Of a stretch of 64,000 nucleotides of DNA, positions 1 to 64,000 are shown in pieces. Both the position numbers and the translations under genes were made by a program. Under the pieces are notes generated by a model, which ran no database searches, was not told the DNA's origin, and saw nothing but the letters and a program-made list of their open reading frames with translations. Each line of letters opens with the position of its first letter. Within the stretch, counting starts at the first letter, position 1. Location of the stretch: positions 868,001 to 932,000 of the forward strand of contig NC_089442.1 in NCBI RefSeq assembly GCF_026210795.1, written 5' to 3'. Source of the DNA: Rhizophagus irregularis. Its lineage: Eukaryota; Glomeromycota; Glomeromycetes; Glomerales; Glomeraceae.

Positions 1-564
1 TAATTTTTACATTAGTAGTCTAAGTAAATAATTTACCTCATTTAAAAAATTTTCACTATTATTTGAGGAATTATTTAAAAGTTTTAATACGACATGCCTC
101 CCAAATCTTTCATATTTATTAAGAGGAGACTTAATATTTTCTTTACTTGCATCTTTATAATCTTTATCATTAATAACTCGTCCATATATACTATCAAATT
201 CTCTCTCCCATTGTTGAGCCTTACTATCCCATCTTTTAACGTATCCAGTTAACAAAATTGCTTTATAAACAATACTGAATCCACCTTGGGCGAGGTATTT
301 TATGTTTCTAAAACGATTATAAGGATACCATTCTAAAACTTCAAAACAATTTCTTGCTTTTAACTGAGAATCTTGTATAAACTTGTCTATAAATTTATTA
401 TCACTAGTCCACTTATCGAAATCCTGCTGAAATCGGTTGGAATTGCAATTTCAACACCAATACCAATGGGTATTCAGTTGTTTACAATCAGTGCATAGTC
501 CATATTTTTTGTTAACTATTATTTCTTCATATACACATAAAATATTTTCTATATTTTCAGGCAT
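1..564 (-). pseudogene. Zinc-ribbon TKL kinase, N-terminal exon with an in-frame stop, cut by the window edge
   Basis: Read leftward from an ATG at 564, the frame encodes a zinc ribbon and then a kinase N-lobe with a glycine loop (QGGFSIVYKA), a VVLK lysine and an FLNE helix-C ending. This is the layout of the complete kinase at 31946-33575. A TGA at 451-453 interrupts the frame inside the second zinc-ribbon cysteine pair (W-C-stop-N-C). The exon ends at 37 and a GT donor follows (36-35), at the same phase-0 position after NE as in the other kinases of this window. The catalytic-lobe exon would lie outside the window. An Arg codon CGA changed to TGA would explain the stop, but that is inference. 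A selenocysteine or sequencing artefact is less likely. I am confident of the family and fairly confident that this copy is broken. Confidence 0.75.
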
Positions 565-963
565 ACTTTTGTGGGAACTTTCTTGATATAAAAAAATAAG
601 AAATGGCAAACGTAATCATAAATTACCCGTAAATGAACATTTTATTTTATTAGGTTGAGAAAATTTGACACAAATATCATAATCACCATATGTAACATAT
701 GACAAAAATATAATGACATTTTTACTATATTTGGATCGTCAGCTGATTAATCTAAAAATTTGATAATCACTAATTTATTGTTTTTTCGGAGATGACTCCG
801 GAGGATCTTTTATTCTTTTTTCTTAAAATATTTTATTCAACGTCGAAAATACCAGATGATACTTGTTTGGATGTAAATAAATAATTTTGTATTCTTCGAT
901 ATGTTTACACTTAAAAATAAGTTAGTTTTATATATAATTTTAATCAATGATGATCGTGCATTG
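565..963. other. Intergenic, no gene seen
   Basis: AT-rich DNA with no convincing reading frame, RNA gene or repeat. It is probably the promoter side of the broken kinase to its left. Confidence 0.5.
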
Positions 964-1160
964 CCCTATAAAAAATTTTATCCGTTATTTCTGTAAAAAC
1001 TCCGTAAAAATGAGCCTTTCACGAATCCACTCACTATCCATTCACGGAAAATGTAAATAATTTGATAAATTCCGTGATATAAGGCTATTAATTCCGGAAA
1101 TATAAGCCTTTTACAGAAAAAGACAGAATATAAAAAACGGATCGACTTTTTTTTACAGGG
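964..1160. mobile_element. MITE with CCCTRTAAAAA inverted termini and TTG duplication
   Basis: The left end begins CCCTATAAAAAATTTTATCC and the right end, reverse-complemented, begins CCCTGTAAAAAAAAGTCG; both continue into a CCGTT block and a TTCTGT block. The trinucleotide TTG flanks both ends (961-963 and 1161-1163), a probable 3-bp target duplication. The 197-bp element has no coding capacity. Its first 13 bases match the ends of the 14.5-kb unit at 39887-54430, and its left half matches the 58-bp element at 7918-7975. Short minus-strand reading frames across it are not genes. Confidence 0.7.
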
Positions 1161-3332
1161 TTGATGAAACAATTGAAACATGTTACAATAATATAATATA
1201 ATTCGTGATTTAGTTTCAATAATTTCAATATTATCTTCTGACACAGTCCGACAGTCGTTGACACATATGTAAATATGTACTGTCTCATTCCTTTTAAGAA
1301 AGTGTACTATATCGTAAAAATATATGAAACTATTTTTTTTTTATTCCGTTATTTAACATATATAAGCTTTTTGTCATTACCAAAACAAATTTATAGTTAA
1401 GCCCTATTTGAAAAAGATATTTCTCGAGTGATCGGCAACATCACATATGGTTGAACATTTCATAGTATAATTATAAATCAATTGAATTATTTCTAGAAAA
1501 GTTTTTTTTTTCATTCAACTATATTGATTTAACTGGTTAATATTGATCATGCATAAAAAGTTGGAGTTATTCAAGAAGTAAAACAAAATCAAATGCTCCA
1601 GATGATGAACCTCGTATCTTGAATTTTTGAAAATATACGTATATACTTTAAATTTACACGTATTTAGGCTAGTATCCTGAAACTTTTATTCAAAAAAAAA
1701 ATTTCATAGTCATTTATTTTCATTTATCGCTCTTTCCTCTTATCGTATCAAACTTTTCACTCTAATCCTCTCACATTTTCCCTTCTATTTTTGATTATTC
1801 TTTGGAAATTTTATGACTAATTGAAGAACAATGATTAAATAATTCAAATTTCTTTTTCTTTTTGACTAAATATTACTTCAAAATACGCTATTTAATATTT
1901 TATGTCATTTCAGTTGTATTCATCAAATAACTTTAAGAAACAAATATACGTATAATTCGTTTATTTATCATTATATACTGACCTGTAAAAACAAAGACGA
2001 ACAATTTGAAAGTCACTGTTAATTTGTTATTTTGATGAATTCTCGCAAATCATTTTATTCAGTTTATTCAACTCTGTCGTCTGTTTATTTTAACAATAAG
2101 TGCGTAGTGCGACTAGTGCGTACACCCGGTCAGATCGATATCACGTGACAGCCAGTACTTTTTTCCCGGTACTAATTTACTAAAATCAGATTTCTCAATT
2201 AAGAAATGAAAATCACGCAAAACAGCCTCATGCAATTAAATCTTTATTTTAATTGTAAATAATAAGTTTCATCAAAAATTTTTTTCTTCTTGATATAAAG
2301 TAAGAACCGAAGGATCACTTTAATGGTAAATTTTGTTTACATTCGATAATTTTAAGTGCCAACTTTCATGAAAAATATATTAACTTCTGGCAAATTCACT
2401 TGATTTTTTTACTTCTTAAGGTATCAGTTAAATTTGCAATAAAATTTTCAATTATCAATTTGTAAAGTATCCTTTTGAATTTTCCTTAATATTATCACAA
2501 CCTATTCTTTCATATTTATTATGTATACATTATATTATACATAATACATAAGAGAGATCTAAATATTAGGTTTAATAACTTTATTTGTATTTTTTTCAAT
2601 ATATATCAAGAAATGTGACTTGAACATTTAAATATTTAATGTCGTCATGTCGATCAAAAAGTAGATATTTTGATCTGCATCGTATACTGAGTAATGTAAT
2701 GCCGTAATATACCTAGTAAAATTATTAATTATGAGGCGTAGTATTATATTTAGAATTAGCGTATAAATTTTTAGTATTTTAAAATTGTATGCGTTATAAA
2801 TGTAGCGTCCGAGATGACGTTAAACTAGTGGACCATTTTAGAGGATAAGTCAGATGATTACCAGATGATTAAGAAATCAAGTGATAAATTTGAAGATCAT
2901 GACGAAAATCTATATTTAGGATAATTTACAAATAAGGGAATGGTTTTGAAGGTCAATTGAAAATTTCAAAACCATGAAAAGTAGCAAGTACTAATACTTG
3001 TAGATTTGATGAATACAAAGTTATATGAGTTAAGAAAATTTCAGAATTTTGCAGCAAAACATAGTGATAGACGCAGCAAGTTTCTCTAAGATACTATTAA
3101 TAAGTTTCATATAGAATGGACCAGTTTGCGACATTGTGAAATCAGGTTACGAAATTTGTGAAATTATTTTAAATATTAGGATAAATATTTAATATTATTA
3201 CACCAAGCATATTATTGTATTTATTTATAAAGTATTATTTTGTTAAGCCTAAAGTGGCAACGTGACTTATCAAGGGCTTAGGTATTACAGGTATTACAGT
3301 AACATTATTGAGTTACATCCATTAATTTCTAC
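1161..3332. other. Intergenic, no gene seen
   Basis: More than 2 kb of AT-rich DNA without a supported gene. A CACGTGAC motif occurs near 2143, but no gene start follows it closely. The stretch from about 2810 to 3190 is slightly less AT-biased and may be an old repeat; I cannot assign it. Confidence 0.5.
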
Positions 3333-3348
3333 CACGTGACTTATAATT
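3333..3348 (+). promoter_or_regulatory. Putative promoter of the multi-module kinase
   Basis: A CACGTG E-box-like hexamer at 3333-3338 is followed directly by a TATAATT box at 3342-3348, about 115 bp before the ATG at 3461. TATA-like boxes sit 96 to 127 bp upstream of the other intact genes in the window, which supports this placement. It is inferred from spacing only. Confidence 0.35.
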
Positions 3349-3460
3349 ATGATTGGTTCGCTAGATATTTTGCAACAATCAACAATATATTTTGTGTAAT
3401 GCGCCTTTTTAAATGGTTGTTCGTTACGCTTGATTTTTTTTTAAAAAAAAATTCATAACC

Positions 3461-6400
3461 ATGTCATATGATATTCAAGATGATGATATTAAATGTAAAA
3501 TCTGTGGTGAAATATATACGGATTTATATTATAAATGGTGTAAACCATGTCAAATAATTAATATTATACGAAATTTTGCAAATTGGACAAGTGGAAATGA
3601 AAAAATTGATAAATTCATTCAAGAAATGCAACTAAAAGTTGAAGAGTACAATAAAATAATTTTTGAATGGATACCATATAACCAGTTCAATTATATTAAA
3701 AAAATAAGCAAAGGTCAATTTACTACAGCAATATGGAAGGATGGTTCATTAGAATATAATCATAAAGAAAGGAAATATAAAAGAAACCCAAATGAAGAAG
3801 TTACTTTAAAATACTTAAATAATTCACAAAATATTATTAATGATTTTTTAAATGAGGTATAAAACTTATTACTTTTTTATAATTTTGATCTTTAAAAGTT
3901 CTTTTATTCTATTTTAACATTAATATTTTATATTTACTAATAGGTTGAAACACAAATTATTAAAAGATTAAAATATACTAATATTTCTAAAATATATGGT
4001 ATATCCCAAAATCCAGACACAAAAAATTATATTATAGTATTTCAAGATGGCTGCTATTGTGACAACTGTAATGAAATATATACAAATATATCTTTCAAAT
4101 GGTGTAAACTATGTCAAATAAATGATATTAAACAAAATTTTTCAAGTCAAACTATTGGAAATAAAATAATTGATGACTTTATTCAAGAAATGCAATTGGC
4201 AATTGAATCACAGGACGATGTAGTATTTGAATGGATACCATATAACAAGTTTAATAATGTTAAAGAAATAAGAAAAGATACAATTTATTCAGCAATATGG
4301 AAGGACGGTTCATTAAAATATAATAATATAAAAAGGAAATATGAAAGAAGTCATGATGAAAAAGTTACTTTGAAATGCTTTAATAATTCACAAAATATCA
4401 TTAATAGCTTTTTAAAAGAGGTATGATCCTTTTGATATCTTTGCAATTCAATTTTTAGTTTTATTATAACCTTTTTTTATATATTTAATAGCTTAAAGTT
4501 TATATTGTTGAAGGAAATTTATTACATTTTCCTATAATATATGGAATATCCCAAAATCCAAATACAGAAAATTATATTATAGTATTTCAAGATGGATGTT
4601 GTTGTAATAATTGTGGTGAAATATATACAAAAATGCGGTGTAAATCATGCGAAAAAAGTAATATAAAACAACATCTTGCAAACTGGACTAGTGGAAATGA
4701 AAAAATTGATGAATTCATTCAAGAAATGCAATTAGATATTGAGAGAAATGATGATAGGATTATTGAATGGATACCATATAACAAGTTCAATAATATTAAA
4801 AGAATAGGCAAAGGTAATTTTGCTACGGTAATATGGAATGATGGACCATTAAAATATAATTATAGTGAAAGTAAATATAAAAGAGAATCTAATAAAAAAG
4901 TTATTTTAAAATGCTTGAACTATTCACAAAATATCACTAGTGAATTTTTAAATGAGGTAATATAATTTAATTTATTTTTGCTAATCATACTTTTATTATA
5001 ATAATAATCTTGATTATATTTTTATATTTTAACAGGTCAAAGAAATAAACAAAACTAATACTATGTATGGAATATCTCAAAATCCGGATACAGAAGATTA
5101 TATTATTGTACTTGATAATAATAATTGTGAAGAATGTGGTGAAATATATACAGACATATCTTTTCAATGGTGCAAACAATGTCAAATAAATGATATTAAA
5201 AACAATTTCACAAACTGGTCTAGCGGAAATAAAAAAATTGATGGGTTCATTCAAGAAATGCAATTAAAAGTTGAGAGGCATTTTGATATAATTGTTGAAT
5301 GGATACCCTACAGGCAGTTCAATAATATTAAAAAAATAGGCAAAGGTGAAATTTCTATAGCAATATGGAAAAATGGCCCATTAGAATATGATTATAGAGA
5401 AAGGATATATGAAAGAAAATCTAATAAAGAGGTTACTTTAAAATATTTAAATGAATCACAAAATGTTATTAGTGACTCTTCAAATAAGGTATGAAACTTA
5501 TAATTTTCTTATCTAAAATTATTTTCATTATAACATTTTTTTATATAATTAACAGGTTAAAGTATATTCTATTAAAGAAAATGAATATGATATTCCTAAA
5601 ATGTACGGAATATCCCAAAATCCAGATACAAAAGATTATATTGTTGTACTTGACAATAGTTATTGCAAAGAATGTGGTGATCAATACATCGGTAGTATAT
5701 ATTATAAATGGTGCAAACCATGTCAAATCAATAATTTAAAAAATAATTTCACAAACTGGTCTAGTGGAAATGAAAGAATTGATGAATTTATTCGAAAAAT
5801 GCAATTAACAATTGAAAAATATGATGATAAAATAGTTGAATGGATACCATATAACCAGTTTAATATTAGCAAGATATGCAATAGTAGTTTTGCCACAGCA
5901 ATATGGAAGGATGGTTTATTAAAATATAATTATAAAAAAAAGAAATTGGAAAGAATACCTAACAAGGAAGTCACTTTAAAATGTTTAAATAATTCACAGA
6001 ATAATACTAACAAATTATTAAATAAGGTATGGAACTCCTAATTTCCTTGTAATTCATTTTTTTAAAGTAGTTTTATTATAAAATTTTTTATACATTTAAC
6101 AGGTTAAAATATATTCTATTAAAGGAAATAAATATGATACTCCTAAACTGTATGGAATATCCCAAAATCCAGATACAAAAGATTATATTATTGTACTTGA
6201 TAATAGATATTGTAAAGAATGTGGTGAAATATACACAAAAATATCTTTCCAATGGTGTAAACAATGTCAAATAAATGATTTTAAAAAGAATTTCACAAAC
6301 TGGTCTAGTGAAAATGAAAAAATTGATGGTCTTATTCAAGAAATGCAATTAAAAATTAAGAGTTGCTCTGAAATAATTGTTGAGTGGATACCATATAATC

Positions 6401-7512
6401 AGTTTAGTAATATTAAGGAAATAGGCAAAGGTGGGTTTGCTACAGTATATTTAGCTATTTGGAAGGATGGTCCATTGGAATATATTAAAAATAAGAAGGA
6501 ATGGGAAAGGTCACCTAACAAAAAAGTTGCCTTAAAATGCCCGTGTAATTTACAAAATATTACTGATGGATTTTTGAAAGAGGTACGAATTTTTATTCTT
6601 TGAACTTAATAATATTAAATATTATTCAAATAACTGAATGTTTTTATTTTCTAATAGATTGAAGCATATTCTATTGATAAACTTGATGGAATTCTTAGAA
6701 TACATGGAATATCTCAAAATCCGGATACAAAGGATTATATTATTGTACTTGAGTATGCAAATTGTGGAAATCTTAATTATTTTTATAGTAATATTATTAG
6801 AAATTATCGTTGGTATGAAAAATTGTCTCTATTAAGGGATATTATTAAGGGACTTAAAAAAATTCATGAAAATGGAATAGTTCATCATGATTTTCACACA
6901 GGAAATATATTAATTTCTTTGACCCATAATAAGGAGTATTTTTCTGAACATCCAATTAGTAATGTATATATTTCAGATATGGGATTATGTAGAGAAGCTG
7001 ATAATGCAATTGAAACAAAAATTTATGGAGTTATGCCTTATATGGCTCCTGAAGTATTAAGAGGAAAACCATATACTCAAGCAGCAGATATATATAGTTT
7101 TGGCATGATTATGTATTTTGTTGCAACTGGACAACAACCTTTTGCTGATTGTGCCCATGATAATGTTTTAGCATTTAATATATGTAAAGGAATAAGACCT
7201 GAAATAAATAAACTAGAAATACCAGAATCTTATATTAATCTTATGGAAAGGTGTTGGAGTCCAAATCCAGACAATAGACCAAATGCAATTGAAATAAAGG
7301 ATTTCATCCAATTGTTTTATAATGATGAGGAAGTTAAAAAGCAAGTTAAAGAAGTAGAAAAATATAAAGAACCAGATTTTTTATCTGACATAAATAATCA
7401 AACTATTCATCCACAGGCTTATTACGCTTCTCGATTGCTAAATCCATTTACAAAAGATCTTTCAAAAGATGATACTGATACTGAATGTTTAGACTGTGTG
7501 ATAACAAACTGA
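3461..7512 (+). CDS. TKL-type kinase with six tandem zinc-ribbon/N-lobe modules and one catalytic lobe
   Basis: I read seven exons: 3461-3856, 3944-4420, 4492-4956, 5036-5488, 5556-6026, 6103-6582 and 6658-7512. The six introns are all phase 0, 67-87 nt, with GT/AG ends. The open protein is 1198 residues. Exons 1-6 each encode a CxxC...CxxC zinc ribbon, a W-S/T-S-G-N segment, an EWIPY strand and a kinase N-lobe with its lysine (VTLK/VILK/VALK) and an LNE or LKE ending. Exons 2-6 each begin with strands beta-4/5 (YGISQNPDTKDY), which then run straight into a new zinc ribbon. Only module 6 (residues about 755-914) has a full glycine loop, GKGGFATVYLA, with Lys 899. Modules 1-5 lack three residues there (F-A-T-A-I-W in place of F-A-T-V-Y-L-A-I-W). 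Exon 7 is the catalytic lobe: HHDFHTGN (Asp 992, His where HRD has Arg), SDMG (Asp 1021) and APE (1044-1046). Activity is plausible but unproven. Symmetric exons would also allow exon choice by splicing. Confidence 0.8.
3944..6582 (+). repeat. Tandem array of five duplicated phase-0 exons plus introns
   Basis: Exons 2-6 of the kinase (151-160 codons each) and their introns form a head-to-tail array of about 520-565 bp units. Every unit has the same GT donor after a GAG or AAG codon and an acceptor before a V, L or I codon. Exons 4-6 look closest to each other. Exon 3 lost four residues between the zinc-ribbon cysteine pairs. The shared three-codon loss in the glycine loop of modules 1-5 suggests that they expanded from an already altered copy. 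Confidence 0.8.
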
Positions 7513-7917
7513 AGTTAGTATGATTCTTATCTTAATATACTAGAACTAAACCAAAGCCATTAAAATACCAACAAAATCACCTAACTTGAAATAACTTCCC
7601 ATCAACATCCTGAGGGTCATCAAAATTACTTACTATAACTCTATTGGATATTGATGTTTTAAATCATTTGATAAAATTTTTATTTTAATTTTAAATTAGA
7701 GAATTTAAATTTTATTATATTAAAGTTAAATATTATTCTTTTTTTACAAAAATTTCTATGGTGTTAAAATTATTATACTAGTTTCAATTTATATATTTTT
7801 CATTTATTAATTTGACATTTTATTCTATATTATTAGTATTCTAGCTAAGTTATTTCTATCAATATATTCAAGTATCAGATTTTTATATTGCTTAATAATT
7901 TATATATTATATTGAAT
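7513..7917. other. 3' flank of the kinase, no gene seen
   Basis: AT-rich DNA after the kinase stop codon. It probably contains the 3' untranslated region; no other structure was identified. Confidence 0.5.
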
Positions 7918-7975
7918 CCTTATAAAAAATTTAACGGAGCTTTTATAGAAATTACGGATAAAAATTTTTACAGGG
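7918..7975. mobile_element. 58-bp minimal CCCTRTAAAAA-type inverted-repeat element
   Basis: The sequence begins CCTTATAAAAAATTTAACGG and ends in ATTTTTACAGGG, forming an imperfect palindrome. Its reverse complement aligns with the first 50 bp of the MITE at 964, sharing the CCGT, TTTCT and CTCCGT blocks. Flanks are AAT and AAC, a weak 3-bp duplication. It is probably an internally deleted member of the same family. Confidence 0.55.
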
Positions 7976-8412
7976 AACTGGAAAATATAGCCTATGCTAA
8001 TTGTGCTCACAATAATTCTAAAGCATTAAGTATATATGTATTGAAATTAGTAAATCTGAAATAAATGAGTAAGAAGCACCAAAATATTATATTTATTTAA
8101 TAAAGAAGAATCGAAATTCAAATCTATGAAAATAGCAAAAAAGTTTGCTTGTTATTGAGTTATTCAATTCGAACAAAGTAATAAATATAAATACATTAGG
8201 ATATCATTTTGTTTATCATTAATTTTGGATGTTAGATTTCAGTCAGAACAAATCAACTCAAATGAAACAACCAAAGTCAAGAACGAGTATATTTAAATTA
8301 CAAATCAATCACTATGAAGAGACTTAATATTGTTTTGTTTGTATTTTTAACTAAATTTTTATTATACCCTATTTCATTAGTTGGATGTATTTATTCGTAT
8401 TTATATGTTATT
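7976..8412. other. Intergenic, no gene seen
   Basis: AT-rich DNA with no supported gene or repeat. Confidence 0.45.
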
Positions 8413-8420
8413 GTATAGGG

Positions 8421-8958
8421 TAGGGATTGGAATCGATTCAATCGAAAATCGAATCTTGAGAATCGATTAAAGATTCGATTTGACGATTCGATTTTCGATT
8501 TCGATTAATCGAATCTAAACCGAATCCCATTTGCGTCGGAGTCACGTGAAGTTACACAAATTTCCAAAAAAGGAAATTTTGGCTCCCGGAAATTTCGGAA
8601 AATCATGAAATTTTGGTTACATAGATTTTCAAAAATGGAAATTTTATGACGATCATTTAATTCTGGCCAGAATTAATGAATTAAGATTTTAATGGAGTAA
8701 ATGGGCGGCAAAGCATAGTAATGGTGATATTTATGTAGTATATATGTTTGATCATCATTTTTCAGCAATTTTGATAATTCCGATATTATTTTTTTTACCG
8801 TAACGTAGTTATAGAAATGACATGATTACTTTTATTGCGCCATAATATAAAAAAAATTGATTTATTGAGATTCGATTTTTAGATTCGATTAATCGATTCT
8901 ACAGATACGATTCAATTTTCGATTAATTCGATTTTGGTAGAATCGATTCCAATCCCTA
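8421..8958. mobile_element. hAT-like MITE with a perfect 8-bp target duplication
   Basis: The ends are inverted: TAGGGATTGGAATCGATTC on the left and its complement on the right (GAATCGATTCCAATCCCTA). The octamer GTATAGGG lies immediately outside both ends (8413-8420 and 8959-8966). An 8-bp duplication with TAGGG-type termini is characteristic of hAT elements. Dense ATCGAATC/GATTCGAT motifs fill both subterminal regions. The 538-bp element has no coding capacity, so it depends on a transposase elsewhere. Confidence 0.85.
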
Positions 8959-8971
8959 GTATAGGGAGGAG

Positions 8972-9081
8972 CAATATCACTTATTTTAGAAAGGTCAATG
9001 TATTGATTGGTTCTAATTTTGCCATGTCAGTGGCAAAATTAGTAACTAATCATACATTGACCTAATAAATAAGTGATATTG
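8972..9081. mobile_element. Foldback MITE, about 110 bp, hosting the hAT-like MITE in its left end
   Basis: CAATATCACTTATTT at the left is answered by AAATAAGTGATATTG at the right, and the arms continue through GGTCAATG/CATTGACC and ATTTTGCCA/TGGCAAAAT to a four-base loop. Joining the flanks across the hAT-like MITE gives TTATTGTATAGGG on the left, resembling TTATTGTACGGG on the complement of the right end. The real termini therefore probably lie about 15 bp further out, with the hAT insertion inside the left one. Confidence 0.7.
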
Positions 9082-10831
9082 GCCCGTACAATAATATTAT
9101 TATCGTTTGGAACTGATCATAACATTTAAATGAGCCATTAAAAAATCCTCTATGGAAATGTTTTTCAGAATTGTAATATTACATTTAATATGAATAAATG
9201 ATTTTTATACGAATTTTATTATACATACACTTATAAATAGCTTATTTTGATAATATAAATTATCGTTCAGCCCAATAGGGTCATGCAGATTTTCATAGAC
9301 CGATATTTTTATTAGGCATAGTAATAACACATGATTGATATAATAAAGTGGAATAAAAAAATATGGTGTGTTAAATGAATATTTGGGTTCAGTTTATTTC
9401 ACCGAAAATCATTTCACCGAATTTTAATTTTTACTGTAATTTGATAATCAATCACATAGCCACAATCAGACGGGAATTAAAAAGACTTTATTTTTCAATG
9501 TATTTTTTTTTGCTTCCACAATTCTTTATTTGATTTTATTCTAGCAAATATGTTTTTTTTATCAATTATAACAAAGTTAGTATACATATTATGGAAAAAG
9601 TAGAAAATTAGAAAACATAGGAAAATAGTAAAAAATCAAAAAAAATTTGTAAAAATTTTTTTTTTTGGTTTAGCAACCATACGAACAAATAAGTTTATAT
9701 TTAGCAATTAGAATCTAAAATTTATTGGTTAGTTATAATCACTTTTTAGTTATAGGGTTGTTGATAATTTATTATCAACTAAATACCTCTATGTATTTTA
9801 TAAAAATTATGTAATCTTTTCAAAATTTAAATAATTAATAAAATGCGTTACTAATTTTTTTTTTTTTAAAAAAAAATTTAATTAGAGATTAAAAAGATCG
9901 ACATTATAATAGTTAATTAAATTTGCTAGTTTTTTTTTTCGAAAGTTCTTACCAATAGAATAACCATTCGTTACATGAAAATATTCATTATGTATAATAT
10001 CCCAAAATTCCAATAACCTTAATACTTTTATAGAGATCTATCCATTCTTATTTACATAAACTGAACCTTTTTATATAATTTTCTTTACAACAAATACAGA
10101 TGAGTGAATATGTTACCAATTTGTAACTTATACCTTGACTTGAGCCTGATGGCTAGTAAAAAAACAAATATACTTTACTCAATAATAACAATTTTATTTC
10201 ATATTGAAATGTCTTCATATTCTTTTCAAATTAGGAGGAGTAATTTAAATTTACTTAATCGATCTATTTGAATTTGTAATAATACATAAAATTTATGTAA
10301 ATTTTGCAGAATAAATCAAGCTATGTGAGAAAAAATTAATAATGCGTTAAATACTATATCATATGGAAATAGAATTTTGGTCAACTTTAACTTTAAGATA
10401 GCAAAGTTGATAAAAATATAAATGTGCAAGTTTGCATTAGAAATTTAACCTTATTAAGAGTGGATCTAGGATATATAGATAAATATGCAAACATAAATAA
10501 AATTCCTTACAATAACTATATTTACTAAAACGTGCTGTAATGAAATTTGTAATAATTTTTTTCGTGATGAACTGATTATCACATTAATGCACATTTTCAC
10601 GTCATAAAAGTAAAATGTTAATATAAATTAATCGTATAACGAATTAATTAATAATAAGTTTTTCTAGATTTTTAGCTAATTTATACACTTGTACTGTAAA
10701 AGAATTTAAAATATTAATTTAATATTTTAAATAGAAATTTTTTATAATAAATAAAATGAATTTATTAGTTTTAAAATATTACAAATGAAAGCAAATGAAA
10801 AAAATGATACAGTATTAATTTAAAAAAACAG
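9082..10831. other. Intergenic, no gene seen
   Basis: Very AT-rich DNA with A and T runs. I found no gene, RNA or clear repeat family. Confidence 0.5.
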
Positions 10832-13800
10832 TCATAGGTGATTAATTATATCTTTCAGCTCAAGCAAGTTTTCCATTTCTTTTCTTGAAAAATATTTATC
10901 TTTAAAAATTTCTGGAACATTTGGATAAATATTATGAAAATTTAGAAATAAATCAACTATGTTAGGAATGTTAGGAATATACAGTAAGTTATTTTTTCTT
11001 TATTATTCCCAAATCGAACATAATCTATTTGCTATAAATAAATAAATAATGATGAGTTACTAAAATCAATTTTCTTTTAAAATAAAAAGTTCCAAGTAAA
11101 ATAGAAGCATACCATATTAATAGAACCGTTTATTTCAATTGAAGGTTGTACATAATATTCATATACATTTATTGGAAGCTGATATTCAATCCAACCTAAT
11201 CCCTTAAGTTTTAACACATCTTCATATTTTAACACACGTTTAAAATAGTTTAGTTCATGATTCTTATAATGTTTAGAATTCTATAATAAATCCATATATT
11301 AATAATTAAAAGTAACATTTTAAATAGTGAAAAAAGAGATTTTAGCAATTAATAAAACTTACAGTGCTTTTAATTTTAAAATTTATAAAGCAATCTTTAT
11401 TTAGTATTTCTTTAACATTTATTTTCCAAATAATTTTACGCCACCCAAAAATTAGCATGGGAAAATTCAAACAAAGCTCTTCGTTTTTTGAACTTATTAT
11501 CTTTCCTGATAAACTAAGAAATTTTAAGTTAAAAAATTTATCCCAATTTTTGAAAATTTTAAAATGCATCACAAATACATTCATTTACCTATTTATGTCA
11601 TTTTCTTGAAATTGATGAAGTCCGCTATCAAAATTTACCAGATCTGATATAAAATAAACTTGCGATTCTAAATAATTTATTGAATTTATTGATCAATAGA
11701 TTAATTATTAAACATTATAAAAAGTTAATAAATTAAACATTCTCTTACTTTCATACATGTGTTTACTAAATCCATTAACAATTCCGAGTTCGGAAAGATC
11801 ATCATTATTATTAACATTTAGATATAACCAAAAATCTGTGTATTCTCGTAATAAATAAATATATGAAATAAACCTAAAATAATTGTAAGAAGTACTATGG
11901 TCAGATAACAAGTTCAAGTCTAATATTGCTTTTTTTAATTCTACATATACTTTGCATCTAACAAAAAGTAGTAATTCAATGTCTTTAATATTAGAAATTT
12001 GATTAATTTTTATCAATATATTATTTAATTCTATAGAATTATTTTTATTCAGTAAATATTCCAGATGAAATTGTTGAATTTTTGCTAATATATCATTAAA
12101 ATCTAATAATTTTTTACACTTTTTAAATACCATTATAGCATTATCAATATCTTTTTTTGTATAATAAATTAGACATTTGAGATAATATGCTAAACTATTC
12201 AATGGATCTAATTGTATAACTTTATCAAGGTCTAATAAAACTTTATTGTAATCTTGAAGAGCATAATATGCAATAGCTCTCTTATTTAAGTTATGAATAT
12301 TTTCTGGATCAATAATATTTGCTTTTGTAAAATATGATATAGCTTTACTATATTGTTTCATATTACATAAAGTTTCTCCATAATAACATAAAATTAAAGA
12401 ATCATCCTTGTTGAAATTTAACAGTTTATCTAATACTTTTAAAGTTTCTGAATATATACCATGCTTTTCATAACAATATGCACTATTCTTAAGACATAAA
12501 TAATTATCTGGATTATTTCTTAATGCATAATTATAATTTTTGTATGCATAATAATCTTCTCTAAATAAGCGACTATTTCCAATTATTATATATGAGTTAT
12601 TTATTTTAGCCTTATAATCTATTGATTTCCATAAATTTTCTATTGCTTCATAATAGTTACTTTGCCAAAAAAATATTTCGCCACAAATTAAATAAGCAAT
12701 TGGTTCTTTTGGTTTTAAATTAATGGCTTCTTTCAAATATAAGTGTGCTTGTTCATAATTTTTAAGACATCTATAAATATAACCTAAAATGCATCTTAAA
12801 GAATAACTTTTAGGAAAAAAATTTATAAATTCTTTACACAATGATTCAGCTTTTTCATAATGTTTTTCATTTATTTCTTTTATAATATTTTTATATGTTG
12901 GATGTTGTTTTTTTGAATTTCTTGAAAGTATTGATGATAATGATATATTTGAATTTAATTTAATGATTGAATTAAATTTCTTCTTTTTAGTTAATATAAG
13001 ATCAGCTTCTGGATTATCTGAATCATCACTATCATCTATTTGATCAGAATTTTCTAATTTAATTGGAGGTATAATATATCCAGATTCGGAAAATTTAGTA
13101 TATAAATTTTTATAAATAGAATTTTGTGGTAAATATCTGATATCATTTTCTTCAATTATTTCTCGACATTCAGGACATATTTTTTGTTTTAATGATTTTA
13201 AATTATTTAATGATAATGTATGTTGACATTTTAAAATACATAATTGATCTTCTGGTTCACTACTAACCGGACAAGTCATTTCATTTGCTATAATATCTAT
13301 AACCTTAGAATTTGATGCCTGTTCTCTCTTTAAATATAAATTTTGATTGAAACATTTTCCTTTTCCTTTCTTTTCTTTTCCAATATTTTTACTTAAAATT
13401 TTCAAGTCTTTAAGATATTTTTCTTTAATAAATAATAATAAATTTTGAAATTTTTCTGAAAAATCTGATAATTTATATTCATTTAATTTTTTTATATATT
13501 GAACAAAATCATCCTCAATCATTGAAAACATTTTACTATCAATATTATGTAAATGTAATAATATTTCAACTGCTTTAAATTGAATGAAACTACTTGGAGC
13601 TTTATTAAGTGATTCAATTGCTAAATAATAACAAAGACCATATGTAGTAGTTCGAGTAGACTTTTGAATAAGGTTTTGTGCAATATCCAATATTCCAAAC
13701 CATAAGATATGTGGTAATGCAATAGGTTCATTTCCAGCGAGATCATTTAAGAAACTTCCAGTGTTTTTTAAAGCTTTAGTAACTTTATTTGATACTTCAT

Positions 13801-15115
13801 CAAATTTAGTTTGAGAATCTAAAATAGATTTATTAGTTATATCAATCCATTCTCTTTCCAAAAAGCTCCAAAGATATTCCATTAATACCAATCCACAGAA
13901 TTTTTTACTAATTATCATTTCAGTACCTTCAGATCAGGTAAAAAGATCATGTTGAATCATCAACATAATTCTCCAATCTACATAATAAGATGCTACAGGA
14001 TATTTAAAACTTAAACTTTCACGTATTTGAGCAAGCATTGATAATATTGAACAATCATTGAAGATTAACGCCTGTTATTGTTAAAATTCCTGGTGTGATA
14101 TTCAATGCAGTTTTAAGTAAATTTTTGGTTCTTCGTATAATTTCTTGGAACCAAGTTTCATCATCACGCAAACTATGTAATGTGTCTCGTAAGTGGATTA
14201 ATAAGAAGTCAATGTTATAATTACGCTTTTTAGTTATAATTTGATCATCTTGATCATTGCTCTGTTTATTAAATTGGTTAAATTTTGATCTAAAATTATT
14301 ATTAAGTCCTATTTCAATAACTTGTGTTGTTTTACGATGAATTTCTGCAAATTTTGATAAAGAATTATAAATTTTATCTCGAAGTTCTTTACTAAGTACT
14401 ATTGGCGAAAAGCATATCCGTTCTAAGACTGTTACCCAAGTTCTTAAATGTAACTCCAATCTAGTCACACTTTGTTTTGCATAAAAATCGAATGGGGTTG
14501 GATCCGCCAATGCAACTAAAGTGTCTCGAAGAATTTGAGGTGAAAAATCATTTTGTAAATTTTCAAAAAGTAATTTTAATGCATATAAATATTTGATGTC
14601 GGTCAATTCTTTAATAAGTTCTTTTGCCTTTCCATCGGAAGTTGTAAATCCATCCTCTTCTAATTTTAGAAGAATACTACTATTGTTGAAGAAGTTTTCA
14701 TGCGGAACCGTTTTATATGAAAAGACAGAGTCGTGAATTTCTGGAATAATATTGCTAGAAGAACTTCCGCTCTACATATTTATAAAATTATTATAAACTC
14801 AATTTTTAATTAATTAAAATATTTAATATTATTTAAAATTCTAATTTACCTGGCTTGAACTTCCATAATTTTTTTGTTGCAAAAGGATAAACCTCAACCG
14901 GCGTAAGATTTTTAGGAATAATATTTTCGTTTAAATGTAAGTTTGTACAACTGCAAGTTGGCGTAAATTTACATTGTAACATTGTAACAATCAACAGTTG
15001 CACATCGCTATTCAATGATATCATTTCTAAACTGTGGTGTAGTATCAAAGTATGATAGAATAAAATTTGTAACTCCAAGTACCTGATACGTTTCACGTAG
15101 TTTACTTAAAATTTC
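10832..15115 (-). pseudogene. Decayed RING/U-box-like and TPR-repeat protein gene
   Basis: The largest open part (13918 down to 11708) has a Cys/His cluster near residue 215 (CPVSSEPEDQLC...CQH...CPEC), like a RING or U-box domain. TPR repeats follow from about residue 345 to 620, so a ubiquitin-ligase or adaptor role is possible. Upstream, 14771 to about 14058 encodes an alpha-helical N-terminal region, after an intron at 14849-14772. Further relic coding runs up to about 15115. Downstream exons at 11667-11363, 11280-11113 and 11031-10832 finish the protein. Lesions are a TGA at 13934-13936 where Trp is expected, a frameshift near 14058, stops at 15008-15010 and 14969-14971, a TAA near 11587 and a frameshift near 10985. 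The family and its 3' exons are recognised from memory of expanded Glomeromycotina TPR genes. It is a pseudogene unless several introns have been misjudged. Confidence 0.7.
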
Positions 15116-18100
15116 TTGTAAAAATTATTTTTTTCTTATTTGGTATAGAGAAATAGCGTACTATTTATTTTATTTTTTTACTATTATTATTGTGAAACAT
15201 TATTCAAAAAAAAAAACGTGACAATCCTAATTTGAATTGTATTACGTGATCATCATCGATAAAAAATTGATATGTTTGATATGTTTCATAAGTTTCATAA
15301 ATACGTATAAACAATGGAAGGTTAATAATAACCTTAATGGGATTTTAAGTTTTTAATAGTTTATGGTATAACAGAAAATTTCATGTTTGTTGCATATTAA
15401 ATATAATAAGTAACCATTTTTTTTTTGTATTCTAAGTTTAACACATAGTGAAGTTATAAGAAATCGGGAAGGTTTAACTTGGTATGATTTTATTTGTTTG
15501 TCAGTATCATATTTTAAAGGATTTTAGGTAGTACCAATATTTTTATTATTGTTGGTTTTAAAATTAGGCAAATTTTATTATTCAAAAATCTGAGTGTGTA
15601 GAAGCCTTTATTTAACCTTCTTAATTTCTCAATAATAATAATTTCTTAGTGAAGTGTTATTTTGTTGTAATTTCATCTGATTTAAATTATAACTTATAAG
15701 AAAAATGTTTTTTTTTTAAGCAAAATAAATAGTATTATGAAAATATTGTCATTAGATATTATTCAAATAGTGCTTTTACTTCACTACTCCACTTAAGTAA
15801 ATAAGATATCGAAATGCAAAATTTTTTTGAAATTTTGTGTACGCTTATTATCGTACAATTATCGTAAGTGATGGTACTGTTCACTAATCATTTACATAAT
15901 AGTTTTTGAAATTAATAAAGGGATGATAGACAATTTTGTTAATTGGCGAAAATATATGGTAAATATTATTAAAATAACGATATATGATAAATAATTTTAA
16001 CAATTAGACAAGTAAAATTAATGTATTGAAAATTTTAATTGAAAAACTAATCTAAGTTTCTTTCTTTCTTCGTATTATTGAAAAGTTGATAAATAAAAGT
16101 GAATCATTTGGCGATCATTAGAAAATGTTTCCTTCAGTTACTCGCAATAATATCGAATTTGAAATTAAATGTATCAAGCCATATCCGTCGTCGGATATAT
16201 ATTTTTAAATATTCAAGAATTCATTTTTTTAGAATAAATTTTTTTTTTAAAAAAAAAATAAATAAAATGAAACGAAAATTTATTTGATTTTCTTTTTAAA
16301 AAAAGATAAGTCTAATAAAACTGTAAAAACTATTTACATAATATATTTCTGAATTAAAAATGTTGGTAATAAATAAATAATAAAAAAATGTATAATGAAA
16401 AAACAATCAACTTACCATGTAACAATTGTAACACCGAAAGAATATATTTTGTACGGCATTTATTAAAAAAAGACTACCAATGAAAAATCTCGTGTATCAT
16501 TTTCATTATGCGGCAAAAAGATCATATTGTTTTCGACAAAGGTCTTATTGAGATGTCCGTCTTTGACTTAATATCACCAAGGTTCGCAAAATTTGTCCAT
16601 AACATTAATGTGACAAATAAATAAACAAATATTTTTAATATTACTTAATTGACAATAATATACAATTTATTAATCACAAATTATCAGATAATAATCGAAG
16701 CAATAATTAACAAAGTATATATAATTGGAGTTATACATATAAAATTAAAAAATTTCATTTATAACTGGTAAAGGCCAGATAATAAAATAGAATAAAACGG
16801 GTAATAAGAAGACCAGCCGTTTTAACATTTCTTAAATAACGACCTACTAATATTGCAAAACAATCTCACACAAAAGCCAATATTCAGAGAGCAGTACGTA
16901 ATGTGGACATTTACTTCTTCATTATTTATATTAACAATAGTTGATCGTTTTGGTTATTTTCTAATTAATAGAGGAAGAGATAAATAATACTATTGAATCG
17001 AGATTAAGTGATTCTTTCAAGGATGATGATATTGATATTCCTAAGAAATGAATTGCAAACAAATGTCTTTTTTTTAGTCAAAGTGTCGTGAAGAGAACCA
17101 AGAGGGAAATGAAAGTAAAGTTAACACATAATATGTCATACGTACAATCTATATTATGATATATGCATATTATATTAAAAAAAAAATTTGTATTCATACA
17201 TATATTTATTATTTATTTACGCAAACCGATAGTTATTTATATAACTATTTGGAAAGATGAAAAAAAGTCCATCAAATTATAAACAATAAAATCAATTTAA
17301 AGGTTATCAATTATTTATCTTTAAATTTTTCTTAAGTTTTACGCAATTTATATTTGATACTATAACAATTTGGGTAAGAAAAAAAAAGTCTACATCAAAT
17401 AATAACCAATAAAATCAATTCACAGGTTATCAAATATATATTTTTTACAAAAACCACAAAATATTTTCACGAATATCAACTTTTCGGTGAAGTGTTAACA
17501 GTTAACTGTGAAATGATATATACGAGGATTAATTTGTCATATCACATTTTTTTAAATGATTATAAAGTTTCATACCTCTTTAATATTATTATAAGGATTT
17601 CAAAGCGAAATAACGAGTAGTATTTTTCTAGGTAGCACGAGAGACGTTCCAAAATAATCTTTTTCCTATTTGTTGTGTATTCTTAAAGTTGAAATATTCA
17701 TAGTATCTCGGAAATTAATGATTCATATTGTTTGACATTTATTTTATTAATCATTGTAATTTGTAAAACGCTCACATCACCAAAATACAGTCACGTGACA
17801 TTGAATTTCAATGCAAAATAAGGCAATTTCGTTTAAAAGACTACAAATTGATTGACCATAATAAGATAATAAGATAATAAAATGGAATTAATAAAAAATG
17901 GAGTAAATTGCCCATTTGTTATATACAGTATTATGTAATAATCGCGTCTAGTTAATAGTTTATTATATTATGAGAAACCATAAAAAAATAGAGCAAACAC
18001 GCAAAAATAAAAGACAAAAATTGCCCGGTAGCAAAAAAAATTTATGGATAAAATATATGAAATAAATATATAAATAAAAATATAATAAAAAATATAAATT

Positions 18101-18599
18101 ATATTATTTTTGTTTTTTTAGGGACGCTCTAGGGATGCTGAGTACAAATATGTAGATTGAAGTGATGATGTTTATAAACAATTAATGTGATCATAACATA
18201 TTATATATTAAGAAACGTCACAACAATAAAACCTTTTTTGCATTAAGAACAAAATTATATTCACTCTACAATAATTTTATTCTTTCATCACGCTATAATG
18301 TATAAAAATTTAATAGTTATTTATTTTATCAATGAATATAAACATATAAATAGTTAAATATGAAAGTCATTACGACTTAAAATTCTACTTAACATAATTC
18401 ATATCCACTTTTTCGTTTATATGTGGTTAAAAAAAAATTGCGATTCAAATAATTATAGAAAAGCAAAAAAAAAAGTCAACGTTAAGCAGAATTTTAAATT
18501 ATAATGACAATTTTTTTTTAAGATAAAAAAAAAAAATTTATGATTAAACTCGGTATAGCGGAATAAAGTTAAATAAGGATATATAATTGTGATTTCATT
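15116..18599. other. Long intergenic stretch, no supported gene
   Basis: About 3.5 kb of AT-rich DNA. A diverged direct repeat occurs at about 17262-17320 and 17376-17435, each copy ending in a CAATAAAATCAATT block followed by GGTTATCAA. A 25-codon open island near 16972-17050 has an AG before it but no other support. No RNA gene was recognised. Confidence 0.45.
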
Positions 18600-19861
18600 C
18601 TATTCTAATTTTTTTCTTTTACTCTCAGATTCGTTATTTTGATTTAAGAAACAATTTTTTCTTTTACTGTCCGATTTGCTATTTTGACCTAATAATAAAA
18701 AAAATATTACATTAATTACGAATGAAAAAAAATAAGTTATTATGCAGAAATTAATATTTACTATCTTCATTAATTTGTAAAGGTCAAAAAAAAAAAACAC
18801 TTTATTATTAGTATTTTATAAACTAAGTATGTTTAAAGTCATTACTTAAGTAAACTATTTACCACTCTTATTAATATTTAATTGAGAAAACCTAAGTTGT
18901 AAAGATCTATTTAATAAATTGGATTGTATTATTAGTATAATATTGACTAAATACATTTAAAAAGGCAGCAATTAATAAGTATTTAATTAATACCTGAAAA
19001 TTCCTTGCTTATTATATTATCGTTTTTCTCATAATAATCATCCGAATTTTTTGATTCAGGAAGATTATTGAAACTAAGCAATCTACTTGTATAAATAGCC
19101 CCTGAATGTGGTTTATATGATATTCCTAAACTAGTTGAAGACATAATTTGAACTCGTGAATTGTTATTGATTTTTTCTGTTTCTTTGATTTGTTTCTGTA
19201 ATTCAGCTGTTTCACTATCACTTTCTTTATATTGCCATTTACGTAAAATATTAATAATTTCTTTCGTTGCTGGTCTATTTAATTGATTTGCATCCAAACA
19301 CCTTTTGATTAACTGAACAATTAATTGTGGCACGTTAATATTAAATCTTGGTCTAAGTCCTTGACAAATTTTTATAACCAAATTTTCATTATGATTAGTA
19401 TCATAATATGGAGGTAATCCAGAAATTATTTCATACATAATTATACCAAAACTGTAAATATCTGCAGCTTTTGTATAATTTTTTCCTCTTAAAATTTCAG
19501 GAGCTATATAAAGCAAAATACCATATATATTATTTTTTGATAAATTACAATTCGCAGGTTTACGCAATCCCATATCAGTTATAGCAACATTATTTTCATG
19601 TTTCAATATATTACCAATATGTAAATCTCGATGAATTAATTCCTTTTCATGAATAAAATTAAGTCCAGATATAATATCATCTAAATGTCTAAATATACTT
19701 TTCCAATTTAATTCATAATATTTTGTGTCCAAATATTTTCGTAAACTTCCATCATTTGCATATTTTAAAACCATTACATAATTTTCTGTTTCCGGATCTT
19801 GAGTTATTCCATAAAGTTTTGTAATTCTAAAATCATCATCTACTTTATGATGTAGTATCAC
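18600..19861 (-). pseudogene. TKL kinase catalytic lobe without its N-lobe exon
   Basis: Two exons can be read: 19861-18994 and 18688-18600, joined in frame in a GGT codon (phase 1), for about 318 residues. The first starts just after a TATAG acceptor with V-I-L-H, at the phase-0 position where the other kinases splice their N-lobe exon to the catalytic lobe. It contains hinge strands (YGITQDPETENY), an intact HRD loop (IHRDLHIGN), DMG and APE motifs, and the conserved late kinase segments. The short last exon is basic (KSDSKRK, ESKRKK), possibly a nuclear localisation tail. No zinc-ribbon or glycine-loop exon is found upstream. A transposon-like end occupies 19940-20058 and the duplicated F-box region follows. 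The copy is most likely 5'-truncated. A very long first intron reaching beyond the F-box genes cannot be excluded. Confidence 0.7.
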
Positions 19862-19939
19862 CTATATGTAAAAGATAAAAAAAAAAAACTGATATTAAAA
19901 GAATAAATTGTAATTTTTTGAATAAAATGTCTAGGAGGG

Positions 19940-20058
19940 TTCAGACCCAACGTCCAGAAAGTGTCCGGAATATTGCAATTTTCTGGACGTTTTCCGGACA
20001 CACGGACATTTTCCGGATGTTTTTAGCTACAATTTCCGGACATTTTTTTTTTACAGGG
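19940..20058. mobile_element. Remnant with one TTTTACAGGG terminus and GTCCGGA repeats
   Basis: The right end (ATTTTTTTTTTACAGGG, ending 20058) resembles the right ends of the CCCTRTAAAAA elements elsewhere in the window and is followed by TTG. The interior carries inverted and direct copies of GTCCGGAA/TTCCGGAC and TCCAGAAA/TTTCTGGA. No matching left end was found, so this may be a truncated copy. It lies where the missing N-lobe exon of the kinase at 18600-19861 would be expected. Confidence 0.45.
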
Positions 20059-20499
20059 TTGTTCTTAGACAATTTTGTCCACTTTTCTCTTTTATTTTTA
20101 CATTTTCACTCCATTTTTTGATTTCTCATGGACAACTCACTCCCTGTTTTGTTATTAATTATTAATTAATTTCATGTAGACAATTTTGTCCACTTCATGA
20201 AGGACAACATGAAGAATTGCTACGAGTCTACGACATACTTATTTCAAATGCAACATATTAGGGTTTGAACAAAAGGATGGAATATATTCCATTGTCAAGG
20301 TAGTATTTTTCAGGACTATGATAGGAGGAGTAAGAAAAATAAACAAATTACGAATTAATATATAAAGTATAACTAAATCACATCCCTGCAGAAAATGGGA
20401 ATCTGGTGTGGTGTTTAACATATTAATATTTATGCCAAAGTTACATAATTTTTACGTTTATTTATGTTCACATAAAGAGTATCATTTAAGTATATCCAC
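20059..20499. other. Intergenic, no gene seen
   Basis: AT-rich spacer between the transposon remnant and the duplicated F-box unit. Short minus-strand frames here look like chance. Confidence 0.45.
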
Positions 20500-20839
20500 A
20501 GAGCATGATGTGATGATTTTGACGGCTTTTATATAATATGCATTCTGCAGATCGACGGATATGGGAACTGATGAAAATCGGATACCAAGAAAAAACACTA
20601 ATGATTGACATAACTTTGCACCAAAATCATATGAATTTTTTGTGGCTGACTCACGTTCAATCATTCCGCCCCTGTTTCCAAATAATAGATTAGGTACTTA
20701 GATTTTTTGGTTAAACAAAATCCTACTTGCTATTATGTTGTTTCACACGATCCACGTTTAGAAGCGGGCAGGATGACTGCTCGGATCATAAATTGACCAT
20801 TTGCGATTTGATTGGTTAAAATGATGATTCCTTGTTATC

Positions 20840-20845
20840 TATAAA
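20840..20845 (+). promoter_or_regulatory. Putative TATA box of F-box gene 1
   Basis: TATAAA in the context TTATCTATAAATGGAATAG lies 107 bp before the ATG at 20947. The same context is conserved before the paralogue. Confidence 0.5.
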
Positions 20846-20946
20846 TGGAATAGATCCAAACACTTGCTGCGGTAACACTGATAAATTATAAATTTAACCT
20901 AATTTGAATAATTTAAAAAACAATACTCCCTTCTTCGTTTTGCAAT

Positions 20947-22650
20947 ATGGCATGCTCAAAAATATTGTTAGGAGATTTGCCCGAATTAACATATGATATT
21001 ATACAATACTTTCGGGATGACATTCCAACATTACGTTCATGTATTTTAGTTAACAGATTTTGGTGTCAAACGGCAATTCCATTATTATGGAAAGACCCGT
21101 TTTCAATTAAAAATCCTAAAAACTTTCACTTTATTGAAATTTACTTACATAAAATAAATGAAGAAGACAAAACACAATTAAATCGATGTGGAATTAACAA
21201 TAATGTATTTCCTTCAAAAACATTATTTAATTATTCCAATTTTATTAAATGTATAAATACACGAAACATGTGTTCCATTATTGTAAATTGGATTAAAATT
21301 AACAAAAAGTTTACCTGTTCAAAAGGACGTATTTTTTTATTATTAATTAATGTATTTATCGAAAATGAAGCTAAATTACATACTTTTGAAATTGAGATTT
21401 CATTTAATTACCTCATGAGCAGAAAATTTTTTAATTCTATTTTTAAATTAATCTTACAAAATCCAAAATTCATTAGTAATATAAAAAATTTAAAACTTCA
21501 TTTTAATGAAGAAATTATAAAATATAAATTTGATTATAATTTTTTAAAATGTTTTTATTATCATTGCAATTTAATTTCATCACTTCATATTAGATTTTCA
21601 AATTATGAAAGTTTTAGCCATAACCACATGATGATTAAAAATCAATTATCTCAGATCACTAATTCACAAAAAAATCTCGAAAAAATTATTTTCGCACATT
21701 TTCCATTGTCAGAAAATAATATGCGATTAGATAATCTCATATGTGGTTCTAATAGTTCAAAACATTTAAAGATAATTATATTTCATAAAATTGATTTTAA
21801 AAATATATTACATATAAAAGAGGCATTTGAACAATTAAATGTTTTAGAATCTATTCATATACTTGAGTGTCTTATTTTTAATTCTAGTTTTATTCAACAA
21901 ATCATTGGTCTTAACAAACCACTTAAATTAATATCTTTGTTTATAAGAAATGAAGATGATCACAGATCCTTGTTTATGAGTGATGAAGATAGAAATTTAC
22001 AAATTGAATCAATACGATTGTTATTTCAAAAATTTGAGGGATATTTAGAAAATATTGGATTTAACTCAAATGTAAATGATGTATTAAAATACGAAGCATT
22101 AAAATTTATCAATAGTTATTGTAAGAGAATTAAATTTTTTGATATAGATACGCATGGTATTCAGAAAGCTCATATTGTATTAGATTCAGTTAAAATTTTC
22201 GTACAAAACCTTAATTATCTTTCCATGTATTTTTATATTCCGTATGGTGAAAAAAATGAATCTACAATAGAATTAGTTTTAAGATTAGCACATATTCTTC
22301 CTTGTAAGTTAGAATTTTTGAATTTAAGTTTTAATGGTGAGATTAAAAAAAATGTTTGGGAAGTATTTTTAAAAAATTTAAGACATATTTTTGTTAAGAA
22401 ATTATTATTCGAAATTAATATATTACTTGCTGATATTTTACCATATATAAAGGAATATATTATGAAAGAAAAAAGGGCTGAATACTTAGCTATTGTGAGT
22501 AGACATGCTAGTAGATTTCGGTGTTACCGTCAAAGAGAGTTGTTTACTATAACAGATGAATTGAAGGAATTTGAATCATATAACATTAAAATTAAAGAAT
22601 ATGATAATTTATTTATTAAAGCCATTAAATTTATAGATGAGATGTATTAG
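20947..22650 (+). CDS. F-box protein, paralogue 1
   Basis: This intact single-exon frame of 567 residues has an F-box at residues about 10-50 (LPELTYDIIQYF, then CILVNRFWCQTAIPLLW). F-box domains bind SKP1 and place the protein in an SCF ubiquitin ligase. The remaining 500 residues are rich in Ile, Leu, Asn and Lys and look like diverged leucine-rich repeats that would bind a substrate, but I cannot name the target. The ATG is the first in frame and has a conserved TATA box upstream. The paralogue at 24842 is very similar, differing by substitutions and small in-frame indels near residue 340 (LFMS present here) and residue 378. F-box proteins are strongly expanded in arbuscular mycorrhizal fungi, consistent with local duplication. 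Confidence 0.85.
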   Translation: MACSKILLGDLPELTYDIIQYFRDDIPTLRSCILVNRFWCQTAIPLLWKDPFSIKNPKNFHFIEIYLHKINEEDKTQLNRCGINNNVFPSKTLFNYSNFIKCINTRNMCSIIVNWIKINKKFTCSKGRIFLLLINVFIENEAKLHTFEIEISFNYLMSRKFFNSIFKLILQNPKFISNIKNLKLHFNEEIIKYKFDYNFLKCFYYHCNLISSLHIRFSNYESFSHNHMMIKNQLSQITNSQKNLEKIIFAHFPLSENNMRLDNLICGSNSSKHLKIIIFHKIDFKNILHIKEAFEQLNVLESIHILECLIFNSSFIQQIIGLNKPLKLISLFIRNEDDHRSLFMSDEDRNLQIESIRLLFQKFEGYLENIGFNSNVNDVLKYEALKFINSYCKRIKFFDIDTHGIQKAHIVLDSVKIFVQNLNYLSMYFYIPYGEKNESTIELVLRLAHILPCKLEFLNLSFNGEIKKNVWEVFLKNLRHIFVKKLLFEINILLADILPYIKEYIMKEKRAEYLAIVSRHASRFRCYRQRELFTITDELKEFESYNIKIKEYDNLFIKAIKFIDEMY

Positions 22651-24027
22651 GGATATATATTTTCATAATTTATTTTCTGTATATCTATTAAGGGAATTAT
22701 TATATATTATTCATTTTGTATTCAATTTTATAGTAAGTTTAAAACAGAATAAAAAATATTGAAGAAAAAAATACTATTATTTTTATATGATTAATTTGTA
22801 TTTTCTTCACCTGTAATAAAAGTGCTAATAATATTTCTTCCAACAATAAAAACTAATATATACCAACCTGCCAAAAGAATTTGGATGGAACTTTTTGGAG
22901 AACTTTAAGCTGCATTTGAATCGTTATTATGAATACTAGTAGTTGTATTTAGTTATTTCTGTGATCAATAGATAATGAATTGACATCGAAAATTTCTAAA
23001 ATGTAAAGTACTAATAACTCAGTCATTACCTATCGATCGCAGAGAATCCACATTTCATGCTTTTCATATCAATGAGCCTTTTGCCATCTTTCTACAATTA
23101 CTAGATAGCAAGCAAATGCCAAAAAAGTGCCGCTCAAATACTTTTAGCAAGTTGTGCTTGGTTCAAATAATGCAATTTAGTCAATAACAAAGCACTACTT
23201 CACTTCGGATTTTTACATTATTAAAGAGTTAATAAAATTATAAAATAGTTATAAAATTTAAAAGTGATTTTCCAGTTTATAAAAATGATTCTGATTTCTT
23301 GAATTAGTAGATATAACGAAAATCGAAGTAGTGAACCAAACTTTTTTTTCAAGTAGGACGGTCAGTATTTCATTCTTATTCTTTCTATGATATCTAAAAT
23401 TCTATCATCGTCCTTGAAGTCAATCATACGTAAATTATTTTTGTAATATAAAATGTGATGTAATAAAGAAATATACTATATGCTAAATAAATAATTTCAT
23501 GATTGCCATTCACAGATATTTTATTGTATTATAAGCTATTATGCTGCACTTATTTAATAACTAATAACTGGACACTGGACAAAATTTTGATGTTATGGAA
23601 CATACAGCATATATTTCCCAGTGACTTAATACTTGATTTTTTTTCTTGATTTTTCAAAAGTATAAATTATTCTGTCCATTAAATATTATTGACATTGCTA
23701 TGGCATAATTTATCAATTTATTATATCATTTTTCACTGCAATTGTGTGATACTTTGGTACAACTAACAAATTTTTATTTTATTAAGAAAAAAATATTTTT
23801 CTATCCTTATTAAGAAAAATAAGATAATCTGTTAGTAAATTATCCCGCTGATCCAAAATCTTTATTTTTTATTTATTTTTTTAATTAATCTTTCTCTGAC
23901 ACAGAAAATAATAAATCATAATATAAGCTAATGCAAAATGTATTCATAGATATAGTATACATCACTTGTTTTAAAGTTACAATAAAATTAAGATGTAAGG
24001 CTGTAAGCATTCCATTAAAAATAGCAG
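22651..24027. other. 3' flank of F-box gene 1 and spacer, no gene seen
   Basis: The first 790 bp belong to the duplicated unit. The rest, about 23440-24027, is unique AT-rich spacer with no gene. Confidence 0.5.
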
Positions 24028-24134
24028 CTCCGTTTTGTGGGCGCGGTTTATATTCATGCATGATGCCGATCCTACTGTAAACTGTATAAATAAATTTCAC
24101 GTGATCATATAAAACCGCGCCCACAATCAGGGAG
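24028..24134. mobile_element. MITE with GC-rich TGTGGGCGCGGTTT arms
   Basis: TTGTGGGCGCGGTTTATAT on the left is matched by ATATAAAACCGCGCCCACAA on the right, with CTCC and GGAG at the outer ends. The centre contains CACGTGATC. The roughly 107-bp element stands out by its GC-rich arms in very AT-rich DNA. It lies between the two F-box duplicates and outside the duplicated unit. I see no clear target duplication. Confidence 0.6.
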
Positions 24135-24745
24135 TGCAAAATACTACTTTGCATGAGCTATTTCTAAATTTTTTTTGAGTTTCTATTATATAAAAAATAT
24201 TTACTTAAATCTACAACTAATTTTTTACTAATCGTAAAAATTTAATAAATTTATTAAATACAAGAAAATCGGTCACGTAAGTTTAGTTTGGTCCGATCAC
24301 AGTTCAGCACCGATGGTAGCAAAATCCGATCAAAGTTTAATTCAGTCTGCATTAAAATTTATATGACTGTGTCAAAAATAAAAAGGTTGTGACTTACGAT
24401 GTCCGGTCCATTGATCTTTTTCATACATTCTGCAGATCAGCGGATATGAGAATGAAAATCGGATATCAGAAAAAAATCACAAGCGATCGACATAAATTTG
24501 CACCAAAAATCATATGAATTTTTGTGGCTGACTCACGTTCAGTCATCCCGCCCCTGTTTCCAAACAATAGATTAATCCGTAAGTATCTGAGGGACTTAGG
24601 TTTTTTTGGTTAAACAAAATCCTACTTGTCACTAATTGTCATTATGCTGTTTCACACAATCACGTTTTGCGACTGCTCGGATCATAAATTAACCATTTGC
24701 GATTTTCCATAAATTGATTGGTTAAAATGATGATTCCTTGTTATC

Positions 24746-24751
24746 TATAAA
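24746..24751 (+). promoter_or_regulatory. Putative TATA box of F-box gene 2
   Basis: TATAAA in the same conserved context as in copy 1, 96 bp before the ATG at 24842. Confidence 0.5.
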
Positions 24752-24841
24752 TGGAATAGGATCCAAACACCCGTTGCGGCAACAACACTAAAAAATTATA
24801 ATTTGAATAATTTAAAAAATAATACTCCCTTCGTTTGAAAT

Positions 24842-26536
24842 ATGGCATGCTCAAAAATATTGTTAGGAGATTTGCCCGAATTAACATATGATATTATACA
24901 ATACTTTCGGGATGATATTCCAACATTACGTTCATGTATTTTAGTCAATAGATTTTGGTGTCAAACGGCAATTCCATTATTATGGAAAGACCCGTTTTCA
25001 ATGAAAAATCCTAAAAACTTCCACTTTATTGAAATTTACTTGCATAATATAAATGAAAAGGACAAAACACAATTAAATCGATGTGGAATTAACAATAATG
25101 TATTTCCTTCAAAAACATTATTTAATTATTCCAATTTTATTAAATGTATAAATACACGAAACATGTGTTCCATTATTGTAAATTGGATTAAAATCAACGA
25201 AACGTTTACCTGTTCAAAAGGACGTATTTTTTTATTATTAATTAAAGTATTTATTGAAAATGAAGCTAAATTAAATACTTTTGAAATTGAAATTGCATTT
25301 AATTACCTTATGAGCAGAAAATTTTTTAATTCTATTTTTAAATTAATCTTACAAAATCCAAGATTCATTAGTAATATAAAAAATTTAAAACTTCATTTTA
25401 ATGAAGAAATTATAAAATATAAATTTGATTATAATTTTTTAAAATGTTTTTATTATCATTGCAATTTAATTTCATCACTTCATATTAGATTTTCAAATTA
25501 TGAAAGTTTTAGTAATAACTACATGACAATTAAAAATCAATTATCACAGATTACTAATTCACAAAAAAATCTTCAAAAATTTATTTTTTCACACTTTCCA
25601 TTTTCAGAAAATAATATACGATTAGATAATATCATATGTGGTTCTAATAGTTCAAAGCATTTAAAGATAATTATATTTTATAAAATTGATTTTAAAAATA
25701 TATTACATATAAAAGAGGCATTTGAACAGTTAAATGTTTTAGAATCTATTCATATACTTGAGTGTCTTATTTTTAATTCTAGTTTTATTCAACAAATCAT
25801 TGATGTTAATAAACCATTTAAATTAGTATCTTTGTTTATGAGGAAAGAAGATGATCATAGATCAAGGGATGAAGATAGAAATTTACAAATTGAATCAATA
25901 CGATTATTATTTCAAAAATTTGGGGGATATTTAGAAAATATTGGATTTAACTCAAATGTTGGTGTATTAAAATACAGAGTATTAGAACTTATTAATAATT
26001 ATTGTAAGAGAATTAAATTTTTTGATATATATACATCTAGTATTCAGAAAGCTCATAATATATTAGATTCAGTTAAAATTTTCGTACAAAACCTTAATTA
26101 TCTTTCCATATATTTTTATTTTCCGTATGATGAAAAAAATGAATCTACAATAGAATTATTTTTAAGATTAACACATGTTCTTCCTTGTAAGTTAGAATTT
26201 TTGAATTTGAGTTTTAGTGGTAAGATTACAAAAAATGCTTGGGAAGTATTTCTAAAAAATTTAAAAAATATTTTTGTTAAGAAATTATTATTCGAGACTA
26301 GTATGTTAGTACTTGCTGATATTTTACCATATATAAAGGAATATATTATGAAAGAAAAAAGGGCTGAATATTTAGCTATCGCAAGTATACATACTAATAG
26401 AAATCGGTGTCAGTGTCAAAAAGAGTTGTTTAATATGACAGATGAATTGAAGGAATTTGAATCATATAATATTAAAGTTAAAGAATACTATAATTTATTT
26501 ATTAAAGCCTATGAATTTATAGATGAGATGTATTAG
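24842..26536 (+). CDS. F-box protein, paralogue 2
   Basis: This intact single-exon frame of 564 residues is closely related to the protein at 20947-22650. The F-box (residues about 10-50) is identical to that of the paralogue. Differences accumulate mainly in the C-terminal half, for example the deletion of S-L-F-M near residue 340, the two-residue change around residue 375 and the tail SIHTNRNRCQCQKE against SRHASRFRCYRQRE. That pattern fits a conserved SKP1-binding domain with a diverging substrate-binding part. Neither copy has a stop or frameshift, so both may be expressed. The substrate is unknown. Confidence 0.85.
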   Translation: MACSKILLGDLPELTYDIIQYFRDDIPTLRSCILVNRFWCQTAIPLLWKDPFSMKNPKNFHFIEIYLHNINEKDKTQLNRCGINNNVFPSKTLFNYSNFIKCINTRNMCSIIVNWIKINETFTCSKGRIFLLLIKVFIENEAKLNTFEIEIAFNYLMSRKFFNSIFKLILQNPRFISNIKNLKLHFNEEIIKYKFDYNFLKCFYYHCNLISSLHIRFSNYESFSNNYMTIKNQLSQITNSQKNLQKFIFSHFPFSENNIRLDNIICGSNSSKHLKIIIFYKIDFKNILHIKEAFEQLNVLESIHILECLIFNSSFIQQIIDVNKPFKLVSLFMRKEDDHRSRDEDRNLQIESIRLLFQKFGGYLENIGFNSNVGVLKYRVLELINNYCKRIKFFDIYTSSIQKAHNILDSVKIFVQNLNYLSIYFYFPYDEKNESTIELFLRLTHVLPCKLEFLNLSFSGKITKNAWEVFLKNLKNIFVKKLLFETSMLVLADILPYIKEYIMKEKRAEYLAIASIHTNRNRCQCQKELFNMTDELKEFESYNIKVKEYYNLFIKAYEFIDEMY

Positions 26537-27300
26537 GGATGTGTATTTTCATAATTTATTTCTGTATATCTATTAAGGGAATTATTATATATTATTCATT
26601 TTGTATTCAATTCATAGCAGAATAAAAGATTATTGGATTTAAGAAAAAAACATTGTTCTTTATGTAACTAATTTGTATTGTCTTCATCCGTAAATCCGTA
26701 ATAAAAAGCGCTAATAAATATTTCTTTTAACAATAATATATAGTATATACCAACCTGCAAAAGGTATATAGATGGCACTTTTTGAGGAGCATTAAATTAT
26801 CATTCATCATTCAAAATTTCTAAAATGTAAAGTATGCTAACAAATGTCACCATTCAATGCGTCTCATTGTGGCAATTCCAATAAGCATTGTGTCATCTTT
26901 CCACAATTTCTGGATGACGAGAAAATGCCAAAAAAGCGCAGTTTAAATACTTTTACAGGTCGTACTTTGTTCAAATAATACAATTTTCAGTTAATAATAA
27001 AGCTACTCTTCAGATTTTTTACATTATTAAAGAAATAAAACAATTATAAAATTTATAAAGTTTAAAAAATACTAGTTTTCGCAATGTTTGGTATTCTATT
27101 GTTTGCTACTATATAAAAAATTATTCTGATTTCTCGAATTAGTAGATACTGTATAACGAAAATTGAAGCAAAGCAAACTATTTTCACTTGTTCAAGTAGG
27201 CCCGACAATTAATTCTCGCCCTTCCTATATCTAATATCTAAAATTCTATAGTATATTTATTATCATCATCCTTAGTAAATAGATTCAATTAATTATACGT

Positions 27301-29589
27301 TTAAAATCTTTTATGCTGTCAATGGTTTAATATTGGAATGCTCAAACGATTGCACGCAATGAAATTTTTTAATATGACATTAATAATTAACTTACTGTAT
27401 CAAATATCGTTACACTGCATGTTTGTTTTAAAGATTTCACTTTAAGCGTTAAACAAGCATTTAATAAACGTAAAAATAAACGCAATTTTATGTCTTGGCA
27501 TGCCATTTTATTGGCAATAATATTATTGGCATATTTGTATAAATGAAAGAATCGTTTGGATGTTAAAGCTATAACAATTAACTATTTCTATTTCTTGTGT
27601 AATTAAATTTCTTTACGAATAACTGTTACTAACCAACAATAAAAATAAAGTCCGCTGTTAAAAAGATCTAAAATTCCAGTTTCCTCAATGAATCTAATTG
27701 TGATGAAATTTTTATTTTTTGTTTAAATTCTTTTGTACAAAAAGATTAAATTTATTTTATGATTCCAATCACAGTTTAAACTCTTCATTTCTTAATTTAT
27801 TTTATCTTTTCATCATAAGGAACTCTTCGAACTCTTTCTGATGCTACACTTTTTCAATGAAAAAATCCGTAGCCATTATTATGGGCCCTTCCAAACTTTA
27901 CCAGTATTACACTTACAGCCTCTTATATTATTAGTATTTATTGGAAGATCGTACTGAATTATTTATCAAGTATCGAAATATGTAAATCTTATGTAAAATT
28001 TTTTATATAATTTACATAAAAAACATCTGATAAATTTATTTAAATTAATATCAAATTTTACTGCTACACAAAAAATAACAATTCTGAGAATATAATAAAT
28101 TAAGATACAAAAATTTGCATAATTAAGGCGACACTAAGTGGTAAAATTGATTTTCATATTTGAAATTGGGTTTGTATGGCCTAGTTTTCAGATCAAAAAT
28201 TTTTTAGTCAACAAAATAAATTTAGTATTAAACATTTTTAAATTTTCGCAACCCGGATATATAGTGCCTGCTCAAAATTATGTGTTAAAAAAATTTTGGT
28301 ACTACACAAGCACTATGTCAATTATTTATTGGTAAATCACAATTCATAGGAATAGTAGAATCTTTAAAATTAAATCGTTTTTTTCATTAAATAAATTTTC
28401 CATTTAACAAAAATCACTAATTTTGGGCGATCATGTAATTTTCATACTAACTATGTGACAAATTGAGGCGTGACAATAAATTTTCACATACTGAAAAATT
28501 CTAAGTTCTCAGTATAAATAGTAGAAATGGAAAACAGGGTAAGAAGTGATGAATCTAAAATCACGTGATCTAACACGGCTTTAGACGTTCCTAATTTTGT
28601 AAGTAATTATTTATGACTCACCTTCGCTAAATATAAATTAACCAAATTTAATTAACACTTTGCAATTTGCATCATCTAATTCAATCATATGTCATGATTC
28701 TAATAGAAATGAACAAGTTCAAAATAAACCACATTCCATATATTTTACATTTTAAAAATAATGTCAGATATAATTAAAAAATTTATTAGCAAAAAAGATT
28801 ATTTAAAACTTATTTCAATAAAAACCTCACCAAAAAAATTATAAAATTACGATGTGATTAAAAAAAAAAGTGACATAGGTAATATACCCGGCTTTAAAAA
28901 AGGGTGGGGGATTTGATCAAAGAATATTTAAAAATATAATAATGTATTTTCATTCTTATCATTCTTTTTATGCAAACCATTAATGAAAAAAAAAGTAAAA
29001 AATTCATTGTATAACTGTATAACATCAGTGTAAACATATAGATACGTACTGTATATATGTAGTTTTTTAGAAAGTAATCTGGGAAGCTGGAATTTTGAAA
29101 ATGAAATCTATAAGCTGAAAGTTTTTCCTTTTAAATTATAGCCGATAATGTACGATTGTTAATGTACTTTTCGCTAATTCATTCAAACTAATTGGTACAC
29201 TAGTGCATTTATATGTTTCATCGTGGCAATAATTACAATACTTAAAAAAAGCAAAGTATAAAAATAAAAATAAAAATATTTATTTGACGTTGATTTAACA
29301 ATAAATTAATAGTAATATAGGAATAAAAAGTAAACCATAAATAAACAATAAATACTACCTATAAAAACTGTACATAAATTTTTAATAACTGTACGCTGTA
29401 AGATCACTTCCTTCTGATCTTGCAGCCTGGTCCAATACAATGTTCGATGACATTTGCATGAATCTGACTACTTTGACATCTTTAATCGCTTTGGTCACTT
29501 TGATCACTTGGCTCACTTGATTCCTGATATTTTTCAGTGGTACTGGAGTTTCAAATGCAGCAACAACGAAAGCGTGAATCACAATTAAA
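27301..29589. other. Intergenic, no supported gene
   Basis: About 2.3 kb of AT-rich DNA. Reading frames of 65 codons or fewer near 28138 and 29382 have no recognisable domain and I do not call them. Confidence 0.45.
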
Positions 29590-29641
29590 CAGAGAGAAGA
29601 ATAGATCTAAAAAAAGAAGACGAAAAAAAAGAAGTTAAAAC

Positions 29642-29852
29642 ACCACCACCTACACTCCCAACCCACGCTCTCAACCCACAACCCACACTCCCAACCCACG
29701 CTCTTAACCCACAACCCACACTCCCAACCCACGCTCTTAACCCACAACCCACACTCCCAACCCACACTCCCAACCCACACTCCCAACCCATACTCCAACC
29801 CACACTTCCAACCCACACCCACACAAACCCACACTCCCGACCCACATACTTA
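29642..29852. repeat. C-rich minisatellite (CCCACACTCCCAA family)
   Basis: Tandem units of 14 bp (ACCCACACTCCCAA) are grouped in places into a higher-order unit of about 34 bp ending in ACGCTCTTAACCCACA. The complementary strand is G-rich and reads as GSVG/WVG repeats, which I regard as a repeat artefact and not a protein. The array lies inside a purine-rich segment (about 29590-30085) with repeated AGAGAAGA and AAAGAAGACGA motifs. Confidence 0.8.
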
Positions 29853-30085
29853 ATGAAAGGAAGACGTAAGGAAAAGGGACCCAAGATAAGGCCTAATAAG
29901 GAGACCTTGACAGAGAGAAGATATACCTAAAAAAAAGAAGACGACAAACCCACGCACAAACCATACCTAAATGAAGAAGGGACCTAAGAGAAGACCTAAT
30001 AAAGAGAAGAACTGATAGACTAAAAAAAAAGACGACGAATAAAAAGACGACGAAAAAAATGATGACAAAAAAAAAGAAGATAAAG

Positions 30086-31818
30086 AAAAGTATTGAGACA
30101 TATTTATATTAATATTATATTAATTATATACTCAATTACTCATGACGAGCGCGGGTAACTTATTAGTATTCCTATCACCGATATAAGTAATTAAAGTCCG
30201 ACTATTTCATGTGACAGTTGTTGCGGTAACACAAATTATTATAAAAGGATTTATACCTAACAATACTTATTAGTCATCTGTCCATTTTTTCTAAATCTAC
30301 TAAAAAAACATGGAATTGATCGGCGATTATCAAGAATGGCTGAATAAAGTTTATTATTTTTTTTTTTGTTCAACATTTATAAAAGGAGATGAATATAAAA
30401 GTTAAACAAAGTCTATTTTATTAATATAAACAATTACTATTTTATATTAAACTTACGTTAGCAGAGGTTGACTTTTATTTTTTTTTTATTAAAAAAAAAT
30501 GAGAATAAAATAAAATAAATCATCACCTGACAAAAATTCTAATTATTTTATTAATGAAAGATATATTTATATGTGAAACTATCATTATTATTAATTTGTT
30601 TCTATGTTTGATTTTTTTTCACAAAAAAAAAAAAAAAAAAAATTACTAAAGAAAATAATAATTTCGATACAGTGTTTTATGATCTTTATTAGAAATCACT
30701 CATATGTCAAAATCGGATATGTAATATAATTTACTTTCTCGGTAAAAACAATTGTCGAAAATGAAATTATGCATCGAAGGTTTTTTTTTTATTTCAACAT
30801 AAGGAAAAAACATTGTTTTACGTAATTAATTGTGGCGTTAATAATAACAGATAATGTTTGTTTATGGTTACAAAAAACTCTGTACAATTAAATGTCGTGA
30901 TGTGGACGCTAAACAATTATAACGAAGACAATTTTTTTCAGAATTTGTAGTTCGTTACTTTGTAGGACGAAAAGCATTTTTATTTATTGGATTTATTTAT
31001 TTTTTTTTTGACTTTATGCAACATTATCGGTTATCACGTTCCAATTTCTTGATTATTGCCAAGATATTAATTAATAAATAACATACGGTACTACGAGTGA
31101 ACGATTTGGACGTCGATTTTTGATTTGTCATACATAAAAGTATCGAATTTTATTCCATTATATTAATGTATTTTATGTATTTTATAAGTTTACTGCTGAT
31201 TCTCACCATCTATTCTACAATTATACCTTTCACTTTTGGCGCTATTATTTGTCCACAGTTCACACGTAAAGAACTCACATAATACTTATTTAGCGTTGAT
31301 GTCCTTGGTATGACTGAATTATTTTTTCCCATATCGAATCATTTCTTCTTAGAAAAGGTTCTATTTTGGCTGAAATAAATTCATGAGATTTAAGTGGTTC
31401 TATATTGTGCTAAATTAGTAGAATAGCTTTTCGAATATTTATTTACGTTATCGGCATAAGCCGAAAAACTTCTTGTGAGAAAAAAAGAAACGGGTTTTAC
31501 CTTTTTACTTTCATTAGAATCCTATTCATTGCACTTAAAAGGTAATTATTCTCATGCAAAAAAAAATAATTAAACTTTTAAGGAAGGATAGAAAATAAAA
31601 GAATCAAAACAAGAAATAAAATAAACAAAAAATAATAAACAAAAGCCTTAATAATTCCATGGAACTTCCGATATGTACTGTAGATCACTGTTTTTTCTGA
31701 AAAAAAGAATTCCTGTATCACAGAATCTTTTTTCTTATCTGATTAACTGATTAACCCGTTTTTAATATTCATATGTTGCACATGCATGAGTCGTATAACG
31801 CCCCATGAATCTGCTGCA
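30086..31818. other. Intergenic, 5' flank of the four-exon kinase
   Basis: AT-rich DNA with several long A and T runs (for example near 30620-30640). No gene was found. Confidence 0.45.
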
Positions 31819-31824
31819 TATAAA
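31819..31824 (+). promoter_or_regulatory. Putative TATA box of the four-exon kinase
   Basis: TATAAA lies 127 bp before the ATG at 31946, a spacing similar to the F-box genes. It is followed by a T-rich tract and an A-rich leader. Confidence 0.4.
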
Positions 31825-31945
31825 TTGTTTGAACCGTTTATTTTTTTTTTATTTTTTTTTCTTTTTTAAATTGTCATATTTAAAAAAATATATTTTTTAA
31901 TATAAAAAAAAATTCTTAAAAAAATAATAAAAAATAATTTAAAAT

Positions 31946-33575
31946 ATGTATGTATATGATTTATATAATTCAAATTTACTTAAAAATATTTCAAACGAAT
32001 ATAGTGAATATGAAAAAAATATAATTAATCAGACATATGGATTATGTTCTGATTGTAAAGAACCAAAAACATTTTGGGGATGGTGTAAAAGTTGTAATTC
32101 TAAAAGATTTCAAATGGCTTTTCAATGGACTAGTGGTAATGGAATTATTGATAAAATTATAAAAGATTCTCAATTAACTGCAAGAAATAAAAGAGAGGTT
32201 ATAGAATGGATTCCTTATGATCGTTTAAAAAATATCCAATTCCATGCTCGAGGTGGATTTAGTACTGTATATCTTGCTATTTGGTTAGATGGACGTATTA
32301 GGACTTATTGGAATAATGAAACAAATCAACTGGATAGAAAAGTTTTTAAACTTAATGAAGAAGATTTTAAAAATGCAAGGAACAAAGAGACGAGATCTCC
32401 TCTACAAAAAAATGAAAAAACTGGTTTCCATGTTGTATTGAAATGTTTAAATAATTCTTCTAATGATACTGAAGGATTTTTAAATGAGGTAAAATTTATA
32501 ATTAATTCTTTTTATTTACGTTATTTTAAAATTATTTATATATTAATCGTAATTAATTATTTTTAGTGGAAAAATTATTTAAAATTTATATATTCAACCA
32601 TGAATAATAATTGTGATTCAATACGATTATACGGAATAACTCAAGATCCGGTGACATTAGATTATATGATAGTCATGGAATATATGAGTTATGGTAGTTT
32701 AAGATCTAATTTGATGATAAAAAAATATAATCCGTACGATAAATTTAACAACTTGTATTTCATTGCAAGATCTCTATCAGCCCTACATAAGTGCGGTTTA
32801 ATACATGGTGATTTTCATAGTGGTAATATACTTTTACAGTCTCATAGGTATGCTTATATAAGTGATTTTGGATTAAGTCGATCTGCTCATAAATCTGATT
32901 CTAATGAAGTTTATGGAGTACTTCCTTATATTGCTCCAGAGGTATTACGTGGAAAACCATATACCAAAGCTTCTGACATATATTCTTTTGGTATTATAAT
33001 GTGGGAGATGACATCTGGGATTCCTGCTTTTAACAATGTACCTCATGATTTTTATCTTTCCATAGGAATATGTAAAGGAAATAGACCAGAGATTATTGAT
33101 GATACAGAACCTGAGTATGTTGAATTAATGAAAAAATGTTGGGATTCTGAACCTAACAAAAGACCATCAGCCGAAGATCTTATTGAATGCTTTAAAAAAA
33201 TGCGTTCACAATATTATTCTAATTATGATAGAGTACAAGTGCCAGGTAAATAAAAAAAAAATTTAATAAGCGTCATATTTAATGATTTTTTTATTTAATT
33301 AAAAAAATACTATTTTTTTAGAGAACGAAGTCATTATTCAAAACCATCCATTATCTTGTTATACGAGTAGAAAAATTAATTATTCTACAGAATTAAACGA
33401 GATTTTGAAGTCGAGTGAGTCGAGTGAAAGCTTAGGTATATTTATTTATTTATTATTATTTTTTTCCTATATATATTTTTTCCTATCGTCATTGCTAATT
33501 TTATATTAATTTTTTAAAGAACATTGTAGGGTTAATGAAGTTGATTATTTATATCCTGTAAGGGGTTCGGTGTAA
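31946..33575 (+). CDS. Zinc-ribbon TKL-type protein kinase, four exons
   Basis: I read exons 31946-32488, 32567-33245, 33322-33435 and 33520-33575, giving 463 residues. The first intron is phase 0 and the other two are phase 1. Residues 34-50 form a zinc ribbon (Cys 34, 37, 47, 50). The kinase domain follows, with glycine loop ARGGFSTVYLA (101-111), Lys 166 (VVLK), hinge MEYMSYGSL, catalytic HGDFHSGN (Asp 263, Gly where HRD has Arg), DFG (Asp 281) and APE (304-306). This is one N-lobe exon followed by one catalytic-lobe exon, the normal layout of the family, and it serves as the reference for the other three kinase loci here. Loss of the HRD arginine does not by itself abolish activity. The short tail exons (residues about 408-463) have no recognised domain. 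The upstream or downstream signalling partner is unknown. Confidence 0.85.
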
Positions 33576-36500
33576 AGATAAAGTTACAATACTCAAATAT
33601 TTTCATGTAATAATTATCAGGGTAGTCGCGATTTATTTACTATATACTGTATTTATAAAATTATGTGTTTAATATTATAAAAATATCTTTTTAGTTTGAA
33701 ATACCGTTTCGAATTTGAAAAATAGCGCGTGACTTTATTAAATTCTTCAATATAACTTAAAAAAAAAATGTTCTTCAATAAAAATATTACTTTTATTATG
33801 AATAATCATTATTCGTCAAATTTTATAGTAACGTTGCACTTTAATTTGAGCCAGACAAATATTTGCGTTAATATCTTTACGGTCTACTAAATATATATGC
33901 ATATACCGTATATACATACATATTCCATATAATGCATGATTTGATACTTCCTATATTTATGGAATATTACAGTAAATAAAAGTATTATTAATAAAAGAGG
34001 AATTTGTATTATTACGTATCTACACAAATGCACAAGTACACCCACCGTAATTACGGAATTCGTTTAGCGTTTAGCAAAGAAGTTTAAGAACAACAGATTA
34101 ATGATCTGTTAAATCGCTAAAATTAGGTTCCTAAATAATTTCTTTTAGAATTTTAATAAAATTAAAACGTGTACTGTACAGTATATGGAATACTGTATTT
34201 TCAATATTTTAACATCATCAGTATTTTTATTTCTCCTATACGAAAATTTATTTAATAGCAGAATACAAAGTGTAAAATTTTGTCTAAAATAAATATTTAT
34301 GAATAGAAGCGTTTTTCTGAAAGAAATTTTACAATTGTTTACTAAAAAAAATTTAAATTGTATGTCATATACAGTACATGTCACTTCGAAATATATCACT
34401 CATCCAATAATAAATGATCATTTATTTGGATTACTTTCTCAGCTGAATACTGTTTTATATAAAAAGGTTTCGCTCAGAATTTCGTATTTCGACCCTAATT
34501 TCGGATTTCGGTAAGGAATTTTGGATTCGGTAATAGTTTCGGAACTGGGTTTTGAATTTCGGATTCGATCGCATTTTCCGAAATTTTGCCACATATAAGT
34601 ATATTTTATAAAAGTTCTTTCATCATATACATTTTAATAAACAATAAGGCAATAATATGATATTAAGACTTACCTGTTAATCTAACTATATCGTCATAAC
34701 AAGCTACTGATCAAGATTCAGGAGTCTATTTTATTGGTCATAATATATTCAGGAAGGTATATTATATCATAACAGGCCACAAATCAAAAGTTTATAAATA
34801 ATATAAATAATCATCTTTTTTTTTTTTATAAAAAAACATTTCTCTTTAAAAATAATTTTTTTTATAAAAAAAAATAATTCTCTTTAAAAATAATTTTCTA
34901 GAAAAAAATAATTCTCTTTAAATGATATTTTTTTATATAAAAAATTAATTCTCTTTAATACTTTTTTTTTTATTCGCAAGAATGGTATGGGTATGATTAT
35001 GATCATACTATACTAAGTTTGGATTCTGATTATTAATCAACTTGTATATATGGCAACAGAGTAGGTTACAAATAATTCATGTAACTATTTTAGAAATTAA
35101 CTGGCTCACATTTTTTAAAAAAGTCCATACAGTTGGCTAGATAATTTTAAAGAAGAATGGTAGAAAGAAATGATATTGGATTTCATAGCGCCCTTCAGGT
35201 AAAGAGAAAGGAATTGGAGAAAAAGAAATGCTTGAATCTATCTAACAAATCATATTTTATATTGGAATCGTGGAAACATAATTTCTTTAGGTGCTGCTGG
35301 GAAGGAGATAGTCTTACCAGTCCTGATGGGATGCTCTAAGCATCCTTTGGGCTTACACAAGGGCAGATGTAGAAGCGTCAGTAAACCAAGATAAATGATT
35401 GGTGTGGTTAGAGGTTATTTATGGTTTCCCAGAAGCAGCCAGAGTATATTTTACAGACTCGGCGGTAAATTTTTATAAACTATACTTTATATTAAACTGC
35501 ACTATAAATTCAAGTTCAACTTTGTTATTCTATCGATAGCTCCTGCTCAATACAAGCAACCTGGTCGAGACCAATCTAAGGAAGTGAATTTAATTGGTCT
35601 ACAAAAAGTTCAACGTGTGAAGATACGGGAACTTTTTGATAACTTGCTAAATTAATAATTATTTATAAAAATTTCACAATTAACATGGATTTTTATTAAT
35701 GCACCCCACCTTAAATTACGATAGTTGAAACTGGTTATAATATATCCATTAAACAATTATATCATCATATCTTTCGATTTTTAATCAAAAGTTTATTTCC
35801 ACTTATCCAGTTTGCAAAATTTTGGTTTAAATTATTTATTTCGCCATTTACAAACTAATTCTATGATTGCAATCATTTAAAATACTATTACTTTTTTTAT
35901 AATAAGTATTTTTTTATTACCATTATTTTCATAATAGTGTATATTAAAACAATAAAAAAAAAAATTTCTTGCCAAAAATTTTAAACCCAATAAATAAAAA
36001 GTGTTCTTTCTATAACAATTACACTTTAACACTTGCAATAAGTAAGTTTATTCTTGTTTCTTTGAGTATTGGATTAAATTATTATATATTGTTTGAAACT
36101 TCTTTCAATTAAAGTTTGTGGCTTTACTAACTTGTTTGTAGATATTCATGGTGTAACAAGTTTCAACTCATCATTATCATGTTTTTTCTAGTTTAAAGTA
36201 TCACAACATTATTTAAAAATTGTTTGACATAGCCTGATATGACAATAATGATAGGTTTCGCCCTCAACATTAATTAAAATTGAAATTTTTGCATAAATCT
36301 AAATGGATATTTCTTAATTGATCCAGAGAAAATGTGTAATAGATCCAATATTTTGAAATCATAAATTAATTATAGCTAACTTACATCTGAATTTTTGTTC
36401 ATTAGTTTGTAATGTTGCGCGTTAAAAAATTAAAATTAGCTACAATGACAACAATTTCATAGCAAAAATGTCACATTTATTTATTTAATATTATAAAGGA

Positions 36501-36927
36501 ATTTCCTTTCATTCAAAAACAACATTTTTTCTTAATAGTGAATAATGATTTCAATATTTTAATTTGCTATTATTATGATCATTTTTTAATAAAGACTTTG
36601 AAACATTTCTATTATTTAGTATCCCAGACGAATTATAAAATAGTTTCTTATAAAAAGACTTATTTAAAGTTCCTAACTGAATCGGTCCTAGCAACTGCAT
36701 CCGGTTTTGGGACCGTCTTTGGTCCAAAATGTCCGGACTAGGGCCGATACATATGATTTTTTGTATCCAATAAAAACGAGACAAATTTTTGTGCTCATCT
36801 ATTTCTACTTTAGGTTTTGTTTCATTTTTTTTTTTTAATAATTCAAATTCCTAAATACAATTCAGTAGTCCCTGTCCAGGCCAAGAGACCGGTCTTTTTG
36901 GGACCAGACCAGACCAGACTGGACTCT
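33576..36927. other. Intergenic, low-complexity DNA, no supported gene
   Basis: A short array of about four 33-39-bp units with a TTCTCTTTAAA core lies at 34825-34960. TTTCGGATTTCGG-type motifs cluster at 34470-34585. The 60-codon frame at 35157 has no domain or homologue that I recognise. A GC-richer patch with GGTCC/GGACC motifs (36675-36745 and 36870-36930) may be an old repeat. Confidence 0.45.
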
Positions 36928-37130
36928 TCCTAACGAAATTTATATTTTTTAAATATTCCTAATGAAATTTATTTAAAAATTTTATTTTTTAAAATATTCC
37001 TAATGAAATTTATTTAAAAATTTTATTTTTTAAAATATTCTTAATGAAATTTATTAAAAAATTTTATTTTTTTAAAAAAATATTCCTAACGAAATTTATT
37101 AAAATTTTATTTATTTATTTTTTTTTAAAA
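36928..37130. repeat. 41-bp tandem repeat
   Basis: About four to five copies of a 41-bp unit with the core ATTCCTAATGAAATTTAT followed by T and A runs. The last copies are degraded by poly-A and poly-T expansion. Confidence 0.75.
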
Positions 37131-37758
37131 AAAAAACAAAATATCAAATTCTAAAATAAAAATAATAATTTTTTCTAAATGCTTATTAAATTATCAAAGC
37201 ATATAATTAAGCATTTCATCCTTATTCTTCGCTCATTCATTCTATTTATCCATCATTCATTCCTCATTACTCCATCCCATGATTGTTTTATATATAATTT
37301 AAAAAACTTCGTTGTCATCATTCACTTATATTACATACTGAGATGAGTGGTAAATACTTTTGAAGTTCACTTCAAACAATAATTCAATTTATTTTACATG
37401 AATTATTAATCAATATGAAGCAAAACAAAATTAATTCTTATTAATTTATTTATTAATTTCCTTTAACTGATAAATTTTTTACAAGAATTATCATCTAGAA
37501 TCAAAGATAAAGGACAATGTTTCTTATTTATAGTTCCCTATAATTTAAATCCAATTATTATGCAAGAATATTGTTCCAAGTAAAGTAAAGGACAATAATT
37601 CTTAAACTTTATTATTATTTTCTAAAGCAAAAACATTAATTCTGATTAGTTTCTTTCATAGTTGATCATGTGAGTAGATTGATCATGGAAAGAAATAGGA
37701 AAGTAGATTTTATTCAAAGATATTATGTGAGGTGAATTTGTTTAAAATTATTCAAATA
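37131..37758. other. Intergenic, no gene seen
   Basis: AT-rich DNA immediately before a short relic coding stretch. No other structure is seen. Confidence 0.4.
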
Positions 37759-38056
37759 GGAAGAGGGAAGCGTAAACTTGTAGGCTATTTTGAGAACTGG
37801 AAAATGCTTTTTATAGCGTTAGAAACAAAACAAGTTTTCCATCCAGTAAGGAAAGAGTTGCAATGGTGTTGACACACTACCTACTCTACAAAATCACTCA
37901 AAAATCAAAGATGAATCCTCTTGAAGAACTTCGGACAAGGAAGACAAGAAGATTTCAAAACCAGCCACTAACAAAGTGACAAGTTGGAAGGTTCCTGTAT
38001 TTCAGAATAAGAAAACAAAGAGTAAGGGAAGTGGTAATGCAAATGAGAAGCAGTGA
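37759..38056 (+). pseudogene. Relic of a retroelement-like ORF (basic C-terminal tail)
   Basis: Two frames in the same direction give familiar-looking fragments: GRGKRKLVGYFENWK at the 5' side and KISKPATNKVTSWKVPVFQ with a lysine-rich end and stop at the 3' side. Stops and a frameshift separate them. The Y-F-E-N-W-K and lysine-rich tail pattern resembles the first-ORF proteins of repeated elements in Glomeromycotina as I remember them. The assignment is tentative. Confidence 0.35.
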
Positions 38057-39886
38057 TTTTGTCATTACTACAAAAATTAGTTTAATGATTTATATGTTCT
38101 AATTTGTATCTTATTATTTAAGCAAAATATTAGTTTTTTTTTATTTTTTAGTTCACTTTTTCCCTTTGGGGATTAAAAGTCTTTTCTTGTAATTTTATTT
38201 TTTTAAGATTCCCAGTGCGTTTCCGTCTAAGATATATAGGATAGTCTCTATTTTCTTCTGAAGGGTGGGTCCACTGGGTCCTGTATGGGATGTACATCAA
38301 TTATTGATTTTTGTAGTATAGCTAGTCATGCTTTTGCGATGTATTTTGTTAGCTCAGTAATTCTTACATATGTGTATATAACCGAACATTGAAAATTTTA
38401 ATAAAACAATAATAAGGAGGGAGGAGAAAATTAATAATAAATGATAAATAAGGATAATAATAACAATAAGGAAGAATTGGATTGTTCAAAGTATTAACAA
38501 ACAAACAATAAAAAGGAAAAATACTGAATCAAAAAGACTCACAATATTAAGTAGCAAGTATTAATAAATAACAATAAGGAAAATATTAAATCAAAATAAA
38601 AAGTCTTGTGATATTTAGTAATTAAATTGTAAATATAAATATAAATTGTTCAGAATGAAACACAAAACAATTATTCAGATTCTTATTATTAGTTTAATCA
38701 AAATTTTAAATTTAGTTTCAATCATCTAGTTCAATTATTTTATAAGATTTAATTCATAAATTTCTAGATGAACTTATTAGTAATATTTTTCAAGAAATTT
38801 AGTTTATATCTATTACTTAATAATAGAAATGCAAAGTTTATATCACTTTTTATTTTAATTTTTATGTATTTATTCATGATTTAAATTTAATAAATCACAG
38901 ATAATTTTTTTTTCCTAAATTAAATAATCATTTTTGCATCAACATGAATAATATATCATACCTAAAAAAAAAATCTTACTTGATATATTGTGAAACATTT
39001 TATTTCTTCTATCTAGAAATTTAAATAGCTAATAATGAAATAAGTGAGATTTGTCTGATAACTTACATATACTGATTGATTATTACGATTATCATTTGTT
39101 GAGTATAGGAATTCATGTAAAATTTATAGTTCTTAAAAAATTTTATGCAGGCCAAAAAAATTCTATTACAGACCATCATCAATTGTAATAAATTTCACTT
39201 TTTAAAAAAAAATTTTGGAAGAAAATTTTGATTTTTTACAATTTTATCAAGTTATATTGCTTTGTCTTATAGATCAATACATTTGCATATTAGGATGGAA
39301 ATGACTCATTTGGTTCTAAACCAATACTATTAAAAAAACTGAGTCAAGCTGATTTGGACTCTAAAAACCTCTATAATCAGTTTTTGTTAATTCAGTCCAG
39401 ATCTGAGTCAGTACATGCCAAATTTATTAAAACTAATTTGGAACTGCAGGTACAGTATAATTAGTAAATTGATTATGTAACAATTTAAATAATATATTTT
39501 TTAATGTCATTTTCAGCAATAATCATTAACATAATTAGATTCCCACATTTCAAAAATATTTCTGTAAAATATAATTTAATTATTTAAGCTTTTTGTGTCT
39601 TCAGAAATTGAAAAAGTCAATTTTCCAATCCAGTGAAATGAGTTTCCAATCTAGCTTCCAGGGCTTTCAATTCCTAGATTGAATGAGATGTTTAAAATTA
39701 GTAATTGTGTACTTATATTAGAAAATGATCATTAAATAACTATGCAATCCTCACATTTTGAACCTCTTTTCTGACCATGTACCCAGTACCATACATGGTC
39801 AACCCACCCACACCAACAAGACCAGTCACCTCACCAGCAGCTTTGATAAGTTTTAAGTTGTTAGGTCTTTAAACCATTCTAAACTC
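38057..39886. other. Intergenic, no gene seen
   Basis: AT-rich DNA ending at the left terminus of the 14.5-kb unit. The stretch 39300-39420 has GACTCA/TGAGTC motifs that may belong to an old repeat. Confidence 0.4.
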
Positions 39887-40290
39887 CCCTATAAAAAATA
39901 TATATACGGTTAGTATACTGTATTTTCGTATTTTGCGAACAGTATATTTATAGTATTATTACCGTATGATTACAGTATTTTCACATACTGTATATATTCG
40001 GTGTTCTGCACACCGTATCATATATACGGTTTGCGTACAGTATATTTTTCCAGTTTTACCCATATGTTTTATACTTGTAAACAGTAGAAAAACCGTATGT
40101 TTTATACTTATAAACAGTATATTGTTTTATATTTTATATTGCGAACAGTATACTTTTCCAGGATAAACCGTATATTTTATACTGATAAACAGTACTTTTT
40201 TCCAGTTTAAACTGCATATTTTGTACTGATAAATAGTATATATTATTCAATTAAATCGTATATTTTATATTCGCAAACAGAATTTAAAAT
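39887..40290 (+). repeat. Left subterminal repeat array (ACGGT / ACTGTATA motifs)
   Basis: At least a dozen degenerate copies of motifs such as ATACGGTT, TACTGTAT, AACAGTATA and ACCGTATA in 400 bp. In many DNA transposons such arrays are transposase-binding sites. Confidence 0.7.
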
Positions 40291-41151
40291 GCATTTATAA
40301 TCAATAAAATTTTTATTAAATAATATTAAATATACAAATATTTTTTATAAATAATATAAATAAAAAACTAGTATAAAATAATATACTATTTGTAAAAAAA
40401 ATAATATTAGCAAAATATAAACAAAAAAAAAGAAATTTAATTAGTAATATTATCATTATTTTAAATATAAAAAAGGAATAATAAAAGGTTAGTAAAAAAA
40501 AAGAAACTTAATTAGTAATATTATCATTATTTTAAATATAAAAAAGAAATAAAAAGTTAGTAATATTATTAATATATTAGTTAGATATAAAAAAGTAATA
40601 AAACGATAGTAGTAATGTTAGTAATATATTAAAAAAATTAAATAAAATACATAAAAGTAAAAAAAATATAATTAATATATGTTAACATATAATATTAATA
40701 TAAAAATAAAAACATAAAAAGGTGTACATATAGTTGTTTAATTAATATTGTTAAAATTCACCATTACAATTCCAGAGAGATATTAGCGAAAGTAATTGTT
40801 AATTGATATACGTGCGTATCACTTTTTGTATAATTAGTAGTTTAGTACAAATATATATATTGTATATTATCAAAATAAGTTTTTTATTTAATTTTTATTA
40901 TTATATGTTAAAATAGTTTTGGTATTCATTTTTATTGTCTTTTTTTTTCTAAAAAAAAAGAAGAGAAAAGAATATTTTTGAAAAAATAAACAAAAAATAA
41001 ACAATAACGTGTTATTAATGCATGTGATCAGCGATCAGCTGAATTTTAATTGGTTAAATATAGAAATGCGAAAATTAAAAAGCAGAAGTATTTTTTTAAA
41101 ATTTAAATCATACAGATTGTTTTTAAAGTTCAATTAGTAATTTAAAAGTTC
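40291..41151. other. AT-rich filler of the 14.5-kb unit
   Basis: No gene. AATTTAATTAGTAATATTATCA occurs as a local direct repeat split by poly-A near 40435 and 40505. Confidence 0.45.
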
Positions 41152-41350
41152 TTTTTTTTAATACTGCTTAATTTTTAAATTAAAGCCTTAATACTAAATT
41201 AGTTAAATTAGAATTAAGAAAAATTTGTAAGAATTTTCTTTGATACTGCTTAATTTTTAAATTAAAGCCTTAATATTAAATTAGTTAAATTAGAATTAAG
41301 CAGTATTAAGAAAAATTCGCAAGAATTTTCCTTAATACTGCTTAATAGTT
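41152..41350. repeat. Copies of the AAGCAGTATTAAG hairpin repeat
   Basis: Partial and complete copies of the 92-bp unit that forms the array at 42669-43115, directly before the MITE at 41363. Confidence 0.65.
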
Positions 41351-41362
41351 AAATTAGAATTA

Positions 41363-41540
41363 GGGAGCTTACACATATTATGTAATTATTATAGGGGGGA
41401 GGGGGTAGTTAAAATTTTACGTTACACTTATTTAAATCATATGATTTATAAATATTATAATTTGATTGGTTATGAAATCTAACAGGGGGGGGGGGTAAGG
41501 TTTATAATAAAATGAATATTACGTGATATGTGTAACTCCC
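41363..41540. mobile_element. Harbinger-like MITE with TTA duplication and internal G-runs
   Basis: The ends are GGGAGCTTACACATAT on the left and ATATGTGTAACTCCC on the right. TTA flanks both (41360-41362 and 41541-41543), as expected for PIF/Harbinger-type insertions. The 178-bp element contains GGGGGGAGGGGG at 41394-41405 and eleven consecutive G at 41485-41495. Confidence 0.7.
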
Positions 41541-42668
41541 TTAACATATGGGCTGATTTATGGAATTAAGTTTTTATATTCAAAAAACTAACTTTATTAA
41601 GCAAATGCAAATACAAGTTACATGAAAATGATAGATTCACACCAGCTGACATAAATAAAATTGATTTGATTATATTATTTTTTGATTTTTTTTAATAATA
41701 TCATTAAAATTAAAAAATTTAAATATAATTGTCATGACAAAATATTGAATAACTTAACGTGTATCTGTGCTAGATGAATGAATTTATATTCATTAGAAAG
41801 AGGTAATCAAGAGCTATCTATAAACCAAATATCGCATGAATTGAATCACAAGTTGCTGAATAATTACGTTCAATGTATTTGTTTTTAACTTTTGACTTTG
41901 ATCATTAATATCTTCACATCTAGTAATTCAATTTGAATGATCTTTTTTCGTTCAGGTAGTTTAGGTTCTGGCCTTACATATGAATATAAATATATGTGTT
42001 TAGCATGTATTTACGCTGATATATTAATGATTTTGTTAATTGAATAAAACTCTGATACAAAAATTTTTAAAATTATAATTCTTACCAAAAGATGATCTTT
42101 ACAGGTATTATTGAGCTCTTTTTACTTTACTTAATAAGGTTTTATTTGCTATTTCTGTTTTAAATTGAATAAATTAATAAAATCAATTTTAAAAAGTAAT
42201 TAACAAGTAGAATAAAATCAGTATAGTAAAAAACAAAAAAAAACATCTCAAAAACTCTAAAGCATAACTCACATTTTTATTTTGTATATTTTTACTAAAA
42301 AAAAGAAGGAACTAAGTTAAAAATAAATGAAAAAAGATTTTTCTTATTAATATAAATTATTAATATTTGTTTTCTTAATTATTGATTAAAAAAAACCTGC
42401 TATATATGCCTATAAACTTTTCTAAGTCACCTAACAAAAATCTGATTGAAAAGTGATTGAAAAGTGATTGAAAAGTGATTAAAAAAGAAAGTAGTTGCCA
42501 TTGTTATTTTTGAATAAACGTTAAAAAATTTTTTTTATTTTTTGATAGATTTAGATCATCTGATTATGTAACACATATAATTTAAGCTTGTGAAACATAA
42601 TTCTTGTTAAAATGTGCAAATCTTTATGAAAATCTTAATTTTGGCTAATTCCACAAATTGGCGAATAT
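41541..42668. other. AT-rich filler of the 14.5-kb unit
   Basis: No gene. A triplet of GTGATTGAAAA near 42450-42480 is a small tandem repeat. Confidence 0.45.
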
Positions 42669-43115
42669 AAGCAGTATTAAGAAAAATTCGCAAGAATTTT
42701 CCTTGATACTGCTTAATTTTTAAACTAAAGCCTTAATACTACTAAATTAGTTAAATTAGAATTAAGCAGTATTAAGAAAAATTCGCAAGAATTTTCCTTG
42801 ATACTGCTTAATTTTTAAATTAAAGCCTTAATACTAAATTAGTTAAATTAGAATTAAGCAGTATTAAGAAAAATTCGCAAGAATTTTCCTTGATACTGCT
42901 TAATTTTTAAATTAAAGCTTTAATACTAAATTAGTTAAATTAGAATTAAGCAGTATTAAGAAAAATTCGCAAGAATTTTCCTTGATACTGCTTAATTTTT
43001 AAATTAAAATCTTAATACTAATTTATAAAAATGATTTATAATTGAGTTTTGAATTTAGTATTATCAATCAGACTTTGAACTTAAAAATTAAACAGTATTA
43101 ACAAAAATTCTTGCG
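42669..43115. repeat. 92-bp tandem repeat with an internal hairpin
   Basis: Units start at 42669, 42764, 42856 and 42948, with a decayed copy after 43088. Each contains AAGCAGTATTAAGAAAAATT followed by its near-complement ending in CTTGATACTGCTT. The unit therefore folds into a stem of about 20 bp with a few mismatches. Confidence 0.85.
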
Positions 43116-43639
43116 AATTTTTATTAATTGTGATTTTACATCAGTGAGTTTTTGGGTAGTATATATTAGTGGATACTAGTATTGTTTGATGCTTTAAAGT
43201 GTAGAAAAACTTACATCAAATAAATAAAAACTGGCAAAAAAATCAGATAGCCAATTTTTGGCTATATTTGTCCGATTTGTAACTTTTTGTAGCTGATTTT
43301 TTAGTACGAATTGACAAAAATTGGATATGCCAATTTTTAAATTGCATATTCAAATCGGATTGCTGATTTTAGCTATATTTGTCTGATTTATGACTTTTTA
43401 CAGCCGTATTACCAATTCTTAACTACATTTTTCAGTTTTTTCACTATACAAAAAAATTGTATATACTGTACATTATGAAATATATATTTTTATAAAAAAT
43501 TATATTGTAATATTGAATTAAATTTTAAAAAATATTTTATTAAGCAATATTAAATAAAAAACTAATCTTAAATAATTTAATTTTAAACAAAATACATTTA
43601 AGAATATAAATTTACTTGTAATTCAATGTAATATGCACA
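43116..43639. other. AT-rich filler with AATCAGATAGCCA motifs
   Basis: No gene. Repeated forms of CAGATAGCCAATTTTTGGC and TTTGTCCGATTTGTAAC occur at 43235-43440. A related CAGATAGCCA motif recurs near 54058, just inside the right end of the unit. Confidence 0.4.
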
Positions 43640-44525
43640 ATTATGAAAATTAATAATTCCACAAATATTAACTGTACCTTCATTAAAATAAATATTCAAG
43701 TAGATTCTAAGCTGCTGAACAATTTTCAATTAATAAATGAAGTCGATTTGCTTTGGCTAAAGTGCTCAAAATACGCTCTGAAGTGACAAAACAGAAAAAA
43801 ATAAAACTCGTGAATGAGTACCGTTGTGAAAATCGTGAATAACTCATCAAGTATTAACTGTACCTTCGTAAAAATTAATATCCAAGTAGATTTTGACATG
43901 ATGAACAACTTTCAATTAATATAAGAAGTCGATTTACTTTGGCTAAAGTGCTCAAAATACGCTCTGAAGTGACAAAACGGAAAAAAATAAAATTCGTGAA
44001 TGAGTACCGTTGTGAAAATCGTGAATAACTCATCAAGTATTAACTGTACCTTCGTGAAAATTAATATTCAAGTAGATTTTGACATGCTGAACAACATTCT
44101 ATTAATATAAAAAGTTAGTTTACTTTGGATAAAGTGCTCAAAATACGCTCTGAAGTGACAAACCGGAAAAAAATAAAATTCGTGAATGAGTACCGTTGTG
44201 AAAATCGTGAATAACTCATCAAATATTAACTGTACCTTCGTGAAAATTAATATTCAAGTAGATTTTGACATGCTAAACAACTTACAATTAATATAAGAAG
44301 TTGATTTACTTTGGCTAAAGATCTCAAAATACGTTCTGAAGGTAAAAAAATTTGTAACTTAATACTACTGTATTATATAAAAAATGTAAATAATTCCAAA
44401 AATATTAACTGTACTTTTATGAAGATTAATATCTTAACAGTTTTAAACTTACTGAACTACTTTTAATTAAAAGAATAAGATTTACTTTAACCAAAATGCT
44501 CAAACCATACTTTGAAATATGTGTA
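43640..44525. repeat. 186-bp tandem repeat
   Basis: Units with the landmark AGTCGATTT (or a close variant) begin at 43741, 43927, 44113 and 44299, exactly 186 bp apart. Diverged partial units lie on both sides. Each contains TTTGGCTAAAGTGCTCAAAA and a conserved ATTAACTGTACCTTC segment. The central copies are nearly identical, suggesting recent amplification or homogenisation. Confidence 0.9.
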
Positions 44526-46457
44526 AAAAAAATATAATATTTGTTTATATTTTAAATTATGAGTTATTTAATTTAAATGTGTTTATATTTAAGAAAAAAA
44601 ATATTTTAATTCTATTTTATAAAGTATTTAAAAAGTATTTTAGTAAAGTTTTTGAGGCAAAAAAATAATTATAACTGAAATAAAAAAAAAAAATCTAAGT
44701 TAATAAATAAATATTAAACCGTAATACATAATCACATGTTATCGTAGAGTAAAAAACAGACAATAGCCTTTTCCTATTCGGTAATCTGTCGTACTCTCTG
44801 AAATATAGGGATACAATTTTTTTTTATATTTTTTAAAATAATATGCCCCATAGACTCCCGGTTAAACGATCATCAAAACACTTGCAAAGTATACTCTTTT
44901 TTAGTTGTGATCTACACGAAAAGTTTGCCTGCGAATTTAATATCTTAGATTTAGATTATAGATTTAGGAATAAGAATAATGAATCCTAAATCTAAGAATA
45001 TGACGCCCACCCTCCCTCCTTACGAATCGATGTGCTATATATATTTTTTTTTCTTCATTTTTTTTTCATTCAAAAAAAAAAAAAAAAAAGTAAAAAAAAA
45101 ATTACGTGTTACTCTACATATTACGCAATATTTACTTACGCAAAAAAAAATAAAAACTAGTAAAAAAAATTTTTTATGTATTACTCAATATTACTTTATT
45201 ACACAATTTATTACATAATTTTATTACTCAAAAAAATATAAATTTATTTATCAAAAAAATTTTCTTCATTTTCTTCATATAAAAAAATAAATTTTTTGCG
45301 TGTTACTCGCAAAAATTAAATTAAAAAATTTTACATATTACTCAAATTATACTGTATTACATTATATAACATTTATCAATTTATATAAAAAATAAAAAAA
45401 AAACGTGTTACTTAATATAAAATTTATTTTTTTCATAAAAACTTTACGTGTTACTCATAAAAATTTTACACGTTACTCAATCAGTATATTTTTGCAATAT
45501 TTTCGCAATATAAAATTTATTTCTTTATAAAAAAAAAATTTAAATTAAAAAAAAAACTGATCTTTATTTGTTTCGTATTTCTTTTTTTTATTCATTTACT
45601 CAATCAAATTTCATAATTTACATAATAAAATAAATAAATAAATGAATCAATTTACTCAATCAAATTTCATAATTTACTTAAATAAATAAATGAATCAAAT
45701 AAATTCATGTAAAAAAACTGGTGTAAAAAAAAAAAAAATTTTTTTTTTTTCGCAACTTTTATTTGGCTGTTCCAATTTCCATAAAGGTATAAATGAATAA
45801 TTATGAAAGGGGTGTATGATCAGATGGTATGGCTATAATACAAATATTACATTAATCAAAATATAAATTATTTCCAAATATGTAAGTTGTTTATGTATTA
45901 TTTATATAAAAAAGGAAAAATTCGGATGATGTGGCTTAAATAATCATATATTACATAAATTACTCGTGCTTCTAAAAAAAAATATCCCAAAATAGATTTT
46001 TTTCCAGCAATCAGACTCCCTTTATTTTATTATCAAAAAAAAAAAAAAAGATCTTTCGTTATCAAATATCATAAAAATTTTTTTTTAAAAAAAAACGAAG
46101 AATGATTATTAAAAAAAATCCACTCTTATCATATTTTTTAAAACCTTTAAATTAATAAAAGAATTTCTTACATTAATTAAAATATTATTTTTAATTTTTT
46201 TTTTAATTTTTTTAAATTAATTTAACATAAAAAAAAATTTCATGTCGTAATTAAAATAAAAAATTTTATGTCGTAAATTCATGCACCTTACATTTTTTTT
46301 CTTCAAATTAAAACCTGATTATCACTTCATCTATTAATATAAATACTCTGATCTTTTTTTTCTTAAAAAAAAAAAACGTATATTTCTATTTTTCAAATAT
46401 ACAGTTTTATTCTTGAAAAAAAAATTTAACATATCTTTTCTACCACCTATATTTCTA
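44526..46457. other. Low-complexity A/T tracts before the OB-fold-like gene
   Basis: Long A and T runs and repeated TTACTCAA/GTGTTACT motifs (45100-45480). Frames across it are repeat artefacts. The 3' end should contain the promoter of the gene at 46458, but no clear TATA box is seen. Confidence 0.5.
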
Positions 46458-47416
46458 ATGCCAGCAAAGTTGAGTACGATATGTTACATTCACGATTCAA
46501 CCCAGAGGTCGACAAAGGAATATAGCATAAAAGAAATAACTGGAATATCCAGACTGAGCGATCAAGACCCAACCAAAATCATATATCTAAAAATTAAAGC
46601 GTTTGTTCCATTGGATAAAGAAATTGAAACACACATCGAAGAATACGAAAATGGTCAGGTAATTTACTTGAGAGGTAAATTTATTGCTTGCAATGGATGG
46701 TACACGGTATGTTATTGATTTTTTAGTTTAAAAAAACAAAAAAATAATGAAATAAAATAAAATAATATCAAAATATTAAATTTGAAATCTGAATTTAATA
46801 GGTAAACGCTACATCCATTAAACCTATGGAAAATCTTGATTTTGATATGATGCCAGCTGTAGGCATAAACATAATGGTGACGGGTTTGACCACTCAAACT
46901 GTTAAAAATGTGGATGGCGAATCTGTTCTTGACTTTCATGTGGAAGAAAATCTTGGAGATAGAGAACCAAAGGATTTTTGGTTAGAGATGAGACATAATT
47001 CAAATATTAATTATTTGGCCAATAAAACTAATTCTATTAATCAAACAATGAGATCTACAATGGCAATTTTAACAGGCCTACTCTATTATCAAGAATCCGT
47101 TGTAGATACTAGTACAAGTGACGAATCTACACCTGGGAAACATATCTTGAAACTAGATGATATATCACTAATTTCTAGCAACCGACCTAATACATCTGCT
47201 CAATCTATTAATCTACCATGGTTGAACCAAGAGTCAACAAGTTCAAGAAACACACCTCGTACACCAAGAGGATCTACACCTCGTTCAAAAAGAGGTCGTG
47301 TTACACTTTCGCAGCTATCACCCACTAGGAAGACTCGAAGCCAATCACTAGCATCTGCATTACAAGAAAACCCCCTTCCAACCATGACCCAAAATGAAAC
47401 CTCCAGTGAAACTTAA
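46458..47416 (+). CDS. OB-fold-like protein of the Rep/helicase unit
   Basis: Two exons, 46458-46706 and 46802-47416, join in frame (phase 0, GT...AG) to give 287 residues. I prefer the ATG at 46458 (MPAKLSTICYIHD), because the residues before it (from 46413) are low-complexity leader. Residues about 1-190 alternate short hydrophobic strands (IIYLKIKAFV, QVIYLRGKFI, GINIMVTGLT) as in two OB folds, the domain of RPA-type single-strand DNA-binding proteins. Residues 200-287 are a Ser/Thr/Pro and Arg-rich tail (TPRGSTPRSKRGR) that could bind DNA or enter the nucleus. Helitrons often carry an RPA-like gene beside Rep/helicase, and this one precedes such a gene on the same strand. The fold is inferred from pattern; no signature motif proves it. 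Confidence 0.55.
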
Positions 47417-48675
47417 ATAATAACATTTATTCTCTTTTTCTTTTTTTAATATATATATATATTTTTTAACCAGAGCATAAAAAAATCAATAATAAACAAA
47501 AAAAGGTATTGGAGGTTGTAATAATTACATAAAACTTATTTTACTTTATTAATAAGATGTAACTTTCCATAATTCTGTTAATTTTTGATTTTTTTGTTTT
47601 ATACTTTTTCTTATTTCACGATGTATTTACAATTTTTCTTTACAATAAATTCCAATTAAAGCAAAAATACTGAGTTATATTTTATCAAAAAAATCGTATC
47701 TCACCAAAATATTATTTATATTAGAAAAAAGCTAAGAAACTTTTCACATACTATATGCCACCAATCATACTTTGATCCGCTAAATACATACTAAATTTAT
47801 ACATCCTAAAACTATTAATCAGACCTTAAATCTTAAAACCAAGAAACAGAAAATGTCTTAATACTGATAGATTCATTAGTATAGGTCGGTCAATAAATTA
47901 ACATTTTCAATCTTTTTACAAACAAATTTCGTAATTTCATAATATTTATAAACAAAATGCATTGTAAAACAAGCAGATCGGATAAAATATTTTTTCATAG
48001 CTATCACATGGTACACTTGTAGATCCTATATAATTAGTTTTCGGAAGCTTAGTTAATTCATTGCCAAATTGATTTCGCTCTGCTGGTGATACTCACTTCC
48101 CATTACAAAAGATAAGAATTCAGGTCTAGTGAAACTTCATAGTTTTACATATGTTAGTCAAGGATGTCTACACAGAAGGATGACAGTTAGGATTTTTTTG
48201 AGCAGGGTCAAAGTATTTAAATTTACTTGTTCATCTCTGCATTTTGTTTTAATCATCATAAATTTGAGGATAGAAAAAGTTAGGATAGACAAAATATGGA
48301 GTTGACGTAAAGTCAATTAAATAGTTTGAGGATTTTTTAGATTAATGTAATGTAGTTGTTTAAATTTTTACATATATTCTTATTGTTATTTTTTTTTTGT
48401 ATTTAATAAGACTTTCATCATAGTTGTATTTCACAAATGTATACTAGTAATATAATATTGTATAAATAAAATACGAAAAAAAGCATCAATAAGTTTAATT
48501 AGGATTTACTGATCCATTGATAATCTTTACAAAAAAAAATTTTTCAGATAAAAGAAATAAAACAAGATTTTATCTTTTTTTTTAAAAAAAAAATACACTT
48601 TTCTATATATAAAGATTTGACATTAAAAAAAGTTATATCATATTAATAAGATAAAAAATTTAATTAATAAATTCC
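47417..48675. other. Spacer between the OB-fold-like gene and the Rep/helicase gene
   Basis: No gene seen. It contains the 3' flank of the first gene and, next to 48676, an A/T-rich tract that may act as promoter of the second. Confidence 0.5.
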
Positions 48676-51581
48676 ATGGATAATCAAATTCATCACATTT
48701 ACACATTTGATAATGAATATGAAACCATATTAGATTTGGCATCAGACCAAATTCTTGATAATGATAACAATGTAAACCTACCTTTGAATCAATTAAATCT
48801 TCCAAATCAATATATCAACTTCCAAAATAATATGCAAACAATTTCATATTGGCGACCTTCATCTAAATTAAAAATGCTACTTAATAAATTTCAAAATAAC
48901 ATCCTATCACAATGGCCCGAATTGCTTGTGTATACTGTGGAAAACTTCTGTATCCTGAAAAAGCAAATTGGATGCTTTATGATCCTTCAATCACTTATCC
49001 TTTGCAACAACAAGTGCCAGATATTTCTTTAACTTTCCATCCAAATACTAATCGCATCCCTGAATCAAGAATTCCTACTTGTGATTCTTGTAAAAAACCA
49101 TCAACACGATATTCTTTTCCTTACCTATCACCTATACCAGAAGAAATAGCTTCTGTTCTTCTTTACAAAAGAAAACACCTTTCGCCTGTTTACCTCCACT
49201 GTTCCTTAGGAAGAACTCCAAATAGTAATCCATATTCAGAGTACAGAAGTCTAACAGGTATGATGAACTATTCTCGTAATGTAAGAGCACATGTACTATA
49301 CAGTGGAATTATAGGCACTTTTTTAGAACCAAACAACAATGACAATAATCTTAATAATGATACAATGGAAAACCAAATTCATGATGAAACTTTGAAACGA
49401 GCTGCTACTTGGTTATCACTTAACAATCCATATCTTCGTCCATATGCCCACATTTTATCTTCACAATCTTCTGAACAAAATAGAAATAACCCATTTCCAA
49501 GAGCTAGACATATTCAATCTGATACACAAGCACCTCCAGTCAATCCTCATGATATAATAGTTCCAAACTATGATTTTCCTAGTGAAGTGCATAATGAGGA
49601 CTTTCACTATACCAGATTAATGGCAGGATTCATCCAAAAAAGTGATAACTTACGAATACCAATTCCAACTCATGATCCTAATCTAGAACCACTATTGTTT
49701 CCAGATATTTTTACAGATGGAAGAGGTCATTTTCATGACATGTTGGACCAACAAAGACAGAATGGTGAGATGCGTGATGAAACATATGGCAAATACATCA
49801 AATTACGATTAATGAATTTTGATTCAAGATGGAGACTTCATCATTACTGGCCTTCATGGTCATACCTTCAGCTGGAAAAGTTGCGACATCATCAGAATAC
49901 ACAACGATTATTACGCCAAGCTCAACTTAATTCTAGTAACAATCCAAGACTCCCATTAGCAAGAGATTTACTTCAACCCAGTGCTTACACCTCTTGTAAT
50001 ATAATTGATGAAAATATGACATTACCTATCCCTACATTTATACGTACTGGTGATACTTATTTTCATCAAAAACAGCTTCATCTAAATGCAATGATACAAA
50101 AGATTGGTTTACCAACATTATTTATAACACTAAGCATGGCTGAAAACCGATGGACTCACTTACGTGATATACTTTCTATTAGTGATAATGGTGATACTTT
50201 ACCTACAAATAGGCCTTTTCATTGTGCCAACTATTTTGTTCATAAATTTAAATCCTTGAAAAATGAACTTTATAAAAAACCAGATTTAACAGGTTTTGGT
50301 AATATCACAGACTTCTTTGATCGTGTTGAGTTCCAGAACAGAGGTGCAGCTCATACACACAGTTGTTACTGGACAACTAATAGTATTGAAGTTATGATTA
50401 CAAATGATGTTATTCGTTCAACTATGCCAGATCCAGTATATGAACCTGAACTTTATGCTGCTGTTGTTGCTAATCAGATTCATACATGTAATGAAAAATG
50501 TGGAGGACCTGCACCTTTAGGACAAACTTGTAGGAAAGGATTTCCACGTCCTTATAGTGAAACAACTCACTATGAAGAAGGAAATTCTCGTTATATATAT
50601 AAATGTTTAACTCAAGCTGACTCATGGGTTGTTCCATATCATCCTGCTATCCTTCTTCTATGGGATGCACACATGAATGCCCAATATATTACAGATAAAG
50701 GATTTGCTAGATATATGATAAAGTATATTGCTAAAAGAGAACCTTCTCATGTATTTAATATTCAAGAAAATAACTTATTAAGAGAGCATATTATTGCTCG
50801 AAGGCTTGGTTCTATGGAACTTATGTTCCTTCTTCTTGGATATCAAATTTGCAATTCTTCTGCTACTGTGAAATTTCTTACTACTGAACCACCTCAAACA
50901 AGAACCCGTACTATAATCCCAATTTATATGATAGAAGAAGATGATGAGAACCCATATTATGATGACAATATTATGAAATATATGTCACGCCCTCACCTTC
51001 CTGAGTTTAATAATCTAACCTACCCTCAATATTTTGAAAAATACTCTATAACACCTTCATCACCTACTTCTACATCACGACAAATTTACCATGATAATCT
51101 GGGTAATTATATTGTTAAACGTTCTAAAGAAATAGTTACTAGATATCGGTTTCTAAAAATTGAAGATGGAGAGCTATATTTTTATCAACAGTTACTTTTA
51201 AAAATACCTGCAAGAGATGAATCAGACTATAAAATCAGACCAGATGGAACATACTGTGAAAAGTTTTTATCCCTATTTCCTGAATTTCTAACTGACTTAC
51301 AAAATCAAATTACAAACACTCAGCAATCACATATTACACGATTAAACAAACAGTTTTCTGAAATGTTAAGTAGATTACTGTCATCTCTTAATCAACAACT
51401 CACACAGAACATTTCATCTATAATACAAATGCAAATGGAAAGTTTAAAACTGCTTCCTCATGTATTTCCTGAAACTGCTATGTTAGAATTACCACAAGAT
51501 CAATACCGTGCATTAAATACTATTAGAATGTATATGGGAGAAAATGATGGTATAAAATGGCCATACTTCTTTATAACTGGA

Positions 51582-51986
51582 TTATACATGTTGCTGAAAC
51601 TTTTTTTCAATTTTGGCCGCATTTCGGCACCAAAATATAGCTACTTGTAGATATATCAATAAAATTTTTTAAACCTCAGATAATTTGGGCCAGATCTGCA
51701 GCAACTTTTGGCAGACTTCAGAAAATTTCGGCATAATCTGCAATAATTTCGAATCGGACTTTAAAGTTTTGGCCATATATTAAATATATGTTGTCCGAAA
51801 TTCCAGAGTCCTGCCGAAATTATGTAAGTTGGTCGAAATTCCTCAAAAGTTCTTTCATAGGTTCTTCAGACCCAGATTAACCTATTTGAAGCCTAATTTC
51901 AGCCAAATCTATGAAATCAGATGATCTTGCTTTGAAGAGTTTGTCACGTAGGCGAAATAGCCGAAATATTTCGGCAACATGTATAA
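51582..51986. mobile_element. MITE inserted in the helicase Walker A region
   Basis: The ends are TTATACATGTTGCTGAAA on the left and TTTCGGCAACATGTATAA on the right. They are inverted repeats with one mismatch in 18. ACTGGA occurs on both sides (51576-51581 and 51987-51992), a 6-bp target duplication. The 405-bp interior is full of TTTCGGC/GCCGAAA motifs and has no gene. The insertion splits the codons between FFITG and SAGTGKS of the helicase. Confidence 0.85.
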
Positions 51987-52902
51987 ACTGGATCAGCTGG
52001 TACAGGAAAATCCTATATTATCCACATGATTGTTAATATACTTAAACAGAGACGTTCTAATTATTTACTTTTAGCTCCCACTGGAGTAGCTGCACAAAAT
52101 ATAGATGGTAAGACAATTCATTCTGAATTAAGAATTGTAACTACTCAAGGAGGTTTCTATACTCGTGCTCATACAGATAATGAGCTAAAAACAAGATTGA
52201 AGAAAATTGATACCATAATTATTGAAGAAGTATCTATGGTTTCTGCTGAACTCCTTGATTTCATTTCAAATGTTTTTGCAAATCTTCACAATAATGCTAT
52301 TGCTTTTGGTGGTATAAATGTTATAGTTGTGGGTGACTTAGCACAACTCCCACCTGTTTCTGGTCAACAAGTATTTCGTGCTGCTACTTGGTCATTATTT
52401 TACCCATTATTTTTAAGAACTCCTCAACGTCAAAATAATGATAATACATTTTATCAAATGCTTGAAGAAATACGAATAGATAATATCTCTACAGAAACTA
52501 GAAATATCTTACAGCAACGTCATTCTGAATTCTTAGTTAGATCTGCAGTTGAAACATCCTTTAATACTACCCATATTGTTGGATTTAAAGAAAATGCCCA
52601 ATTTATTAATACAATGATCTGTAACACACTTCCTGTTCCTCCCAATAAATTTCTCCTTTCCCAAGCTTCTGATTTTGTAAATTCCATACCATATGATAGA
52701 TCTTTCTGTGACAAGATGTTTAAACCAAAAACTAATCTACCATCCTATATCAGAATACAACCTGGTGCACGTGTTATGTACCTTAACAACTCCCTAATTG
52801 AACATGGCATATGCAATGGTACAATGGGTGTAATCACTGATGTTAATCCTTCAGAACAAATTGTACGTATTGCCTTTTCTGTCCGAGGTTCTATAATAGA
52901 TA

Positions 52903-53078
52903 TACAGTCAAACCTTGACATAGCGAACCCTTGATATAGTGAATTTTTCAGACAACTATAATAAATTTCCCCTTGCTATAACGAATTAACCAATCAAATC
53001 TCTTAAAATCTTCACTATAGCCCTATAGCGAAGTTAAAGTCTGGAACCTAGGGTTCGTTATAACAAGGGTTGACTGTA
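52903..53078. mobile_element. Tc1/mariner (pogo)-like MITE in the helicase
   Basis: CAGTCAAACCTTGACATAG on the left faces TATAACAAGGGTTGACTG on the right, with TA on both sides (52903-52904 and 53077-53078). TA target sites and CAGTCAACCCTTG-type ends are typical of pogo/Fot-like elements. The 172-bp core has no gene. It lies between the third quarter of the helicase and its last motifs. Confidence 0.85.
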
Positions 53079-53393
53079 GATGTTTACAAACACACTCATT
53101 ATTTTGAAATAAATGGAAGCAACTGTCATCGAACCCAATTCCCTTTACAAAATTGCTTTGCACTTACTGTTCACAAAACTCAAGGATTAACTTTACCCAA
53201 AGCCACTCTTGCCTTGGATGGAAGTATATTCTCAACTGGTCAAGCTTATGTTGCACTTAGTAGATGTTCTAACTGGAATAATGTTGATATATCACATCTT
53301 GATATGTCTGCTTTCATGGTTGATCCTGATGTAATCCTAGAATATCAACGATTGGAATCCATATCTAACACAAATCCCCACCTATTTTCATAA

Positions 53394-54119
53394 TATATTT
53401 ATCTATTATTCACCAGTAAAAAAAACAATAAAACTAAAATACTTACTAGTGTACAAAATATATAAATCAATAAATCTACAATTAAATTTCTCAATTTTAT
53501 TTTAATAATGTTATTACATTTATATTAAAATACAATACTTTAATAATCAGTATTCAATATATTACATAAATATACAGTAAAATTATTAATTATTTGAATA
53601 ATTTGATTATTAAACAAACTGTTAAAAAATAAAAACTTATTTTAATTGATTTGGGCAATAAGAAATTTCATAAATTTACTTATTTTATTAATTTTAATAT
53701 AAATACAAATATTATAATTTATCAAACACTTCCATTATTATGAATTATAATTAAATCCGTATTTACTTTAGTCAATTAACTATTTGAAATTATAACTGTT
53801 TGATTAATGTTATGTGTAATGTGTATGATTTCAACCAGATAACTCATGATACTGATCACACAATTATGTAACCATGGGTACTGGATAAAAGATTACTCGC
53901 TAGTTATATATTAAAATTAGAAATTTTATATTAAAATCAAAAAATCCTACTACAAATAGCCAAAAATCGGCAATTTCATGTTAAAAATCAGAAATATTAT
54001 ATTAAAATCAAAAATATTTATTAAAATCGGAAATATTATATTAAAATTGCCAAAAAATCAGATAGCCATATTAAAAAGGGCAAAAATCTGATTTTTATTT
54101 ATTTGACCTGTGTATATCT
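53394..54119. other. 3' flank of the Rep/helicase gene, no gene seen
   Basis: AT-rich DNA. AATATTATATTAAAATC-type short repeats occur at 53925-54060. No Helitron hairpin terminus could be recognised with confidence. Confidence 0.45.
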
Positions 54120-54430
54120 GTAGAAAATACGTTATAAACATATGAATTTTAATATACTGTAGAATAATACGTATACCGTATCCTTCATTTACAATATTTT
54201 TGTGAACCGTATACAAAATACTGATATACAGTAGAAATGGTATACGTTATAGACGTATGAATTTAATATACCGTATCACACAGTATGTTTACCGTATACT
54301 TTATTGTATTTTTTACTAAACACATTTTGCAAACAGTATACATTATACTGATATGCCGTATGTAAAAATGCGAACTGTATCAAAAATACGTATATACAGT
54401 GTAAAAACCGTATACATATTTTTTATAGGG
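54120..54430 (-). repeat. Right subterminal repeat array (ACCGTATA / ACTGTA motifs)
   Basis: Degenerate ACCGTATAC, ATACTGATATA and AACAGTATA motifs mirror the left array at 39887-40290 in opposite orientation. Confidence 0.7.
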
Positions 54431-55476
54431 CTCTTATTTTCTTTATTTGGGTTAATTATATGTAGTAAAGATTAGTACATTAAATATTAATAAATTTATT
54501 CTTAATTATACTACTTACCAGTATGAAGTGATCTAGTAGAACTTGTTGCAAATTTTTGCAATATATGTCTAAGCAGAAACATTTTTTTTTTATTGTTTAG
54601 AAGGTGAAAGAGTAGAAAGTTTGAGAGTTTTTCTAATGATGAAATTCTTAAAAAAAGGCAATTTATTTATAAGAAAAAAATGATTAATATGATTTATCAT
54701 TACTCATGTAGTATAGCTAGCTAGTGTCCCGCATATGCAACTCGAAATGACTCACATAGACTCGCATAACATAAATAATATATTAAAGTATTATAACATA
54801 TAAAAAATTGATTCAAAACTTGACTCAATTCACTAAGTATAGCCTATCCATATTTAGTAAAACCAGTCTAAGTATGTTACCTTATGTCATGCTCCTCCAT
54901 TTTAAATGTTGGTGTAATGTCAAATATTATATGTCACAATGTCATATGGTGAATTTACTTAGTGCCGGCCAAATTCCATAATTCTGGAATGGAACCCATA
55001 ATGCCGGCCAATTACGTGACAGATTTTACTGCCAGTGCACTAAACGTAATATGAAAAATAACGTTCAAGCCTGTTATAAATCACGTTGCCACCTTGAACG
55101 TTAACAAATTAATGCTTTAATAAAATATTAGTAACGTATAATATAAATATAAAATTAATAACAATACTTGGTTTAAAACTAAATTCTTAAATTAAATTCC
55201 TAAAAATTAAAATGTGATAGTTTTCCCATATTAATCAATTATATACCATTAAATTAATTAATGTAGCTCTTTTTCATCATAAGAAAAAGGCAAAAATAAT
55301 CGAAATAAACTAATCTAATGGGTAAAATAGGACAATTAAATGTTACTTCCAAATGGTCGAATAAGTCCCCTTTTTATAAATAATTAAGTCCCATAGATCC
55401 TGATGATCATCCATATGATTCCATTGATCCCTAATCAAGACAAACATGATAGTTTATCCCTATTATCCCTATTAAT
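54431..55476. other. Spacer between the two large elements
   Basis: No gene. A short segment at about 54958-55044 starts TTAGTGCCGGCC and ends GCACTAA, with an internal ATGCCGGCCAA copy. It may be a small repeat, but its ends match for only seven bases. Confidence 0.4.
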
Positions 55477-55923
55477 CACTGGTTGAAATCATTTCTTTCG
55501 GCATTAATACCTTTCGTCAAAAGTTCGTCATCATCGTCACGTGATTCGTCACACATTTGGCTAATTACAAAATTCAGAAAAATTTCAGCATAAATCAACT
55601 GGTCGATTTTTGGTCGATTTTTGGTTGAGCTGTAACATAAAAAAAAACCATAAATCGACCAATACTTCTTTTTTATCGATTTTTATTAATAACAATGATC
55701 GACTTAAAACTTTTTTGACGATTTTTAACCGATTTTTTAATTAATTTTAATTAATATCAATAAATAATAATGACATATAAGTAAAATAAGAAAACACTGA
55801 AGTTAAAGATTCGTCAAATTTTATTGTAAATCAATTTATTCGTATTATTTATTATTAAATAACCAATTCCATAAAATTCGTTAAACAATTATTGTAAAGA
55901 AAAATTCTGTAGCTTTTAGTAAA

Positions 55924-56807
55924 TTACCGAATGTGAAACTTGCGATTTAATGGATTTATCGCTAAATATTCAGTTGCGTTGCGGTTAGAAGAAATTTTAT
56001 ATTTAGCGGGCACAAATCGGCAAAGAATGTTGTGTACTGGAATAATACAATCCCTACTTTCAGGAAAAAAATCTGTTTTCCATAATTCAACATTGCATGT
56101 TTCCGTTTCTTCGGTATCATCAATACTAAAATGATACCGAATATTTGCTGTGTTTGCTGGTCGGTACCACCTAATAAAAGCCAAATAATGCTCAGTAGGT
56201 CCATTTGGCAAGTCAATTTCATGCTTGAAATAATACTGGACTTGTCCAGGATAACGATCGACTTCTCCATCAGTCGTTATGAATTTGGCTAATACATATG
56301 AACTTTTTATGTGTCGAAATGACAACGTGGAGCCAAACACCTCAGATCCAATACAACATCTTCCAAATTTATCCATTTTTACATGAATAGTTATCGCATC
56401 TTGCTCTATAGCATCAGATGGTTTTCGGAAATTATACATTTCATATGTAGCAATATAATAATCGATCATTAAATCAAGCATCGATTGTGATAATACTACA
56501 TTTTCGGAAGTAGGTCTTAACATTTCACCAGGAAACTCTTCGCATCCAGTAACAGTAGATTCCTGGATATTTTTTGAATTTAGCCAAAACCTTTCCATTT
56601 CATCTGAAGCGAATTGGTCATTTTCTGATAGTGATCCAACAGTAGGATGATTTTTGAGTAATTCAAGACCTTTCATCTGAGCGCTAGAAGTAATAATATC
56701 TCTGATTCGGTTATCATTCATTAATCGACGCATTAGTTCTGGTTCAATTTTTCTGTTACTGTTCGGTAATGATCCTAAGGGTTGTATTTAAAAGAAAGTT
56801 TAAAACC

Positions 56808-56849
<42 letters not shown>

Positions 56850-59084
56850 GGCCAGTGTATCTTACCGAGTATTCCATTCATGCGTTCGAATAAAAAACAC
56901 CAGAACGCATACAATGGGCCGAAATCATGACAACATTCGGACAAATGAAGCGAGAGATGTAGATTCGGCGTAATTTTATTCCTGCCGTATTGTACCTCAA
57001 TGAGCTTTATTATTTTAACAAATCGTCTATGGGCTTCCTGCAACATGTCAAATTCTATAATCCGACTTACCAATATCGAACAAATTCTGACAAAATGAGT
57101 CAGAATTTTTCTATCTTTAGCTGAGAGATGGTCCCAAAGCGATACTGTGGCATAAATTGTGAAAAAATTTCACCACTGGTCAGCAGTGAAGTTAGAAAAT
57201 CCTTCCCCACAGTCGATTTTGCCAGGAATTCGACCCAAATCGACCGGAACTTGAAATTGATTCATTTGTTTTTGAACTTCATTGAGCATACTTGAAGTTA
57301 AGATTCCCTGATCGACCCAAATTCGCTTCACAATCCATTTTGCAATGCCTAAAAATAGACAATGCATTGGATCAATGATAGTGAAACGAATTGGGTCGAA
57401 ATAAGGCAAGCAAAGTAGTTCTGACCATCTTACTCCAGTCTGTTTAACGAATCTCTTTCTTGATGCGTCCGAATTACACCGTCGCCAGCCAAGTGCATTT
57501 TGGAGATGTTCGTTTGAATCTCTGGCAACAAACCAATCCTCCATATCTCCCATTCCAGCAAAATTATGCTGATGATTTTCATAATTTGCCTTTTCTGGCA
57601 TCGGTGGCAAGAAACCAATGCAGAAACGTGCCCACAAATTTTTCTCGCAGCGGGTATATCGCACGATACTATTATCAACGCTGCACGAATTTTTTTTCCT
57701 AACTGATGCTCGTATGTTCGATTTAGAATAATCCCTTCCCAGAGGGATGTCAGCTCATTAACGATTGGTGCAAGGTAATGATTAATTTTATGTAGACTCA
57801 CTTCGTTCGGACCCGGTAGCATTCCAAGGAGCAGCAAGTTTTCTCGCTTAAATCATATGTTACGCGGCAAATTACAGATAACTGCATAAATGGCTCTGGT
57901 ACTATGATTAGTTCTATCGAATGGCTGAAACCAGTCAACATTCAACATGAGGCCAAGATGCGAGTCGGCAACCTCATTTCGGAAAAAATTTAATGAATCA
58001 TCGTTGTTTGTATCTTTGAATTCTTTCCATATTCGTCCATCATAAATATCGGATAAAATATTATCCGAATTTGATCGATTTGCCCAATGTCGGAGGGATT
58101 TCTCGAATTCAGGTCGACAAAACATATCAGAAAGTTGTTGTCGAAATCCAGCAAATGGGTATATTGATTCAGCTTGAACTCTTGAAACATCGATTTGTCG
58201 TGATAAAGGTGTGTCGCAAGTGCGTGTACCTCGGCGAGACGAGTTTGGGAACTCGATATGGTGGCATTTCATAACCGATAAACTCTCGTTTTGACGAAAG
58301 TTTTCTACATCCTGTTTATTATAGAGTTTGTGGCATTTTGTACATGGAACAAATCTCTGAAATCGGTCTTTTAGGCCAAGTACTTTTTTCGCTAGGTAAA
58401 GAAAATTTGGAAAAGTTCTAAAATTTTCACCACCGATTTCGTTTAGAACTATTTTCATGAACTTTATTAAAGATTCGGTTGCCGTTTCTGGGATATTGTA
58501 TGTTATACGGTAGTTCATTATCCACAATAAAATCCATGAAAAATTATCGTCGATCAGATTTTCTTGTAAGATTCATTATTTGATTCGCTACCCAAAGACA
58601 TTTCAGTGTTTTGTTCGCTAGTATTATATACGTCTGATTCGATATTCAAACTTGTTAATTGAGACATAGGATGGCTTGTATATCTTACGCGCCTCCGAGG
58701 TAAAAAAGAACAATTAACATCTATGTCCCCGGGTATTTGTAACCTTTGACTTTTGGTGTATCCTCCAAAATCCGACCCTGATGTCAAAGTCTGATGAACG
58801 TCAACATTTACTTGAAGTAATTCAATATTTTCGGTAATGTCTTGTTCACTAGTTTCTTGAATTATCGAAAGAGCTTCGTCCTCACTTGATTTGTCTTCAT
58901 TCGAATCATTCGTTTCGCCTCCTGTCTCATGTAGAAGCTTTGTTCATTCCAATACCAATTTTCCATTACAATTATTGCAATAACAAGGAACTTTCTTCCT
59001 TTTGCAAGGTTTTTGGAATGAACGTCTACGTTCACTTTTTTTTTGATTGCCAAGAATGCTTGAAACTGATCTCCTTCTTGTCAT
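55924..59084 (-). pseudogene. Tnp2-type (CACTA/Plavaka-like) transposase with several lesions
   Basis: The protein runs from an ATG at 59084 to the stop at 55924. In order it has a zinc motif CYCNNCNGKLV, an acidic linker, a CTKCHKLYN...MKCHHIEFP zinc-binding segment, the transposase core (NVDWFQPF, LGMLPGPNE, CHRC, then DPMHCLFLGIAKWIVKRIW), an H-L-S-L-H-L helix region and a C-terminal domain with GEVDRYPGQVQYYFKHE. These match Tnp2-family CACTA transposases of fungi. An intron at 56865-56775 joins ERMNGILG to SLPNSNRK in frame. Lesions are TGA at 58944-58946, 57853-57855 and 57170-57172 (each best explained as Arg CGA to TGA) and frameshifts near 58560 and 57590. The gene is therefore inactive, though the domains remain very readable, suggesting fairly recent loss. 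Confidence 0.85.
56809..56849. repeat. (AAT)n microsatellite inside the transposase intron
   Basis: About 13 AAT units lie wholly within the 91-bp intron, between the donor (56865) and acceptor (56775). Frames through it (poly-Leu or poly-Ile) are artefacts. Confidence 0.9.
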
Positions 59085-59176
59085 TTTCAATTGACGAGTT
59101 TTGAAGTTAATCACTTCAATAAATCAAATAATCGTTTAAAACTTTACTACAATTTGTAAAAATTTAACGTCAATTT

Positions 59177-59640
59177 GATTAATTAATTAATTTAACTGCG
59201 GTCGTACTAAATCGAATATTTTGATATCAATTCGATAAATTAAATCGGTTAGAATTTGCAAAAGTATATTGTACTCGATAAATCATTTTTAATTAATTAA
59301 TTGATTTAACTGCGGTCGTACTAAATCGAATATTTTGATATCAATTCGATAAATTAAATCGGTTAAAATTTGCAAAAGTATATTGTACTCGATAAATCAT
59401 TTTTAATTAATTAATTGATTTAACTGCGGTCGTACTAAATCGAATATTTTGATATCAATTCGATAAATTAAATCGGTTAAAATTTGCAAAAGTATATTGT
59501 ACTCGATAAATCATTTTTAATTAATTAATTGATTTAACTGCGGTCGTACTAAATCGAATATTTTGATATCAATTCAATAAATTAAATCGGCTAAAATTTG
59601 CAAAAGTATATTGTACTTGATAAATCATTTTTGTTGAAAA
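59177..59640. repeat. 114-bp tandem repeat between divergent transposon genes
   Basis: Four copies start with TTTAACTGCGGTCGTAC at 59191, 59305, 59419 and 59533, exactly 114 bp apart and nearly identical. The array lies between the transposase start (59084, leftward) and the first accessory gene (59940, rightward). It may act as a shared promoter or a protein-binding array. Confidence 0.85.
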
Positions 59641-59939
59641 ATTAAAATCAATGATCATTTCGGTTCGGAAGACACGATAAATAAACTTTTATTTATCAAA
59701 TCAGCTTGTGAAAGTTTGTCAAAAGCTTAATAATAAACTTATAAATTCTATAAAAACTTGTCTAATCATTAACTCGTACGTTCTCTTTCTCTTTTCTTCT
59801 CATCTCATTGAAATTTAAGATAATTTTATTTCATTTTCATAATAACTGGTAATTTGTAACTTTCAACCATATGATATATAATTACTTTTGATTTGCAATT
59901 TCCTATTTTAACTGTAAGAAAATTTATTGATATATAGAA

Positions 59940-61486
59940 ATGAGCCGAAACAAGAAAAAATCGTCAAATAAAAGAAAACTTCACAAAGCATCTAAGAAAG
60001 TGAACCAGGACCGAACTTCAACTACTCCTAATACCGGACAAACTTCAACTACTCCTAGTACCGGACAAACTTCAACTACTCCTAATACCGGACAAACTTC
60101 AACTACTCCTAATACCGGACAAACTTCTACCCCCAAAAAAAGTCGATATATTGATTGTTTTGCGTTATTCCATTCCGTTATTCAAAGGTATATCATTTAT
60201 ACTTACTATACCAAAAAAATTAATTAATACAGAAATGAATCAATACAAAAAATCCGCAGCAAAAAATAAAACACCTGATGAAGAAATCGTCGAAGTGGAT
60301 CGTGAACAAGCTTCAACTACTCCTAATACCGGACAAACTTCTACCCCAAAAAAAGTCGATATATTGATTGTTTTGTGTTATTCCATTCTGTTATTCAAAG
60401 GTGTATCATTTATACTTACTATATCAAAAAAAATTAATTAATACAGAAACGAATCAATATGAAAAATCCGCAGCAAAAAATAAACCATCCGATAAAGAAA
60501 TCGTTGAAGTGGATCGTGGACAAACTTCAACTACTCCTAATACCGGACAAACTTCTACCCCCAAAAAAAGTTGATATATTGATTGTTTTGCATTATTCCA
60601 TTCCGTTATTCAAAGGTATACTTACTATATCAAAAAAATTTATTAATACAGAAACGAATCAATACGAAAAATCTGCAGCAAAAAATAAACCATCTGATAA
60701 AGAAATCGTCGAAGTGGATCGTGGACAAACGTCAACTACTCCTGCTACCGGCCAAGTTTACCAAAAAAATTATCGAGATCCATTTGTCCTCGATATAAGT
60801 CAAGTTCTAATGGAATCTCGTCAAAAGTCAAAAACAAGTCGAGATCTGGAAGAATCCCATACCGATAAAGAAATGGCCAGTGCGCATTTTCCGAAAAGTT
60901 CTTTTGAACATACCAGAACTATTAAACCACGAGAATTGTCTTTATCTCGAATGCCGCACAGGGATTCCTTATCACGAGAGTTTTTACCATATGATTTTTC
61001 TTCGAGTGCCGTTGAACCATCAGAATCATTGGCGTATAGATACAGTAATAGTGATTATGAAAAGTTGAAGAGAGGTAATGAACTATGACACATTTTAATG
61101 TACTTAACGAATTTTTATCAAATATTTTACGTTATTTAGAACATAGTCGGCTCTGTGACGAGCATGCTTATTTACAAGGCAGAATGTGCGAGGTCTATAG
61201 AGAGTTAAAAGAAATTAAAGGCGAATTAAATGAACTTTAGCAAGATTATATCAAATTACATTCCCATAATAAGTATATCAATCACGAAAATGAAGTTCTT
61301 CGAGCCGAGATTAATAATCTCAAATCACAAATATCGAGCCAAGATGATGCCGATGTCGAATTGTCGGAAAGTGAAAGTAACGACAATGATAATAGACCTG
61401 GCAAAAAAAGAAAAGTCTTGAGACGTCAAATTGATCAATCAGATGATGATTCTGAAACTGACGAAGAAAATGCTAGAGTTCATTAG
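59940..61486 (+). pseudogene. CACTA accessory gene 1: TSTTPNTGQ repeats, repeated exons and a coiled coil
   Basis: The start encodes a basic leader (MSRNKKKSSNKRK) and four nine-residue TSTTPNTGQ repeats. Three further DNA repeats encode NQYEKSAAKNK, then a D/E-rich segment and one or two more TSTTPNTGQ units. Each looks like an exon bounded by an intron ending in TTAATACAG. Two copies have five C before the A-run and one has four, so the frame changes between copies. The unique part (60720-61074) continues after an intron (61075-61139) into a coiled coil (YRELKEIKGELNEL, then NHENEVLRAEINNLKSQIS) and an acidic/basic tail. A TAG at 61238-61240 interrupts the coil where Gln would fit. A DNA-binding or transposase-partner role is possible by position. 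I recognise no family. Confidence 0.55.
60013..60770 (+). repeat. 27-bp coding repeats and a 200-240-bp exon-intron tandem repeat
   Basis: ACTCCTAATACCGGACAAAC occurs four times at 27-bp spacing (60013-60125). A longer unit, running from CTTCTACCCC through CGATATATTGATTG and an AATACAG acceptor to GAAGTGGATCGTG, then repeats to about 60770. The repeat unit includes the intron, so it arose by DNA duplication. Confidence 0.8.
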
Positions 61487-61561
61487 AGATCGACAGATTT
61501 TGCATTTTACACGATTTGAATATCCTTTTTACGAATCTTTTATAAATTATTATAGACTGAA

Positions 61562-62424
61562 ATGAAGGTAATATTAAAAACGATGCCTCCCAAATTAATG
61601 TTAAGATACGATGAAAAATTTACAAACGAGACGAACGCAGACATTTTACGACAATTAATACCATGATTGATTACTTCCATGAAGCCTCAATTTAGTCCTT
61701 CGTATAAGCAGATAAACGATTGGTTAGCTGCCTTACACAAGCATCGTAGAGCACGACTTTTATATGTTGAGCGAGGTGTAATTGATAAAGATAACAGAAG
61801 ACTGCATAAAAACAACAGATTGAGCGAGGTAGAATCTGTCTTTTTACTGTCATTTCAAAATTGATACTAAACATTCGTTATATTTCAGAAAAAATTGCGT
61901 AGAGTCAAGGGTGCTATTTCCCTTTTTAAACGTAATGACAATCAAGTAAAGGATTATGATAAGACAGAGGTCCTAAACATTCTGAAAGATACTCGCTACC
62001 ATTCACCTGAAGACTCAGAAACGGATAAAGAACAACCGGATGGTAAAAGAAAAATTATCGTTTATAACCTTGGTTGGCATTCCGATGAGGTATAATAATC
62101 TTTTTTTATCGTATTTTATTAAAAACATCAACTAATTTTATTTGTTTTAATGACTTTATGACTTTACAGCTTATCAATTTTCTCCGAAACGTCTTGGATA
62201 CTCACGTATTTTCTCTACAGACAGCGCAATTAACGAGGGGGAGAAACTATGATGACGAAAGCTATTGTATCACCTCATGACACCCTAAAAATGCTCCAGA
62301 ATGGGCATACAAAACTCAAAATACGCCCATCGATACAGATTTTTCTGGTCCTGATACTCTGGCTGAAAATCGTGAATCGCAGTCACAAACTGATAATAAT
62401 ACTCAAACTGAACATAATGATTGA
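61562..62424 (+). pseudogene. CACTA accessory gene 2, unknown family, with two stops
   Basis: Three exons are inferred: about 61562-61830, 61891-62091 and about 62170-62424. Their junctions are SE/KKLRR and SDE/LINF, with an acceptor TTTCAG for the second exon and TTTACAG for the third. The middle exon reads RVKGAISLFKRNDNQVKD and the last is Gln/Asn/Thr-rich. TGA stops at 61664-61666 and 62278-62280 interrupt otherwise continuous frames. The protein is hydrophilic and basic at its N-terminal half. I recognise no domain. Its place beside accessory gene 1, inside the CACTA ends, suggests a transposition-related role. Confidence 0.5.
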
Positions 62425-62873
62425 TTCATTTTATCATTTTATGATAGATTTATTGCGAAATATTAATTTCTTATTATTGACTGCTTTTTGGTAATAAATT
62501 TAATAAATTTTATTAAAATAAATATATAATTAATTGTTTTGATTTATTATTGAATAAAATCGGTTATTATTATTATGAATAAACTAAATCCGGCATTTCA
62601 AAAGAAATAAATTGGTAATCTTTCATAAATGTATTTCAAGATCGATTTGTGTACATTTTATAACTAAAAGTTTGACGAATAGTTTTGTTTCCGAATTTTG
62701 CCGATAATAACGAATTTTTGCCGATTTGTGATTGCCAAGTGGCAGGCGAACTGTGCAAATCGTCCATAATAATTTTGACGATTTTTTTGGCAACGATCGG
62801 CCAAAGTTAGATCAACTTTCGTCCAACATTCGTCAATTTGAAATTTGAACGAAATGGACTATTCTGACCAGTG

Positions 62874-63002
62874 AATCCCTCATATTTGGTCTTTCCAGAC
62901 CGCAGTAAATAAAAATACTTTAAAAATTTATACATCTAAACTAAATATAGCACTGCACCACATAATTAATAAATTGCCTAGATAGTTTCTGGCATTACAG
63001 TG
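62874..63002. other. Right flank of the CACTA element
   Basis: Short non-coding stretch between the CACTA target duplication and the decayed coiled-coil gene. No gene seen. Confidence 0.5.
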
Positions 63003-64000
63003 TCACTGCAGATTATACAAACCAACTCTAATACACGTATTACTATTATTGTGTCTGCATATCCAGAACATGTATGGAAAGCCATCCTTGACAAAAGGTT
63101 GATGTCCAAACATCATGAAATATAATATTTAGACATCATGATGGTATGTCTAGACATCATGTTTGATATATGTAGGATGATGTTTGTACATTATTTAACA
63201 TGATGTGAAAGACATCAACCGACATGATGTCTAGATATCATGCTGATCAAATTACCAAATATAGTATATTTATGAGTTACACAAAATAAAATTTACTATA
63301 TTTGGTAACATGATGTCTAAGACATCATGTCAGTTGATGCTTGAGCATCATATTAAATGATGTACAAACATTATTCTACATATATCAAACATGATGTCTA
63401 GACATTATCCAACATGATGTCTGGATATCAACCTTTTGTCAAGGATGGCTTTCCATAAACATGAGCAATAACAATAACAGATAACGTAAAAATTATTATT
63501 GTGTTACGTTTAACTGAGGCAGGGTATAAAAATGATAATTCGCTGATACCACCTTCCAACATTTCTTTATTCTGTTTCTCTGGAAAAAGGATCGACGTCT
63601 GGTATTTTGTTATCAAAGACTGTTCAGCCATATCAGATACATGTTGTTTGTAAACATCACACTCAGTTTTAACTGTCTGTAACTCGAATGACTTTGATGA
63701 AAGTTCCGCTTCTAAGGTTTGTATTTCCGTTATTTTTGATGATTAAAGAGATTCTAATTCTTTTAGTCTCAAATTAAGCACGTCTATTTTTTTTTTACTA
63801 GTGATCAAATTTGTCTCATGTTGTGATCATTAGTTTGCATAACAATATACTGCGACTTAAGTCTTTCCAACTTGTCGTTTAGACTTTGGATGTGTTATTT
63901 GTCAAATGCTACCTGCTGCTCAAGATTCAAAACATTTTTTGCGTCGGTTAATAATTGTCTTACTTCTTTACTTAACTTCTTTGATGAAATAATAGATTGT
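63003..64000 (-). pseudogene. 3' end of a coiled-coil, tail-anchored protein gene, split by a MITE
   Basis: Read leftward from 64000, the frame encodes a long heptad-rich coiled coil (SKKLSKEVRQLLTDAKNVL, IQSLNDKLERLKSQYIVMQ, TLEAELSSKSFELQTVKTE). A hydrophobic segment, NTIIIFTLSVIVIAHVY, then looks like a C-terminal membrane anchor. The MITE at 63076-63455 is inserted within this anchor. Beyond it the frame resumes with MFWICRHNN and ends at 63003. Two TAA stops (63895-63897 and 63743-63745, both where Gln would fit) and a frameshift near 63800 show decay. The 5' part is outside the window, so the family cannot be named. A golgin-like or SNARE-like tail-anchored tether is only one possibility. 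Confidence 0.6.
63076..63455. mobile_element. 380-bp foldback MITE with TA duplication and ACATGATGTC motifs
   Basis: TGGAAAGCCATCCTTGACAA on the left is the exact complement of TTGTCAAGGATGGCTTTCCA on the right. The complementarity continues with few mismatches to the centre near 63270. TA flanks both ends, as in Tc1/mariner insertions. The palindromic motif GACATCATGT/ACATGATGTC occurs many times. There is no coding capacity. Confidence 0.85.

Follow-up and report, generated by a model that had tools for sequence, protein, structure and literature searches.

The gene at positions 3461 to 7512 of the window (the whole stretch of 64,000 nucleotides of Rhizophagus irregularis DNA that was analysed) probably encodes, by constitutive splicing, one long protein in which pseudo-N-lobe modules with a putative docking or regulatory role are followed by a single complete kinase. 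Its seven exons would most likely all be spliced together, giving a protein of about 1,200 residues that would consist, in this order, of five zinc-ribbon/N-lobe modules without an intact glycine loop (the pseudo-N-lobes), then a zinc ribbon and a TKL-like kinase domain. The complete kinase domain would be made of the exon 6 N-lobe and the exon 7 C-lobe. The features are as follows.

3461 to 3856, plus strand: exon 1, with start codon, zinc ribbon (CxxC..CxxC), linker helix and beta1-alphaC of N-lobe 1; loop ISKGQFTT, 3-residue beta2 gap
3944 to 4420, plus strand: exon 2, with beta4-beta5 of N-lobe 1, zinc ribbon and beta1-alphaC of N-lobe 2; loop lost
4492 to 4956, plus strand: exon 3, with beta4-beta5 of N-lobe 2, zinc ribbon and beta1-alphaC of N-lobe 3; GKGNF kept, beta2 residues missing
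5036 to 5488, plus strand: exon 4, with beta4-beta5 of N-lobe 3, zinc ribbon and beta1-alphaC of N-lobe 4; GKGEI, beta2 gap, alphaC Glu to Lys
5556 to 6026, plus strand: exon 5, with beta4-beta5 of N-lobe 4, zinc ribbon and beta1-alphaC of N-lobe 5; CNSSF, beta2 gap, alphaC Glu to Lys
6103 to 6582, plus strand: exon 6, with beta4-beta5 of N-lobe 5, zinc ribbon and beta1-alphaC of N-lobe 6; intact glycine loop and beta2 GKGGFATVYLAIW, VALK, alphaC Glu
6658 to 7512, plus strand: exon 7, with beta4-beta5 of N-lobe 6, the single catalytic C-lobe (VHHDFHTGN, SDMG, APE), tail and stop
3857-3943, 4421-4491, 4957-5035, 5489-5555, 6027-6102 and 6583-6657 (within 3857 to 6657), plus strand: six phase-0 introns of 67-87 bp

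All seven exon lengths are divisible by 3, and each intron runs from a GT donor to an AG acceptor. When the exons were spliced in silico, they gave a frame of 1198 residues with no internal stop. The exon coordinates of the original prediction hold. That prediction described six symmetric phase-0 exons, each coding a zinc ribbon and a kinase N-lobe. The repeat units are real: at the DNA level the window contains six register copies spaced 532-564 bp apart, an array far beyond chance expectation. The N-lobes, however, are split. Exons 2-6 open with a beta4-beta5 segment (YGISQNPDTKDYIIVLD) that has its homologue at the beginning of exon 7. An intron between alphaC and beta4 therefore divides each N-lobe, and the following exon supplies the remaining strands. 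Symmetry applies to exons 2-6 but not to exon 1, whose 5' bound is the start codon, with a T-run/A-run leader upstream of the ATG. Because the phase-0 intron falls between alphaC and beta4, each exon boundary brings together strands that belong to a single N-lobe, and an array could grow by any number of units with every fold kept intact.

The six units show 55-65% amino-acid identity to exon 6 in the alignment, and C37, C40, C52, C55 and the beta3 Lys are invariant across them. The intact glycine loop with beta2 is found only in exon 6, at a place where exons 1-5 share a 3-residue gap; the alphaC Glu is replaced by Lys in exons 4 and 5.

The joined exons 6 and 7 matched PF07714 with 128.4 bits (cut-off 23.1, profile positions 4-256) and PF00069 with 127.6 bits (cut-off 31.7), and exon 7 alone scored 112.8 bits against Pkinase. 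Exon 6 carries the GKGGFATVY loop, the VALK beta3 Lys and the FLKE alphaC Glu, while exon 7 supplies the catalytic Asp and Asn of HHDFHTGN. Exon 7 has DMG in place of the DFG motif, as do 35 of the 37 C-lobes of the array family described below (the other two were unmatched by the pattern), and HxDxHxxN is present in all 37. Since DMG retains the Asp and Gly of DFG, the terminal kinase is likely to be catalytically active. The upstream units have no C-lobe of their own, and the annotated arrays have one C-lobe exon, at the array end. The N-lobe joined from exons 1 and 2 aligned to PF07714 positions 3-79 with 19.6 bits, under the cut-off of 23.1. Among the 10 of 27 joined N-lobes that were scored, the Pfam kinase cut-off was reached by 0 of 8 upstream and 2 of 2 terminal ones, and a separate test of joined upstream N-lobes gave 0 of 2. 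The CxxC..CxxC site is present in all six window units, whose scores lie under the cut-off of the Pfam zinc-ribbon profiles; these modules are predicted zinc ribbons. AlphaFold2 models were built from single exons, namely exon 5 (pLDDT 82.6, pTM 0.66) and exon 6 (pLDDT 83.4, pTM 0.66). Comparison of single-exon models with kinase N-lobes showed only modest similarity (VIA Z up to 5.2 in one comparison and up to 3.0 in another). Each module would be expected to fold. Foldseek with the exon 6 model returned no match at E <=0.001 (best E 0.34); kinases made up 47 of the 50 matches listed.

At least 53 loci in the R. irregularis genome contain two or more such exons. The annotated set comprises 37 arrays, namely the window array and 36 others of the same design with diverged units, and each has 3 to 9 units when fragments are merged, i.e. 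2-8 upstream copies. Where profile matches reached the unit ends, GT followed in 163 of 164 cases and AG preceded in 31 of 33, which indicates that the unit borders are splice sites in one phase; the 191 of 218 introns assigned to phase 0 came from a rule that admitted in-frame sites only, so that this count is uninformative on phase. A simple splicing rule gave a single frame free of internal stops for 21 of the 37 arrays; among them, L021 stops at a C-lobe frameshift and L018 (minus strand) runs beyond its stretch. The automatic rule failed in the other 16, in some through real stops or frameshifts. In 20 of 37 arrays the 200 bp ahead of unit 1 contain a T-run/A-run; of 191 introns, whose length is much smaller, 2 contain one.

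Clear lesions, as judged by the authors, were found in 6 of 174 upstream units, 2 of 37 terminal units and 2 of 36 fully covered C-lobes, and at least 9 of the 37 arrays carry one. Three uncertain early ends (L027 unit 5, L028 unit 5 and L033 unit 1) would raise the upstream count to 9 of 174. This count left out L009 and L016, which are in-frame gaps inside one open frame, L018 (minus), which is cut by its stretch, and, on the C list, L002, L003, L019 and L031, which are beta4-beta5 pieces of the last unit.

The canonical glycine loop separates the terminal unit from the rest. It was found in 36 of 36 readable terminal N-lobes, but among the 163 upstream N-lobes that could be read it was found in 1 (Fisher P 7e-39). 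This count treated a fragment matching the pattern as readable and left 19 of the 218 unit fragments unread. The lone upstream carrier, unit 4 of L030, is a 93% identical DNA copy of the terminal unit of its own array. Column conservation in upstream units was 0.99-1.00 for the zinc Cys, 1.00 for W95, 0.97 for W120, 0.99 for L144 and 0.91 for K145 (the beta3 Lys); for the zinc Cys and the core residues, terminal units are no better conserved than upstream ones. The loop Gly108, in contrast, is conserved at 0.34 upstream versus 1.00 in terminal units, and Asp is the commonest upstream residue (0.46) in the Gly110 column.

Omega was 0.29 for upstream units, 0.43 for terminal units and 0.28 for the C-lobe, each rejecting 1, in nine disjoint, author-chosen array pairs (43 unit pairs, 9 C-lobe pairs). 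The upstream units are thus under purifying selection on a par with the catalytic lobe. The constraint is not uniform, since in the young trio L012/L014/L015 the upstream exons differ by 10-11% and the introns by 5-10%, and unit 2 gave omega values (0.57, 2.07 and 1.05) of which none differs from 1, so that positive selection on this unit finds no support. When each unit was paired with its nearest counterpart in another array, the two shared their position class in 33 of 35 cases for terminal units, 26 of 32 for first units and 111 of 130 for internal units; window exon 6 is one of the two terminal units that paired with an internal one.

These observations argue for the long protein. The pseudo-N-lobe modules could form a multivalent, non-catalytic array for docking or regulation of the terminal kinase, and, judged from sequence, such a function of the upstream modules is probable. 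A multi-N-lobe scaffold, which the original prediction offered as its second option, fits the constrained units, the positions kept across paralogs and the 21 arrays that read as one frame. A search for intronless retrocopies with a query over the exon 5/6 joint found none among the matches listed of 163 (150 scored of 3,054 candidates), and most of those listed that span the joint by a good margin do so only through stop codons. Retained introns introduced a stop or frameshift in 189 of 189 tested cases, a result that weighs little, as AT-rich stretches of such length mostly break the frame anyway.

The alternative that deserves some credence, at perhaps one chance in a handful, is cassette skipping, in which a variable number or combination of exons 2-5 would always be joined with exons 6 and 7 to give one active kinase behind a variable array. 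Since beta4-beta5 is supplied by the next exon, complete N-lobes would remain whichever of the symmetric internal exons were joined in frame; the number of units also varies from 3 to 9 among paralogous arrays. Against this, splice sites of internal exons score close to the outer ones (donors 13.5 for internal, 14.1 for first and 15.3 for last; acceptors 10.3, 11.3 and 10.2, by a matrix built from the same sites that it scored), clear lesions are not enriched upstream, and unit positions are kept between paralogous arrays.

It is unlikely that the arrays grew by neutral accretion, with units added by unequal exchange and tolerated without any function beyond sparing the terminal kinase. Recent unit copies do exist in L017 (96-98% identical), L025 (97%) and L030 (93-96%), lesions affect a part of the arrays, and the ATP loop has been lost in upstream units. 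However, the upstream omega matches that of the C-lobe, the zinc Cys and core residues have been kept as in the terminal unit, and unit positions persist over paralogous arrays.

Mutually exclusive choice, by which one of six equivalent catalytic N-lobe exons would join exon 7, was the first of the two options in the original prediction and is now very improbable. In its favour are the homologous phase-0 exons in tandem, the zinc ribbon kept in the units and the beta3 Lys kept in most of them. Choice among equivalent catalytic N-lobes is disfavoured because the canonical loop is nearly confined to the terminal unit while the upstream units stay constrained. Moreover, unit 1 is the start exon and a constitutive exon upstream of the cluster is absent, double inclusion costs no frame in the window, and the window introns are of ordinary length (the family median is 72 bp) and not too short. 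As to competing RNA structures, the last intron was compared with each of the other introns for pairing; over 147 pairs and with a crude dinucleotide-block shuffle, the mean z was +1.04 with 0.7% below -2, which is weak evidence of absence. Exon choice through alternative promoters was also disfavoured: 34 of 37 first units have an in-frame Met 5' of the zinc ribbon, while 61 of 181 later units have a Met somewhere in the open frame ahead of the zinc Cys and 46 of 161 have one inside the exon, at scattered sites with no common position. An assembly artefact or a dead gene, which the repetitive structure and some broken paralogous arrays might suggest, is hardly credible in view of the 36-46% protein difference among window units, the intact window frame and the many other annotated arrays.

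The long protein with its pseudo-N-lobe array can be compared with known systems. Plant tandem kinase-pseudokinases (TKPs; the WTK1/Yr15 family) and animal JAKs also pair an intact kinase with a degenerate module of kinase origin, the two standing in tandem, and in plant TKPs a glycine of the glycine-rich loop is reported, in the part of the source available, among the least conserved pseudokinase positions (PMC6170490). TKPs and JAKs add an entire kinase-like domain, whereas the annotated arrays add half domains (zinc ribbon and N-lobe) that lack a C-lobe; the window gene has degenerate nucleotide-binding motifs beside an intact kinase but not two whole kinase folds. As far as the available part of PMC9013439 describes them, mutually exclusive tandem exons are homologous, symmetric tandem duplicates as in the window array, which differs in having the start codon in its first copy, non-equivalent copies and, with weak evidence as regards RNA pairing, none of the anti-joint-inclusion devices that were tested. 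The MLKL-like/Sel1 and tyrosine-kinase-domain expansions of Glomeromycotina (PMC8778642, PMC6123716, PMC10234402) appear, from the portions of these accounts at hand, to belong to the same large expansion of kinases; for R. irregularis a total of 2,533 kinase genes is reported, the assembly paper (PMC10234402) mentions gene models based on Nanopore data, and N-lobe arrays go unmentioned in those portions. A literature search likewise found no description of an N-lobe array in the accessible text of open-licence papers, in agreement with the original prediction, which knew of no fungal kinase with such a layout; within this genome, however, it is no singular case but a large family. The same genome also encodes single-unit zinc-ribbon TKL-like kinases (e.g. 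window 31943-33253, one unit, loop ARGGFSTVYLAIW), which share the zinc ribbon, EWIPY linker, N-lobe exon, alphaC/beta4 intron and C-lobe exon; the array genes repeat the first exon and the start of the second.

Duplications of kinase domains usually take in the entire domain, and we know of no other architecture that combines many repeated small lobes with a single catalytic lobe. The array genes vary the kinase-pseudokinase tandem theme at the half-domain level. Tentatively, and with a good deal less confidence than the long protein itself, they might be viewed as a receptor-like family of Rhizophagus, a lobe-level analogue of tandem kinase-pseudokinase immune proteins, in which the loop-less modules would be a recognition array (decoy or partner-binding) and the terminal kinase the executor, grown by exon duplication and variable by in-frame splicing. 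Bolder still, the pseudo-N-lobes might vie with the terminal N-lobe for the sole C-lobe and so gate its activity. The near-exclusive presence of the loop in the unit next to the C-lobe, together with selection on the other units, gives a sharp hypothesis, namely that the pseudo-N-lobes are binding modules. As gene finders could split or truncate array genes, part of the kinase expansion in this arbuscular mycorrhizal fungus may be mis-modelled.

The array gene at 3461-7512 of the window (plus strand) has the seven exons of the original prediction, six zinc-ribbon/N-lobe unit exons followed by a catalytic (C-lobe) exon. Its introns have GT/AG borders, each exon is a multiple of three in length and, as predicted, the seven joined exons translate without a stop into one continuous 1198-residue frame. 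Exons 2 to 6 are symmetric as had been proposed for all six units, but exon 1 is not, because its 5' end is the start codon. The six unit exons recur in register every 532-564 bp, and their amino-acid sequences are 55-65% identical to that of exon 6. A beta4-beta5 segment with homology to the beginning of exon 7 opens each of exons 2 to 6, and therefore the intron splits each N-lobe between alphaC and beta4. These exons run from the beta4-beta5 of the preceding N-lobe through the zinc ribbon and a linker to beta1-alphaC of the next. In the predicted spliced protein every N-lobe would thus be completed by the following exon, and the array probably arose by tandem duplication from the zinc ribbon into the start of the catalytic exon. 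The GxG motif is absent from exons 1, 2 and 5; exons 3 and 4 keep it and miss three beta2 residues, and in exons 4 and 5 the alphaC Glu is replaced by Lys.

The window also contains a single-unit relative, which probably represents the basic gene design, and several other features:

31943-33253, plus strand: single-unit relative of the array genes, with a zinc ribbon/N-lobe exon containing ARGGFSTVYLAIW, an intron that carries an in-frame stop, and a C-lobe exon
7-450, minus strand: N-lobe-like kinase exon truncated at the window start, which has no Pfam match at 0.001
11708-13933, minus strand: 741-residue open frame with TPR repeats
18983-19861, minus strand: kinase C-lobe exon (PF07714, 126.6 bits)
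20917-22650 and 24839-26536, plus strand: two close tandem copies of an open frame of about 570 residues, no Pfam match at 0.001, which by eye we take to be F-box-like
48900-52934, plus strand: Helitron-type element (Helitron_like_N and PIF1-like helicase)

When joined, exons 6 and 7 form a kinase domain (PF07714, 128.4 bits). Among solved structures, exon 7 is nearest by sequence to Roco4, RIPK1 and MAP3K9, which are TKL-type kinases. Taken singly, none of the window's unit exons matched a kinase profile at E 0.1. Joined exons 1 and 2 reached 19.6 bits with PF07714 (profile 3-79), below the cut-off, and joined exons 4 and 5 gave no match to it. Of 27 joined N-lobes, 10 were examined; the cut-off was reached by both terminal ones (those beside the C-lobe exon) and by none of the eight upstream, three of which matched weakly. 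AlphaFold2 single-exon models of exons 6 and 5 had pLDDT values of 83.4 and 82.6 (pTM 0.66 each). VIA-align listed kinases in all 50 rows shown for the exon 6 model, the best with Z 5.2 and rmsd 2.4 over 57 residues (model 94-160). For the exon 5 model, 28 of the 30 rows shown were kinases, the best reaching Z 3.0 with rmsd 3.4 over 65 residues; both similarities are modest.

The Rhizophagus irregularis genome (146,748,485 bases, 32 contigs) was searched with exon 6, giving 150 scored matches among 5,273 candidates; many of the matches lie head to tail in clusters. All 150, merged with 43 places picked from a second match list, define at least 83 loci with one or more units and at least 53 with two or more; contig C14, which holds the window at 868001-932000, has at least 19 unit loci, at least 17 of them multi-unit. 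These are lower bounds, sequence inspection being mostly confined to fetched stretches. Roughly one in three of the multi-unit loci located (17/53) is on C14, the fetched ones within one megabase (about 0.25-1.22 Mb), a clustering that resembles an immune-gene cluster. Adjacent arrays at C14:712-715 kb and 720-723 kb have several units with equal match scores and are probably a recent segmental duplication. For the R. irregularis DAOM197198 assembly, 2,533 kinase genes are reported (PMC10234402).

From 35 fetched stretches (numbered L001 onwards), 37 multi-unit arrays were annotated, including that of the window. They contain 3 to 11 raw unit fragments each or, with broken units merged, 211 units in total and at most 9 per array. 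A single C-lobe exon terminates each; the stretch end cuts array L006 and the C-lobe of the minus-strand array of L018. The terminal kinase is probably active, since the array C-lobes carry HxDxHxxN (37/37), DMG (35/37) and APE (32/37).

Terminal and upstream units differ at the loop. At the loop, beta3 and alphaC positions, the residues of all 36 readable terminal units are Gly, Gly, Phe, Lys and Glu. The second loop Gly was present in 2/37 first fragments and 12/144 internal ones, counting gaps in the totals. Searched with a regular expression covering the canonical loop up to and including beta2, 36/36 terminal and 1/163 upstream units matched, 19 of 218 fragments being unread. The exception, unit 4 of L030, has 93% DNA identity to the L030 terminal unit and looks as a fresh copy of it would.

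The loop excepted, upstream units retain most columns conserved in terminal units: zinc Cys 0.99-1.00, S69 0.99, W95 1.00, A118 0.95, W120 0.97, L144 0.99 and K145 0.91. Gly108 falls to 0.34, and at Gly110 Asp is commonest (0.46). The alphaC end is looser than in terminal units (F157 0.63 vs 0.92, E160 0.87 vs 1.00). In a codon model of nine disjoint array pairs, omega was estimated at 0.29 (upstream units), 0.43 (terminal units) and 0.28 (C-lobes), and a value of 1 was rejected for each class. In the five pairs tested of the L001/L002/L003/L031 group, divergence was lower in upstream exons (15-19%) than in introns (22-28%). The younger trio L012/L014/L015 showed the reverse order (10-11% vs 5-10%), and omega of its unit 2 was not different from 1. 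At least 9 of the 37 arrays have a clear lesion. Read from a list with some rows set aside, clear lesions affect 6/174 upstream units (9/174 with three uncertain rows), 2/37 terminal units and 2/36 C-lobes; no enrichment in upstream units was found in this comparison. Upstream units thus do not appear to be decaying.

Where unit-profile ends were reached, GT followed in 163/164 cases and AG preceded in 31/33. Introns of 40-200 bp (median 72) were found at 191/218 junctions by pairing in-frame sites only. A simple splicing rule gave one frame without internal stops in 21/37 arrays (585-1432 letters including the stop). Among these, an intron length falls outside 40-130 bp in three arrays, and in one no start codon was recognised by the rule used. 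L021 stops at a C-lobe frameshift, and the minus-strand array of L018 extends past the end of its stretch. The rule failed in the other 16 arrays, some from real lesions. An in-frame Met precedes the zinc ribbon in first units of 34/37 arrays, and no common start position was found in later units. A T-run/A-run lies within 200 bp ahead of unit 1 in 20/37 arrays and in 2/191 introns, and is a candidate shared leader or core promoter. In the window, a T-run then an A-run precede the start codon at about 3385-3460, upstream of exon 1; by eye, a ACGCCGATC-like stretch is often found upstream of such leaders.

Splice-site scores depend little on unit position, and a comparison of the last intron with the other introns found no pairing between them. 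Together with the start and splice-site pattern, this fits one promoter with joint exon inclusion; in-frame exon skipping may be an alternative. The pattern does not fit the devices examined for mutually exclusive splicing, the mechanism behind one of the two options originally proposed.

In a tree of unit proteins (units of at least 120 residues), the nearest unit from a foreign array shares the position class for 33/35 terminal, 26/32 first and 111/130 internal units, window exon 6 being one of the two terminal exceptions. Maximal pure clades numbered 11 for terminal and 12 for first units, against at least 31 for each in 200 within-array label shuffles. Given these same-class neighbours and pure clades, arrays appear to be duplicated in their entirety, individual units being copied locally as well (L017, L025 and L030). 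Recent intra-array copies with 93-98% DNA identity (L030 units 4 and 6; L017 units 4, 7 and 8; L025 units 1-2 and 4-5) may be a sign of ongoing unit-number change.

Taken together, the data best support a single long protein in which a string of zinc-ribbon/pseudo-N-lobe modules is combined with one kinase. This agrees with the multi-N-lobe scaffold, the other option first proposed. No description of such an N-lobe-array architecture was found in the openly licensed papers searched. The protein would work like a kinase-pseudokinase tandem, but is not one because its extra modules have no C-lobe. With ATP binding probably lost and surface and fold probably retained, a natural role for these modules would be as a docking or regulatory array, which is what we infer.
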